64,000 nucleotides of DNA from Ideonella aquatica. Lineage in GTDB: Bacteria; Pseudomonadota; Gammaproteobacteria; Burkholderiales; Burkholderiaceae_C. Each line of letters begins with the position of its first letter. Position 1 is the first letter of the stretch. A model generated the notes under the pieces. It did not search any database, had not been told where the DNA came from, and saw nothing but the letters and a program-made list of their open reading frames with translations. Both the position numbers and the translations under genes were made by a program. The stretch is taken from the NCBI RefSeq assembly GCF_018069755.1, contig NZ_JAGQDE010000002.1, forward strand, positions 372,001-436,000, written 5' to 3'. This document shows, one piece after another, positions 1-64,000 of this stretch.

Positions 1-1
1 G

Positions 2-454
2 ACCCACCCGGGCCTGGCCGCGATGCCGCCGCGGCGCCTGCTGGCCGAAACCATTCGCCGCATGCTGTCCGCCCAGGTTTACGACGTGATCGCCGCCAGC
101 CAGGCGGCTCTCGATGCGGCGCAGCCGGCCGACGCCTGGGCCGCCCGCCGTTGTCGAGGTCTGATCGGATTCAGCGAGGCCATGCGCCACGACAGTGCTG
201 CGCTGAAGCGCTTTCTGTTCGCGGCGCTGTACCGACACCCCCAGGTCAATGACAGCACGGCGCGCGCGCGGCGCATCGTCGCCGACCTCTTCACCGCCTA
301 CATGGCCGATCCCGGTTTGCTGCCGCCGGAGTTTCGCGACCCGACCGACGCGGCCCGCGGCGTGTCCGATTACATCGCCGGCATGACCGATCGCTACGCC
401 CGGCGCGAGCACCAACGCCTGACGGGGCAGCAGCTGTTTCTGGAGGGAACCTGA
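2..454 (+). CDS. dgt: dGTP triphosphohydrolase (dGTPase), C-terminal part, cut by window edge
   Basis: The frame is open from base 2, so the start lies outside the window. Only about 150 C-terminal residues are present. The segment reads like the end of Dgt-type HD-domain dGTPases: a helical stretch with LYRHPQV, then LLPPEFRD and the near-terminal DYIAGMTDRYARREH block, which is typical of this family. The enzyme splits dGTP into deoxyguanosine and triphosphate. The catalytic HD motif is off the left edge and cannot be checked. A dgt gene upstream of gltB fits Burkholderiales order (aroKB-dgt-gltBD). The next gene starts two bases after the stop, which is unusually tight for a transposase-like gene. 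Confidence 0.8.
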   Translation, partial: THPGLAAMPPRRLLAETIRRMLSAQVYDVIAASQAALDAAQPADAWAARRCRGLIGFSEAMRHDSAALKRFLFAALYRHPQVNDSTARARRIVADLFTAYMADPGLLPPEFRDPTDAARGVSDYIAGMTDRYARREHQRLTGQQLFLEGT

Positions 455-455
455 G

Positions 456-1154
456 GTGGGTCGCCCGCTGCGGCTGGTCGCGCCCGGCCTGCCTCATCAC
501 CTGATCCAGCGCGGCCACAACGGCCAGCCGGTCTTTCTGGACGAGCAGGATCGCCAGCGTTTCCTGGACGACCTGCAGGTCGCGCTGCGCGAGTACCGCC
601 TGGTGCTGCATGCCTACGTGTTGATGGGCAACCACATCCACCTGCTGCTGACACCGCCGGACGAGGCCTCGCTGAGCCGGGCGATGCAGTCGCTGGGGCG
701 GCGTTATGTGGGCTGGTTCAATCATCGGCACCAGCGCCGTGGCACGCTCTGGGAAGGGCGCTTCAAGACCAGTGTGGTCGACACCGAGGGTTACTTCCTC
801 GCCTGCCAGCGCTATGTCGAACTCAACCCGCAGCGCGCCGGCCTGGCATCTGACTTGCTCAGCTACCGCTGGTCCAGTCTGGCGCACCACCTTGGCGCGC
901 GGCAGGATCCGTTGATCACCGACCATCCCGCCTTCTGGCTGCTGGGCAACACCCCTTTTGAGCGGGAAGCCGCCTATCGGCGCTGGCTGGAGGAGGGGCT
1001 GGACGAGTCGCGCGAGCGCTTCCTCCACGACACCCTGACCAAGGGCGGCGTGCTGGGCGGCGAGCGCTTCGTGGCCGCGCTGGCTCAGCAGACCCAGCGC
1101 CGATTGACGCCAGGGCGGCGTGGTCGTCCGCCCAAGCCCGCCGTCAAAGCCTGA
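456..1154 (+). CDS. REP-associated tyrosine transposase (RAYT, Y1/TnpA-REP family)
   Basis: This 232-residue protein with a GTG start has the single-domain Y1 transposase layout. It opens with GRPLRLVAPGLPHHLIQRG, has the HUH metal-binding motif in GNHIHLLLTP, and has the candidate catalytic tyrosine in the RYVELNPQRAGL block. RAYTs are domesticated relatives of IS200/IS605 transposases that act on REP palindromes as single strands. No inverted-repeat ends or second ORF are present, so this is a solitary RAYT and not an IS. It begins one base after the dgt stop and may be translated with it. Two REP-like palindromes follow its stop. The basic tail (RRGRPPKP) suits nucleic-acid binding. The protein appears intact. 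Confidence 0.88.
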   Translation: MGRPLRLVAPGLPHHLIQRGHNGQPVFLDEQDRQRFLDDLQVALREYRLVLHAYVLMGNHIHLLLTPPDEASLSRAMQSLGRRYVGWFNHRHQRRGTLWEGRFKTSVVDTEGYFLACQRYVELNPQRAGLASDLLSYRWSSLAHHLGARQDPLITDHPAFWLLGNTPFEREAAYRRWLEEGLDESRERFLHDTLTKGGVLGGERFVAALAQQTQRRLTPGRRGRPPKPAVKA

Positions 1155-1170
1155 GTCCTGGGCGACCAGC

Positions 1171-1248
1171 ATTTAATCGAGTCTGACACCAATAAATTGG
1201 TTCTGACGGCTGCTCTCCGAATTAAATGGAGTCTGACACCATTTAAAT
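1171..1248. repeat. Pair of REP-like imperfect palindromes downstream of the RAYT
   Basis: Two copies of a 28-base unit lie at 1171-1198 and 1221-1248. Both share the core GAGTCTGACACCA, flanked by A/T-rich arms (ATTTAAT or ATTAAAT on the left, ATAAATT or ATTTAAAT on the right). Within the core, GG-GTC and GAC-CC form a short stem in the second copy. A partial third match, GGTTCTGAC, sits between them at 1199-1207. The A/T-rich arms stand out against the GC-rich surroundings. Position directly after a RAYT gene suggests that these are its substrate REP elements. The spacing before gltB leaves room for its promoter only downstream of 1249. Confidence 0.65.
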
Positions 1249-1314
1249 CTGCTTGAGTCGGGGAGGGAAGGCCCGTATCCTCGGGTCATCCCTGATCACG
1301 TGTAGGAGTGCGCC

Positions 1315-6066
<4,752 letters not shown>

Positions 6067-6093
6067 ACCGCCCCGAACACGAGGAATCACATC

Positions 6094-7560
<1,467 letters not shown>

Positions 7561-7575
7561 ACAGCCTGCAAGAGC

Positions 7576-7605
7576 ACAACGGCCGGGCATCTGCCCGGCC
7601 GTTGT
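7576..7605 (+). terminator. Terminator hairpin after gltBD
   Basis: A perfect 14-base-pair stem (ACAACGGCCGGGCA and its complement) closes over a two-base loop at 7590-7591. It is followed by the T-rich stretch CGTTT. It sits 15 bases after the gltD stop and before the promoter region of the mla operon. Confidence 0.8.
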
Positions 7606-7708
7606 CGTTTGCGCAACCCTCCTGCGTGACGCCCGTGTGAAGGCGGGCAAAGCCGCCATGGGGTCTTCAACCCCCATGCGACAATCTTCGGGTCATCCCT
7701 GAGATTGC

Positions 7709-8524
7709 ATGGACCGCGACCCCTTCATCGAGATCGACCACGTCACCTTCGGGTACGACAGCCAGCGCACCATCCTCAACGACGTGTCGCTGGTCTTCGG
7801 CCGCGGCCAGGTCACCTCGGTGCTGGGCAACTCGGGCTGTGGCAAGACCACGCTGCTGCGGCTGATCGGTGGCGTGCACGCGCCCAGCAGCGGCCGCGTC
7901 GTGTTTGACGGCGAGGTGATCAACACCCGCGACAAGGACCAGCTCTACCGCCTGCGTCGGCGCCTGGGCATGCTGTTCCAGTTCGGTGCCTTGTTCACCG
8001 ACCTGACGGTCTTCGACAACGTGGCCTTCCCGCTGCGCGAGATGACCGACCTGCCCGAGGCGCTGATCCGCGACATCGTGCTGATGAAGCTCGATGCGGT
8101 GGGACTGCGCGGCGCGGCGCCGCTGAAGATCAGCGAGGTCTCGGGCGGCATGGCGCGGCGCATTGCGCTGGCCCGCGCGATCGCGCTGGACCCCGAGCTG
8201 ATCATGTACGACGAGCCCTTCGCCGGCCTCGACCTGATCTCGATGGGCGTGGCCGCCAAGCTGATCCGCACGCTGACCGACGTCACCGGCGCCACCACGC
8301 TGCTGATCTCGCACGACGTGCCCGAGTGCATGGCGATCAGCGACTGGGTGGTGCTGATGGCACCGGGCGGCCGCATCGTCGCCCAGGGCACGCCCAAGGA
8401 CCTGATGGACTCCACCGACCCCGAGGTGCGCCAGTTCGTGCGCGGTGAGCCCGACGGCCCGATCAAGTTCCACTACCCGGCGCCGCCGGTGGCCGAGGAT
8501 TTCGGCCTGGGAGGCCGCGCATGA
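7709..8524 (+). CDS. mlaF: Phospholipid transport ATP-binding protein MlaF
   Basis: This 271-residue ABC ATPase drives the MlaFEDB inner-membrane complex, which moves phospholipids between the inner membrane and the periplasmic carrier MlaC. Visible motifs are Walker A GNSGCGKT at residues 40-47, the Q-loop in [13 protein letters not shown], the family-typical signature SGGMARR, Walker [13 protein letters not shown] and the H-loop in LLISHD. Its identity as MlaF rather than a generic ABC ATPase rests on the five mla genes that follow. The stop overlaps the mlaE start by four bases (ATGA), which indicates translational coupling. Confidence 0.96.
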
Positions 8525-9300
8525 CGTGGCTGCAGACGCTGGGGCGGCGCACCCTGGACCAACTGGCCGGCTATGGCCATGCCGCGATCTTCTCCTTCGA
8601 GCTGCTCAAGGCGCTGCCCGCCGCGTTGCGCCGCTTCGGTCTGGTGGTGCAGCAGATCCACGCGATCGGCAACCGCTCGCTGGTCATCATCCTGGCCTCG
8701 GGCCTGGCGGTGGGCTTTGTGCTGGCGCTGCAGATGTACTACGCGCTGGTCACCTACGGCGCGGCCGAGTCGCTGGGCCTGATCGTCAACCTGGCGCTGG
8801 TGCGCGAGCTGGGGCCGGTGGTCACCGCGCTGCTGTTTGCCGGCCGCGCCGGCACCTCGCTGACTGCCGAGATCGGCCTGATGAAGGCGGGCGAGCAGAT
8901 CGCCGCGATGGAGCTGATGGCGATCGACCCGCGCCAGCGCGTGCTGGCGCCGCGCTTCATCGGCGGCATCGTCGCCATGCCCCTGCTGGCCGCGCTGTTC
9001 TCCGCCATCGGCATCCTGGGCGCCTATGTGGTGGCGGTGCTGCTGATCGGCGTGGACGCCGGCAACTTCTGGTCGATCATGCAGGACCGGGTGGATGTCT
9101 GGCGCGATGTCGGCAACGGCATCGTCAAGTCCTTCGTCTTCGGCGTGATCTGCACCACCGTCGCGCTCTACCAGGGCTACGAGACCGAAGCCACGCCCGA
9201 GGGCGTGGCCTACGCCACCACCCGCACGGTGGTGAATGCCTCGCTGGGGGTGCTGGCGATGGACTTCATCCTCACCGCGCTGATGTTCTCCACCCCCTGA
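8521..9300 (+). CDS. mlaE: Phospholipid transport permease MlaE
   Basis: This 259-residue integral membrane permease of the MlaE/YrbE family dimerises in the inner membrane with MlaF, MlaD and MlaB. The family block LVRELGPVVTALLFAGRAGTS is present, followed by EIGLMKAGEQIAAMELMAIDP, with hydrophobic segments spread through the chain. Length fits the family (about 260). The start overlaps mlaF by ATGA. mlaD follows after 21 bases with its own GGGAG ribosome-binding site. Confidence 0.96.
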   Translation: MTWLQTLGRRTLDQLAGYGHAAIFSFELLKALPAALRRFGLVVQQIHAIGNRSLVIILASGLAVGFVLALQMYYALVTYGAAESLGLIVNLALVRELGPVVTALLFAGRAGTSLTAEIGLMKAGEQIAAMELMAIDPRQRVLAPRFIGGIVAMPLLAALFSAIGILGAYVVAVLLIGVDAGNFWSIMQDRVDVWRDVGNGIVKSFVFGVICTTVALYQGYETEATPEGVAYATTRTVVNASLGVLAMDFILTALMFSTP

Positions 9301-9321
9301 ACGGACCCGGGAGATCTCCTC

Positions 9322-9801
9322 ATGAACAAGAAAAGCATTGAAATCCTCGTCGGCCTGTTCGTCGCCCTGGGCGCGCTGGCCCTGGTGTTCCTGGCGCTGA
9401 AGGCCGCCAACCTGGGCAGCTTCGCCAGCGGGGGCGACACCTACCGCCTGCAGGCCCGCTTCGACAACATTGGCGGCCTGAAGGTGCGCGCGCCGGTGCG
9501 CTCGGCGGGTGTCAATGTCGGCCGTGTCACCTCCATCGTGCTCGACCCCAAGACCTACCAGGGCGTGGTCACGCTGGACCTGAACCGCGGCGTCGAATTC
9601 CCCAAGGACTCCTCGGCCAAGATCCTCACCGCCGGCCTGCTGGGCGACCAGTACATCGGCATCGAGCCCGGCGCCGACGAGAAGAACCTGGCCGCGGGTG
9701 ATGTCATCCGCCAGACCCAGTCGGCCGTTGTGCTGGAAAACCTGATCGGGCAGTTCCTGTTCAACAAGGCCGCCGAGGCCGGTGACGGAGAGAAGAAATG
9801 A
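9322..9801 (+). CDS. mlaD: Phospholipid transport substrate-binding protein MlaD (MCE domain)
   Basis: This 159-residue protein has one N-terminal membrane anchor (residues about 7-30, opening MNKKSIEILVGLFVALGALA) and a single MCE domain. The MCE domain includes DNIGGLKVRAPVRSAGVNVGRV and the conserved GLLGDQYIGIEPG. MlaD forms a hexameric ring on MlaE through which lipids pass to or from MlaC. Its stop overlaps the next start by ATGA, so mlaD and mlaA are likely coupled. Confidence 0.95.
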   Translation: MNKKSIEILVGLFVALGALALVFLALKAANLGSFASGGDTYRLQARFDNIGGLKVRAPVRSAGVNVGRVTSIVLDPKTYQGVVTLDLNRGVEFPKDSSAKILTAGLLGDQYIGIEPGADEKNLAAGDVIRQTQSAVVLENLIGQFLFNKAAEAGDGEKK

Positions 9802-10541
9802 AGACCGCTGCGTTGCTGCTGGTCCTGGGGCTGTCCGCCACGCCGCTGTGGGCTCAGAGCGCTGCCCCTGAGGCCGCCGACGCAGCCGCCTCGACCACCT
9901 CGCCCACCTCGCCCAAGGACCCGTTCGAGCGCGGCAACCGGGCCGTCTACCGTTTCAACGACAGCGTCGACAAGGCCGTGCTCAAGCCCGTCGCCGAGGC
10001 CTATGTGGCCGCCGTCCCCGAGCTGGTGCGCTCGGGCGTGGGCAACTTCTTCGGCAACATCGGCGACGTCTGGTCGGCGGTCAACAAGCTGCTGCAGGGC
10101 AAGGTGGTTCAAGGCGCGCAAATGACGATGCGCGTGGCCACCAACACCGTGTTCGGTCTGGGCGGCCTGCTGGATCCGGCCACCGAGATGGGGCTGGAGC
10201 GCCAGAGCGAGGACTTCGGCCAGACCCTGGGCTACTGGGGCGTGCCGTCGGGGCCCTATCTGGTGCTGCCGCTGTTCGGCCCCAGCACCCTGCGCGACGC
10301 CGCTGCGCTGCCGCTGGACAAGACCGCGGTCAACATCGGCCGCGTGATCAATGACGATGGCGGCGTGATCGCCGCCAATGGCCTGCAGCTCACCCAGACC
10401 CGCTCCGAGCTGCTGGGCGCCTCCAAGCTGCTGGGCGATGTCTCGCTGGACCCCTATGCCTTTCTGCGCGACGCCTACCTGGCGCGTCGCCGCAACCTGG
10501 TCTGGGACGGTGACCCGCCCGACGAGGACCCCGCGCAGTAA
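9798..10541 (+). CDS. mlaA: Outer-membrane phospholipid-removal protein MlaA (VacJ family)
   Basis: This 247-residue VacJ-family protein has the typical DPFERGNRAVYRFNDSVDKAVLKPVAEAY opening of the mature domain and YLVLPLFGPSTLRDA in the middle. MlaA normally sits in the outer membrane, takes mislocalised phospholipids from the outer leaflet and hands them to MlaC. The leader (residues 1-20, ending LWAQS) looks like an ordinary signal-peptidase I site. No lipobox cysteine is visible, although E. coli MlaA is a lipoprotein. Being encoded inside the mla operon fits beta-proteobacteria; in E. coli the gene is elsewhere. Confidence 0.93.
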   Translation: MKTAALLLVLGLSATPLWAQSAAPEAADAAASTTSPTSPKDPFERGNRAVYRFNDSVDKAVLKPVAEAYVAAVPELVRSGVGNFFGNIGDVWSAVNKLLQGKVVQGAQMTMRVATNTVFGLGGLLDPATEMGLERQSEDFGQTLGYWGVPSGPYLVLPLFGPSTLRDAAALPLDKTAVNIGRVINDDGGVIAANGLQLTQTRSELLGASKLLGDVSLDPYAFLRDAYLARRRNLVWDGDPPDEDPAQ

Positions 10542-10644
10542 GCGCACGATTTGTCACGCCCCGGCGGTGAACCGCTGCCGGCCCGGCGCGTTGAGGGAGT
10601 ACCGCGCGGCCTTCATGCCGCGCTCATCCGAGAAGGAAAAGCCG

Positions 10645-11283
10645 ATGTTTGAATCCGCTCTGATCGCCCGCTGGACCGCGCCCGCCGTGCTGGCCGTGGC
10701 CGCCCTGGTGGCACCGGCCGCGCAGGCCCAGGCCGTCACGGCCGATGCCAAGATCCAGGCGCTGTCCACCGAGGTGCTCGACACGCTGAAGGCCGACAAG
10801 GCCATCCAGGCCGGTGACGTGGGCAAGATCAACGCCCTGGTCGATGCCAAGGTGATGCCGCACGTCAACTTCCAGCGCATGACCGCCTCGGCGGTGGGCC
10901 GCGCCTGGCGCACCGCCACGCCCGAGCAGCAGCAGCGCCTGCAGGCCGAGTTCAAGACCCTGCTGGTACGCACCTATGCGGGCGCGCTCAGCCAGGTCAA
11001 GGACCAGACCATCAAGCTCAAGCCGCAGCGCGGCGGCGCTGACGACACCGAAGTGGTCGTGCGCACCGAGATCAAGGGCAAGGGCGAACCCATCCAGCTG
11101 GACTACCGCCTGGAGAAGGCCGGCACCGACTGGAAGATCTACGACGTCAATGTGCTGGGCGTGTGGCTGGTCGACCAGTACCGCAACAGCTTCGCCACCG
11201 AGATCAATGCCAACGGCATCGATGGCCTGATCAAGTCGCTGGCCGACAAGAACGCCAAGGCGGCGACGGGCGGCAAGGCCTGA
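10645..11283 (+). CDS. mlaC: Periplasmic phospholipid carrier MlaC
   Basis: This 212-residue ABC-transporter auxiliary (Ttg2-type) protein shuttles phospholipid between MlaA and MlaFEDB. The signal peptide (residues 1-25) ends AAQAQA. The mature part has the family core: KVMPHVNFQRMTASAVGRAW, a QQRLQAEFKTLLVRTYAGAL helix and the C-terminal YDVNVLGVWLVDQYRNSF. I chose the ATG at 10645 because AGAAGGAAA lies just upstream and the signal peptide begins there. An open frame extends upstream into mlaA but lacks support. The last base of the stop is shared with the mlaB start. Confidence 0.95.
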   Translation: MFESALIARWTAPAVLAVAALVAPAAQAQAVTADAKIQALSTEVLDTLKADKAIQAGDVGKINALVDAKVMPHVNFQRMTASAVGRAWRTATPEQQQRLQAEFKTLLVRTYAGALSQVKDQTIKLKPQRGGADDTEVVVRTEIKGKGEPIQLDYRLEKAGTDWKIYDVNVLGVWLVDQYRNSFATEINANGIDGLIKSLADKNAKAATGGKA

Positions 11284-11549
11284 TGCTGGCGCTGCCCGCC
11301 CAACTGACGCTGCGCGAGGCGCGCCAGACGCTGGCCACGCTGTCCGGCGAACTGGCCTCGGCCCAGGGCGAGGCGGTGGTCGATGCGTCGCCGCTGACCC
11401 AGATTGATTCGTCGGCACTGGCCGTGCTGCTCGAGCTCAAGCGCCAGGCCGCCTCGCGCGGCCTGCGCTTCGAGGTGCGCGGCGCCCCCGCGCGGCTGCA
11501 GGACCTGGCGCGCCTGTACGGCGTGCAGGCGCTGCTGGCGCTGTCCTGA
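11283..11549 (+). CDS. mlaB: STAS-domain phospholipid transport subunit MlaB
   Basis: This short 88-residue STAS protein binds MlaF and stabilises the MlaFEDB complex. The sequence shows VVDASPLTQIDSSALAVLLELKR, with the conserved Asp-Ser-Ser around which STAS domains fold, then LRFEVRGAPARLQDLARLYGV. The ATG shares one base with the mlaC stop (TGATG), so translation is probably coupled. It is the last gene of the operon. hexR lies two bases further on, convergent on the other strand. Confidence 0.92.
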   Translation: MLALPAQLTLREARQTLATLSGELASAQGEAVVDASPLTQIDSSALAVLLELKRQAASRGLRFEVRGAPARLQDLARLYGVQALLALS

Positions 11550-11551
11550 GG

Positions 11552-12535
11552 CTACTCGGGCTGCAGATAGCGCCGCTGGCGCAGGTTGCGCTTGATTTCC
11601 TGCAGCACCGGCCGGCGGGCCGGGCCCAGGCGCAGCGCCACGCCGGTGGTCAGGATGTCGATGATCATCAGGTGCAGCAGGCGCGAGACCATTGGCACGT
11701 AGCGCTCGAAATCCTCCGGGTGGTCGGCCGGCAGCAGGATCTGGCCCGCCGACTGCAGCAGCTGCGCCAGCGGTGAGCCACTGGCGGTGATCGCGATCAG
11801 CGAGGCGCCCTTCTTCAGGGCGATCTCGGCCGCATCGATCAGGTCCTTGCTGCGGCCCGAGTTGGAGATCACGATCACGCAGTCCCCCGGCTGCAGCATG
11901 GTGGCGCTCATCACCTGCACATGGCCGTCGCCCAGCGCGGCCGAGTTGATGCCCAGGCGGAAGAACTTGTGCTGCGCGTCCTGCGCCACGATGCCCGAGT
12001 TGCCCACGCCGTAGAACTCGATGCGCCGGCCCTGCTGGGCGGCTTCGGTGAGCGCAGCCATGGCCCGGTCGAAGGCGTGATTGGTGGCGTCGTTGCGGTA
12101 CTTCAGCAGCGCGCTGACCGCGTTGTCGATCACCTTGACGATGATGTCGCCGGGCTTGTCGTCCTCGTCCACCGCGCGGTGCACGAAGGGCACGCCTTCG
12201 TTGACCGTGCCGGCCAGCTTGAGCTTGAAGTCGGCCAGGCCGTCATAGCCTACGCTGCGGCAGAAGCGCACCACGGTGGGCTTGCTGACGTGCGAGCGCT
12301 CGGCCAGCTCACCCACCGGCATCGACGCAAAGCTGCGCGGATCGGCCAGCACCAGCTTGGCAACGCGCTGCTCGGCGGGCGGCAGGGCAGGGATGGAGGC
12401 GCGGATGCGGTCGAGCATGTCGGGGGACACCAGTTGGCCGTGGATTGTCGCGCCTGAACGCCCATGCGCCCAGCGCGCGCCCACGGGGGCGGCACTCACC
12501 GAGCCCATCAGGGCCGTGCTCCAGTCGCGGCTCAT
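11552..12535 (-). CDS. hexR: RpiR/MurR-family transcriptional regulator, HexR type
   Basis: The protein has an N-terminal RpiR helix-turn-helix (AERSHVSKPTVVRFCRSVGYDG) and a C-terminal SIS sugar-phosphate-binding domain (GVGNSGIVAQDAQHKFFRLG, then VIVISNSGRSKDLIDAAEIA). HexR proteins repress zwf and other central carbon genes and respond to 2-keto-3-deoxy-6-phosphogluconate. The gene follows zwf with an ATGA overlap, and a GGAAGAG sequence precedes that ATG. The first 39 residues look unconserved, however, and an alternative ATG at 12418 (MLDRIRASIPALPPAEQR) would match typical family starts. A HexR-like operator lies before zwf. Confidence 0.9.
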   Translation of the reverse strand: MSRDWSTALMGSVSAAPVGARWAHGRSGATIHGQLVSPDMLDRIRASIPALPPAEQRVAKLVLADPRSFASMPVGELAERSHVSKPTVVRFCRSVGYDGLADFKLKLAGTVNEGVPFVHRAVDEDDKPGDIIVKVIDNAVSALLKYRNDATNHAFDRAMAALTEAAQQGRRIEFYGVGNSGIVAQDAQHKFFRLGINSAALGDGHVQVMSATMLQPGDCVIVISNSGRSKDLIDAAEIALKKGASLIAITASGSPLAQLLQSAGQILLPADHPEDFERYVPMVSRLLHLMIIDILTTGVALRLGPARRPVLQEIKRNLRQRRYLQPE

Positions 12536-13977
12536 TGCTCTTCCGCCCAGGCGCAGCCATCCCGCGCCACCAGCGCACTGGCCGCGGCCGGGCCCCAGCT
12601 GCCGGCGGCGTAGGTCTTCAGACTGCTGCCGTCACGCTGCCAGGCGTCCAGGATGGGCTCGACCCAGCGCCAGGCCTGCTCCTGCTCATCGCTGCGCACG
12701 AACAGGTTCAGGCGGCCGGCGATGGCGTCCAGCAGCAGGCGCTCATAGGCGCCCACGCGGTCGCTGGGGAAGGCCTTGTCGAAGTCCAGGTCCAGCGACA
12801 CCGGCGCCAGCGCGTCGCTGGTGCCCGAGCCCTTGGCGGCCAGCATGTGCAGCTCCAGGCCATCCTCGGGCTGCAGCTTGATGACCAGCTTGTTGGCCAG
12901 TGTCGGGCCCGGGAAGATCGGGTGCGGCACCGGGCGGAAGTTGACGACGATCTGCGCGTCGCGCGCCGCCAGGCGCTTGCCGGTGCGCAGGTAGAAGGGC
13001 ACGCCGGCCCAGCGCCAGTTCTGCACTTCGGTGCGCAGCGCGACGAAGGTTTCGCAGTGGCTGCCGGCCGGCACCTTGACCTCCTCCAGGTAGCCCGGCA
13101 CCTTCTTGCCGTCGGCCGTGCCGGCGCGGTACTGGCCACGCACCACGTCGCGCGCCACGCTTTCGGCGGTGAAGGGCTTGAGCGAGCGCAGCACCTTGAG
13201 CTTCTCATCGCGGATGGCGTCGGCGTCATTCGTGGACGGCGGCTCCATCGCGATCATCGTCAGCAGCTGCAGCGCATGGTTCTGGATCATGTCGCGCAGC
13301 GCGCCGGTGCGGTCATAAAAGTCGCCGCGCGTGCCCACGCCCAATGATTCGGCCAGCGTGATCTGGATGTTGGCGATGCTCTCGCGTCGCCACAGCGGCT
13401 CGAACAGGGCATTGCCAAAGCGCAGCGCCATCAGGTTCTGCACGCTGGGCTTGCCCAGGTAGTGGTCGATGCGGAAGGCCTGCGTCTCGGTGAACACCGA
13501 GCGCACCACGCGGTTGATCTCCTGCGCGCTGGCCAGGTCGTGGCCCAGCGGCTTTTCCAGCACCACGCGCACCTTGGGGCCGTTCAGGCCGGCGGCACCG
13601 AGCTGTTCGCAGATCACCGGAAACAGGTGCGGGCTGGTGGCCAGGTAGAGCACCGCGGTATCCGCCCCGCGCTCGTCCAGCCAGGCCTTCAGGCCGGCGT
13701 AGTCGGCCGGCTGCGACAGGTCCATGCGGCGGTAGTGCAGCAGCTCGGCGAAGCGGGCGAACTCCTCGTCGCTGGGCCGCTTGGACGGCTCGACCTCGGA
13801 GAAGCGCTCCTTGATGAAGGCGCGGTAATCCGCGTCGCTGCGGTCATCGCGCGCCACCGCCAGGATGCGGCCGCCACCGGGCAGCTTGCCGTGGCGGAAG
13901 GCCTGGAACAGCGCCGGCATCAGCTTGCGCCAGGTGAGGTCGCCGGTACCGCCGAAGAACACGAGGTCGAAGGACAT
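12532..13977 (-). CDS. zwf: Glucose-6-phosphate 1-dehydrogenase
   Basis: This 481-residue enzyme oxidises glucose-6-phosphate to 6-phosphogluconolactone, feeding the Entner-Doudoroff and pentose-phosphate routes. The dinucleotide-binding motif near the N-terminus is [18 protein letters not shown]. The substrate and catalytic motif [21 protein letters not shown] is complete. The C-terminal [29 protein letters not shown] block is typical. The gene is transcribed away from tal, with hexR immediately downstream, so enzyme and regulator form one unit. The start lies five bases from a palindromic candidate HexR site. Confidence 0.98.
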
Positions 13978-13982
13978 GGTGA

Positions 13983-13997
13983 TGTAATTAAGTTACC
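13983..13997. promoter_or_regulatory. Candidate HexR operator between zwf and tal
   Basis: The 15-mer TGTAATTAAGTTACC forms an inverted repeat (TGTAA..TTAC) and resembles the HexR consensus known from gamma-proteobacteria, TGTAATTAAATTACA. It stands out as A/T-rich in GC-rich DNA and sits in the divergent region of zwf-hexR and tal-pgi. A repressor bound here would sit over the zwf leader or promoter and could also affect tal. Confidence 0.7.
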
Positions 13998-14151
13998 ATT
14001 CCGATGATGCATGAGTTTCTTTTGCGGGTCAATCGGGGCAGGGACTTGGCCCTGGTTGGATGTAACCGACTCGAACCCCGGGCCGCGGTTGGTCGGGTTC
14101 TAATTCCGTCTGGAACGCGCCTTGCTGGCGCTGCTGCAACCGAAAGATGCG

Positions 14152-15099
14152 ATGAACCAGCTTGACCAACTCAAGGCCTACACCACGGTGGTGGCCGACA
14201 CCGGCAACTTCCACCAGATGGCGCAGTACGCGCCGCGCGACGCCACCACCAACCCCTCGCTGATCCTGAAAGCGGTGCAGCAGCCGGCGTACGCACCGCT
14301 GTTGAAGGACACGGTGGCAGCCCACCGCGACCAGCCGCTCGATGTGATCGTCGACCAGGTGCTGGTGCGCTTCGGCCTGGAGATCCTGAAGGTGGTGCCG
14401 GGGCGCGTCTCCACCGAGGTCGACGCCCGCCTGTCCTTTGACCGCGCCGCCACCGTGGCCCGCGCGCGCCGCCTGATCGCGCTGTACGAGGCCGCCGGCA
14501 TCCCGCGCGAGCGGGTGCTGATCAAGATCGCCGCCACCTGGGAGGGCATCCAGGCCGCGCGCGAGCTGGAAGCCGAGGGCACCCACTGCAACCTGACGCT
14601 GCTGTTCTCCTTCGCCCAGGCGGTGGCCTGCGGCGATGCCGGCGTGCAGCTGATCAGCCCCTTCGTCGGCCGCATCTACGACTGGACCAAGAAGCAGGCT
14701 GGCGCCGCCTGGGACGAGGCCGCGCAGTCCGGCGCCAACGACCCCGGCGTGCGCTCGGTGGCGCGCATCTTCAACCACTACAAGAAGCACGGCATCGCCA
14801 CCGAGGTGATGGGGGCGAGCTTCCGCAACATCGGCCAGATCACCGCGCTGGCCGGCTGCGACCTGCTGACGATCAGCCCCGAGCTGCTGGCCAAGCTGCA
14901 GGCGGCCGAGGCGCCGCTGACGCCGGCGCTGGACGCCGCCACCGCGCGCGACCTGGACCTGCCGGTGGTGCACCACGATGAAGCCTCGTTCCGCTACGCC
15001 CTGAACGAGGACGCGATGGCCACCGAGAAGCTGGCCGAGGGCATCCGCCTGTTCGCCGCCGACGCAGCCAAGCTCGACACCCTGATCCTGGGAGCCTGA
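14152..15099 (+). CDS. tal: Transaldolase (TalB type)
   Basis: Transaldolase moves a dihydroxyacetone unit between sedoheptulose-7-phosphate and glyceraldehyde-3-phosphate. At 315 residues it matches the long TalB class. [12 protein letters not shown] follows the N-terminal helix. The Schiff-base lysine is Lys125 in [26 protein letters not shown] and [11 protein letters not shown] follow. I chose the ATG at 14152 ([10 protein letters not shown]), which matches the family; an upstream in-frame TTG at 14122 adds ten residues without support. pgi begins two bases after the stop, so tal-pgi is an operon. Confidence 0.97.
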
Positions 15100-15101
15100 C
15101 C

Positions 15102-16697
15102 ATGGCGCATCCGCGTTGCGACGAGACCATCGCCTGGACCGCGCTGGGCGGCCACTTCGAAGCCCATGGCCGCGAGCTGGACCTGCGCGAGGCCTTCGCC
15201 CGCGATGCCGACCGCGCCGCCGCCTTCTCGCTGCAGGCGCCCGAGGTCTTTGCCGACCTGTCGAAGAACCTGTGGGACGACAGCACCCGGCGCCTGCTGG
15301 TGGAGCTGGCCGAGGCGGTTCAGCTGCCCACCCGGCGCGACGCCATGCTGGCCGGCGAGCCGATCAACACCACCGAAGGCCGCGCCGTGCTGCACACCGC
15401 GCTGCGCGCACCGCGCGGCGCCGGCCCGTTCAGCGACGAGGTGCACGAGGTGCTGGACCGCGTGCTGGCCTTCGCCGAACGCATCCGCGACACCGCCAGC
15501 AGCGGTATCACCGACATCGTCAACATCGGCATCGGTGGCTCCGACCTGGGCCCGCGGATGGCGGTGCCGGCGCTGGACGCCCACAGCCACCCGGGCCTGC
15601 GGCTGCACTTCGTGTCCAACGTGGATGGCCACGACATCGCACCGGTGCTGCGCCGGCTGAACCCGGCCACCACGCTGTTCATCATCGCCAGCAAGACCTT
15701 CACCACGCAGGAGACGATGGCCAACGCTGGCGTCGCCCGCGCCTGGTTCCTGGCCAAGGGCGGCACCGACACGCGCAAGCACTTTGTTGGCGTCACCACC
15801 AACCTGAAGGCGGCGGCCGAGTTCGGCATCACCGAGACCTTCGGCTTCTGGGACTGGGTGGGCGGTCGCTACTCGCTGTGGAGCGCGATCGGCCTGCCGC
15901 TGGCTATCGCCATCGGCGCTGACCACTTCCGCGCCTTCCTGGCCGGCGCGCACGCGATGGACCAGCATTTCGCCCAGGCCCCGCTGCGCGAGAACCTGCC
16001 GGTGCAGCTGGGCCTGCTGGACGTCTGGTACCGCAACTTCCACCACTTCAGCAGCCGCTCGGTGGCGCCCTACCACCAGGGCCTGAAGCGCTTTCCGGCC
16101 TACCTGCAGCAGCTGGAGATGGAGTCCAACGGCAAGCGGGTGGACACCGACGGCCGCGCGCTGCGCCTGGGCACCAGCCCGGTGGTCTGGGGCGAGCCCG
16201 GCACCAACGGCCAGCACGCCTACTTCCAGATGCTGCACCAGGGCACCGACGTGATCCCGGTGGAGTTCATCGCGGTCAAGACCCCCACCCACGATCACGC
16301 CGAGCTGCACACCAAGGCGCTGGCCAACTGCCTGGCGCAAAGCCAGGCGCTGATGCTGGGCAAGACCGCGGCCGAGGCCGCCACCGAAAGCGCCCCCACC
16401 GCATCGGCCACGCTGGACCGCACCGTGCTGTCGCGCCACCGCAGCTTCCCCGGCAACCGCCCCAGCACGACGCTGGTGCTGGAGGCACTGACGCCGCGCG
16501 CGCTGGGGGCCTTGATCGCGCTCTATGAGCACCGCGTCTTCACCAGTGCCACGGTCTGGGGCATCAACGCCTTCGACCAGTGGGGCGTGGAGCTGGGCAA
16601 GGCGCTGTGCAACCAGTTGCTGCCGCGCTTCGGCTCCGGGGACTTGTCCGGGCTGGACGGCTCCACGGCGGCGCTGCTACAACGTCTGCGTGCCTGA
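15102..16697 (+). CDS. pgi: Glucose-6-phosphate isomerase
   Basis: This 531-residue enzyme interconverts glucose-6-phosphate and fructose-6-phosphate. Family motifs are present: NIGIGGSDLGPRMA for phosphate binding, the FITTQETM-like FTTQETMANA, GRYSLWSAIGLP, the catalytic base region QQLEMESNGKRV, and the C-terminal FDQWGVELGKAL containing the active-site lysine. It sits directly behind tal and opposite zwf. The cluster therefore covers the branch point of glycolysis, Entner-Doudoroff and pentose-phosphate metabolism. Confidence 0.98.
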   Translation: MAHPRCDETIAWTALGGHFEAHGRELDLREAFARDADRAAAFSLQAPEVFADLSKNLWDDSTRRLLVELAEAVQLPTRRDAMLAGEPINTTEGRAVLHTALRAPRGAGPFSDEVHEVLDRVLAFAERIRDTASSGITDIVNIGIGGSDLGPRMAVPALDAHSHPGLRLHFVSNVDGHDIAPVLRRLNPATTLFIIASKTFTTQETMANAGVARAWFLAKGGTDTRKHFVGVTTNLKAAAEFGITETFGFWDWVGGRYSLWSAIGLPLAIAIGADHFRAFLAGAHAMDQHFAQAPLRENLPVQLGLLDVWYRNFHHFSSRSVAPYHQGLKRFPAYLQQLEMESNGKRVDTDGRALRLGTSPVVWGEPGTNGQHAYFQMLHQGTDVIPVEFIAVKTPTHDHAELHTKALANCLAQSQALMLGKTAAEAATESAPTASATLDRTVLSRHRSFPGNRPSTTLVLEALTPRALGALIALYEHRVFTSATVWGINAFDQWGVELGKALCNQLLPRFGSGDLSGLDGSTAALLQRLRA

Positions 16698-16715
16698 TCA
16701 ACCCGAGGACGCCCG

Positions 16716-17342
16716 ATGAAGCCCACCCACCTGATCTTCGATTTCGGCGGCGTGGTCTTCCAGTGGAACCCGGTGCGCCTGATCGCCCGCGTGCTGCCCG
16801 AGCGGGCCAACACGCCTGAGGCCGCCGACCATTGGAAGGACCGCTTCTTCCAGGGCTACACCGGCGACTGGGGCGCGTTCGACGGCGGCCACGCGACGGC
16901 CGTGGAAACCGCGCAGCGCATCGCCGCCCGCACTGGGCTGACGCTGTCCGAGGTGCAGGCGGTGCTGGATGCGGTGCCCGACGCACTGGCCCCGGTGCCC
17001 GAGATGGTGGCCTTGCTGCGCCGGTTGCGCGTGGCCGGCCACAAGCTCTACTACCTCTCCAACATGCCGGCGCCCTACGCCGAGCACCTGCGCCGCACGC
17101 ACGATTTCCTGCTGGGCTTCGAGGACGGCATCTTCTCGTCCGAGGTGCGGCTGCAAAAGCCCGACCCGGCGATCTATGCGCTGGCGCTCAAGCGCTTCGA
17201 GATCACGCCGCGCGACAGCCTGTTCATCGACGACCACCTGGCCAACATCGAGGCCTCCAACCGCTTCGGCCTGCCGGCCCTGCTGTTCACCGACCCGCAG
17301 CGGCTGGAGCGCGACCTGGCCTCACGCGGCGTCCGCTGCTGA
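16716..17342 (+). CDS. HAD-superfamily hydrolase (subfamily IA, YihX-like)
   Basis: This 208-residue HAD phosphatase has motif I as FDFGGVVF, motif II as YYLSNM, the lysine in VRLQKPDPAIY and motif III as FIDDHLANIEAS. The usual second Asp of motif I is replaced by Gly. YihX-type glucose-1-phosphate phosphatases have a similar DxGN/G arrangement, so this may be normal for the subgroup. Substrate is unknown; a sugar phosphate would fit the pgi neighbourhood. It starts 18 bases after pgi and may share its transcript. The last 21 bases overlap the convergent glxA-type gene. Confidence 0.85.
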   Translation: MKPTHLIFDFGGVVFQWNPVRLIARVLPERANTPEAADHWKDRFFQGYTGDWGAFDGGHATAVETAQRIAARTGLTLSEVQAVLDAVPDALAPVPEMVALLRRLRVAGHKLYYLSNMPAPYAEHLRRTHDFLLGFEDGIFSSEVRLQKPDPAIYALALKRFEITPRDSLFIDDHLANIEASNRFGLPALLFTDPQRLERDLASRGVRC

Positions 17343-18332
17343 CAGACGTGAGCGCGCCCGGCGCCACTGGCGGTCGCTGCTGAAGCCGGCCAGCGCCAGC
17401 GCACGGGCCATGGGCCAGCCCGCGGCCAGGGCCTCGCGCATGAACGCGCTGCGCACCCGCTCCACATAGTCGCGCGGCGTGCAGCCCACGTGCTCGGTGA
17501 ACAGCCGGCCCAGGTGGCGCGGCGTCACATGGGCCACCTCGGCCAGGCGCTCCAGCGTCCAGTCCTCGGCCGGGCGCTCGCCCACCGCGTTCTGCACCCG
17601 GTGCAGCGCCGGGTGCAGGTGGCTGCGCCCGGCCAGCAGCGGCGAGCGCTCGGGATCGCCGGCCCCGCGGCGGTGGAACACCACCAGCACCTGCGCCACC
17701 TCGGCCGCCAGCGCTTCACCGGCATGCCGTGCGATGCAGTGCAGCGCCAGGTCGATGCCGGCGGTCACGCCGGCCGAGCACAGCAGGTTGCCGTCGTCGA
17801 CGAAGACCCGGTCGGGCAGCACCCGCGCCGCCGGGGCCAGCCGGGCCAGGTCGTCCAGCAGCTCATGGTGGGTGGTCGCGCAGCGGCCATTGAGCAAGCC
17901 GGCATCGGCCGCCAGCAGCGCGCCCGAGCACACCGTCAGCAGGCGGTGCGGCGCGTCGGGCTCCGCCAACGCGGGGGCCAGCACGCGGCCCAGCCAGTCG
18001 CGCGCGGCCAGCCAGGGGCGGCGCTGGCGCACCACCTCGGCCGCCTCGCCCGGGCGGCCCAGCAGGACCACCCAGCAGGGCCTCGGCCCCAGCGAATCGG
18101 GCAGCGGCTCGATGGCCGACAACTGCGCGCCCACCGAGGACAGTACCTGCGCCTGCGGCCCCACAAAGCGCAGCCGCCACAGCGGCGCGCGCCCCTGCCG
18201 GGCCAGCGCCTGGTTGGCCAGCCGCCAGGCCTCGGCCGGGCCGGCCAGGTCCAGCAGCAGCGTGTCGGGCAGGACGACGAACAGCACCTCGACCGGCGCT
18301 GCCGCCGACGGGCTCAGGCCGGCTGTCGGCAT
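17322..18332 (-). CDS. GlxA-family transcriptional regulator (DJ-1/PfpI plus AraC HTH)
   Basis: The 336-residue protein joins an N-terminal DJ-1/PfpI-like domain (VEVLFVVLPDTLLLDLAGPAEAW, nucleophile-type Cys in LLTVCSGALLLADAG-like LLTVCSGALLAADAG) to a C-terminal AraC helix-turn-helix pair (LERLAEVAHVTPRHLGRLF, then GCTPRDYVERVRSAF). Such regulators often control nitrogen-compound catabolism. The isochorismatase-like gene overlaps its start by 19 bases on the same strand, so the pair is probably cotranscribed. Its ligand cannot be told from sequence. Confidence 0.88.
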   Translation of the reverse strand: MPTAGLSPSAAAPVEVLFVVLPDTLLLDLAGPAEAWRLANQALARQGRAPLWRLRFVGPQAQVLSSVGAQLSAIEPLPDSLGPRPCWVVLLGRPGEAAEVVRQRRPWLAARDWLGRVLAPALAEPDAPHRLLTVCSGALLAADAGLLNGRCATTHHELLDDLARLAPAARVLPDRVFVDDGNLLCSAGVTAGIDLALHCIARHAGEALAAEVAQVLVVFHRRGAGDPERSPLLAGRSHLHPALHRVQNAVGERPAEDWTLERLAEVAHVTPRHLGRLFTEHVGCTPRDYVERVRSAFMREALAAGWPMARALALAGFSSDRQWRRARSRLSAADAA

Positions 18333-18889
18333 GCGGCGCGCTCTAGCGCCTCGTCCACGCTGACCAGGGTCGCGAAGCGGCCGGCCAGCACGGTGGCGGT
18401 GCGCTCGGTGATCTCGTCAGCGCTGAGCAGCGCGCCGCTGGGCGTGCGCATGTCAAAGGTCAGCGTGGCGTCGGTGCAGTAGTCGACCTGCCAGCCCTCG
18501 TCGCTGGCGTGGCGGGTGGTGGTCTCGCAGCACTGCTCGGTGCGGATGCCGGCCACGATCAGGCGGCCGATGCCCTGCTCGCGCAGCCACACCGCCAGCG
18601 GCGTGCCGACCAGCGCGCTGTGGCGGTGCTTTTCCACCGTCAGTGCGGCGCTGAAGTCGACCAGGCCGTCGAGGGGGCGGATCAGTCCGCTGGCCTGGGC
18701 AAAGGGGTTGTCGGCCTGGGCCGGGCCGTCGGTGTGGAAGACGCGCACGATGGGCAAGCCTGCCCGCTCGGCGCCCTGCACCAGGGCATTGCAGTGCGCC
18801 AGAAACGGACGCGCCCGATCGGCGTTCCAGTAGGGCCGGGCGACGAAGCTTTGTTGCACGTCGATCAGCAGCAGGGCGGTGGTGGTCAT
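18314..18889 (-). CDS. Isochorismatase-family cysteine hydrolase
   Basis: The 191-residue protein has the family catalytic triad: Asp in ALLLIDVQQSF, Lys in VEKHRHSAL and Cys in GIRTEQCCETT, which is followed by a second Cys. Family members hydrolyse amides such as nicotinamide, or ethers such as isochorismate; the actual substrate is unknown. I start at the ATG at 18889 (MTTTALLLIDVQ). An open frame extends 29 codons upstream but reads as low-value sequence. The gene precedes and overlaps the GlxA-type regulator on the same strand. Confidence 0.85.
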   Translation of the reverse strand: MTTTALLLIDVQQSFVARPYWNADRARPFLAHCNALVQGAERAGLPIVRVFHTDGPAQADNPFAQASGLIRPLDGLVDFSAALTVEKHRHSALVGTPLAVWLREQGIGRLIVAGIRTEQCCETTTRHASDEGWQVDYCTDATLTFDMRTPSGALLSADEITERTATVLAGRFATLVSVDEALERAACRQPA

Positions 18890-18992
18890 CTCAGGGCATC
18901 TGGTCAATGAGGAGGATGCCATGGTCGCCGCAGTGGCGTCCACCGCCCAGGCCGGCAGTGGACCGGCTGCGGTCAAAAAAAGACCAGATGAT

Positions 18993-20195
18993 TCAGCGCG
19001 GCGCCAGCCACCGCTCGGCCAGGCGCACCCACAGTGCGGCGCCGGTGGGGATGAGGGCGTCGTTGAAATCGTAGTGCGGGTTGTGCAGCGTGCAGGGGCC
19101 CAGGCCGTGGGTGGCGTCAGAGTAGGCGCCGCGGTGGTCGCCCTCGCCGTTGCCGATCACGAAATAGGCGCCCGGACGCTCCAGCAGGAAATAGCTGAAG
19201 TCCTCGGCGCCCATCGTCGGGTCGAACTCGTGGGTGCGCTCCGCACCGACCACCTCCTGCATCACCGAGCGGACGAAATCGGCCTCGGCGTCGTGGTTGA
19301 TGGTGGGCGGGTAGTTGCGCACGAACTCGAAATCGACCGTGGCGCCGAAGGCGGCGGCGGTGTGGCGCGCGATCTCGCCCATGCGCTGCTCGATCATGTC
19401 GAGCACGGGGATGGTGAAGGTGCGCACCGTGCCCTCGATCACGCACTGGTCGGGCACCACGTTGGTGGCCTCGCCGGTGTGGATCATCGTGACCGAGATC
19501 ACCGCCGCGTCGGTGGGCTTCTTGTTGCGCGTGACGATGGTCTGGAAGGCTTGCACCATCTGGCAGGCCACCGGCACGGGATCGATCCCGTTGTGCGGCA
19601 GCGCGGCGTGCGAGCCCTTGCCGCGGATCGTGATCTTGAATTCGTTGCTGGAGGCCATGGCCGGGCCGCGGCACACCGCCAGGTCGCCCGCGGGCAGGCC
19701 GGGCCAGTTGTGCATGCCGAACACCGCGTCCATCGGGCAGCGCTGCAGCAGGCCGTCCTTGATCATCTCGCGGGCGCCGCCGCCGCCTTCCTCGGCCGGC
19801 TGGAAGATCAGGTAGACGGTGCCGTCGAAGTTCCGCTGCGTGGCCAGGTGCTTCGCCGCCGCCAGCAGCATCGCGGTGTGGCCGTCGTGGCCGCAGGCGT
19901 GCATGCGGCCGGGGTGGCGGCTGGCATGCTCGAAGGTATTGAACTCGGTCATCGGCAGCGCGTCCATGTCGGCGCGCAGGCCCACGGCGCGCTCGCTGCT
20001 GCCGGCCTTGACGATGCCCACTACGCCCGTGGTGCCCAGGCCGCGCACGATCGGAATGCCCCACTCGGTCAGGCGCTGGGCCACCACATCGGCGGTGCGC
20101 ACCTCATGGAAACACAGCTCGGGGTGGGCGTGCAGGTCGCGGCGGATCTGGGTGATCTCGTCGTGGTGGGTGCGGAGGTCGTCAATCAAGGCCAT
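18993..20195 (-). CDS. M20-family amidohydrolase (hippurate hydrolase-like)
   Basis: This 400-residue metal-dependent amidohydrolase has GLRADMDALPMTE, the metal ligands in MHACGHDGHTAMLL, the catalytic FQPAEEGGGGARE and the late ligands in GAEDFSYFL. The dimerisation insert (IRGKGSHAALPHNGIDPV) is present. Members cleave N-acyl amino acids such as hippurate. The sequence does not decide between hippurate, N-acyl and indole-acetyl substrates. It shares direction with the substrate-binding protein gene 45 bases upstream, so an uptake-and-hydrolysis unit is possible. Confidence 0.9.
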   Translation of the reverse strand: MALIDDLRTHHDEITQIRRDLHAHPELCFHEVRTADVVAQRLTEWGIPIVRGLGTTGVVGIVKAGSSERAVGLRADMDALPMTEFNTFEHASRHPGRMHACGHDGHTAMLLAAAKHLATQRNFDGTVYLIFQPAEEGGGGAREMIKDGLLQRCPMDAVFGMHNWPGLPAGDLAVCRGPAMASSNEFKITIRGKGSHAALPHNGIDPVPVACQMVQAFQTIVTRNKKPTDAAVISVTMIHTGEATNVVPDQCVIEGTVRTFTIPVLDMIEQRMGEIARHTAAAFGATVDFEFVRNYPPTINHDAEADFVRSVMQEVVGAERTHEFDPTMGAEDFSYFLLERPGAYFVIGNGEGDHRGAYSDATHGLGPCTLHNPHYDFNDALIPTGAALWVRLAERWLAPR

Positions 20196-20240
20196 GGGGG
20201 CGATCTTAGCGGGCGGGGCCCGACCCCGGTGGGCCGGGGG

Positions 20241-21371
20241 TCAGCGGCGCACGCCGCCGTCTGCGGTCAGCATCGACAGCTCGACGAAGCGCGAGGCCAC
20301 GTGGTTGCCGGCTGAGAAGTTGACTGTGAAACCGCCCAGCGAGAAGTTCTGCAGCGCCTCCAGGCCACCCACCAGGCCGTCGGGGCTGATGCTGCGGGCG
20401 CGCTTGAGGCCTTCGATCAGCACTCGCGCGCCGATGTAGCCCTCGATGCCCGAGTAGTTGGGCCGCAGGCCGCCGCCGGCCTTGCGCACCAGGTCCAGGT
20501 AGTCGCGCACGATGGCGATCGACTGTGTGTAGGGGTAGGGCATGACCTGGCTGACCATCACGCCGTGCGCGTCCTTGCCCAGCTCGTCGGCCAGCGCCTG
20601 CGTGCCGACGAAGGACACGTTGTAGAAGGTGCCGCCATAGCCGGCCTGGCGCGCCGCGCGGACGAAGGCGGCGCAGCTCTTGTAGGCACTGATCTGCACC
20701 ACGGCGTCGGGCCGGGCGGCGACGATGGCCTTCACGGCCGCCGCCACCTCCACCGTGTTGCGCTCCACCGTGCCCACCGCCACCGGCTCGAGCTGCTGCG
20801 CCTTCAGGGCCTTGACCACGCCGTCCAGTCCGGCCTGGCCGTAGCTGTCGTTCTGGCGGAACACGGCGATGCGCTTGAGGCCCAGGCCGGTCAGCTGGCG
20901 CACGATCAGCGCGGTCTCGTCGTCGTACGAGGCGCGCACGTGGAAGACCTGGCGCAGCGCCGGCTCGCGCAGCGACATGGCGCCGGTGAACGGGGCGATG
21001 AAGGGTGTGCGACCCTCCTTGACCAGCGGCAGCGCCGCCAGCGCGGTGGGTGTGCCCACATAGCCGAACAGCGCGAAGACCTCGTCCGACAGGAAGCGCG
21101 CGGTGTTGGCCTTGCAGCGCTCGGGGTCGTAGCCGTCGTCGAGCGACTGGATCTCGATCGTGATGCCGTTCAGGCCGCCGCCGGCATTGAAGGCGTCGAA
21201 GCACAGCTTGGCGCCGCGGTTGAGCTCAATGCCGAGTTGCGCGGCCGGCCCGCTGAACGCGGCCGACTGGCCCAGCACGAGGCGGTTGCTGCGCTGGGCG
21301 CGGCCGCTCAGCGGCCAGCCCAAGGCGGCCGCACCCAGCGCGCCCAGCGTCTGGCGACGATGGAGATTCAT
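20241..21371 (-). CDS. ABC transporter substrate-binding protein, branched-chain amino acid type
   Basis: This 376-residue periplasmic-binding protein is of the Leu/Ile/Val (Peripla_BP_6) family. The leader MNLHRRQTLGALGAAALGW contains twin arginines and a hydrophobic core ending near GRAQ, so export by Tat or Sec is expected. Family features are [37 protein letters not shown] and KRIAVFRQNDSYGQAG. No permease or ATPase gene lies beside it, so it works with a remote transporter or is a lone sensor-type binder. The start is the ATG at 21371; the larger open frame upstream runs into the divergent gene. Confidence 0.9.
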   Translation of the reverse strand: MNLHRRQTLGALGAAALGWPLSGRAQRSNRLVLGQSAAFSGPAAQLGIELNRGAKLCFDAFNAGGGLNGITIEIQSLDDGYDPERCKANTARFLSDEVFALFGYVGTPTALAALPLVKEGRTPFIAPFTGAMSLREPALRQVFHVRASYDDETALIVRQLTGLGLKRIAVFRQNDSYGQAGLDGVVKALKAQQLEPVAVGTVERNTVEVAAAVKAIVAARPDAVVQISAYKSCAAFVRAARQAGYGGTFYNVSFVGTQALADELGKDAHGVMVSQVMPYPYTQSIAIVRDYLDLVRKAGGGLRPNYSGIEGYIGARVLIEGLKRARSISPDGLVGGLEALQNFSLGGFTVNFSAGNHVASRFVELSMLTADGGVRR

Positions 21372-21484
21372 TCTGGACTCCCAACGAGTTCGGTGTTGTG
21401 GGTGGGATTCTGGCAGCGGAATCAGCTGTTTCAGCGAGACCCTGCGCTCGATCGTGGGAGGCGGCTGTGCCATCATCCCCGCCC

Positions 21485-23512
21485 ATGAGCGAGTCCCTGC
21501 GCACCGTCCACGCCGCCTGCCCGCACGACTGCCCCGACACCTGTGCCATGAAGGTGACGGTGGACGGCGAGCGCATCGTGCGCATCCAGGGCGATCCGGA
21601 CCACCTGACCACCCACGGCGCGCTGTGTACCAAGGTCTCGCGCTACGCCGAGCGTACCGACCACCCCGAGCGCGTGCTGACGCCGCTGCGCCGCGTTGGC
21701 GCCAAGGGCGAGGGCCGCTTCGAGCCGGTGGGTTGGGACGAGGCGCTGGACGACATCGCCCGCCGCCTGGGCGCGATCGCGGCCCGGGAGCCCGAGGCCA
21801 TCGTGCCCTACAGCTACGCCGGCACGATGGGGCTGGTGCAGGGCGAGAGCATGGCGGCGCGCTTGTGGCACCGCCTGGGTGCCTCGCGCCTGCACCGCAG
21901 CATCTGCGCCGAGGCTGGCGGCGAGGGCCTGGCCGCCACCTATGGCGGCAAGCTGGGCATGCATGTGCAGCACTTTGCCGAGAGCCGGCTGATCCTGGTC
22001 TGGGGCAGCCACTCGATCGCCTCGAACCTGCACTTCTGGACTTACGCCCAGGCCGCCAAGCGCGCTGGCGCCAAGCTCGTGGCCATCGACCCGCGCCGCA
22101 CCGAGACCGCCGAGAAATGCCACCAGCACCTGGCACTGCGCCCGGGCACCGACGGCGCGCTGGCGCTGGGCCTGATGCACGAGTTGATCGTCAACGATTG
22201 GCTGGACCAGGACTACATTGACCGCCATGTCGAGGGCTGGCCGGCGCTGCGCGCGCTGGCGCTGCAGTGGCCGCCCGAGCGCAGCGCCGCCGCCTGCGGG
22301 CTGACCGCGGATGAGGTGCGCGGCCTGGCGCGTGACTACGGCACCACCGCCCCGGCGGCGATCCGCCTGAACTACGGCATGCAGCGCGTGCGCGGCGGTG
22401 GCAATGCGGTGCGCCTGATCGCGCTGCTGCCCTGCCTGACCGGCGCCTGGCGCCACCGGGCCGGCGGCCTGCTGCTGTCGGCCTCGGGCTGGGCCGCGCC
22501 GGCCAAGGCCAGCGCCTGGCTGCAGCGGCCCGACCTGCTGGCCGGCCGCCAGCCGCGCACCGTCAACATGAGCACCATCGGCGACGCGCTGCTGCACCCC
22601 GGCGGCGCCGGCTTCGGCCCGAAGATCGAGGCCCTGGTGGTCTACAACAGCAACCCGGTGGCGGTGGCGCCCGAATCGGGCAAGGTGGTGGCGGGCTTCC
22701 GCCGCGAGGACCTGTTCACCGTGGTGCTGGAGCACTTCCTGACCGACACCGCCGACCACGCCGACTACGTGCTGCCCGCCACCACCCAGCTGGAGCACTG
22801 GGATGCCCACACCAGCTACGGCCACACCTGGGTGCTGATCAACCAGCCGGCCATCCCGCCGCGCGGCCAGGCGCGCTCGAACGCCGAGATCTTCCGCCAA
22901 CTGGCCGCCCGCCTGGGCTTCAGTGAGCCCTGCTTTCAGGACAGCGACGAGGCCCTGGCGCGCGGCGCCTTCAACGACAGCATCGACCACGCCGCACTGT
23001 GGCGCGACGGCTGGACCCGCCTGCCGGTGCCTGACGCGCCCTTCGCCAACGGCGGCTTCGCCACGCCCAGCGGCAAGGCCCTGGCCACGCCGCTGCCCCA
23101 GGTGGTGCTGAACCACGAGTGCGCCGAGGCCACGCCCGAGCTGGCCGCGCGCTACCCGCTGGCGATGATCTCGCCGCCGGCGCGCCATTTCCTGAACTCC
23201 ACCTTCGTCAACGTCAAGAGCCTGCGCGCGATCGAGGGCGAGCCCTGCCTGGAGATGCATGCCGACGACGCCGCCGCCCGCGGTCTGGCCGACGGCCAGC
23301 CGGTGCGCGTCTTCAACGACCGCGGCGAGCACCACTGCGTGCTGCGCGTCAACGGCCGCGCCCGGCCCGGCGTGGTCAACGGCCTGGGCGTGTGGTGGCG
23401 CAAGTTCGGCCGCAATGGCACCAACGTCAACGAACTGACGCACCAGCAGCTGACCGACCTGGGCCAGGCACCGTCCTTCTACGACTGCCTGGTCGAGGTG
23501 GCGGCGCTGTGA
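21485..23512 (+). CDS. Molybdopterin oxidoreductase (DMSO reductase family, 4Fe-4S)
   Basis: This 675-residue catalytic subunit binds a [4Fe-4S] cluster with Cys12, Cys16, Cys20 and Cys48 (CPHDCPDTC, then GALCTKV). Cys141 in RSICAEAGGEG is the candidate molybdenum ligand. LIGD-like pterin-binding blocks follow (LVWGSHSIASNLHFW, then YNSNPVAVAPESGKV). The C-terminal molydop-binding domain (LEMHADDAAARGLADGQPVRV) is complete. No signal peptide or Tat motif is seen, so it is probably cytoplasmic. No partner subunits are adjacent and its substrate is unknown. The ATG at 21485 fits the first cluster cysteine; upstream frame is non-conserved. Confidence 0.9.
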   Translation: MSESLRTVHAACPHDCPDTCAMKVTVDGERIVRIQGDPDHLTTHGALCTKVSRYAERTDHPERVLTPLRRVGAKGEGRFEPVGWDEALDDIARRLGAIAAREPEAIVPYSYAGTMGLVQGESMAARLWHRLGASRLHRSICAEAGGEGLAATYGGKLGMHVQHFAESRLILVWGSHSIASNLHFWTYAQAAKRAGAKLVAIDPRRTETAEKCHQHLALRPGTDGALALGLMHELIVNDWLDQDYIDRHVEGWPALRALALQWPPERSAAACGLTADEVRGLARDYGTTAPAAIRLNYGMQRVRGGGNAVRLIALLPCLTGAWRHRAGGLLLSASGWAAPAKASAWLQRPDLLAGRQPRTVNMSTIGDALLHPGGAGFGPKIEALVVYNSNPVAVAPESGKVVAGFRREDLFTVVLEHFLTDTADHADYVLPATTQLEHWDAHTSYGHTWVLINQPAIPPRGQARSNAEIFRQLAARLGFSEPCFQDSDEALARGAFNDSIDHAALWRDGWTRLPVPDAPFANGGFATPSGKALATPLPQVVLNHECAEATPELAARYPLAMISPPARHFLNSTFVNVKSLRAIEGEPCLEMHADDAAARGLADGQPVRVFNDRGEHHCVLRVNGRARPGVVNGLGVWWRKFGRNGTNVNELTHQQLTDLGQAPSFYDCLVEVAAL

Positions 23513-23522
23513 GCCGAGCCGC

Positions 23523-24617
23523 ATGCGCTGGGGTCGCGCGCTGATGTGGGCGGGCGCCGGCTCGCTGCTGCTGGTGCTGGCCGCAGCCGGCACGCTGTGC
23601 CTGAGCAGCGGCTGCACGTCGATCGGCTACCTGGCGCAATCGGCCGGTGGCCACCTGGGTCTGCTGTCGGCCGCCCGGCCGGTGGAGCAGGTGATCGCCG
23701 ACCCCGCCACGCCCGAGGCCCTGAAGCAGCGCTTGGCGCTGACCCAGCGCATTCGCGACTATGCGGTGAGCGAGCTGGGCCTGCCCGACAACCGCAGCTA
23801 CCGCGCCTACGCCGACATCCACCGCGCCGCCGCGGTGTGGAACGTGGTGGCCGCGCCCGAGCTGTCGCTGCAGCTCAAGACCTGGTGTTTTCCGGTGGTG
23901 GGCTGCGTCAGCTACCGCGGTTACTTCGACCCCGCGGCGGCCGAGGCCTATGCCGCCACGCTGGCGCCCGAAGGCTGGGAGACCAGCGTCTATGCGGTGC
24001 CGGCCTACTCCACGCTGGGCTTCTCCGACTGGCTGGGCGGCGACCCGCTGCTCTCCAGCTTCATCCAGTGGCCCGAGGGCGAGCTGGCGCGTCTGATCTT
24101 CCACGAGCTGAGCCACCAGGTGGCCTACGCCGAGGGCGACACGGTCTTCAACGAGAGCTACGCCACCGCCGTGGAACGCCTGGGCGGCGCGCGTTGGCTG
24201 GCCGAGCGCGCCAGCGCCGACGCGCGCGAGCAGTACCAGCGCTTCGACCAGCGCCGCCGCGAGCTGCGCGCGCTGACCCAGGCCACGCGCGACCGGCTGG
24301 ACGCGCTGTACCGTGGCCCCGGCAGCGAGGCCGACAAGCGCGCCGGCAAGGCCGCCGAGATGGCCCGGCTGCGAGCCGAGCATGAGCGCCTCAAGCGCGA
24401 GCGCTGGGACGGCTACACCGGCTTCGATGCCTACATCGCCCGCAGCAACAACGCTTCGCTGGGCGTGCAGGCGGCCTACCATGCCTGGGTGCCGGCCTTC
24501 GAGGCGCTGTTCGAGCGCGAAGGCCGCGATTTCCGGCGCTTCCATGTGGCCGTGCAGCAGCTCGCTGGCCGGCCCCGAGACCAACGCGAGGCCGCCTTGC
24601 GTGCCCTGCAACCCTGA
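23523..24617 (+). CDS. Putative zinc aminopeptidase lipoprotein
   Basis: This 364-residue protein has a lipoprotein leader whose lipobox LSSGC ends at Cys31. The zinc-peptidase motif HELSH is at residues 194-198, with NESYA (Glu211) as the probable third ligand region. It matches the family annotated as putative aminopeptidase in proteobacteria, including GYFDPAAAEAYAATL and SYRGYF. Long charged helices (residues about 235-300) lie between the two halves. It begins ten bases after the molybdoenzyme gene and may be cotranscribed with it and with the next gene. Confidence 0.85.
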   Translation: MRWGRALMWAGAGSLLLVLAAAGTLCLSSGCTSIGYLAQSAGGHLGLLSAARPVEQVIADPATPEALKQRLALTQRIRDYAVSELGLPDNRSYRAYADIHRAAAVWNVVAAPELSLQLKTWCFPVVGCVSYRGYFDPAAAEAYAATLAPEGWETSVYAVPAYSTLGFSDWLGGDPLLSSFIQWPEGELARLIFHELSHQVAYAEGDTVFNESYATAVERLGGARWLAERASADAREQYQRFDQRRRELRALTQATRDRLDALYRGPGSEADKRAGKAAEMARLRAEHERLKRERWDGYTGFDAYIARSNNASLGVQAAYHAWVPAFEALFEREGRDFRRFHVAVQQLAGRPRDQREAALRALQP

Positions 24618-24631
24618 CGGAGACCCCACCG

Positions 24632-24937
24632 ATGTCCGAGATCCGCATCCGCCGCGAGCACACGCTGGGCCTGAAGAAAGCGCGCGAGATGGCAATGAAG
24701 TTTGCCGAGGATGTCGAACAGAAGTTCGACATGGAGTGCACGATCTACGAGGGCGAGACTAGCGACCTGGTCGAGTTCACGCGCTCGGGCGTGCGCGGCC
24801 AGCTCGAGGTCAGCGGCGAGCACGTGGACCTGTACGCCAAGCTGGGCCTGCTGCTGGGCGCCTTTGCCGGCCAGATCGAGGCCGAGATCACCAAGAACCT
24901 CGATACCGCGCTGGCCAAGGCCGCCAAGAAGAAGTGA
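24632..24937 (+). CDS. Polyhydroxyalkanoic acid system family protein
   Basis: This 101-residue protein matches the small family found near polyhydroxyalkanoate loci: IRIRREHTLGLKKAREMAMKFAEDVEQKF, then VDLYAKLGLLLGAFAGQIEAEI and a lysine-rich tail. Its molecular role is not established; some members are linked to PHA granules. No PHA synthase is in the window. GGAGACC precedes the ATG, and the gene follows the aminopeptidase by 14 bases. Acyl-CoA-binding and WS/DGAT genes nearby strengthen a link to storage lipids. Confidence 0.85.
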   Translation: MSEIRIRREHTLGLKKAREMAMKFAEDVEQKFDMECTIYEGETSDLVEFTRSGVRGQLEVSGEHVDLYAKLGLLLGAFAGQIEAEITKNLDTALAKAAKKK

Positions 24938-24940
24938 GGC

Positions 24941-24959
24941 GCGGGGCCGGGTGCCCCGC
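24941..24959. terminator. Hairpin between convergent PHA-region gene and ACBP gene
   Basis: GCGGGGC and GCCCCGC pair over a five-base loop directly after the PHA-region stop. No clear T-run follows in either direction, so it may be a weak bidirectional terminator or only GC-rich chance. Confidence 0.35.
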
Positions 24960-24964
24960 CCGGC

Positions 24965-25219
24965 TCACTTGAGCGACTCGATCAGATCGATGTACTGCTG
25001 CATCGCGTCGTCGGCCGAGGTGCCCTTCAGGCCATCCCAGGCGTCAAACTTGGCGCGGCCCACCATGTCGGTGAAGCCGGGGCGCTTGCCTTCGACATCG
25101 CCGGCCGTGGCCTGCTTGTACAGGGCGTAGATCTTCAGCAGCGTCATGTTGTCCGGCTTCTCGGGCAGTTGCTTGCTCTCGGTCACGGCTTGCTCGAAGG
25201 CAGCTTTCAGATCGGCCAT
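24965..25219 (-). CDS. Acyl-CoA-binding protein
   Basis: This 84-residue protein matches the acyl-CoA-binding protein family in length and motifs: MADLKAAFEQAV, then the ligand-binding LLKIYALYKQATAGDVEGKRPGFTDMVGRAKFDAWDGLKG and the final helix DAMQQYIDLIESL. It binds long-chain acyl-CoA esters in the cytosol. The ATG is preceded by AGGAGA. Placement next to a wax ester synthase/acyltransferase suggests it supplies or buffers acyl-CoA for storage lipid synthesis. Confidence 0.95.
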   Translation of the reverse strand: MADLKAAFEQAVTESKQLPEKPDNMTLLKIYALYKQATAGDVEGKRPGFTDMVGRAKFDAWDGLKGTSADDAMQQYIDLIESLK

Positions 25220-25325
25220 GGTCGGTCTCCTGCGGTGTCGGGTGTGGGAAAGTCTGGCTTGACGCTGGCGATGTTACCCAGCATCGTCACTGGCTGGTTT
25301 GCCCATTCTCTAGAGGAAGCTCCCC

Positions 25326-26771
25326 ATGTCTGCACCGCGCGCCGAGCGCATGTCACGCGTCGACTACGCCTGGCTGCGCATGGACTCCGACGCCAACCTG
25401 ATGATGATCGTCGGCGTCTGGCTGCTTGAGCCGGCGCTGGGCCTGGCCGAACTGCGCGAGCGCGTCGGCGGCGCGCTGCTGAAATACGGGCGCTTTCGCC
25501 AGAAGGTGGTGCACGACGCGCTGGGCGCCAGCTGGGTCGAGGACGAGGCCTTCGACCTGGACCACCATGTCACCGCCGAGACCCTGGACGTGCCGGCCGG
25601 CACCACGCCCTTGGAGGCCTTGAAGACCCGCGTGGCCGAGCTCACCGGCGAGGCGCTCGATGCTGACCGCCCGCTGTGGCAGTTTCACCTGGTCGAGTGG
25701 CTGGACGAGGGCGACGGCCAGGGCCGCAGCGCACTCATCGCCCGCGTGCACCACTGCGTGGGCGACGGCATTGCGCTGATCTCGGTGCTGCTGTCGATCA
25801 CCGACGGCGGTACGCCACCACCCGTGCGCGAACACGAGGACGAGCCCGCGCCCGACGCCACCGAATGGCTGGCCGATGTCTTCATCAAGCCGGTGGCCGA
25901 CGTGACGATCAAGGCGATCGGCCTGACCGGCGATGGCATGGCCAAGTCGATCGAGCTGATGGCCCACCCCACGCAGCCGCTGGCCGGCGGGCTGGAGATC
26001 GCCCGCATCGGTGCGCAGGCGGTGTCCGACCTGGCCTCGCTGGCGCTGATGCCCGATGACTCGCCCACGCGCCTGAAGGGCAAGGCCACGCCCGGCAAGC
26101 GCGTGGCCTGGGGCGAGCCGCTGCCGCTGACCGAGGTCAAGGCCGTCGGCCAGGCGCTGGACGCGTCGATCAACGACGTGCTGCTGAGCTGCGTGGCGGG
26201 TGCCATCGGCAGCTACCTGCGCGAGCGGGGCGAGGACACCGCGGGCAAGGAGATCCGCGCGATGATCCCGTTCAACCTGCGCCCGCTCGACCAGGCCTGG
26301 AAGCTGGGCAACCGCTTCGGCCTGGTGCCGTTGGTGCTGCCGATCGGCATCGAGCACCCGATCGAGCGCCTGGCCGCGGTGCGCGCGCGCATGAACGCGC
26401 TCAAGGGCGGCTACCAGCCGGTGCTGGTCTTCGCGCTGCTGGCGCTGGCCGGCCTGCTGGTCAAGCCGGCACAGGACGCGATGCTCAACCTCTTCGCCAA
26501 GAAGACCACCGCGGTGATGACCAATGTGCCCGGCCCGCGCGAGGCGCTGCGCATGTGCGGCCGCACGATCCGCCAGGTGATGTTCTGGGTGCCGCAAAGC
26601 GGCGACATCGGCCTGGGCGTGAGCATCCTCAGCTATGCCGGTGGCGTGCAGTTCGGCCTGATCACCGACGACGCGATGTGCCCCGACCCGGAAGCGATCA
26701 TCGAGCGCTTCCAGCCCGAGTTCGAGCAGCTGCTGTACCTGGCGCTGATGCTGCCGTGGGGCGAGGACTGA
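25326..26771 (+). CDS. Wax ester synthase/diacylglycerol acyltransferase (WS/DGAT)
   Basis: This 481-residue bifunctional acyltransferase makes wax esters or triacylglycerol from acyl-CoA. The catalytic HHxxxDG motif is His142-His143-Cys-Val-Gly-Asp147-Gly. Other family blocks are MSRVDYAWLRMDSDANLMMIVG at the N-terminus, DASINDVLLSCVAGAIGSYL, MIPFNLRP, TNVPGPREAL and SYAGGVQFGLITD. A hydrophobic stretch (LVFALLALAGLLVKPAQ) may tether it to membrane or lipid droplet. GAGGAAG lies before the ATG. It is divergent from the acyl-CoA-binding protein gene, a sensible partner. Confidence 0.95.
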   Translation: MSAPRAERMSRVDYAWLRMDSDANLMMIVGVWLLEPALGLAELRERVGGALLKYGRFRQKVVHDALGASWVEDEAFDLDHHVTAETLDVPAGTTPLEALKTRVAELTGEALDADRPLWQFHLVEWLDEGDGQGRSALIARVHHCVGDGIALISVLLSITDGGTPPPVREHEDEPAPDATEWLADVFIKPVADVTIKAIGLTGDGMAKSIELMAHPTQPLAGGLEIARIGAQAVSDLASLALMPDDSPTRLKGKATPGKRVAWGEPLPLTEVKAVGQALDASINDVLLSCVAGAIGSYLRERGEDTAGKEIRAMIPFNLRPLDQAWKLGNRFGLVPLVLPIGIEHPIERLAAVRARMNALKGGYQPVLVFALLALAGLLVKPAQDAMLNLFAKKTTAVMTNVPGPREALRMCGRTIRQVMFWVPQSGDIGLGVSILSYAGGVQFGLITDDAMCPDPEAIIERFQPEFEQLLYLALMLPWGED

Positions 26772-26778
26772 ACCAGCC

Positions 26779-27552
26779 TCAGTCCTCTAGTTCCGCCTTG
26801 GCCATCTCCACGTCCAGCCGCTCCATCGCGTCCATCGGCGTGCAGCCGGCAGCCTCCTGGTACAGCGCCTCGGCTTCGGCCATGCGCTTGTCGCCTTCCA
26901 GCATCACCAGACCGTTGGCGTACTCCACGCGGGCGATCGCGCTGGCCGGGTTCAGCTTGAGCGCTTCCTTGTAGAGCTTCAGGCCGGTGGCGGCGTCGGC
27001 GCCCTGGGTCTTGCCCAGCAGCTTGCCGACCTTGTCGATCACCTCGGCATGAAAGGCGGCCAGCGCGATATGGGCGTCGGCATGCTTGGGGTTCAGCTGG
27101 ATCGCGGTTTCCAGCGCGGTCTTGACCTTGCCGCCCAGGCCCTGGGCCAGCGCCTTGGTGACGCTGATGCCCTGGCTGTAGCGGCCCAGCGCATAGGCCT
27201 GCAGGTAGTGGGCGTTGGCGTTCTTGGGCTCGGCCTCGGCCAGCGCACCGGCGCGCTCGGCCACCTCGGTGAACAGGGCCAGCTTGACCTTCTCGCTCTT
27301 TTCCAGGTAGTTGGCGTAGATCGCCTGCGCCTTGTTGGCGGCATTCAGGCCCGAGCCGCCCGCCTTCAGGCCGGCCTCCACCGCCTTCTGGAACTGGCCG
27401 GCGTGGTAGAGCGCCCAGGCGGCCTGGGCGGCCTCGTCCTTGGGCCAGGGCTCGGCGTCACCGGCGTGCAGACGCGCCCAGTGCTTCTTCAGCGCCGCGG
27501 CGTCGTAGGTGTAGTCGGCGGCGTCATACGGAAAGGCGGTCCACTTGGCCAT
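26779..27552 (-). CDS. TPR-like repeat protein of unknown function
   Basis: This 257-residue cytoplasmic protein is built of tetratricopeptide-like helices. Repeating blocks include AWALYHAGQFQKAVEAGLKAG, NAHYLQAYALGRYSQG, LETAIQLNPKHADAHIALAAFHAEV, YKEALKLNPASAIARVEYANG and AEALYQEAAGCTPMDAM. No signal peptide or catalytic motif is visible. Related proteins occur in Burkholderiales as conserved hypotheticals. It converges on the WS/DGAT gene with a seven-base gap and has a good ribosome-binding site (CAGGAGA). It probably shares a transcript with the tetR-type gene 31 bases upstream. Confidence 0.75.
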   Translation of the reverse strand: MAKWTAFPYDAADYTYDAAALKKHWARLHAGDAEPWPKDEAAQAAWALYHAGQFQKAVEAGLKAGGSGLNAANKAQAIYANYLEKSEKVKLALFTEVAERAGALAEAEPKNANAHYLQAYALGRYSQGISVTKALAQGLGGKVKTALETAIQLNPKHADAHIALAAFHAEVIDKVGKLLGKTQGADAATGLKLYKEALKLNPASAIARVEYANGLVMLEGDKRMAEAEALYQEAAGCTPMDAMERLDVEMAKAELED

Positions 27553-27583
27553 GGGTGTCTCCTGTCGGTGTTGTGGCTCGGAA

Positions 27584-28240
27584 TCAGGGCTGGCGGTAAT
27601 CGGCCGCCAGGCGGTGCAGGTGATCGCGCTGGGCGGGTTCCAGGTAGGGCTCCAGCAAGCTCAGCACATGCCAGGCGCCGCGCGCCAGCGTGGTGGCGGC
27701 ATGCTCGGCCTCCAGCGCCTTGCGCGGCTCACGCACGAACTCGTAGCTCAGCCAGTAGGTCAGTATCACCACCATCGCCTGCGCGGTGGCCGGGCCGGCG
27801 GGCTGCTGGGCGGGCATGGCGCCGCCGCGCAGCAGGCCGCGCAGCAGGGACTCCACCGCCTGGGTGGTGTGCTTGAGCACGAACTGGAAATGGGTCTCCA
27901 GCCGCCGGTTCTTGCTGAGCAGATCGTTGAGGTCGCGGTAGAGGAAGCGGTGCTCCCAGATCAGCTCAAACAGCATGTGGAAGAACAGCCAGGCGTCCTC
28001 CACATGGCGCACGTCATCGGCGGCGCTCAGCAGCGGGTTCAGGGCCTTCTCGTAGCGGTCGAACAGCGCATTGACCAGCTCGTCCTTGGCCGGGTAGTGG
28101 TAGTACAGGTTGCCGGGGCTGATGCCCATCTCGGCCGAGATCAGCGTGGTCGAGACATTGGGCTCGCCGAATCGGTTGAACAGGTCCAGCGTGACCTCAA
28201 GGATGCGCTCGGCGGTGCGGCGCGGCGGTTTCTTGCTCAT
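27584..28240 (-). CDS. TetR-family transcriptional regulator
   Basis: This 218-residue regulator has the TetR helix-turn-helix near the N-terminus (RILEVTLDLFNRFGEPNVSTTLISAEMGISPGNLYYHYPAKDELVNALF). The long C-terminal domain belongs to a TetR subgroup common in Burkholderiales near lipid genes (WLFFHMLFELIWEHRFLYRDLNDLL). The ligand is unknown. Its position next to the TPR and WS/DGAT genes makes control of the lipid-storage block plausible. No operator is obvious upstream. Confidence 0.85.
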   Translation of the reverse strand: MSKKPPRRTAERILEVTLDLFNRFGEPNVSTTLISAEMGISPGNLYYHYPAKDELVNALFDRYEKALNPLLSAADDVRHVEDAWLFFHMLFELIWEHRFLYRDLNDLLSKNRRLETHFQFVLKHTTQAVESLLRGLLRGGAMPAQQPAGPATAQAMVVILTYWLSYEFVREPRKALEAEHAATTLARGAWHVLSLLEPYLEPAQRDHLHRLAADYRQP

Positions 28241-28315
28241 GGGCCCGCCGAGTATGCACCGGCTTGATGCGCCCTGTTCTAGAGCCTGCTCCCAAGGCGA
28301 CGCTCCAGGACGGCG

Positions 28316-30187
28316 CTACAAGGGCGGCATCGTGTAGCTGCCGTTCAGGCGCAGTGTGCGGTCGCCGGGCAGTTGGCCGCGGGTGCGCTCGGTCAACACG
28401 AGCTCGACGTAGCTCAGCGTGACCACGCCATCGCCGTCTGGCGCCGATACGCTGACCCCGGCGCAGGCCGCCGCGCCCTCGCAGCTGAATCGCTGGCCGT
28501 CGCGGCGGCGGAACACCACGCGGGAGACCACACCGCTGCGGGTCTCCAGCTGCAGGTTGTCCGCCGCCGACCAGTCGGCGCCCTCGCGCCGCACCAGGGC
28601 CGTGCCGATGCTGTAGACCTCGTGGCCCGGGCCGAGCAGGCGGTGAGTCACCAGGTCGTAGACCCCCCACTCGTCCATCGCCGCCTGGCTGGCCTTGCAG
28701 ACCTCGATCAGCAGGCCCTCGTCGCTGGGCTTGGCCAGCACGCCGCCCTCGCCAAAGCCACAGGTGGTGGCGAAGTTCTGCCGCTCGTCCTGCACGGTCA
28801 TCGTCGCGCGCAGGCGCAGGCCCTCGCCGCCGCTGGGCGCACCGGTGGCATCGACGGCGGGCAAGGGCGTGTCGTCGAGCACCACCTGGCGCCAGTCGTC
28901 GGCATCGGCGGCCGACACGCTGACCCCGCTGCAGGCCGCCCCCAGGCAGCGGTGGCTGACCCGATCGGTCTCGCCTTCGCGCTGCCAGACACTCACCGAC
29001 ACCACGCTGCGGTCGGCCACCGTGAGCTCAACACGCCGCGGGTCGGCGCCCTGCAGATCGGTCAGCAGGTAGATCTGGCGCAGACGACCGCTGGTGAAGG
29101 CCGCAGGCGCGTCGCCACAGTAGCCGCTGATGGCCCCGCTGTCGGGGATCAGCCAGACGCGGTTGTCGCTGCACTCCAGCGGCGGAAAACTGCGGCCACC
29201 GGCAGCGGCCAGCAACTGGCCGCTGAGGCGGGCGCTGCGGCCATCGGCGGCCTGCAGCGACAGGTCGGTCAGGTCGATCAGGCGCTCGCCGCGTTCGTCC
29301 GGGGCGCCGATGCGGATCCCGGCGCAGCCGGTGCCGTCGCAGCGCCAGCTCAGCCCCTCGTGCTCCAGCACCACCGAGCTGAGCACGCCGGTGCGCACGC
29401 GCAGCGTCAGCGTGTCGCCAAAGACATCCTCGAAGCGGTGGATCACGGTGTCCAGATCGAGCGGGTCATTGCCGGTCGAACGCGCCTGCGGGCACAGGTC
29501 GCGGCGCTGAGCGTCGCGCAGGACGGCCACGCGCAGGCCCTGGCAGCGGCCGGCCTGGGCCAGCAGTTCAGTGACCAGGCCGGCCATGTCGCGGCCCTGC
29601 GCCGCCAGCGCTGACTGCAGCGACCGCAGGCGGTCAAACATCGGGTCGCCGGCCTGTGGGGTGAAGGCGGTGGTGGTAAAGCTGGCGCTGCCGCGCCAGT
29701 CCAGGCCCAGGCGGCGCCACAGGTGGTAAGCCACCTGCTCCTGCGCGGCCTGGATCTGGGCGTCGGTGACGGCAGGCACGCCGCCCTGGGCGCCCAGATT
29801 CTCGAAGAAGGTGTCGGGATCGGCCTGCAGCAGCTGCGCCACGACCAGCGTGCTCAGCGGCGTCAGATTGGCCACGCCGGGCTGGGTGACCAGGGCGTGG
29901 ACGAAGCGCCCCTCGCTGCGCGCCGAGGCCAGCAGATAGGGGCCTTCCAGCTGGTCCAGCGTCACCTCGTAGGCGGTGCCTGAGAGGATGCTGCTGGCGG
30001 TGCGCGCCAGACCGCTGCGGCCCTTGACGGTGATGTCGATCGAGCGCTGCTCGGGCGCCAACGCGTCGGTGGCGACGCCCTGCATCTGCGGGGCCTCGGG
30101 CAGCGGCGTCTCGGCCGCTGGCCCGCCGCCCCCGCAGGCCGCCACCAGCAGGGATGTCAGCAGAGCGGCCAGCGCAGCGCGGATCAC
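28316..30187 (-). CDS. Lipoprotein with three C-terminal two-cysteine repeats, function unknown
   Basis: The 623-residue protein starts with a lipoprotein signal whose lipobox LVAAC gives the lipid-bearing cysteine, followed by a Gly/Pro-rich linker. The second half contains three related segments around residues 265-330, 395-460 and 550-620. Each has a beta-strand pair, then a C-x4/5-C-x-G motif (Cys283/288, Cys414/419, Cys569/575), then an IxIxAPD-like turn and a D-L-rich strand. I do not recognise the family. It starts with GTG overlapping the upstream gene (GTGA), in an operon behind a TonB receptor and a secreted cysteine-containing protein. A surface-exposed partner role is inference. 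Confidence 0.75.
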   Translation of the reverse strand: MIRAALAALLTSLLVAACGGGGPAAETPLPEAPQMQGVATDALAPEQRSIDITVKGRSGLARTASSILSGTAYEVTLDQLEGPYLLASARSEGRFVHALVTQPGVANLTPLSTLVVAQLLQADPDTFFENLGAQGGVPAVTDAQIQAAQEQVAYHLWRRLGLDWRGSASFTTTAFTPQAGDPMFDRLRSLQSALAAQGRDMAGLVTELLAQAGRCQGLRVAVLRDAQRRDLCPQARSTGNDPLDLDTVIHRFEDVFGDTLTLRVRTGVLSSVVLEHEGLSWRCDGTGCAGIRIGAPDERGERLIDLTDLSLQAADGRSARLSGQLLAAAGGRSFPPLECSDNRVWLIPDSGAISGYCGDAPAAFTSGRLRQIYLLTDLQGADPRRVELTVADRSVVSVSVWQREGETDRVSHRCLGAACSGVSVSAADADDWRQVVLDDTPLPAVDATGAPSGGEGLRLRATMTVQDERQNFATTCGFGEGGVLAKPSDEGLLIEVCKASQAAMDEWGVYDLVTHRLLGPGHEVYSIGTALVRREGADWSAADNLQLETRSGVVSRVVFRRRDGQRFSCEGAAACAGVSVSAPDGDGVVTLSYVELVLTERTRGQLPGDRTLRLNGSYTMPPL

Positions 30188-30987
30188 TTGCAGACGTAGG
30201 CGCTGGCGTAGACCTCGACATCAGGCTGGCCTTCCTCGCCACCCTGGTGCAGGCGCAGCTTGTTGCCCACCTGTGCCGGCTTGATGCCATTGGCGCAGAT
30301 CTGGTGCACCATCATCCACGGCGACCAGGGGCTGCTGAACGAGAAGGGCGGGTTGGCGTCGGGGTCGTCGGCGTTGGTGTCCGAACGGAAGTCGATCCAG
30401 GCGTTGTTGCGGGTCGGGTTCAGGTCACCCTTCTTCGAGCCTGCGTACTCGCCCAGGCCCTTTCGGGTGCGGCCGGCGTACTCCATGTACTTGTAGGCCT
30501 TGGCGGTGGCGGCCGAGGTGCCGTTGTCGACCGTGCCCATGAAGTAGGCGATCTGCGCCGGCTGGTCGGGCTTGATCGCGCGGGTGAAGTCATTGATCTC
30601 GAAGGATTCGCCGGTGCTGCCCCAGTCGGTGCTGTCATTGAGCTCCACCCGGGTGCCCAGGATGTAGCTGTTGCTGCCGTCGCAGACCTGGCTGGTGCCG
30701 GCGCACCAGACCCAGTCGTGCAGCGTGCCGACCTGCACCGTGTTGACGGTGATCGGCGTGGAGGTGGCCTTGATGCGGGTGTAGCCCGGCATGCTGGGCG
30801 AGCCCGGCAGGCCATCGACCTTGCAGGTGCTCAGGTTCGGGTCCTGGGTCTGCTGGCCGCCCTTGCCGGTCTTGGGGTTGCAGACCGACAGCACCGGCGT
30901 GCCGGCATCCGAGACGGTGACCCAGTCGGCCTGGGCGGCGGAGGCGGCCAGCAGCGTGGCAGCCAGGGGGATCAGTCGGTACATCAT
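30184..30987 (-). CDS. Secreted six-cysteine protein of unknown function
   Basis: This 267-residue protein has a clear signal peptide (MMYRLIPLAATLLAASAAQA) and a mature part rich in Ser, Thr, Gly and Asp, with six cysteines (in SVCNP, STCKV, VWCAG, QVCDG, QICAN and the last residues YVCK). An even cysteine number fits disulfides in the periplasm or outside. I do not recognise a family. I chose the start at 30987 because AGGAG precedes it; a larger open frame runs upstream into the receptor gene. It lies between the TonB receptor and the repeat lipoprotein and overlaps the latter by four bases. Confidence 0.75.
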   Translation of the reverse strand: MMYRLIPLAATLLAASAAQADWVTVSDAGTPVLSVCNPKTGKGGQQTQDPNLSTCKVDGLPGSPSMPGYTRIKATSTPITVNTVQVGTLHDWVWCAGTSQVCDGSNSYILGTRVELNDSTDWGSTGESFEINDFTRAIKPDQPAQIAYFMGTVDNGTSAATAKAYKYMEYAGRTRKGLGEYAGSKKGDLNPTRNNAWIDFRSDTNADDPDANPPFSFSSPWSPWMMVHQICANGIKPAQVGNKLRLHQGGEEGQPDVEVYASAYVCK

Positions 30988-31057
30988 GAGCGTCTCCTGT
31001 GGAGTGGACAAAGGCGGCGCGCCAGTGGCGGCCTGGGACAAGAAGCGGTGAAGGGCA

Positions 31058-33838
31058 TCAGCCGGTGCCCCCCCAGTCGATCGTGATGCCGAGCTGGATC
31101 TGGCGCGGTGCACCCGGCGCCACCAGCGTGCTGGGCCGCCAGTCGGCGCTGTTGTAGTTCCAGCCGCTGGGCCCCTGCACGCCGTGGGTGCCGTCGGTGA
31201 AGGGGTTGATGCCCAGGCGGCCGGCACTGGCATAGCGGCGATCAAGCAGGTTGCGCACCTGCAGGAACAGGCTGACGCCCTGGCGCCACTGCCAGCGGGC
31301 ATCCAGGTTGAGCAGCGCGTAGCCGGGCAGGCGGCCCGGCTCGGTGAACGGCCGTCCCGGGTTGACCGGCGCCTGCTGGTAGCCCTCGGCCGGGCAGGAG
31401 GTGAGCGAGCAGTAGTACTGGCCGGTCTCCTGGTCACTGCCGCTGCCCTGGTGGCGGTTGTTCTCGTTGCCGCGTACGAACACGCCTGAGCGCGCCTGCA
31501 GTGCCAGACCCAGCTGCAGCGCCGCCGTGGCCTGCCAGCGCAGCTGCAGGTTCAGGCCATGGCGTGGGATGCCGGGCATCTCGGCGCCGGGCATCACATG
31601 GATCATGCGGTAGGTGCCGTAGCCGCGGTTGAGCGTGGCGCCCGGGGTGGGCAGGCCGGTCTGGCCTTCGAGGTAGCGGTCGTCGCCGCTGCGCGAGTTC
31701 TGGTCGAAATCGGCGCTGCTGTTGCGCGGGCTCAGGGTGTAGAACTCGGACTCGAAGCTGGCGCGGGTGTAGCTGTAGTTGGCGCTCAGCTGCCAGGCGC
31801 CGACCCGGCCGCTCAGGCCCATCTCGGCGCCCTGGCGGCGGGTGCGGCCGATGGTGTCGAAGTAGCTGCGGCCGTCGCCCACGCCGACGAAGTACAGGTC
31901 GTCCTGCAGGTCGGTGCGAAACGCGCTGAGGTTCCATTCCCAGCCCGCGCCCAGCGTGCCGCGTGCCCCCAGCTCGCCCGACAGTGAGCGGATCTGCGGC
32001 AGGTAGGGGTCGCCCGACAGCGTGGTGGGCAGGTTGCAGCCCGGGCCCACCAGGCTGCGCGCGGTCTTGCCCAGCGCCGGGTTGTCGGGGTTGCGCAGCA
32101 CCGGTGTGGGGTCGAAGGCGCAACCCAGTTCCACCACCGACGGCGCGCGTGCGCCTCGGCTGAGGTTGCCGAACACATGCAGCCGCGGCAGCGCCTGCCA
32201 GTTGACGCCCAGCGAGGGATTCAGCGAGCTGTACCTGAACGACTCTTCGGTGATCGTGCGGCCCTGCAGGTAGCCCTGCAGTGGCGCGCTGCCGGTGCGC
32301 AGCTCATGCAGCGCCACGTTGGCCGACGAGGCCCGCACCGCCAGCCGGTTGTCCACCGTGGCGCGGTTGTAGCGCGCGGCGGCGCTCAGGCTGAGCCCGG
32401 GCCACAGCGTCCAGCTGTCGCTGGCGAACAGGCTGACGGTGGTGCTGCGGCCGGCGAAGTCGTTGCCGACGATGTCGTGGCTGGCGGCGTAGTACTGACC
32501 GTCGATCGCCTGCGCGGCGCCCAGCACCTGGCGCGTGGGCGACAGCAGGCCCAGGCGCTGGCTCATCGCGTAGGTGGTGCGGGCGCGGTCGATCGACGCC
32601 CCCACCATGAAGGCATGCGGCCGGGTGTTGCTGTTGAACTGCAGCGCCAGGCCGGTGACCGTCTGGCTCAGGCCGGTGCGGGTCAGCAGGCCGTTGGGCG
32701 TGCCGGCGATGACGCCCGGTCCATCGCCGAAGGCATCGTTGGCGCCGTTGCGCGGGATCGGGATGCGCGGGTCGCTCGGGTCAGGGATGGCGTCGTGCTC
32801 GATGTCGAAGTCATCGAAGCCCTCGTAGATGTCGCCATTGAGGCCGCTGCGGCGGCTGCGGCGCCAGTAGGCCTGCGCGGTCAGGTTGCGCCAGTCGTCC
32901 AGGTCATACTGGCCCGACAGGCCCAGCTGGATCACCGTGTTGTGCGCCTGGTCGGGCGCGCTGAACACGCTGCGCGGCTGGGCCTCGGCCAGCGCCATGG
33001 GCAGCAGGCCGTTGCCGATCAGCGTGCTGTCGGCGGCCAGCAGGCTGCTGGTCAGGCTGCCGCGTTCGCCATGCCAGTCGAGGCGGCCAAAGGCCTGGGT
33101 CACGCGGCTGGGCGAGTGGTCGCGCCAGCCGTCCTCGTCGAAGTGGGTCAGGGCCACGAAGGCGCCCAGGTCCTCGTCGTGCTGGCCCGCGCTGACGCGC
33201 AGCTCGCGCCGGCCAAAGCTGCCGCGGCTGAGGTCGGCCTCCACTCCGGGCGCCGAGAAGCCGCTGCGGCTGCGCAGCGCCAGTGCGCCGCCCAGGGTGT
33301 TCAGGCCGAACAACGGGTTCGAACCGGGGAACAGGTCGAAACGCTCCAACGCGTTCATCGGGATCAGGTCCCAGTTGACGACATCGCCAAAGGGCTCGTT
33401 GACCCGCACCCCATCGAAGAACACCGACAGGCCCTGCGGCGTGCCCACCTGCGGGCTGGCGGTGAAGCCGCGGAAGTTGACGTCCAGCTGGAACGGGTTG
33501 CCGGCGTAGTCATTGATGCTGACGCCCTGCATCTGGCTGTTCATGAAGTCGCCGATGTTCAGCGACCGCGACTGGCGCAGCTCGTCCTGACTGGCGCTTT
33601 GCAGGTGCGCCGGCACCTGGTCGCGCGACAGCGCCAGACCGGGCACCGGGCCGACCTGGATGCGGCGCCGGCCAGTGACCAGCACGCGGCCGATCGGCTC
33701 CTGCACCTGGGCTGTCTCGACCGTGGCCTCGGCCGCCGGGCGCTCCTGGGCTGCGCCCAGGCCCGGCAGTGCGGCCAGCAGGGCCAGGCTCAGGCAGGAC
33801 ACAGGGGGACGAGGGCGGAAAGGACAGGGCATGGGCAC
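31058..33838 (-). CDS. TonB-dependent outer-membrane receptor
   Basis: The 926-residue receptor has a signal peptide ending near GLGAAQ, then a plug domain (RSLNIGDFMNSQMQGVSIND, NPFQLDVNFRGFTASPQVG, GLSVFFDGVRVNEPFGDVVNWDLIP, GSNPLFGLNTLGGALAL) and a long beta-barrel ending LGITIDWGGTG. The conserved plug motifs match ligand-gated porins for siderophores, cobalamin or other scarce ligands. The substrate is unknown and no heme or siderophore genes are adjacent. The GTG at 33838 and the ATG at 33832 are both possible starts. It is the first gene of a three-gene unit, divergent from the ABC exporter. Confidence 0.93.
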   Translation of the reverse strand: MPMPCPFRPRPPVSCLSLALLAALPGLGAAQERPAAEATVETAQVQEPIGRVLVTGRRRIQVGPVPGLALSRDQVPAHLQSASQDELRQSRSLNIGDFMNSQMQGVSINDYAGNPFQLDVNFRGFTASPQVGTPQGLSVFFDGVRVNEPFGDVVNWDLIPMNALERFDLFPGSNPLFGLNTLGGALALRSRSGFSAPGVEADLSRGSFGRRELRVSAGQHDEDLGAFVALTHFDEDGWRDHSPSRVTQAFGRLDWHGERGSLTSSLLAADSTLIGNGLLPMALAEAQPRSVFSAPDQAHNTVIQLGLSGQYDLDDWRNLTAQAYWRRSRRSGLNGDIYEGFDDFDIEHDAIPDPSDPRIPIPRNGANDAFGDGPGVIAGTPNGLLTRTGLSQTVTGLALQFNSNTRPHAFMVGASIDRARTTYAMSQRLGLLSPTRQVLGAAQAIDGQYYAASHDIVGNDFAGRSTTVSLFASDSWTLWPGLSLSAAARYNRATVDNRLAVRASSANVALHELRTGSAPLQGYLQGRTITEESFRYSSLNPSLGVNWQALPRLHVFGNLSRGARAPSVVELGCAFDPTPVLRNPDNPALGKTARSLVGPGCNLPTTLSGDPYLPQIRSLSGELGARGTLGAGWEWNLSAFRTDLQDDLYFVGVGDGRSYFDTIGRTRRQGAEMGLSGRVGAWQLSANYSYTRASFESEFYTLSPRNSSADFDQNSRSGDDRYLEGQTGLPTPGATLNRGYGTYRMIHVMPGAEMPGIPRHGLNLQLRWQATAALQLGLALQARSGVFVRGNENNRHQGSGSDQETGQYYCSLTSCPAEGYQQAPVNPGRPFTEPGRLPGYALLNLDARWQWRQGVSLFLQVRNLLDRRYASAGRLGINPFTDGTHGVQGPSGWNYNSADWRPSTLVAPGAPRQIQLGITIDWGGTG

Positions 33839-33992
33839 GGGCTCGGGCGCACCTCGGCACGAGGGCGGCGACGGCCTGTGGGCCGCGCAAGCATGCTAGG
33901 CGGCGATCCTGGGTTCGGCCGTGGGAAGACTTCCCGTGTCCGCTCAGGGTGTTGCCGGAGCGGGTTGGACCCGCCCCCTAGAATCACGGCCC

Positions 33993-34897
<905 letters not shown>

Positions 34898-34901
<4 letters not shown>

Positions 34902-35668
34902 ACCGCCATCCATTTCAAGGTGCGCGCACGCTGTTCTACAAGGAGGTGCTGCGCTTCTGGAAGGTCAGCTTCCAGACGCTGGGCGCGCCCATCCTGACCG
35001 CGGTGCTCTACCTGATGATCTTCGGCCATGTGCTGGAGGATCACGTCACCGTCTACGGCCGCGTGCCCTACACCGCCTTCCTGATCCCCGGGCTGGTGAT
35101 GATGAGCCTGCTGCAGAACGCCTTTGCCAACACCTCGTCCAGCCTGATCCAGAGCAAGGTCACCGGCAACCTGGTGTTCCTGCTGGTGACGCCGCTGTCG
35201 CCCTGGGCCTGGTACCTGGCCTATGTGGGGGCATCGGTGGCGCGGGGCATGGCGGTGGGGCTGGGCGTGCTGCTGGTGACGATGTGGTTCTCACCGCCCG
35301 GGCTGGACAACCTGGCCTGGGTGCTGGTGTTCGCGGTGCTGGGCGCCACGCTGATGGGCTCGCTGGGCCTGGTGGCCGGCCTGTGGGCCGAGAAGTTCGA
35401 CCAGATGGCCGCCTTCCAGAACTTCATCGTCATGCCCATGACCATGCTGGCCGGGGTGTTCTACTCGATCCACTCGCTGCCGGAGGTCTGGCAAGCGGCC
35501 AGCCACTTCAACCCCTTCTTCTACATGATCGACGGCTTCCGCCACGGCTTCTTCGGCGTGTCGGATGTGTCGCCCTGGCTGAGCCTAGCGGTGGTGGGCG
35601 GCTTCACCGTGGCGGTGGCCGCCTGGACGCTGCGGCTGCTGCACAGCGGGTACAAGCTGCGGGCCTGA
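34898..35668 (+). CDS. ABC-2 type exporter permease
   Basis: This 256-residue membrane protein has about six hydrophobic segments and ABC-2 family blocks: TLFYKEVLRFWKVSFQTLGAPILTAVLYLMIFG, VPYTAFLIPGLVMMSLLQNAF, and MPMTMLAGVFYSIHSLPE followed by FNPFFYMIDGFRHGFFG. It pairs with the ATPase encoded just upstream (ATGA overlap), homologous to E. coli YadG/YadH. It ends 35 bases before bolA, which has a promoter-like motif of its own. Confidence 0.93.
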
Positions 35669-35685
35669 TCGGGGCGGAAGGCATC

Positions 35686-35698
35686 GGCGATAATCGCC
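35686..35698 (+). promoter_or_regulatory. Palindromic GATAAT element just before bolA
   Basis: GGCGATAATCGCC is a perfect 13-base palindrome around GATAAT, five bases before the bolA ATG. GATAAT could be a sigma-70 -10 box, which would put transcription start about three bases before the ATG. No convincing -35 box is seen. A similar element precedes mutM. Confidence 0.4.
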
Positions 35699-35703
35699 GG
35701 ATC

Positions 35704-35982
35704 ATGGCCGATCCCACCCCCGCCCAAGTCAAGAGCTTCATCGCCGCCGGCCTCGCCTGCGAGCACCTGGAGGTGGACGGCGACGGCCGCCACTTCTACG
35801 CCACCATCGTCTCGCCGGCCTTCCAGGGCCTGCCGCGGGTGCGCCGCCACCAGCTGGTCTATGGCGCGCTGGGCGAGCGCATGCGCGAGGAGATCCACGC
35901 GCTGTCGATGAAGACGCTGACGCCGGCCGAATGGGCGGCCGATGGCGCCCAGGGCGGCCTGCAGCCGCTGGCGCCCCACTGA
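35704..35982 (+). CDS. BolA/IbaG family protein
   Basis: This 92-residue BolA-fold protein is closest to the IbaG/YrbA group. It shows the signature strand-helix pattern VKSFIAAGLACEHLEVDGDGRHFYATIVSPAFQGLPRVRRHQLVYGALG, then the EIHALSMKTLTPAEW motif. IbaG-type proteins work with monothiol glutaredoxins in Fe-S cluster handling and are commonly encoded next to murA and the mla genes. No cysteine ligand is visible; the invariant His in RRHQLVY is kept. It lies 57 bases before murA. Confidence 0.9.
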   Translation: MADPTPAQVKSFIAAGLACEHLEVDGDGRHFYATIVSPAFQGLPRVRRHQLVYGALGERMREEIHALSMKTLTPAEWAADGAQGGLQPLAPH

Positions 35983-36039
35983 TTTCTCTGATCCCGGTCG
36001 GTGCCGCGCGCAGCGGGATCGGCCCTGCTGCCTTTCCAG

Positions 36040-37304
<1,265 letters not shown>

Positions 37305-37305
<1 letters not shown>

Positions 37306-37943
37306 TGATCACCCTTGCCCTGTCCAAAGGCCGCATCTTCGAAGAGACGCTGCCGCTGCTGGCGGCGGCCGGCATCGAGGTGCTGGAAGACCCCGAGAAG
37401 ACCCGCAAGCTGATCCTGCCCACCAACCAGCCCGACGTGCGCGTGGTGCTGGTGCGCGCCACCGACGTGCCCACCTATGTGCAGCACGGCGGCGCCGACC
37501 TGGGCGTGGCCGGCAAGGACGTGCTGCTGGAACACGGCGGCGAGGGCCTGTACCAGCCGCTGGACCTGAACATCGCCAAGTGCCGCATGAGCGTGGCGGT
37601 GCGCGAGGGCTTCGACTACGCCGCCGAGGTGCGCCAGGGCACGCGGCTGCGCGTGGCCACCAAGTACACCGAGGTGGCGCGCCAGCACTTCGCCGACAAG
37701 GGCGTGCACGTGGATCTGATCAAGCTGTATGGCTCGATGGAGCTGGCGCCGCTGACCGGCCTGGCCGATGCCATCGTTGACCTGGTCTCCACCGGCAAGA
37801 CGCTGGTGGCCAACAAGCTGGTCGAGGTCGAGCACATCATGGAGATCTCCTCGCGCCTGGTGGTCAACCAGGCCGCGCTGAAACTCAAGCGCGACCGCCT
37901 GCGGCCGCTGATCGACGCCTTCGCCTCCGCCATCCCGGCCTGA
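37305..37943 (+). CDS. hisG: ATP phosphoribosyltransferase, short (HisG-S) form
   Basis: This 212-residue enzyme joins ATP and PRPP in the first step of histidine synthesis. It is the short form, which lacks the regulatory C-terminal domain and normally needs HisZ. No hisZ is in the window. Motifs are [37 protein letters not shown] and the PRPP loop [15 protein letters not shown]. Translation is coupled to murA (TGATG). hisD follows after two bases. Confidence 0.96.
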
Positions 37944-37945
37944 TC

Positions 37946-39262
37946 ATGTCTGCCCTGAACCTGCGCCAGCTCGACACCCGCTCCCCCGACTTCGACGCCG
38001 AGTTCGCCCGCCTGCGCCACTGGTCGGCCGATACCGACGCGGCCATCGAGCAGCGTGTGGCCGACATCCTGGCCGACGTGCAGGCCCGCGGCGACGCCGC
38101 GGTGCTGGACTACACCGCCCGCTTCGACGGCCTCGCCGCCGGCAGCGTGGCCGCACTCGAGCTGACCCGCGAGGAGCTGAAGGCCGCGTTCGACGCCATC
38201 ACCCCCGCCCAGCGCCATGCGCTGCAGGCCGCCGCCGAGCGCGTGCGCAGCTACCACGAGCGCCAGCTGGCCGCCAGCGGCCAGAGCTGGAGCTACCGTG
38301 ACGAGGACGGCACCCTGCTGGGCCAGAAGGTCACGCCGCTGGACCGCGTGGGCATCTATGTGCCCGGCGGCAAGGCGGCCTACCCGTCCAGTGTGCTGAT
38401 GAACGCCATCCCGGCCCATGTGGCTGGCGTGGGCGAGATCATCATGGTCGTGCCCACGCCCAAGGGCGAGAAGAACGCGCTGGTGCTGGCCGCCGCCTAT
38501 GTGGCCGGCGTGACCCGCGCCTTCACGATCGGCGGCGCCCAGGCGGTGGCCGCGCTGGCCTATGGCACCGCCACGGTGCCGCCGGTGGACAAGGTCACCG
38601 GCCCCGGCAACGCCTATGTGGCCAGCGCCAAGCGCCGCGTCTTCGGCCAGGTGGGCATCGACATGATCGCCGGCCCCAGCGAGATCCTGGTGCTGGCCGA
38701 CGGCAGCACCCCGCCCGACTGGGTGGCGATGGACCTGTTCAGCCAGGCCGAGCACGATGAGCTGGCCCAATCCATCCTGCTGTGCCCCGACGCCGGCTAC
38801 ATCGCCCAGGTGCGCGCCGCGATCGACCGCCTGCTGCCCACCATGCCGCGCGAGGCCGTGATCCGCGCCAGCCTGGAGGGCCGCGGCGCGCTGATCGTCA
38901 CGCGCGACATGGACGAGGCCTGCGCGATCAGCAACCGCATCGCGCCCGAGCACCTGGAGGTCTCCAGCGCCGAGCCCCACCGCTGGGAGCCGCTGCTCAA
39001 GCACGCCGGCGCGATCTTCCTGGGCGCCTACACCTCCGAGAGCCTGGGCGACTACTGCGCCGGCCCCAACCACGTGCTGCCCACCTCGGGCACCGCGCGC
39101 TTTTCCTCGCCGCTGGGCACCTACGACTTTCAGAAGCGCAGCAGTCTGATCGAGGTCAGCGAGGACGGCGCGCAGGTGCTGGGCGTGATCGCCGCCGAGC
39201 TGGCCTATGGCGAAGGGCTGCAAGGGCACGCCCGAGCCGCGGAAATGCGCCTCAAGCGCTGA
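37946..39262 (+). CDS. hisD: Histidinol dehydrogenase
   Basis: This 438-residue NAD-dependent zinc enzyme carries out the last two steps to histidine. Blocks include [51 protein letters not shown], the [15 protein letters not shown] region with zinc and catalytic residues, and [20 protein letters not shown]. The C-terminus ([11 protein letters not shown]) is normal, so the gene is intact despite the foreign block behind it. Its last 11 bases overlap the end of the antisense WD40 frame. hisC would be expected next but lies 5.2 kb away. Confidence 0.97.
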
Positions 39263-41012
39263 GCCGCTGCGGCAGCGGCAACTCTCCAAAAGCCTCCACC
39301 GGCAACACGCACTCGACGCGGCCTGCGGCGTCACGCACCTGGGCCGTGAGCCACGGCCAGGCGCTTTCGCTGGCTTCAATCAGGCCCTGGTTGGGTTCGT
39401 CCCACACGGCATGACTGCCCTTGGGCCCGAGCTGGTGGACGCGCAGCAGCTGGCCGGAGGCGGCGTCCCATAGGCGCAGGGAGTTGTCTCTGCTGGCGGA
39501 GACCACGCGTGCGCCGTCTGGAGAAAAGGCGCAGGCCTGGACTGGGCCCGAATGGCCCACCCAGGTAGCCAGGCACTGGCCGGAGGCGGCGTCCCACAGG
39601 CGCAGGGTGTTGTCATCGCTGGCGGAGACCATGCGGGCGCCGTCTGGAGAAAAGGCGCAGGCCTGGACCCAGTCCGAATGGCCCGCCCAGGTGGCCAGGC
39701 ACTGGCCGGAGGCGGCGTCCCACAGGCGCAGGTTGTTGTCATCGCTGGCGGAGACCACGCGGGCGCCGTCTGGAGAAAACGCGCAGGCCTGGACCGGGCC
39801 CGAATGGCCCGCCCAGGTAGCCAGGCACTGGCCGGAGGCGGCGTCCCACAGGCGCAGGGAGTTGTCCCAGCTGGCGGAGACCACGCGTGCGCCGTCTGGA
39901 GAAAAGGCGCAGGCCTGGACCCAGTCCGAATGGCCCGCCCAGGTGGCCAGGCACTGGCCGGAGGCGGCGTCCCACAGGCGCAGGGAGTTGTCTCTGCTGG
40001 CGGAGACCACGCGGGCGCCGTCGGGAGAAAAGGCGCAGGCCTGGACCCAGTCCGAATGGCCCGCCCAGGTGGCCAGGCACTGGCCGGAGGCGGCGTCCCA
40101 CAGGCGCAGGGTGTTGTCATCGCTGGCGGAGACCACGCGGGCGCCGTCTGGAGAAAAGGCGCAGGCCTGGACCGGGCCCGAATGGCCCGCCCAGGTAGCC
40201 AGGCACTGGCCGGAGGCGGCGTCCCACAGGCGCAGGGAGTTGTCTCTGCTGGCGGAGACCACGCGTGCGCCGTCTGGAGAAAAGGCGCAGGCCTGGACCG
40301 GGCGCGAATGGCCCGCCCAGGTGGCCAGGCACTGGCCGGAGGCGGCGTCCCACAGGCGCAGGGAGTTGTCCCAGCTGGCGGAGACCACGCGTGCGCCGTC
40401 TGGAGAAAAGGCGCAGGCCTGGACCGGGCGCGAATGGCCCGCCCAGGTGGCCAGGCACTGGCCGGAGGCGGCGTCCCACAGGCGCAGGGAGTTGTCTCTG
40501 CTGGCGGAGACCACGCGTGCGCCGTCGGGAGAAAAGGCGCAGGCCTGGACCGGGCCCGAATGGCCCGCCCAGGTGGCCAGGCACTGGCCGGAGGCGGCGT
40601 CCCACAGGCGCAGGGAGTTGTCCCAGCTGGCGGAGACCACGCGGGAACCGTCGGGTGAAAACGCGCAGGCCTGGAGCGGACCGGAGTGGCCTAGTTGGGG
40701 CAGCCACCTGGCGGTGAGGCCAGCGCCGGTCGGTAGGGCACCCTCGCGCGGCGGCCCGTGCCAGGACCGGTTGTGTGGCTGCCCACGGCGTGTCGCCTTG
40801 CAGCACCCAAGTGGCATGGGTGCGAACCTCATCGAACCGCCCCCCGGCCCAATGCACCTGCCGCATCCGGCTGCCCAGGAGCGAGCTGTCTTGCAACTGC
40901 ACCTGAGGCGCCTGCACACGCAACCACTCACAACGATCCAACTGCGCACCTTGCAGGCGGGCCCGGTCCAGCCGTACGTCGTGCCACACGGTTTCGCGCA
41001 GCTCACAGCCAC
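39252..41012 (-). CDS. WD40-repeat sensor, C-terminal frame of the STAND gene
   Basis: This frame carries the WD40 half. Its first 70 residues are an out-of-phase reading of the pentapeptide region; true sequence probably starts near [14 protein letters not shown] (about 40768). Ten 42-residue WD40 repeats (unit [20 protein letters not shown]...[16 protein letters not shown]) span 39432-40691. A 60-residue cap (ending [10 protein letters not shown]) follows. Repeats differ almost only at unit positions 4-5, 23 and 26. Such propellers bind proteins or other ligands and act as sensors in STAND systems. Standing alone it has no start signal that I can support, so it is best seen as the second half of the split gene. 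Confidence 0.7.
39432..40691 (-). repeat. Ten tandem 126-base WD40-coding units
   Basis: The array has ten head-to-tail units of 126 bases, each coding one 42-residue WD40 blade. Copies are nearly identical even at silent sites, which points to recent duplication or gene conversion. Amino-acid changes cluster: unit positions 4-5 are GP, RP or DW; position 23 is W, R or D; position 26 is S, T or N. Combinations in order are GP-W-S, GP-R-S, RP-W-S, RP-R-S, GP-D-T, DW-R-S, DW-W-S, GP-D-N, DW-D-T and GP-R-S. The last unit diverges after SGQ. Confidence 0.9.
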
Positions 41013-43614
41013 TGAAATTGGCGCCCATCAGGTTCAGCGGTTCAGTGGCCGAGCGGCCCTTGAAGGACCAGCCATGCAGGTGGGCACCGCGCATGTCGAA
41101 GCCAGCCAGGCTGGGGCAGGGCCAGCCGCGCCGGTGCGCCAGCAGGGCATAGCGCAGGTGCAACTCGCTGGCCTGGGCCAGGTAGTGTGGTTGCCAGGCC
41201 CTCAGGGTGGCGAGCAGGGCGGGCCCTTCGCCGTCGTCATGTGCTTCTTGCAGGCTCTGCGCCAGAAACTCCAGGGTCTCGTCGCTGGGGATGGGCAGTT
41301 GCCAGAAGGCGCGCTGGCCGATGCGCAAACCTTCCACCAGGTGCTGCGCGAGAAAGTACTCCTGCATCGAGCTGTGGGCAAACCGAAAGCCGCTGCGCAT
41401 GCTGCCGTTGGGGCCGGCCACATCCTCGCGGGCCAGGAAGGTGGCGGTGCGCAACTGCTCTTCCAGCTTCTCCTTGTCGTAGCTGCCGTAGAGCTTCTGC
41501 ATCGCCGGGCGGGAGTCCATCCATTCGTGGAACCAGGCCTCCAGTTCATCGGCGCGCACCAAGCGCTGGCCGCGCTGCCAGGTCCAGGCAGCCAAGTGGG
41601 CCATGAGTTGTTCGGCATGCTGGTCACGCAGCTGCCGCTTGCCTTTGTCTCGGTTCAGCCAGCTGTGGACCATCTGGCGGTATAGAGTGACGCCGTAGAT
41701 TGGGCGGCCTTCAGTGCGCAGGCGCTCAAGTTCAGGTATGAACTGCGTCACCAGCTTGAGCGAAAACGGGCGGCTGGCCAGGTCGCTCAGGTTGTGCACG
41801 CTTTGGATCAGCGCCAGCGTGTTCTCAGCGTCCAGGCCCGGCAGGGCGTGGCGCAAATAGGTCAGCACTTGATCGTCGCGGAAGGGCAGCAGCACCAGGG
41901 CGCGGTAGTCACCGGCTTCGGTGGCACCCCGTCCCTGGGCGGTGAAGTGCGCGTTCTGGGCTTGCAGGGTGCGAAAGTATTGCGTGCGGCAAGACACCAT
42001 CACCCGAGTGTTGGGGTTCCAGTCCTGGCCCGGCTGCGGTCGCAATGCCAGCAGGCCGTTGGTGAAGGTCTGGCCATCGGCCTCACTCAGATGCACCAGC
42101 ACTTCGTCCAGACCGTCGAAGATCCACAGCTGGGCATGGTCGCGGCTGCGCGCCAGGAGGTCTTGCGCACTCGGGTGCGGGTGGGTCTTGGCCCAGCCCC
42201 GCGCGATGCATTCCGTGATGGTCTCTTCCAGTGTGGGGACGTGGTCACGGCCCTTCAGGCCACTGAGCGAGCGCAGGTCAAAGTACAGCGGCAACGGCAG
42301 GCCGGCCTGGCCATCGGCCTCACGCAGGTTCTCAACCGTGCGGGCGAAGCGCTGGCAGGAGATGGTCTTGCCCATACCGTATTCGCCTAGCACCGCGTAG
42401 AGGGGAGGGGCGCTGCCGTCGCGCAGCCAGGCCAGCAGGTCGTCCAGTACCAGCACACCGGCCTCGTTGTCCGCCTCCGCGTTGGCGGACTGCAGGGCGA
42501 CAGTCTTGCGTTCACTGAAGCAGGTGCGCGTGCCGCGAGGATCTTCAACTTCGTAGGGCAGACCATCCACGTCATTCACCATGTGACCGGCCTTGGGTAG
42601 CCTGAACTGCGGTGCCTGGGCGAGCACCGTCGGCGTGCCAAAGGCTGCCCCCGCCGGCGGCATTGAGGGCTGGTTTGGGTGACCCCCGCCGCCTGAACTG
42701 GCGGGGAGGCGATCGGCGTAGCGGTCGAGCACGCGGTGGATCTGGTCGCGCAGGCCTTGCACCCATTCCTCGCGTTTTCGGCCACGCTCGGCAAAGGCCT
42801 TGTGATCAGGGTAGAAGATCTGGCGTGTCTTCAGACCCTGCGTGTCGATGTTGTTCAGGTCCAACCGCCTGAGCGCTACCGGCACGGCGCGTTTGCCGGG
42901 AGCAGTGCGCAGATTGCCGTCGATGAAGGCAGGCACCTCGTGCTTGCGGATGTAATCGCGCGAGAAGAAGTTTTCGCTCAGCGCGAGCAGGCCCAGGTGG
43001 CATTCGGCCAGCGCGGTCTGGATGTGCTGGTCCCAGTCATCGAAGGTCAGGATGTTCGTGTCGCGCCAGGGCACGAAGTGGTAGCGGTCGGAGTTGCCCA
43101 GCACCGTGCAAAGCTTTCGGAACAGGTCGTCGGCGTCCTTGCCGTCGTCGTGCGCGTAGCTGAAAAACCACTTCACCACTGGCTTGCCGGCATGCCATTC
43201 CGTCAGCGCGATGCGCGGTTCGTTCATCGGCATGCCGCGCGCGTCGTTGACCAGGCGGTCTTGCTCGCGGGCCAGCTCTGGCGTGGTGTGCTGCACGTCG
43301 AGCAAGGCCTCCCCTTCAAACCACACGGTACGGGCGTCGCCCTCGGAGCGCGCGTCGCTCACTGCGATCCGCACGGGCAGGTTGTGGGCTTCGGCCAATT
43401 CATTGAAGCGCTCTCGCAAGCGTTTGAACGCTTTGGTGCGGGCTTCCTGGGTGGGGCTGCTGGCGAACAGGCTGTTCAGCACCGCCTGCTGGTCGGTATG
43501 GCCGGTCGCACCCACCAAGGAGGCCATCGTGTCCAGGCGCTTTGCGTCAGTGGTGCCCAGCTCTGCGGCCAGCTTCTGCAGGTACACGCCGAGGTGTTGT
43601 GCGGTGAGGTTCAT
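40117..43614 (-). CDS. TIR-NACHT STAND NTPase, N-terminal frame
   Basis: This open frame holds the effector and switch parts. Residues 1-145 are unassigned. TIR spans about 147-270 (VVKWFFSYAHDDGKDADDLF; the ALSENFFSRDYIRKHE segment contains Glu226, a candidate NADase glutamate). NACHT follows about residue 385, with Walker A GEYGMGKT at 410-417 and Walker B LWIFDGLDEV at 496-505, then a helical arm to about 790. A pentapeptide-like stretch lies at about 835-920. After about residue 946 the frame reads the WD40 DNA out of phase, giving Arg/Pro-rich sequence that is not likely real protein. GAGG precedes the ATG. TIR-STAND proteins are known or suspected anti-phage sensors. Confidence 0.8.
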   Translation of the reverse strand: MNLTAQHLGVYLQKLAAELGTTDAKRLDTMASLVGATGHTDQQAVLNSLFASSPTQEARTKAFKRLRERFNELAEAHNLPVRIAVSDARSEGDARTVWFEGEALLDVQHTTPELAREQDRLVNDARGMPMNEPRIALTEWHAGKPVVKWFFSYAHDDGKDADDLFRKLCTVLGNSDRYHFVPWRDTNILTFDDWDQHIQTALAECHLGLLALSENFFSRDYIRKHEVPAFIDGNLRTAPGKRAVPVALRRLDLNNIDTQGLKTRQIFYPDHKAFAERGRKREEWVQGLRDQIHRVLDRYADRLPASSGGGGHPNQPSMPPAGAAFGTPTVLAQAPQFRLPKAGHMVNDVDGLPYEVEDPRGTRTCFSERKTVALQSANAEADNEAGVLVLDDLLAWLRDGSAPPLYAVLGEYGMGKTISCQRFARTVENLREADGQAGLPLPLYFDLRSLSGLKGRDHVPTLEETITECIARGWAKTHPHPSAQDLLARSRDHAQLWIFDGLDEVLVHLSEADGQTFTNGLLALRPQPGQDWNPNTRVMVSCRTQYFRTLQAQNAHFTAQGRGATEAGDYRALVLLPFRDDQVLTYLRHALPGLDAENTLALIQSVHNLSDLASRPFSLKLVTQFIPELERLRTEGRPIYGVTLYRQMVHSWLNRDKGKRQLRDQHAEQLMAHLAAWTWQRGQRLVRADELEAWFHEWMDSRPAMQKLYGSYDKEKLEEQLRTATFLAREDVAGPNGSMRSGFRFAHSSMQEYFLAQHLVEGLRIGQRAFWQLPIPSDETLEFLAQSLQEAHDDGEGPALLATLRAWQPHYLAQASELHLRYALLAHRRGWPCPSLAGFDMRGAHLHGWSFKGRSATEPLNLMGANFSGCELRETVWHDVRLDRARLQGAQLDRCEWLRVQAPQVQLQDSSLLGSRMRQVHWAGGRFDEVRTHATWVLQGDTPWAATQPVLARAAARGCPTDRRWPHRQVAAPTRPLRSAPGLRVFTRRFPRGLRQLGQLPAPVGRRLRPVPGHLGGPFGPGPGLRLFSRRRTRGLRQQRQLPAPVGRRLRPVPGHLGGPFAPGPGLRLFSRRRTRGLRQLGQLPAPVGRRLRPVPGHLGGPFAPGPGLRLFSRRRTRGLRQQRQLPAPVGRRLRPVPGYLGGPFGPGPGLRLFSRRRPRGLRQR

Positions 43615-43647
43615 GATTGACGCCTCGAAATGTCGTTTCGTGTCTCA

Positions 43648-43676
43648 ATGATGTCTGAATGAACTGATGCTGTCAA
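43648..43676 (-). promoter_or_regulatory. Candidate sigma-70 promoter of the STAND gene
   Basis: On the minus strand TTGACA (43676-43671) is followed after exactly 17 bases by CATCAT (43653-43648). Transcription would start near 43641, giving a leader of about 27 bases that contains the GAGG ribosome-binding site. The perfect -35 box and spacing make this a good candidate in an otherwise GC-rich window. Confidence 0.6.
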
Positions 43677-43689
43677 AGGGATGCTTCGC

Positions 43690-43720
43690 AACACGAACTT
43701 CGTGTTCCACGAACTTCGTG
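43690..43720. promoter_or_regulatory. Tandem palindromic operators of the toxin-antitoxin pair
   Basis: Two palindromes share the core CACGAACTTCGTG: AACACGAACTTCGTGTT at 43690-43706 and CACGAACTTCGTG at 43708-43720, with centres 16 bases apart. Both have a single central base. TGTTAT at 43719-43724 may be a -10 box for the antitoxin gene 38 bases downstream. Ribbon-helix-helix antitoxins usually bind such paired sites and repress their own promoter. The sites also lie upstream of the divergent STAND promoter. Confidence 0.75.
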
Positions 43721-43757
43721 TTATCCTGCGGCCATCCCGCACCGGGAGCCCCTGCCC

Positions 43758-44003
43758 ATGAAAAACGTCACCATCACCATGGAAGACAGCGTCGCCGAAT
43801 GGGCGAGGCTGGAGGCGGCGCGCCGCAACACCAGCGTCTCGCGCCTGGTGGGCGAACTGCTGGCCGAGAAGATGCGGCACGACGATGCCTATGAGCGGGC
43901 GATGAACGAGTGGCTGGCGCGGCCGGCGCTGTTCGCCTCCGACGGCAGCGCCTACCCGAAGCGCGATGAGATCTATGCCGAACGACTCGATCGTCTTCGT
44001 TGA
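43758..44003 (+). CDS. Ribbon-helix-helix type antitoxin (VapB-like)
   Basis: This 81-residue protein begins MKNVTITMEDSVAEWARLEAARRNTSVSRLVGELL, a CopG/Arc-like ribbon-helix-helix DNA-binding fold, followed by a variable tail that would wrap the toxin. It is expected to neutralise the PIN toxin encoded next to it and repress the shared promoter through the tandem palindromes upstream. Its stop lies inside the toxin gene, so the two are translationally coupled. It may also touch control of the divergent STAND gene. Confidence 0.8.
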   Translation: MKNVTITMEDSVAEWARLEAARRNTSVSRLVGELLAEKMRHDDAYERAMNEWLARPALFASDGSAYPKRDEIYAERLDRLR

Positions 44004-44439
44004 CACCAACGTCCTGCTCTATGCGGATGATGCGGCCTTCCCGGCCAAGTCCGAGCGCGCACGCGAATGGCTGGCCGCGCTGTGGATGCGGCGCAGCGGT
44101 CGACTGAGCACGCAGGTCCTCAACGAGTATTACGCCAACGCCACACGCAAGCTGCGCCCACCGATGAAGCAGGGTGATGCGCGGGCCGAGGTGCGTCGCT
44201 ACCAGCACTGGAAACCCTGGGCGATCGACCATCAGACGGTGGAGACGGCCTGGGCGATGGAGGCGCGCTTTCAGCTGAGCTGGTGGGACGCGCTGATCGT
44301 CGCTTCGGCCATCCACCAGGGCTGCCGCTACCTGCTGACCGAGGACCTGCAGCACGGCCAGCAGATCGACAGCGTGCAGATCCTGAACCCCTTCCTGGTC
44401 GGGCCCGCCGTGCTCGACGAACCCGCCCTGAAAGCCTGA
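43975..44439 (+). CDS. PIN-domain toxin (VapC family ribonuclease)
   Basis: The 154-residue PIN protein has the four expected acidic positions: Asp10 in VFVDTNVLLYA, Glu in STQVLNEYYAN, Asp in LSWWDALIVASA and Asp in LLTEDLQHGQ. VapC toxins cleave tRNA or rRNA when free of antitoxin. Starts at 43975 (MPNDSIVFVD) or 43966 (three residues longer) both overlap the antitoxin gene. The toxin ends four bases before hisC, so transcription of hisC may come from this toxin-antitoxin promoter. Confidence 0.88.
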   Translation: MPNDSIVFVDTNVLLYADDAAFPAKSERAREWLAALWMRRSGRLSTQVLNEYYANATRKLRPPMKQGDARAEVRRYQHWKPWAIDHQTVETAWAMEARFQLSWWDALIVASAIHQGCRYLLTEDLQHGQQIDSVQILNPFLVGPAVLDEPALKA

Positions 44440-44443
44440 TGCC

Positions 44444-45538
44444 ATGAGCGCCTCCCTGGCCGACCGCATGAAACGTGTCCTGCGTGCCGACGTGCAGGGC
44501 CTGCACGGCTATGCCGTGCAGCCCAGCGCCGGCATGGTCAAGGTCGACACGATGGAGAACCCGTTCCCGCTGCCGCCCGCGCTGCGCCAGCAGCTGGGCG
44601 CGCGCCTGGCCGAGGTGGCGCTGAACCGCTACCCGGCCGAGCGTGGCGATGTGCTGCGCGCCGAACTGGCCAAGCACGCGCAGATGCCCACCGGCTGCGA
44701 CATCATGCTGGGCAACGGCTCGGACGAGCTGATCAGCCTGCTGACGCTGGCCGCCGATGTGCCCGGCAACGTGATCCTGGCGCCGCTGCCCGGCTTCGTG
44801 ATGTACGAGCTGAGCGCCAAGCTGCAGGGCCTGCGCTTCGTGGGCGTGCCCACCACGGCCGATTTCCAGCTCGACGCCCCGGCCATGCTGGCCGCGATCC
44901 GCGAGCACCAGCCCGCCGTGGTCTGGCTGGCCTACCCGAACAACCCCACCGCCAACCTGTGGGACGACGGCGCGATCGACGCCATCATCGAGGCCGCCCC
45001 CGGCCTGGTGGTGATGGATGAGGCCTACCAGCCCTTCGCGTCGCGCGACTCGCTGGCCCGGCTGCAGCGCCACGAGCATGTGCTGCTGATGCGCACGATG
45101 AGCAAGTTCGGCCTGGCGGGGGTGCGCATTGGCTACCTGATTGGCCGCGCGCCGCTGATCCACGAGCTGGACAAGTTGCGCCCGCCCTTCAACATCAGCG
45201 TGCTGAACTGCGAGGCCGCGCTGTTCGCACTGGAGCACACGGACGAATACGAACGCCAGGCCGCGGTGATCCGCTGCGAGCGGGCCCGTATCTTCGAAGC
45301 GTTGCGGGCGCTGCCGGGCGTGCAGCCCTTTCCCAGCGAGGCCAACATGGTGCTGGTGCGCGTGCCCGATGCCGCCGCCATCTTCGCCGGCATGAAGGCG
45401 CGCCAGGTGCTGGTCAAGAACGTCAGCGGTCTGCATCCGCTGCTGGCCAACTGCCTGCGCATCACCGTGGGCACGCCGGAGGAAAATACGCAGATGCTGG
45501 CGGCCTTCGAGGCCGCGCTGAAGGACACCACCGCATGA
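44444..45538 (+). CDS. hisC: Histidinol-phosphate aminotransferase
   Basis: This 364-residue PLP enzyme converts imidazole-acetol phosphate to histidinol phosphate. Seen are [50 protein letters not shown], the [10 protein letters not shown] motif, the cofactor Asp-x-Tyr in [11 protein letters not shown] and the PLP lysine in [15 protein letters not shown]. It is the first his gene after the inserted TIR-NACHT/TA block, so normal read-through from hisD is blocked or at least lengthened. The stop overlaps hisB by ATGA. Confidence 0.97.
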
Positions 45539-46131
45539 GCACCGAGCGCATCGCCGAGATCCGGCGCGACACCAACGAGACGAAGATCCGTGCCAAGGTC
45601 AACCTGGACGGCAGCGGCCGCGCCAGCCTGGCCACCGGCATCGGCTTCTTCGACCACATGCTCGACCAGATCGCCCGCCACGGCCTGATCGATCTGGAGA
45701 TCGAAGCCCAGGGCGACCTGCACATCGACGGCCACCACACGGTGGAAGACGTCGGCATCACGCTGGGCCAGGCGGTGGCCGCCGCCGTGGGCGACAAGAA
45801 GGGCATCACCCGCTACGGCCACAGCTATGTGCCGCTGGACGAGGCGCTCTCGCGCGTGGTGGTGGACTTCTCCGGCCGCCCGGGGCTGGCGATGGACGTG
45901 AAGTTCACCAGCGGCATGATCGGTGGCTTCGACACCCAGCTGACCTACGAGTTCTTCCAGGGCTTCGTCAACCACGCCGGGGTCAGCCTGCACATCGACA
46001 ACCTCAAGGGCCACAACGCGCACCACCAGTGCGAGACGATCTTCAAGGCCTTCGGCCGCGCGATCCGCATGGCGCTGACGCCCGATCCGCGCTCGGCCGG
46101 CGTCATTCCGTCGACCAAGGGAAGCCTCTGA
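45535..46131 (+). CDS. hisB: Imidazoleglycerol-phosphate dehydratase
   Basis: This 198-residue enzyme is the monofunctional dehydratase; it lacks the histidinol-phosphatase domain of E. coli HisB. Metal-binding motifs are intact: [49 protein letters not shown] and the [15 protein letters not shown] repeat. Histidinol phosphatase must be encoded elsewhere. The stop is followed in TGATG fashion by a 31-codon mini-ORF made from an intergenic repeat. Confidence 0.97.
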
Positions 46132-46226
46132 TGAACGTGAGCCCCCAAGCTTGTCGCTTCGCGCCATCGCTACCCCCCGAGGGGGCTGACCTCCCTTGGG
46201 ACGGCCCGGCGGGAGGTCGGCCATGA
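46131..46226 (+). other. 31-codon mini-ORF bridging hisB and hisH
   Basis: An ATG on the last base of the hisB stop opens a frame ([20 protein letters not shown], then 11 more residues) whose TGA overlaps the hisH ATG. It is coded almost wholly by a repeat-like, hairpin-rich sequence, so a functional peptide is doubtful. It could keep ribosomes moving from hisB to hisH. It may be a chance frame. Confidence 0.3.
46137..46222. repeat. Hairpin-rich intergenic repeat, Burkholderiales type
   Basis: The segment starts GTGAGCCCCCAAGCTTGTCG and contains two inverted repeats: CCCCC/GGGGG around 46173-46185, and GACCTCCC (46188-46195) with GGGAGGTC (46211-46218). It resembles dispersed intergenic elements I know from Comamonadaceae-like genomes, though only one copy is in this window. 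It separates two otherwise tightly packed his genes. Confidence 0.5.
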
Positions 46227-46873
46227 CGCGAACCGTGGCCGTCGTCGACTACGGCATGGGCAACCTGCGCTCGGTGTCGCAGGCGGTGATGCATGTGGCC
46301 GCGGGCGAGGGGGTGGACGTCATCGTCACCCAGCGCCCCGAGCAGGTGCACGCCGCCGAACGCATCGTGCTGCCCGGCCAGGGCGCAATGCGCGACTGCA
46401 TGCGTGAGTTTGCCGACTCCGGCCTGAAGGAGGCGGTGCTGGCCTCGGTGGCCGCCGGCAAGCCGCTGATGGGCGTGTGCGTGGGCATGCAGATGCTGCT
46501 GGACCACTCCGAAGAGCAGGACACACCCGGCCTGGGTCTGATCCCGGGCCGCGTGAAGCGCTTCCGGCTGGAGGGCCGCACCCAGCCCGACGGCAGCCGC
46601 TACAAGGTGCCGCAGATGGGCTGGAATCAGGTGCGCCAAGTCGGCAGCCACCCGGTGTGGGCCGGCGTGCCCGATGAATCGTGGTTCTATTTCGTGCACA
46701 GCTTCTACACCGCGCCGTCGGACCCGCGCCACAGCGCCGGCAGCACCGAGTACGGGGATCGCTTTACCTGCGCGGTGGCGCGGGATAATATTTTCGCCAC
46801 CCAGTTCCACCCCGAGAAGAGCGCCGAGCATGGCTTGGCGCTGTACCGCAACTTCCTCCACTGGAACCCGTGA
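46223..46873 (+). CDS. hisH: Imidazole glycerol phosphate synthase, glutaminase subunit
   Basis: This 216-residue class I amidotransferase supplies ammonia to HisF. The nucleophile is Cys86 in [11 protein letters not shown], and the His-Glu pair is in [28 protein letters not shown] opens the protein and [16 protein letters not shown] follows. I start at the ATG at 46223, which gives the family N-terminus; a GTG-type extension upstream falls in the repeat. GGAGGT lies just before it, inside the repeat arm. Confidence 0.96.
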
Positions 46874-46966
46874 CCCGCTGCCGGCCACGCCCTCTGCCTT
46901 CGCGTTGCTGCGCGTGATGCCCACGCGCGCCCGTCCACCCCACTTCCCACCCGCGCTCGACGAGCC

Positions 46967-47707
46967 ATGCTGCTGATCCCCGCGATCGACCTCAAAGACG
47001 GTCAATGCGTTCGCCTCGAACAGGGCGACATGAATGTCTCCACCACCTTCGGGCAGGACCCGGCCGCGATGGCCCGGCGCTGGCTCGATGCCGGCGCGCG
47101 CCGCCTGCACCTGGTCGACCTGAACGGCGCCTTTGCCGGCAAGCCGATCAACGAGGGCGCGATCAAGGCCATCCTGAAGGAAGTGGGCGACGAGATCCCG
47201 GTGCAGCTCGGCGGCGGCATCCGCGACCTCGACACGATCGAGCGCTACCTGGATGACGGCATCAGCTACGTGATCATCGGCACCGCCGCGGTCAAGAACC
47301 CCGGCTTCCTGCGCGATGCCTGCACGGCCTTTGGCGGCCACATCATCGTCGGCCTCGACGCCAAGGACGGCAAGGTCGCCACCGACGGCTGGAGCAAGCT
47401 CACCGGTCACGAGGTGGTGGATCTGGCGCGCAAGTTCGAGGACTACGGCATCGAGGGCGTGATCTACACCGACATCGGCCGCGACGGCATGCTCACCGGC
47501 ATCAACATCGAGGCCACCGTCAAGCTGGCGCAGGCGCTGAGCATCCCGGTGATCGCCTCGGGTGGCCTGTCCAACCTCGCCGACATCGAGGCCCTGTGCG
47601 CCGTGGAAAGCGACGGCGTCGAGGGCGTGATCTGCGGCCGCTCGATCTACACCGGCGCGCTGGACTTTGCCGCGGGCCAGGCGCGCGCGGACGAACTCAA
47701 CGGCTGA
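46967..47707 (+). CDS. hisA: Phosphoribosylformimino-AICAR phosphate isomerase
   Basis: This 246-residue (beta/alpha)8 isomerase acts in the fourth step of histidine synthesis. The catalytic aspartates are in [16 protein letters not shown] and [12 protein letters not shown]. The phosphate-binding half-repeats [17 protein letters not shown] and [15 protein letters not shown] are present. The 93-base gap after hisH holds no recognisable feature. Confidence 0.97.
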
Positions 47708-47768
47708 TTCCTTTCCGGCGCGGGCGGCTACCCGCGTCCCACTGCTGCGGCCACCGGCCGAACCCGCC

Positions 47769-48544
47769 ATGCTGGCCAAACGCATCATTCCCTGCCTGGA
47801 CGTCACCGGTGGACGGGTCGTCAAGGGCGTCAACTTCGTCGAACTGCGCGATGCCGGGGACCCGGTCGAGATCGCCGCGCGCTACAACGAGCAGGGCGCC
47901 GACGAGCTGACCTTCCTGGACATCACCGCCACCAGCGATGAGCGCGATCTGATCCTGCACATCATCGAGGCGGTGGCCTCGCAGGTCTTCATTCCGCTGA
48001 CCGTGGGCGGCGGCGTGCGCACGGTGGACGACGTGCGCCGGCTGCTGAACGCGGGCGCCGACAAGGTCAGCTTCAACTCGGCCGCGGTGGCCAACCCGCA
48101 GCTGATCCGCGATGCCTCGGACAAGTACGGCTCGCAGGCCATCGTGGTGGCCATCGACGCCAAGAAGCGTGTCGGCGAGGACCTGGCCGCCAAGGGCCCG
48201 GGCTGGGACGTCTACACCCGCGGCGGGCGCAAGAACGAGCACATCGACGCCGTGGCCTGGGCGCGCCAGATGGCCGAGCACGGCGCGGGCGAGATCCTGC
48301 TGACCAGCATGGACCGCGACGGCACCAAGATTGGCTTCGACCTGGCACTCACCCGCGCGGTCAGCGACGCGGTGCCGGTGCCGGTGATCGCCTCGGGCGG
48401 CGTGGGCGCGCTGGAACACCTGGTCGAGGGCATCCAGGTCGGCGGCGCCGACGCGGTGCTGGCGGCCAGCATCTTCCACTACGGCGAGTTCACCGTGGCC
48501 CAGGCCAAGGACCGGCTGGCGGCCGCGGGCGTGCCGGTGCGGCG

Positions 48545-48548
<4 letters not shown>
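47769..48548 (+). CDS. hisF: Imidazole glycerol phosphate synthase, cyclase subunit
   Basis: This 259-residue (beta/alpha)8 cyclase uses ammonia from HisH to form imidazole glycerol phosphate and AICAR. Catalytic aspartates are in [16 protein letters not shown] and [14 protein letters not shown]. The phosphate loops [14 protein letters not shown] and [15 protein letters not shown] are seen. The ATG at 47769 is the family start; an upstream extension into hisA is not. The stop overlaps the GTG of rsmD, where hisI or hisE would often be found in related genomes. Confidence 0.97.
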
Positions 48549-49895
<1,347 letters not shown>

Positions 49896-49911
49896 GCGCC
49901 CGCCTTCACCG

Positions 49912-50352
49912 TCATCGGCCAGGCGGGCGGGCCTGGGCCTTGTAGACCGGCAAGCCGTTCAGGCACTGCACACGCGCCTTGGCCTTGCCAGGGTGCTTGC
50001 CCGTTGGCCTTGCGCAGGGATGGTCGGAGGGCAGGGCGTCCAGGTCGTCGGGCTGACGCACCGGGATGCCGGCCGGCGCGGTGGCGGGCCGCCGCGTTCG
50101 CTCCTGGGCATGGCGCTCGGTGGCCAGGGCCTTGGCGCGTGCCTGCTCCTGCTGCAGTCGTTCGCGGGCTTCGGCGCGCTGCTCGGGGCTGCGGGCGTCG
50201 TCCACATCGACCGTGCGACCGCCGGCGCACGGGCTGTCCTGGTAGCTGCTGCCGCAGCGGTAGACCTCGGCCTGAGCGGCGCTCAGACCCAGCCATAAGA
50301 GCCCCCCGCACAGTACGCGGAGGGGCCGGGTACTGCGGGGCGGCGTGGGCAT
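49912..50352 (-). CDS. Secreted DUF4124-like protein
   Basis: This 146-residue protein has a signal peptide (hydrophobic core LRVLCGGLLWLGLSAAQA) and a short mature N-terminal motif VYRCGSSYQDSPCAGG like DUF4124 proteins. A charged coiled-coil-like helix (RSPEQRAEARERLQQEQARAKALA) and a basic tail follow. Function is unknown. It lies two bases behind pth on the same strand and converges on the ferredoxin gene. Confidence 0.7.
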   Translation of the reverse strand: MPTPPRSTRPLRVLCGGLLWLGLSAAQAEVYRCGSSYQDSPCAGGRTVDVDDARSPEQRAEARERLQQEQARAKALATERHAQERTRRPATAPAGIPVRQPDDLDALPSDHPCARPTGKHPGKAKARVQCLNGLPVYKAQARPPGR

Positions 50353-50354
50353 GG

Positions 50355-50999
50355 TCAGGTCTCGGTGGCGGGAGTGGGGGGTTCTGGCGACGGCGCCTTC
50401 GCCGGGTCGCGCGGCGGCTTGGGCCGCGGGGGGCGGGCGTGTATCTTCAGCTGGGCCTGGGCCATCTCGCCGGCCAGCAGCGCATCGAGCGTGGGCAGGG
50501 AGTCGTTGATGTTCTTCTCGATGGCTTCGCGCTCGGCCGCTGGCGGCTTGCGCAGCACGTAAGCAGCCACTTCGGACTTGACGCCCGGGTGGCCGATGCC
50601 CAGGCGCAGGCGCCAGAAATCGCCGCTGCCCAGTTGGGCCTGGATGTCCTTCAGGCCGTTGTGGCCGCCGTTGCCGCCGCCCTGCTTGAGCTTCATCTGG
50701 CCCGGGGGCAGATCCAGCTCGTCGTGGACCACCAGAATCTCGGGCGGCGCGATCTTGAAAAAGCGCGCCAGCGGTGCGACCGCCTTGCCCGAGAGGTTCA
50801 TGTAGGTCATGGGCTCAAGCAGCCAGACGGGACCGGCCGGTCGGTTCACCCGCGCCACCAGGCCGTGGTAGGCGCGGTCATGCACCAGCGAGCCGCCCAG
50901 CCGGCGCGCGGCCTGTTCCACCCACCAGAAGCCGGCGTTGTGGCGCGTGTCCTGGTACTCGGGGCCTGGGTTGCCCAGGCCGACGATCAATCGAATCAT
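50355..50999 (-). CDS. pth: Peptidyl-tRNA hydrolase
   Basis: This 214-residue hydrolase frees tRNA from stalled peptidyl-tRNA. It begins [25 protein letters not shown], with catalytic His20 and Asn10. [10 protein letters not shown] and [28 protein letters not shown] complete the active site. A Pro/Lys-rich tail of about 25 residues extends beyond the usual end. In related genomes pth normally follows rplY; here an ArgP-like/alanine dehydrogenase pair stands between them. The start at 50999 is chosen from the conserved N-terminus. Confidence 0.97.
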
Positions 51000-51007
51000 G
51001 GGCCCGA

Positions 51008-51994
51008 TTATCGGCGCCGCCCAGCGTCCGGCCGACCCTCTGATGGGGGAGGCTCGGCCGCCGGTGCCAGTGCCTGGCGGGCCCCGGCGATCACCGCCTG
51101 GCCGATCTGCTCCATCAGGCCTGGCGGGCCGCCGCGCGAGGCCTCGCCCTCGTCGCCGCCCAGGCGCCACTGGTGCCAGTGCAGCGCCACGTCGATCGTC
51201 ACATCGGGCCGCAGCTGCACCAGGGTGCCCGCCAGGATCATCGGCCGCGCCAGCAACTCGGGCAGCACCGCGATGCCCCAGCCCATGGCCGCAGCGTGCG
51301 CGCCGGCTTCGGAGCTGGGCACATAGCGCTCCTTCAGGCGCGGCTCGCGCAGACCAAAGGCCTGGGCCACCCATTGCGCCTGCATGTCGTCCTTGCGGTT
51401 GAAGACAATGAAGGGCCGCTGCGAGAAATTGGCCGGCGTCAGCCCCTGGGGCAGCCAGCGCGCGATGAAGGCCGGCGAGGCCACCGCGATGTAACGCATC
51501 CGACCCAGCGGCTGCACCGTGCAGCCACGCAGCGCGGTGGCCACGGTGCTGACGCAGCCCAGCACCTCGCCTTGGCGCAGCCAGTCGTGGGTGAAGTCCT
51601 GGTCGTCGACGATCAGCTCCAGCCCGTAGCCCTGGCGCTGGCCAGCCTGCACCAGCGGGTCCAGCGCCGGCAGCACCCAGGTCGCCAGGCTGTCGGCATT
51701 GACGGCAATCGGCAGCCGCTCGTCGCGCGCCAGCGTGGCGCCCAGCTCGCGCGCGGCGTCGGCGCGCAGCGCCTGCATCTGGCGGGCGTAGCGCAGCAGC
51801 ACCTTGCCGGGCTCGGTCAAGCGCAGCGGGCGGGCGCGCACCACCAGCAGGTGACCCACATGGGTCTCCAGCGCGCGCAGGCGCTGTGACACGGCGGACT
51901 GGGTGATCGACAGCAGCTGCGCCGCGCGCTCGAAACTGCCCGCCTCGGCCAGCGCGGCCAGGCAGTCCAGGCCGGCGGTGTCGAGCGCGTGCAT
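51008..51994 (-). CDS. LysR-family regulator, ArgP type
   Basis: This 328-residue LysR regulator has an N-terminal winged helix ([35 protein letters not shown]) and an effector-binding domain with ArgP-like blocks ([45 protein letters not shown]). ArgP senses lysine/arginine and controls argO in E. coli. Here no exporter is adjacent; the gene is divergent from alanine dehydrogenase, so it likely controls that gene. The Pro/Arg-rich tail is unusual and its end comes eight bases before pth. Confidence 0.88.
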
Positions 51995-52008
51995 AGCGGG
52001 GCTCCTGT

Positions 52009-52035
52009 ATCAGATTCGCTAATGTAATCCCTGAT
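52009..52035. promoter_or_regulatory. Candidate LysR-type operator between the ArgP-like gene and ald
   Basis: An A/T-rich imperfect inverted repeat pairs ATCAGATT (52009-52016) with AATCCCTGAT (52026-52035), with a two-base bulge. It lies 15 bases from the ArgP-like start in the 127-base divergent region. LysR regulators commonly bind such sites to control both directions. Confidence 0.45.
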
Positions 52036-52121
52036 TTGGCGATAGGTGTTCACCTGCAGGCCGCCGCTCCCAACAATCCGCCTCCACGGGCCCACGAGGC
52101 CCGGGCCACAGGAGACAGACC

Positions 52122-53234
52122 ATGCGCATCGGTTGCCCCAAGGAGATCAAGAACCACGAGTACCGCGTCGGCCTCACGCCGGCCAGCGTGCGCGAGTTCA
52201 CCACCCGCGGCCATGAGGTGCTGGTGCAGTCCGGCGCCGGTGCCGCGATCGGCCTGCATGACGAGCACTACGCCGCGGCCGGCGCCACCCTGGTGCGCGA
52301 TGCCGCCGACATCTTCGCCCGTGCCGACATGGTGGTGAAGGTCAAGGAGCCGCAGCCGCAGGAATGCGCGATGCTGCGCGAAGGCCAGATCCTCTACACC
52401 TACCTGCACCTGGCCCCGGACCCCGAGCAGACCGCGGCGCTGGTCAGGTCAGGTGCGGTCTGCGTGGCCTACGAGACGATCACCGGCCCGAGCGGCGGCC
52501 TGCCCTTGCTGGCGCCGATGAGCGAGGTGGCCGGCCGCATGAGCGTGCAGGCCGGCGCGGCGCATCTGGAGCTGTCCAAGGGCGGCATGGGCGTGCTGCT
52601 GGGCGGCGTGCCCGGCGTGGAGCCGGCGCATGTGCTGATCATCGGCGCCGGCGTGGTGGGCACGCACGCGCTGCAGATGGCCATCGGCCTGGGCGCGCGC
52701 GTCACCGTGCTGGACAAGAACGTCGACCGCCTGCGCCAGCTGGACCTGGTCTTCGGCAACCGCATCAAGACGCTGTACTCCAGTGCCCAGGCGCTGGAGG
52801 AGAAGGTGTTGGAAAGCGACCTGGTGATCGGCGGCGTGCTGGTGCCGGGCGCCGCCGCGCCCAAGCTGGTCACCCGGCCGATGGTGCGCTGCATGAAGAA
52901 GGGCGCGGTGCTGGTGGACGTGGCGATCGACCAGGGCGGCTGCTTCGAGACCTCGAAGGCCACCACCCATGCCGAGCCCACCTATGTGGTCGACGGCGTG
53001 GTGCACTACTGCGTGGCCAACATGCCCGGCGCGGTGGCGCGCACCAGCACCTTCGCGCTGAACAACGCCACCATCGGCCATGGCCTGGCGCTGGCCACCA
53101 AGGGCTGGAAGCAGGCCATGAAGGAAGATCCGCACCTGAAGGCCGGCCTCAACGTGGCCGCCGGCAAGGTGACCTACCAGGCGGTGGCGCGCGACCTGGG
53201 CTACGACTACGTGGCCGCCGACTCGCTGCTCTGA
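52122..53234 (+). CDS. ald: Alanine dehydrogenase
   Basis: This 370-residue NAD-dependent enzyme interconverts alanine and pyruvate plus ammonia. It shows [20 protein letters not shown], the substrate lysine in [11 protein letters not shown], the catalytic histidine in YTYLHLAPD, the Rossmann motif [15 protein letters not shown] and [20 protein letters not shown] precedes the ATG. The gene ends in a clear terminator and is divergent from an ArgP-like regulator. The pair looks like a self-contained alanine-catabolic insertion between pth and rplY. Confidence 0.97.
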
Positions 53235-53251
53235 CCGGCCCCAGCAACGAC

Positions 53252-53275
53252 AAAGCCCCGCCAAGGCGGGGCTTT
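53252..53275. terminator. Terminator between convergent ald and rplY
   Basis: AAAGCCCCGCC and GGCGGGGCTTT pair perfectly over a two-base loop (11 base pairs). The A and T ends give a T-tract in both directions, so it should stop transcripts from both ald and rplY. Confidence 0.85.
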
Positions 53276-53298
53276 GGTCTTCCGGGAGGAAGGGCAGA

Positions 53299-53925
53299 TT
53301 ACTTCTTGCCCTTCTTGCCCTTCTTGTCGTCGGCGGCCGGCGCGGCAGCCACGACGATGACTTCTTCTTCCTTGGCTTCGGCCACGGAGACGATCACCGG
53401 GTCCTTGGTGCCGTGCTTGACCAGCTTGGCGGCGGCCGGCAGCACCAGTTCCGAGGCGTGCAGGCTCTTGCCCTTCACCAGACCCGACAGGTCGACGGCG
53501 ATGAACTCAGGCAGCTCAACCGCCAGGCACTCGATCTCGACTTCGGTGGCGTTGTGGTTGACGATGCACTTGTCGGTCTTGACGGCCACCGAGTTCTCCT
53601 CGCCGGAGAAGTGCAGCGGCACCTTCTTGCGCAGCTTGGTGGTGTTGTCCACGCGCTGGAAATCGACGTGCAGCACCTGGGCCTTCCAGGGGTGCATCTG
53701 GAAGTCGCGCAGCAGCACCTTCTGGGTGGCGCCGTTAAGCTCCATGTCCAGGATGGACGAGTGGAAAGCTTCCTTCTTCAGCGCGAAGAAGAGGGCGTTG
53801 TGGTCCAGCTCGATCATGGCCGGTTCACCCGCGCCAAACACGATGCCGGGCACCTTGCCCGTGTTGCGCAGGCGGCGGCTCGCTCCGGTCCCCTGCAGCT
53901 TGCGCTCGAAAGCGACGAATTGCAT
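53299..53925 (-). CDS. rplY: Ribosomal protein bL25 with C-terminal extension (Ctc type)
   Basis: The 208-residue protein combines the 5S-rRNA-binding L25 domain ([29 protein letters not shown]) with the longer Ctc C-terminal domain ([38 protein letters not shown]) and a Lys-rich tail ending [14 protein letters not shown] precedes the ATG. It lies behind prs on the same strand; the hairpin between them may set the prs:rplY ratio. Confidence 0.96.
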
Positions 53926-53977
53926 GACTGCTCCTTGTTGGAGTCGGGGCCTCCCGCGACCAGGCCGGCCCCTGTTG

Positions 53978-54003
53978 AAAAGGCGCGACCCCCTGGCCGC
54001 GCC
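53978..54003 (-). terminator. Possible attenuator hairpin between prs and rplY
   Basis: Read on the minus strand, GGCGCG pairs with CGCGCC over a ten-base loop and is followed at once by TTTT. This fits a weak intrinsic terminator that would let part of the prs transcript continue into rplY. Confidence 0.5.
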
Positions 54004-54015
54004 GGCGGATGCGGA

Positions 54016-54978
54016 TCAGAAGTTGTTGTTCTGCTCCGCGAAGAGGGAGGTGACCGACTCGCCGTCAGAAATGCGGCGGATGGTCTCGGCGAACAGGAAG
54101 GCCACCGACAGCTGGCGGATCTTCTTGCAGGCTTTGCCCGCGTCGGACAGCGGGATGGTGTTGGTGATGACCACCTCGTCGAGGTGCGACTTCTCGATGC
54201 GCTCGATCGCCGGGCCCGAGAACACCGCGTGCGTGCAGTAGGCGTAGACGTGCTTGGCGCCGCGGTCCTTCAGCACCTCGGCCGCCTTCACCAGCGTGCC
54301 GGCGGTGTCGATCATGTCGTCCATGATCACGCAGTTGCGGCCCTCGATCTCGCCGATGACATGCATCACCTCGGAGACATTGGCCTTGGGGCGGCGCTTG
54401 TCGATGATGGCCAGGTCGCAGCCCAGCTGCTTGGCCAGCGCGCGGGCACGCACCACGCCGCCGACGTCCGGGCTGACCACCACCAGGTCGGGGTAGTTCT
54501 TGGCCTTCAGGTCGGTCAGCAGCACCGGGCTGGCGTAGATGTTGTCGACCGGGATGTCGAAGAAGCCCTGGATCTGGTCGGCGTGCAGGTCCATGGTGAG
54601 CACGCGCTCGACGCCCACGGTTTCCAGCAGGTTGGCCACCACCTTGGCGCTGATCGGCACGCGGGTGGAACGCGGACGGCGGTCCTGGCGGGCATAGCCG
54701 AAGTAGGGGACCACGGCGGTGATGCGGCGTGCGCTGGCACGCTTGAGCGCATCAACCATGATCAGCAGCTCCATCAGGTTCTCGTTCGTCGGCGCGCAGG
54801 TGGACTGCACGACGAAGACATCGCGGGCGCGCACGTTCTGCTGGATCTCGACGGTGACTTCGCCGTCGGAGAATCGGCCGACGCTGGCCTTGCCCAGCTC
54901 GACGCCCAGATGCGAGGCGATCTCGCGGGCCAGCACCGGGTTGGCATTGCCCGTGAACAGGACGGTGTTGAACAGCAC
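54016..54978 (-). CDS. prs: Ribose-phosphate pyrophosphokinase (PRPP synthetase)
   Basis: This 320-residue enzyme makes PRPP from ribose-5-phosphate and ATP, feeding histidine, purine and pyrimidine synthesis. It shows [30 protein letters not shown], the [18 protein letters not shown] flag region, [19 protein letters not shown] and the PRPP loop [14 protein letters not shown] chose the GTG at 54978 because GGAGAATCC precedes it and family alignment starts there; the frame is open 21 codons further. tRNA-Gln lies just upstream. Confidence 0.97.
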
Positions 54979-55025
54979 GTCGGATTCTCCGGAGGTGGCA
55001 GGGCGAGACAAGATCTGCAAACGAA

Positions 55026-55058
55026 GACCGCGCCCCAACATGACTTGCAGGCGCGGTC
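55026..55058 (-). terminator. Hairpin between tRNA-Gln and prs
   Basis: On the minus strand GACCGCGCC pairs perfectly with GGCGCGGTC (nine base pairs, 15-base loop), followed by TTCGTTT. It sits 18 bases after the tRNA 3' end and 47 bases before the prs start. It could terminate the tRNA transcript or act as a leader attenuator of prs. Confidence 0.6.
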
Positions 55059-55075
55059 GGTTCTATGAAGTGATT

Positions 55076-55152
55076 TGGCAGGGGAGGAAGGACTCGAACC
55101 CTCGCATGTCGGAATCAAAATCCGATGCCTTGACCAACTTGGCGACTCCCCT
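55076..55152 (-). tRNA. tRNA-Gln (anticodon UUG)
   Basis: The minus strand reads AGGGGAGUCGCCAAGUUGGU and continues to an encoded CCA end. The seven-pair acceptor stem (AGGGGAG with CUCCCCU), a D arm, the anticodon stem UCGGA/UCCGA with loop UUUUGAU (anticodon UUG) and a T arm with GUUCGAGU are all present. Length is 77 with CCA. The ispE-tRNA-Gln-prs order is usual in beta-proteobacteria. Confidence 0.96.
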
Positions 55153-55203
55153 ACACAGGACCGCGACCCGCTTGCGCAGGCCACGACCCGACAACCGTGG
55201 CTT

Positions 55204-56109
55204 TCAGCCGAAGAGGTCTTCCAGCGGATGACGCTCCAGGCTGCGGCACAAGCGCCCCACCCAGCCTTCAGGCAGATCCGCGAACGGGTCTGGTCCCTCG
55301 GGCATGGTCGCCAGAGATGGCGCGCCAGTGCCGTTGTCGATACCTGCAAATGCCGCGCTGCCTGAACCCGTCATCCGGCCGTGACCGAAATGCCGCGTCA
55401 GCCAGCTGATCGCTTCCGACACCTCCGGACGGATCGCTTCGGCGGCGGGTTGCAAATCGTTCTTCCAGACCCCTCCGGTGGCTTGCGCCGCCATCAGTTG
55501 TGAAAGATCTGCTGCATCAGCAAGTAAGCCCGCTACTGTAGCAGGTTTGGTGTCTCTTGTCAGCAGTGGACTGGAAAAAATCTGCGCCGTGGGCAGGGCG
55601 ACCGGCGGTTTCACCACCGCAAAGCGTTGCGACGGCCAGGCCACCGGGGTGAGCTGCTCGCCGACGCCCTCCACCCAGGCCGGGCCGGTGCCCAGGAAGA
55701 ACGGCACATCGGCGCCCAGCGTGGCGCCCAGCGGCAGCAGGCGCTCGCGCGGCCAGTGCAGGTCCCACAGGACATTCAGGCCGCGCAGCACGGTGGCGGC
55801 GTCCGAGCTGCCGCCGCCCAGGCCGGCGCCCCAGGGCACCTGCTTGTCGATCGAGATGTCCACGCCCCAGGCGCAGCCGCTGGCCTGCTGCAACGCGCGC
55901 GCGGCGCGCAGGCACAGGTCGTCGGCCGGCAGCGTGGGGCCCAGGTCGTGGCGCTGCAGGCGGCCGTCGGCGCGGCGCTCCAGGTGCAGGGTGTCGGCCC
56001 AGTCGATCGGCAGGAACAGCGACTGCAGCAGGTGGTAGCCATCGGCCCGCCGACCCACCACATGCAGGAACAGGTTGAGCTTGGCCGGGGCGGTCAGGTT
56101 GGTGAGCAT
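55204..56109 (-). CDS. ispE: 4-diphosphocytidyl-2-C-methyl-D-erythritol kinase
   Basis: This GHMP-family kinase acts in the non-mevalonate isoprenoid pathway. It shows LTAPAKLNLFLHVVGRRADGYH, the ATP-binding PWGAGLGGGSSDAATVLRGL and GRMTGSGSAAFAGI. The C-terminus is a little longer than usual. Three in-frame starts are possible: TTG 56121 directly behind the lolB stop, GTG 56115 and ATG 56109. I prefer the ATG (301 residues), which gives the family N-terminus. Confidence 0.94.
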   Translation of the reverse strand: MLTNLTAPAKLNLFLHVVGRRADGYHLLQSLFLPIDWADTLHLERRADGRLQRHDLGPTLPADDLCLRAARALQQASGCAWGVDISIDKQVPWGAGLGGGSSDAATVLRGLNVLWDLHWPRERLLPLGATLGADVPFFLGTGPAWVEGVGEQLTPVAWPSQRFAVVKPPVALPTAQIFSSPLLTRDTKPATVAGLLADAADLSQLMAAQATGGVWKNDLQPAAEAIRPEVSEAISWLTRHFGHGRMTGSGSAAFAGIDNGTGAPSLATMPEGPDPFADLPEGWVGRLCRSLERHPLEDLFG

Positions 56110-56121
56110 GTTCACGGGCAA

Positions 56122-56658
56122 TCAGCGGTCAAGGACGACGCGCAGCAGCAGCGCCGGGGCCGGGGTGTCGCGGGTGGCCAGCAGCAGGCCCTGCTCGGTC
56201 AGCGCGTGGGTGTCGACCTGCCAGCCGGCCTGCAAGAAGCCGGCGGCGGTGGGCTCGGCGGGCACCTCGGGCCAGGGCCGGCCCAGCAGCCAGTCGCCCA
56301 GGGCCTGCAGCGGCAGCGGCTCGCCCAGCAGTTCGGCGGCCAGGGTGCTCAGGCTGTCGAAGCGGCGGTCGCCGCCAGCGTCGGTCAGCACCACGCCAGT
56401 GTCGTCCCAGCGCGCCTCGGCCAGGCGAGCGCCCAGCGGGCCATCCAGCGCGAGCCGGCCAATGCGGGCATCGCCCTGGTACTCGAAGCCGGCGGCCACG
56501 CTGCGCAGCGGCGGCGCGTCGGCCGGGCCCACGCGCAGCAGCAGCCGGCCGCTGCGGGCGGGCACCGCAGGTGCCGCCGCGCGGTGGGCGCAGGCACTGA
56601 GCAGGGCAGGGGGCAGCAGCGCCAGGCACAGCGCGCGGCCCGCGGCGCGGCGCCTCAC
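56122..56658 (-). CDS. lolB: Outer-membrane lipoprotein insertase LolB
   Basis: The 178-residue protein has a lipoprotein leader with lipobox LLSAC and a short LolB-like beta-barrel (SGRLLLRVG, SVAAGFEYQGDARIGRLALDGPLG, LGDWLLGRPWPEVPAE). LolB takes lipoproteins from LolA and inserts them in the outer membrane. The GTG start at 56658 overlaps the stop of the TPR gene (GTGA). The TPR-lolB-ispE order is conserved in beta-proteobacteria, which supports the assignment despite weak sequence conservation. Confidence 0.88.
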   Translation of the reverse strand: MRRRAAGRALCLALLPPALLSACAHRAAAPAVPARSGRLLLRVGPADAPPLRSVAAGFEYQGDARIGRLALDGPLGARLAEARWDDTGVVLTDAGGDRRFDSLSTLAAELLGEPLPLQALGDWLLGRPWPEVPAEPTAAGFLQAGWQVDTHALTEQGLLLATRDTPAPALLLRVVLDR

Positions 56659-58472
56659 TGGGCTGGCGCCTTCAGCCGCGCCATCGTGGCGCGCACGGCG
56701 TCGGCACTGCGGCCGCCGGCCAGGCCTTCGCGGAACACCGCCAGGGCCTCGTCGCGCCGGCCCTGCACCCACAGCACCTCGCCCAGGTGGGCGGCCACAT
56801 CGGGGTGGGGGCGGGTGGTCCAGGCCTGGCGCAGCAGGCGTTCGGCCTCGTCCAGCCGGCCCGAGCGGTATTCAAACCAGCCCATGCTGTCGGTGATGTA
56901 GGGATCACCGGGGGCCAACTTCAGCGCCTTGCGCAGCAGCTCGCCGGCCTCGGCCAGGCGGATGTTGCGCTCGGCCAGCGAGTAGCCCAGCGCGTTGTAG
57001 GGCTGGGCGTCGTCGGGCTTGAGCGCGGCAAGGCGGCGCAGCAGGGCTTCCATCTCGTCGAAACGGTTCAGCCGCTCGGCCGACATGGCCTGCTCGTACA
57101 TCAGCGTGGTGTCATCGGGGTCGGCCTGGCGCGCCAGCTGCAGCAGCGCATGGGCCTCGGTCCAGCGCTGGGCGGCACGCAGCACCTGCAGCTCGGCCAG
57201 CAGGCGGGCGCGGGTGTCGGCGTCGTCGCTGACCGGTGCCTCGCGCACGCGGCGGCGGGCCTCGTCCACGCGGCCCTGCTGGGCGACGATCTCGGCCTGG
57301 CGGGTCAGGGCGCTGAGCGTGAGGCGATCGGGCGGGATGCGCGCCAGCCAATCCAGCGCCACGCCGAACTCGCCACGCATCGCTGCGGCCTGGGCCAGCA
57401 GTTGCACGGTCATGTCGCGCAGACGCTCGGTGGCCTCGCCGTGCGGCACGGCCTCGGCGGGGGGCGAGGTGTCCAGCTCGCGCAGCGCGCGCTGCAGGGC
57501 TTCGTCGGCTTCGGCCGGGCGGTGCAGGTCCAGCAGCATCGCGCCCAGGCTGAGCCAGCCCTGCGGCAGCTCGCCCTGTTCAGCCAGGGCCTGGCGGGTG
57601 TGCTGCACCGCCTCGACCAGGCGCTGGCGCTGCTCCAGCGAGCGGGCATAGGCCAGGCGCACCGCTGGCGGCTGGCCGGGCTGGGCCAGGCCGGCCTGCA
57701 CCAGGGTCTCGGCGGCGGGCACGGTGGGCATCAGCTCGACGGCCAGCAGCAGCGGGCCCATCGCGGCCGGGTCGTCGGCCTGGGCCTTGCGGGCCAGCGC
57801 GAAGGCGCGCTCGCCCTGCCCGGCGGTCATTGCCACGCGGCCCAGCGACACCCGAGCGGCGGTGCGGGTGTCGGGGGCGTCCATGAAGGGTGAGAGCGCC
57901 TGTTCGGCCGTCTGCAGCATCTGCGCCCGGTCCTTGGTGCCTTCCAGGAAACGCGGCAGGCTGCTGATCGTGGCCGAGCGCTGCGACGGCTCGGTGAGCT
58001 GCAGCAGGGTGCGCAGCGGCTCGCCCAGCTCGCCCACGCGGTCGGTGGCGGCCAGCATCTGCACCTGGGCGCGCACCGCAGCCACCGAGCGCGGCTGCGC
58101 CTGGCGCCAGGCGCGCGCGGCCAGCAGCGCCTGGTCGCCCGAGCGGGCCTGCACGGCCAGCTCGATGGCGCGCTCGAAGACCACGGGGTCGTTGACGCGC
58201 CGGGCGGCGTCGAGCATCACCTCGTAGGCATTGCCCAGACGGCCCGAGTTGGCCTCGAACTCGGCCACCATCAGCTGGTAGAACATGGGCGCATCCAGCG
58301 CCGAGGGCTGCGGCGGCGGCTCGGCCGCGGTGCTGGCCGGGGCCGCCCCGGCCGGAGCGGTCTGCGCCACAGCGGCCAGCGGCGCCAGGCCCAGCAGGGC
58401 CGCCAGCAGCGTGGGCGTCCAGCCGGGGCGGGCGCCGAGGGCGGTCAAACGGGGGGCGGACTGTCGCGGCAT
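56655..58472 (-). CDS. Exported TPR protein upstream of lolB
   Basis: The 605-residue protein has a signal peptide (core LLAALLGLAPLAAVA) and many tetratricopeptide helices. Clear ones lie in the C-terminal third (AQPYNALGYSLAERNIRLAEAGELLRKALKLAPGDPYITDSMGWFEYRSGRLDEAERLLRQA). Such proteins are conserved upstream of lolB and ispE and are thought to act in the envelope; a direct role is not known. AGGAG precedes the ATG at 58472. The open frame extends well upstream into mutM antisense and is not real there. Confidence 0.88.
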   Translation of the reverse strand: MPRQSAPRLTALGARPGWTPTLLAALLGLAPLAAVAQTAPAGAAPASTAAEPPPQPSALDAPMFYQLMVAEFEANSGRLGNAYEVMLDAARRVNDPVVFERAIELAVQARSGDQALLAARAWRQAQPRSVAAVRAQVQMLAATDRVGELGEPLRTLLQLTEPSQRSATISSLPRFLEGTKDRAQMLQTAEQALSPFMDAPDTRTAARVSLGRVAMTAGQGERAFALARKAQADDPAAMGPLLLAVELMPTVPAAETLVQAGLAQPGQPPAVRLAYARSLEQRQRLVEAVQHTRQALAEQGELPQGWLSLGAMLLDLHRPAEADEALQRALRELDTSPPAEAVPHGEATERLRDMTVQLLAQAAAMRGEFGVALDWLARIPPDRLTLSALTRQAEIVAQQGRVDEARRRVREAPVSDDADTRARLLAELQVLRAAQRWTEAHALLQLARQADPDDTTLMYEQAMSAERLNRFDEMEALLRRLAALKPDDAQPYNALGYSLAERNIRLAEAGELLRKALKLAPGDPYITDSMGWFEYRSGRLDEAERLLRQAWTTRPHPDVAAHLGEVLWVQGRRDEALAVFREGLAGGRSADAVRATMARLKAPAQ

Positions 58473-58527
58473 CGGGGCTCCTGCTGCGGCCGATTCTAGT
58501 GGTCCACCCTGGTGATGCGGCTCGGCC

Positions 58528-58538
58528 GGGATAATCCC
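58528..58538 (+). promoter_or_regulatory. Palindromic GATAAT element just before mutM
   Basis: GGGATAATCCC is a perfect palindrome containing GATAAT at 58530-58535, three bases before the mutM ATG. If GATAAT is a -10 box, transcription would begin at or next to the start codon, making a leaderless or nearly leaderless mRNA. Confidence 0.4.
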
Positions 58539-58541
58539 GCC

Positions 58542-59381
58542 ATGCCAGAGTTGCCGGAAGTCGAGGTCACGCGGCGCAGCATTGCTGCGGTCGAGGGCGC
58601 CCAGGTCCAGCGCCTGCGCCTGGGCAAACCGCTGCGCTGGCCCTTGGGCCGGGCGCCCGAGGACCTGGCGGGCTGCCGCATCGGGCCGCTGGGTCGGCGC
58701 GGCAAGTACCTGCTGATGCCGCTGCAGGGCCCGGAAGGCGGCAGCGCCGGCGTGCTGCTGTGGCACCTGGGCATGTCGGGCTCGCTGGCCTGGCTGACCG
58801 GGCCGCATGCCGCCAACTCGGCGGGCCTGCACGACCATGTCGACCTGCTGACCGACCAGGGCCTGCTGCGCCTGACCGATCCGCGGCGCTTCGGTGCGGT
58901 GGTCTGGTCGGCCTCCTTGCAGCAGGACCCGGCGGCCAAGCTGCTGGCCGGCCTGGGCCCCGAGCCCTTTGACGAGACGCTCACCGACGCCCGCTTCCTG
59001 GCTGCGCTGCGGACCCGGCGCAGCCCGATCAAGCCGGCGCTGCTGTCGGGCGAGCTGGTCGTGGGCGCGGGCAACATCTACGCCAGCGACGCGCTGTTCG
59101 AAGCCGGCATTGACCCCCGCACGCCCTGCCACCGCATCGGTCCGCGGCGGGCGTCGCGGCTGCTGGCGGCGGTGCGCCAGGTGCTGGCCGAGGCGATCGA
59201 GGCCGGCGGCTCCACGCTGAAGGATTTCCGTGATGCGCATGGCAGCGTCGGCCAGTACCAGCAGGCGGTGCGGGTCTATGGCCGCGAGGGCGAAGCCTGC
59301 CGGCGTTGCGGCCACGCGATACGCCGGCTGTTGCAAGGCCAGCGCGCCACCTATTACTGCCCCGGTTGCCAGCGCCGCTGA
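58542..59381 (+). CDS. mutM: Formamidopyrimidine-DNA glycosylase
   Basis: This 279-residue glycosylase/lyase removes 8-oxoguanine and formamidopyrimidines from DNA. The catalytic N-terminal Pro2 and Glu3 are present in [25 protein letters not shown] contains the conserved lysine. [20 protein letters not shown] is in the DNA-binding part and the C-terminal zinc finger is [20 protein letters not shown]. The start is fixed by Pro2. mutY, its partner in 8-oxoG defence, lies one gene downstream. Confidence 0.97.
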
Positions 59382-59399
59382 TACGATCGCCCACTGACC

Positions 59400-61445
59400 G
59401 TGAAGACCCGCGACCCCGCCCTGGACACCGACCCGACCGCCCTGCAGCCGATGCTGGTGCCGGGTCTGGATGCCCTGACCGACTGGCGCCTCGCGCTGGA
59501 GCGCGACCTGGACGCGCTGACCCGCTTCCTGGTCGAGGGCGAGTTGCTCTCCAGCTCGGCCCTGCAAACCGCCCAGTCCCTGCGCCAGCGCCTGGCCAGC
59601 GACAAGCTGGTGGTGGCCTTCGTGGCCGAGTTCTCGCGCGGCAAGAGCGAGCTGATCAACGCCATCTTCTTTGCCGATGCCGGCCAGCGCGTGCTGCCGG
59701 CCACGCCCGGCCGCACCACCATGTGCCCGGTCGAGCTGAGCTGGGACGAGCAGGAGCTGCCCACGCTCGATCTTCTGCCCATCGACACCCGCCGCGAAGG
59801 CATCTCATTGGCCGAGTGGCGCCGCCAGCGCGAGCGCTGGCACCGCGTGCAGCTGGACCCGTCCGACATGGCGGCGCTCTCGCGCGCGGTGGTCGAGGTC
59901 ACCGCCACCCGCCATGTCAGCATCGATCAGGCGCGCGCGCTGGGCCTGTGGTCCGACGAAATCGGCGCCGACAACCCGCCGGTGGCCTCGGATGGCCAGG
60001 TCGAGGTGCCCGCCTGGCGCCACGCCATCATCAACTTCCCGCACCCGCTGCTGCAGCGTGGCCTGGTGGTGGTCGACACCCCGGGCCTGAACGCGATCGG
60101 TGCCGAGCCCGAGCTGACCCTGGGCCTGCTGCCCAGTGCCCATGCGGCGCTGTTCGTGCTGGGCGCCGACACCGGCGTCACCCGCTCCGACCTCGACGTC
60201 TGGACCCAGCACCTGGGCGGCCAGGGCCTGAGCTGCTTTGTCGTGCTCAACAAGGTCGACACCCTGGCCGACCCGCTGGCCACCGAGGAAGACCGCGAGG
60301 CCGCGATTGAGCGCCAGTGCGTCAACACCGCCGAGACCCTGCACATCGACCGCGACCGCGTGTTTCCGGTGTCGGCGCGCATGGCACTGACCGCCCGCCT
60401 GGAGGGCGATGCCGAGCGCCTGAGCGCCAGCCGGCTGCCGGCGCTGGAAGCCGCGCTGACGCAGAACCTGCTGCCGCAGCGCCAGCGGCTGCTGGGCAAG
60501 ACGGTGATCGGCGGCGTGCAGTCGCTGCTGGAGCACGCCACGCGCCGCCTGCGCGACCAGCGCCGCCACAATGCCGAGCAAATGCTCGAGCTGCGCGGCC
60601 TGCGCGGCAAGAGCCAGGGCCGCGTCAACCAGATGCTCACCCGGGTGCGCGCCGACACCACCGAGTTCGAGCGCTGCACCGCCCGTCTGTCGGCGCTGCG
60701 TGCCGTGCACGCGCGCATGCTGCGCGGCACGCTGCGCTCGCTCTCCTCTGAGCGCGTGCGCGAGGCGGTGAACGCGCTGCAGCAGACCCTGGGCAGCAGC
60801 TGGTTCAACCTGCGCGCGCGCGCCGCCTTCGGCGAGCTGTGCCAGCGCCTGGTGGCCCACATCGACAAGGCCGCCCACGACTGCACCGAGATCGGCCAGA
60901 TGCTCGAGGCCTCGTTCCAGCAGCTCAACGCCGAGTTCGGCTTCTCGCTGGTGCTGGAGCCTGCGCCCGACCTGGCGGTCTTCCGTGAGGAGCTGCAGCT
61001 GATCGAGCGGGGCTATGCGCGCTACTTCGGCGTCACCCGCATCGTGCGCATGACGCAGGACGGCTTCAATGAGCAGCTGCAGCGCATGCTGGTGTCCAAG
61101 CTGCGCACCGTGTTCGAGACCGCGCAGGGCGAGGTCGAGGCCTGGAACCAGGCCGCCTCGGCCATGATCGACGGCCAGTACCGCGAGCGGCGGCGCAGCT
61201 TCAAGCGCCGCGCCGAGGCGCTGGAGCGCATCCTGCAGGCCACCGGCGAGCTTGAGCGCCGCCTGGCTGAGGTCGAGGCCCAGGACCAGCGCCTGCTGGC
61301 GCAGGTGGACCAGGCCTATGACCTGGGCACCGCGGTGCGCCAGCGCGCCGAGCGCGGCCCGGCGGCGCTGCCCTCAGCCACCGGCCGCAGCCCGCTGACG
61401 CTGGTGCGCAGCGACGGCGCCATGGCCCCGTCGCGCCGCGCGTGA
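59400..61445 (+). CDS. Dynamin-family GTPase
   Basis: The 681-residue protein has a dynamin-like G domain: P-loop AEFSRGKSELIN (Lys82), G3 DTPG at 226-229 and G4 NKVD at 284-287. Long coiled helices follow (residues about 375-520 and 600-660), as in bacterial dynamin-like proteins that remodel membranes. No transmembrane segment is obvious. Its role is unknown; it sits between mutM and mutY, and its stop overlaps mutY (GTGA). The GTG start is 18 bases after mutM. Confidence 0.88.
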   Translation: MKTRDPALDTDPTALQPMLVPGLDALTDWRLALERDLDALTRFLVEGELLSSSALQTAQSLRQRLASDKLVVAFVAEFSRGKSELINAIFFADAGQRVLPATPGRTTMCPVELSWDEQELPTLDLLPIDTRREGISLAEWRRQRERWHRVQLDPSDMAALSRAVVEVTATRHVSIDQARALGLWSDEIGADNPPVASDGQVEVPAWRHAIINFPHPLLQRGLVVVDTPGLNAIGAEPELTLGLLPSAHAALFVLGADTGVTRSDLDVWTQHLGGQGLSCFVVLNKVDTLADPLATEEDREAAIERQCVNTAETLHIDRDRVFPVSARMALTARLEGDAERLSASRLPALEAALTQNLLPQRQRLLGKTVIGGVQSLLEHATRRLRDQRRHNAEQMLELRGLRGKSQGRVNQMLTRVRADTTEFERCTARLSALRAVHARMLRGTLRSLSSERVREAVNALQQTLGSSWFNLRARAAFGELCQRLVAHIDKAAHDCTEIGQMLEASFQQLNAEFGFSLVLEPAPDLAVFREELQLIERGYARYFGVTRIVRMTQDGFNEQLQRMLVSKLRTVFETAQGEVEAWNQAASAMIDGQYRERRRSFKRRAEALERILQATGELERRLAEVEAQDQRLLAQVDQAYDLGTAVRQRAERGPAALPSATGRSPLTLVRSDGAMAPSRRA

Positions 61446-62494
61446 ACCCGCCGCTGCCCGACATCGCCGGCCCGCTGGTGGCCTGGCAACGCCGCCACGG
61501 CCGCCATGCGTTGCCCTGGCAGGGCACGCGCGACCCCTACCGCGTGTGGCTGTCCGAGATCATGCTGCAGCAGACCCAGGTCAGCACCGTGCTGGGCTAC
61601 TTCGAGCGCTTCCTGAAGCGCTTTCCCGACGTCGCCGCGCTGGCCGCCGCGCCGCAAGATGACGTGCTGACGCTGTGGGCCGGCCTGGGCTACTACAGCC
61701 GCGCGCGCAATCTGCACCGCTGCGCCCAGCAGGTGGTGGCGCAGCATGGCGGCGCCTTTCCGCGCAGCGCGCAGGCGCTGCAGGCATTGCCCGGCATTGG
61801 CCGCAGCACCGCGGCGGCCATCGCTGCCTTCTGCTGGGACGAGCGTGTGCCCATCCTGGACGGCAACGTCAAGCGCGTGCTCACCCGCGTGCTGGCCTTT
61901 GACGGCGACCTGGCCGAGACCCGCCATGAGCGCGCGCTGTGGGCCCAGGCCCAGGACCTGCTGCCGCTGCCAGCGCAGGACATGCCCGCCTACACCCAGG
62001 GCCTGATGGACCTGGGCGCCACGCTGTGCAGCCAGCGCCAGCCGCGCTGCACCGACTGTCCGCTGCAGGCCCATTGCCGCGCCCGCGCCGAGGACCGCAC
62101 GGCCGAGTTCCCGCGCAAGACCCGCAAGCTCAAGCGCAGCCGGGTGGCGCTGACCTGGCTGTGGCTGCGCCGCGCCGACGGCGCCCACTGGCTGCTGCCG
62201 CGCCCGGCGCGCGGCGTGTGGGCCGGGCTGTGGAGCCTGCCCGAGTGCGCCAACGTGGCCGAGGCGCAGGCGGCGGTGCAGGGCTGGCAGGGCACGGCCA
62301 CGCCGGGCGAGACCTTTACCCATGTGCTCACCCACCGCGACCTGGTCATCACGCCCTGGCAGTTCCGCTTCAGTGGCGAGGCGCCGTCGGCCGAGCAACT
62401 GCAGCACCGCTGGCCCGGGGGGCGCTGGCTGGCCCCGGCCGAGCTGGATGCGGTGGGCTTGCCCGCGCCGTTGACGCGCCTCCTGCGGCGCTGA
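61442..62494 (+). CDS. mutY: A/G-specific adenine DNA glycosylase
   Basis: This 350-residue glycosylase removes adenine paired with 8-oxoguanine. It shows WLSEIMLQQTQVSTVLGYFERFL with the catalytic glutamate, the helix-hairpin-helix LPGIGRSTAAAIAAFCWDERVPILDGNVKRVLTRV with the catalytic aspartate, and the 4Fe-4S ligands ending CTDCPLQAHC. The C-terminal NUDIX-like 8-oxoG recognition domain (WLLPRPARGVWAGLWSLPE, FTHVLTHRDL) is complete. The GTG start overlaps the dynamin gene stop. Confidence 0.96.
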   Translation: MNPPLPDIAGPLVAWQRRHGRHALPWQGTRDPYRVWLSEIMLQQTQVSTVLGYFERFLKRFPDVAALAAAPQDDVLTLWAGLGYYSRARNLHRCAQQVVAQHGGAFPRSAQALQALPGIGRSTAAAIAAFCWDERVPILDGNVKRVLTRVLAFDGDLAETRHERALWAQAQDLLPLPAQDMPAYTQGLMDLGATLCSQRQPRCTDCPLQAHCRARAEDRTAEFPRKTRKLKRSRVALTWLWLRRADGAHWLLPRPARGVWAGLWSLPECANVAEAQAAVQGWQGTATPGETFTHVLTHRDLVITPWQFRFSGEAPSAEQLQHRWPGGRWLAPAELDAVGLPAPLTRLLRR

Positions 62495-62505
62495 TCTGGC
62501 CCTGA

Positions 62506-63132
62506 TCAGGCGCTGATCAGCCCCTGCTGCAGCAGGAAGGCGTGTACCACCTGCAGCCGCGCCAGCGGGTCGTCCAGCGCCAACAGGCGCTGCCGCGCCT
62601 GCAAGGAGATGGGCAGCAGCTCGCACCAGCGGTGCGCCACCCAGCCGGCGTCATCGGGGCGCGCGGCGCCGGCCAGCCAGTGCGGGTCGCGCGCGGTGAT
62701 CGCGGGCAGCGCGCGGGTCAGCGCATCGGCGGCGCCCTGCAGTGCCGCGCCGGGCGGCAGCGGCGGATCCTCGGGCAGCCACTGGATGTCCTCGGCCTGC
62801 CACAGACCCAGCGTCTGCGCGCTGGCGCGACCAAAGCGGAAGCGCCGCCCGCCCTCGCAGCGGATGCGCAGCAGCCCGGGGCGCTCGGCGTCCACATCGC
62901 GCAGCAGCGCCAGCGTGCCCAGGTCTTCAAAGCGCACGCCCTCGTCCTGACCGGGCAGGCGCACCTCGGTGCCCTGGGTCAGGCAGACCACGCCGAAGGG
63001 GCTGTTCTCGCGCAGGCAGCGGCCGATCAGGTCCAGGTAGCGCGCCTCGAACACCTTCAGCGACAACGCGCCGCCGGGGAACAGCACCGCCTGCAGCGGA
63101 AACAGCGGCAGGGACTGCGGCAGATCGCTCAC
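62506..63132 (-). CDS. LON substrate-binding domain protein
   Basis: The 208-residue protein is a stand-alone version of the Lon N-terminal domain: [29 protein letters not shown], then [12 protein letters not shown] and a helical C-terminus ([25 protein letters not shown]). It lacks ATPase and protease parts. The function of such proteins is not settled. The GTG start overlaps the rapZ stop (GTGA), so it is translated with rapZ. It converges on mutY with an 11-base gap. Confidence 0.92.
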
Positions 63133-64000
63133 GCGGCGGGCGCCAGCTCGCGGTGGCGGCGCAGCGTGGCCACGCGGCCGGCAAAGCGCCGCGCCAGCTG
63201 CTCGACGATGTAGACCGAGCGGTGCTGGCCGCCGGTGCAGCCAATCGCCACCGTCAGGTAGCTGCGCTGGTCGTGCTCGAAGGACGGCAGCCAGTGGCGC
63301 ACGAAGCCATCGATCATGTCCACCATCTGGCCCACCTCAGGCTGCGCCTGCAGGTAGTCGGCCACCGGCGCGTCCAGGCCGGTCTGCACGCGCAGCTCGC
63401 GGATGTAGAAGGGGTTGGGCAGCACGCGCACGTCGTACACCAGGTCGGCGTCCAGCGGCACGCCGCGCTTGAAGGCAAAGGACTCGAAGACCAGCGTCAG
63501 CCGGCTGCCTTCGGCGCCCACCAGGTCACGCACCCAGCTGCGCAGCTGGGCCGGACGTAGCTTGGAGGTGTCCAGCACGGTGGAGCGCTCGCGCAGCTCG
63601 GCCAGCAGTGTGCGCTCCAGCTCGATCGCCTCGAACAGCGCGCGGTGGGCGTCGCCGTCGATCACCGGCTTGCTCAAGGGGTGCGGGCGGCGGGTTTCAG
63701 AAAAGCGCGTCACCAGCTGGGTGGTGGTGGCGTCCAGGAACAGGCTGCGCACCACCACGCCTTCGGCGCGCAATTGATCCAGCACCGGGCCCAGGTGGGG
63801 CAGCGAGCCGGCGGTGCGCACATCCACCGCGATCGCCATGCGGCGCACGCCGTGCTCGGTTTCGACGCGGATGAAGTCGCGCAGCAGCTCGGGCGGCAGG
63901 TTGTCGACGCAGAAGAAACCGGCGTCCTCCAGCGCATGCAGCGCCACCGACTTGCCCGAGCCCGCAGTGCCGGTGACCAGCACCACCTCGCGCTGCGCGG
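63129..64000 (-). CDS. rapZ: RNase adapter/nucleotide-binding protein RapZ, N-terminus cut by window edge
   Basis: At least 285 residues are present; the frame continues past base 64000 with only a few N-terminal residues missing. The P-loop is [34 protein letters not shown]. The second half has [16 protein letters not shown] and the C-terminal [21 protein letters not shown]. In E. coli RapZ guides RNase E to GlmZ sRNA and thereby tunes GlmS. In beta-proteobacteria the gene is often next to hprK. An internal GTG at 63986 would cut into the P-loop strand and is unlikely as start. Confidence 0.95.

Follow-up and report, generated by a model that had tools for sequence, protein, structure and literature searches.

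Which task is shared by an outer-membrane receptor, a small exported protein and a cysteine-rich lipoprotein that are encoded side by side in Ideonella aquatica? The window, a stretch of 64,000 nucleotides, carries the three genes in tandem on the minus strand. A TonB-dependent receptor (TBDR, 926 aa; 31058-33838, (-)) precedes an exported six-cysteine protein of a new family (267 aa; 30184-30987, (-)), here given the working name Sec. The TBDR stop and the Sec ATG are separated by 70 bases, and the motif aggag precedes the ATG. The lipoprotein gene (623 aa; 28316-30187, (-)) starts with GTG and overlaps the Sec stop as GTGA. This layout had been given with exact coordinates, gap and overlap in a first-pass annotation, which interpreted the three genes as an operon that could capture a ligand at the cell surface. 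The cassette is real, conserved and outside every family tested. It is of a TBDR-plus-surface-partner type with two new protein families.

The gene unit and its distribution

The TetR gene flanking the cassette is present in 8 of 16 genomes of the genus, its own included (E≤1e-60), and the site was fetched in the other seven. TBDR, Sec and lipoprotein had no match in any of these seven stretches (tblastn, E≤1e-10, above 45% identity). Six congeners have both flanks readable, and in all of them the TetR and ABC genes adjoin without the cassette, so that the three genes behave as one unit. The aligned ends are 60-77 bases apart in five congeners, and G1029 has about 1 kb between them. The contig of the seventh genome, G1032, stops 131 bases past TetR. 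The flank alignment with the two closest relatives (G1019 and G1031) stops at window position 28235 and resumes at 33976. The block missing from their empty site (28236-33975, strand not applicable) thus contains the three genes only.

Close Sec relatives are rare. With the single protein as query, four genomes out of 300 from the order contained Sec, and in a set of 369 genomes of the class the own genome alone did. The alignment A1 detected it in 2/398 genomes of the phylum, 2/16 of the genus and 5/200 of the family, all Sec counts including the own genome; a search of plasmids gave no match. TBDR matches at E≤1e-150, a threshold chosen by the analyst, occurred in the same five family genomes as Sec, two of them in one genus. 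Receptors of the wider group occur much more often than close Sec: 63 of 300 genomes of the order hold a TBDR relative at E≤1e-60.

The three genes do recur together elsewhere. A single locus unites TBDR, Sec and lipoprotein in nine genomes: the own genome, G1020, G1077, G1091, G1195, G1205, G058, G016 and Derxia lacustris. The gene order varies while the content is kept: the lipoprotein leads in G016, separates TBDR from Sec in G1091 and G1195, and comes last in the window. The arrangement is beyond chance because nine genomes share the locus and the block is lacking in the two closest relatives. Together with the empty sites and the Sec/TBDR co-occurrence, the shared loci bear out the earlier proposal of a functional unit. 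At least one tandem Sec pair, combining a two-cysteine and a six-cysteine type, is present in seven of the nine three-gene genomes; a single Sec stands in the window and in G1020. In eight of the nine, but not at the window, the lipoprotein profile gave one more match, a partial one of about 320-350 aa. Several of these repeat proteins have an N-terminal membrane helix, as judged by eye. The trio is not obligatory, because the second locus of the own genome (G000:C33) has two lipoproteins without Sec, and G025 and G116 are Sec-positive without a lipoprotein match.

In Derxia gummosa, three small genes lie just upstream of the cassette (L016, 6241-8114) and appear by eye to be truncated or group-3 globin-like. 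A search of the open literature found no paper on D. gummosa and TonB. Elsewhere in the 64-kb window, a 1165-aa protein (40117-43614, (-)) with Pfam NNH6, TIR, NACHT and pentapeptide domains is a candidate anti-phage NACHT-TIR protein, for which PADLOC gave weak ThsB/TIR rows (E 3e-5). The adjoining 246-aa frame (39380-40120, (-)) has no PADLOC match. A bacterial dynamin-like protein (59400-61445, (+); Dynamin_N, E 6.6e-16) matches LeoBC weakly in PADLOC (E 1.2e-13).

Receptor, exoprotein and lipoprotein

The TBDR belongs to the TonB-dependent receptor superfamily, with both Pfam domains above the curated cut-offs: Plug at 49.5 bits (cut-off 23.9, E 6.6e-13) and TonB_dep_Rec_b-barrel at 139.1 bits (cut-off 27, E 5.2e-40). 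An STN domain was not listed for it in Pfam at E≤5. The second TBDR of the own genome is 54% and 62% identical to it in two matched parts, and is followed by two tandem lipoproteins of the cassette's family (L055, 8524-15492), with no Sec at this locus. Its sister in the receptor tree is a G016 receptor that likewise adjoins two lipoproteins (SH-aLRT 96). Since both pair with two lipoproteins, TBDR and lipoprotein form a pairing of their own.

Across the tree of 33 receptors, the Sec label required 4 changes versus 11.4 in shuffles, none of 500 being as low. All 16 Sec receptors fall within one group of 24 (SH-aLRT 100), and none is among the other nine. The test is biased in favour of Sec clustering because many receptors were included after Sec had been found; it omitted the second receptor of L132 and the G116 receptor near Sec, whose sequence is truncated in the fetched stretch. 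Of 17 regions fetched around TBDR relatives from the order-wide set (E≤1e-60), four are in genomes already known to hold Sec. A divergent Sec stands beside the receptor in five (L131, L133, L137, L139, L144). It was not seen in the other 12, among them L132, whose contig stops 490 bases past the second receptor. PEP-CTERM scores above the Pfam cut-off on six of eight divergent Sec proteins beside TBDRs. The remaining two, both in L137, are without it and resemble the G025/G116 type. On the window Sec, Pfam gave no PEP-CTERM match at E≤5. No paper tying PEP-CTERM, TonB-dependent receptor, exosortase and operon together was found in the open literature.

Genes for a histidine kinase and a NarL-type response regulator often lie in the vicinity of related TBDRs (L131, L132, L133, L134, L143, L145, L146); two regulators and two kinases were profile-checked (L131, L134), the others assigned by eye. 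In G116, TBDR relatives lie directly 5' of a protein of about 1200 aa (L142, 2580-10177; L141, 3204-11008). The L142 protein combines an autotransporter beta-domain with a Cds6 C-terminal domain, another pairing of receptor and secreted protein.

Sec has a signal peptide, recognized by eye, and cysteines at positions 36, 55, 95, 102, 231 and 266. It matched no Pfam or NCBIfam family at E≤5, and among PDB sequences thrombospondin alone at E 0.83-2. The AlphaFold2 model from the family alignment (23 sequences) is all beta, with a pLDDT of 89.6 and a pTM of 0.87. A Foldseek search gave nothing at E≤0.001 (best E 0.077), and a second structural comparison reached Z 6.5 with unrelated sandwiches; there is neither a confident fold nor a claim of a new one. 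Sub-cut-off Pfam rows in two divergent Sec proteins, DUF1412 (E 0.0011) and P3_C (E 0.014), were taken as chance. Only N132, D203 and S222 are invariant in 18 aligned members. Histidine is wholly missing from 3 of 31 Sec proteins, which disfavours a conserved histidine ligand of any kind. Judged from the sequences, the acidic stretch from D203 to D210 (window numbering) could be a candidate cation site.

The lipoprotein carries the lipobox LVAAC at Cys18 and twelve further cysteines. Cys18 and all but one of the twelve do not vary across ten relatives; the exception, C357, is kept in at least 90%. The first-pass annotation had correctly recognized paired-cysteine repeats, of which there are three with four cysteines each. 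It had also placed both small partners outside known families. This holds in that neither has a Pfam or NCBIfam match at E≤5 and profile searches linked neither to a well-known unrelated family, but one part of the lipoprotein matches a solved domain. In the model of the whole protein (pLDDT 82.6, pTM 0.58), residues 33-215 (29543-30091, (-)) superimpose on the non-heme domain of Geobacter PgcA (9i0d) with Z 15.4, an rmsd of 3.5 and 21% identity over 166 aligned residues. Foldseek gave E 2.8e-4 and the sequence profiles E 4.6e-9 and 1.7e-9. On this agreement of profile and model, the N-terminal domain is homologous to the PgcA non-heme domain. The 9i0d construct is a D208A D212A mutant. In the lipoprotein family D181 is invariant and D185 nearly so, with the same spacing, from which we infer that they correspond to D208 and D212 of PgcA.

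The first cysteine repeat (residues 217-332; 29192-29539, (-)) resembles the barrel of TbpB by structural ranks only. Ranks 2-18 of the lipoprotein's structural list are 17 TbpB entries (Z 7.0 to 4.4, about 100 residues aligned, rmsd 3.6-4.3), while rank 19 is unrelated at Z 4.4; TbpB entries are numerous in the PDB and fill a match list more easily. The likeness is one of fold only, because it stays below Z 8 and the profile comparison gave no sequence support. The second and third repeats (residues 341-621; 28325-29167, (-)), with four conserved cysteines each, yielded weak structural rows only, the third reaching Z 4.4.

Secretion context and known systems

Sec genes occur near secretion genes in two relatives. 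In G116, two Sec genes are followed by T2SSG, T2SSF, T2SSE and secretin genes. The order in G025 is sigma factor, FecR, STN-containing TBDR, Sec, RTX protein, two ABC proteins, TolC-type protein, Sec and secretion genes, the last like those of G116 and assigned by eye. A layout of sigma factor, FecR and receptor accompanies ligand import and signalling in FecA-type systems. G025 resembles these signalling receptors in its STN domain, sigma factor and FecR; the window TBDR differs in having no STN match. Of ten Sec genomes, seven have a gspD match above the cut-off, and the own genome is one of them. Slam is the known exporter of TbpB-type lipoproteins. Slam (PF04575) was detected in 2 of 10 Sec genomes and not in the own genome, so that Slam export of the cassette proteins was rejected for it. 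No clear Fur or Zur box was found at the window, the best matching 11/19 (p 0.04) and 8/18 (p 0.975) positions among 36 tests with some rough start positions. Neither these nor a match of 12/19 at the second locus (p 0.01), from the same 36 Fur/Zur tests and start positions, are counted as evidence.

By the features tested, the cassette is not a TbpAB, Slam hemophore, ZepA or SusCD system. It shares with TbpA/TbpB the combination of TBDR and lipoprotein, and the best structural likeness of its first repeat, below Z 8, is to a TbpB barrel. It differs in the three repeats on a PgcA domain, the added exported protein and the absence of Slam from the genome. The lipoprotein did not match the transferrin-binding families of Pfam and NCBIfam at E≤5, and the TBDR reached 53 of 324 bits with TIGR01786. 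HphA of Acinetobacter is described as a hemophore secreted by a Slam protein and acting with the TBDR HphR (PMC8560813). The combination of secreted protein and TBDR is similar, but the genome of the cassette has no Slam and Sec no conserved histidine. ZepA is described as an exported zinc exoprotein containing a beta-sandwich and PEP-CTERM, with TBDT genes in its neighbourhood (PMC10957091). Divergent Sec proteins share PEP-CTERM with ZepA, while the window Sec does not. Zinc binding of the ZepA type was rejected, the motif H-X2-9-H-F/Y-H occurring in 0 of 31 Sec proteins. SusC/SusD was likewise rejected: TIGR04056 was not listed for the TBDR at E≤5, the lipoprotein had no SusD match, and the Sec model is all beta, SusD being helical. 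PgcA is characterized in two papers as an outer-membrane-anchored protein reaching the cell exterior (PMC11520253, PMC5732950). The cassette lipoprotein shares its N-terminal non-heme domain. PgcA, however, is an extracellular cytochrome with CXXCH haem domains, whereas the lipoprotein has cysteine repeats and no CXXCH motif.

A proposed capture-and-uptake system and its rivals

There is about an even chance that the cassette is an outer-membrane system for ligand capture and uptake, with an exoprotein, a TbpB-like co-receptor and presumed location, contacts and import direction as follows. The lipoprotein would be anchored in the outer membrane by its lipid and act as a surface co-receptor, in which three domains stiffened by disulphides, the first of them TbpB-like, sit on a base of PgcA type. 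Sec would be exported and serve as an extracellular ligand-binding or ligand-delivering partner, acting as a scavenger. The TBDR would be the gate that imports the ligand with TonB energy. As a first guess, the ligand is a complex of a metal or cofactor, either by itself or carried by a protein.

Uptake is favoured by the gene unit and its recurrence, the PgcA homology, the TbpB fold likeness, the all-beta Sec, PEP-CTERM on divergent Sec, the sigma factor, FecR and STN-TBDR that accompany Sec in G025, and the receptor-tree clustering. Counting against it are the TbpB likeness of Z 7.0 at best, the missing confident Sec fold, the absence of Slam, the non-obligatory trio, a G016 Sec apart from any TBDR, the 12 of 17 relatives' regions without Sec and the lack of a clear Fur or Zur box. 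Surface ligand capture, as proposed in the first-pass annotation, is therefore supported in part: the architecture, as predicted from sequences and models, appears to fit through the TbpB-like barrel and the PgcA domain, and through PEP-CTERM and FecR control in relatives.

The same surface features may be read differently. Sec and lipoprotein might be adhesive or matrix proteins, with the TBDR sensing or shaping the surface instead of feeding the cell. PEP-CTERM on divergent Sec, the resemblance of the Sec model to adhesins and other sandwiches (Z about 6), and the RTX and autotransporter neighbours of related TBDRs agree with this. It is nevertheless unlikely, as the sandwich matches are unspecific and a TbpB-like repeat paired with a TBDR is better suited to uptake. 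The strict neighbourhood of Sec and TBDR, in a cassette without an exporter and a genome without Slam, also suits a TBDR that is the exit door by which Sec crosses the outer membrane. A precedent is Oar of Myxococcus xanthus, which is reported to be needed for PopC to cross this membrane (PMC6434023). Yet the T2SSG/F/E and secretin genes beside Sec in G116 and G025 offer another exit, gspD is present in the own genome, and the FecR control seen in G025 suggests that a ligand is sensed, all of which make an export door quite unlikely.

It is distinctly unlikely that Sec and lipoprotein are periplasmic and help to fold or receive something for the TBDR. The missing exporter and Slam fit such a location, as do the further repeat proteins in eight of the nine three-gene genomes, several with a membrane helix by eye; PEP-CTERM on divergent Sec and the origin of the PgcA domain in an exported protein speak against it. 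In G016:C15, one strand carries PQQ-dehydrogenase-like and cytochrome-like genes, Sec and, at some distance, a TBDR and two lipoproteins (L018, 311-13008; L105, 14427-19414). A service to PQQ-dependent alcohol oxidation, in which PQQ, a related cofactor or a lanthanide chelate is taken up, would accord with this one Sec and the pair of lipoproteins behind PQQ-dehydrogenase (one of three above the family cut-off) and cytochrome c genes, the Sec being the one apart from any TBDR. The solved chains closest to the window TBDR by sequence are YncD (E 3e-13) and PqqU (E 5.3e-13), and a more distant TBDR group is near beta-propellers close to TIGR03866 (225 and 216 bits versus a cut-off of 287). But G016 is one metagenome-assembled genome, no PQQ-type genes are among those scanned beside the window cassette, and the TBDR scores 67 bits with the PqqU model versus a cut-off of 1200, its best reported match covering one region of about 200 residues. 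Such a service to PQQ-dependent oxidation is accordingly very improbable.

Extending the capture-and-uptake reading to the relatives, a TBDR clade of this order may, tentatively and on balance doubtfully, constitute with its own Sec exoprotein family a modular, Slam-independent uptake class for a ligand new to such uptake. For the display of Sec at least three modes would exist. It could be free and dock on a barrel lipoprotein that is TbpB-like and PgcA-based, be sorted by exosortase via its PEP-CTERM, or be tied to FecR control and an operon for type II-like secretion.

As partners of one receptor clade, two nameless protein families gain a testable role. If uptake is the correct reading, TbpB-like co-receptors exist without Slam, and therefore another surface route for such lipoproteins should exist. 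The PgcA non-heme domain would then have a second, unrelated setting for study, and PEP-CTERM proteins would acquire a concrete role as extracellular partners of nutrient receptors.
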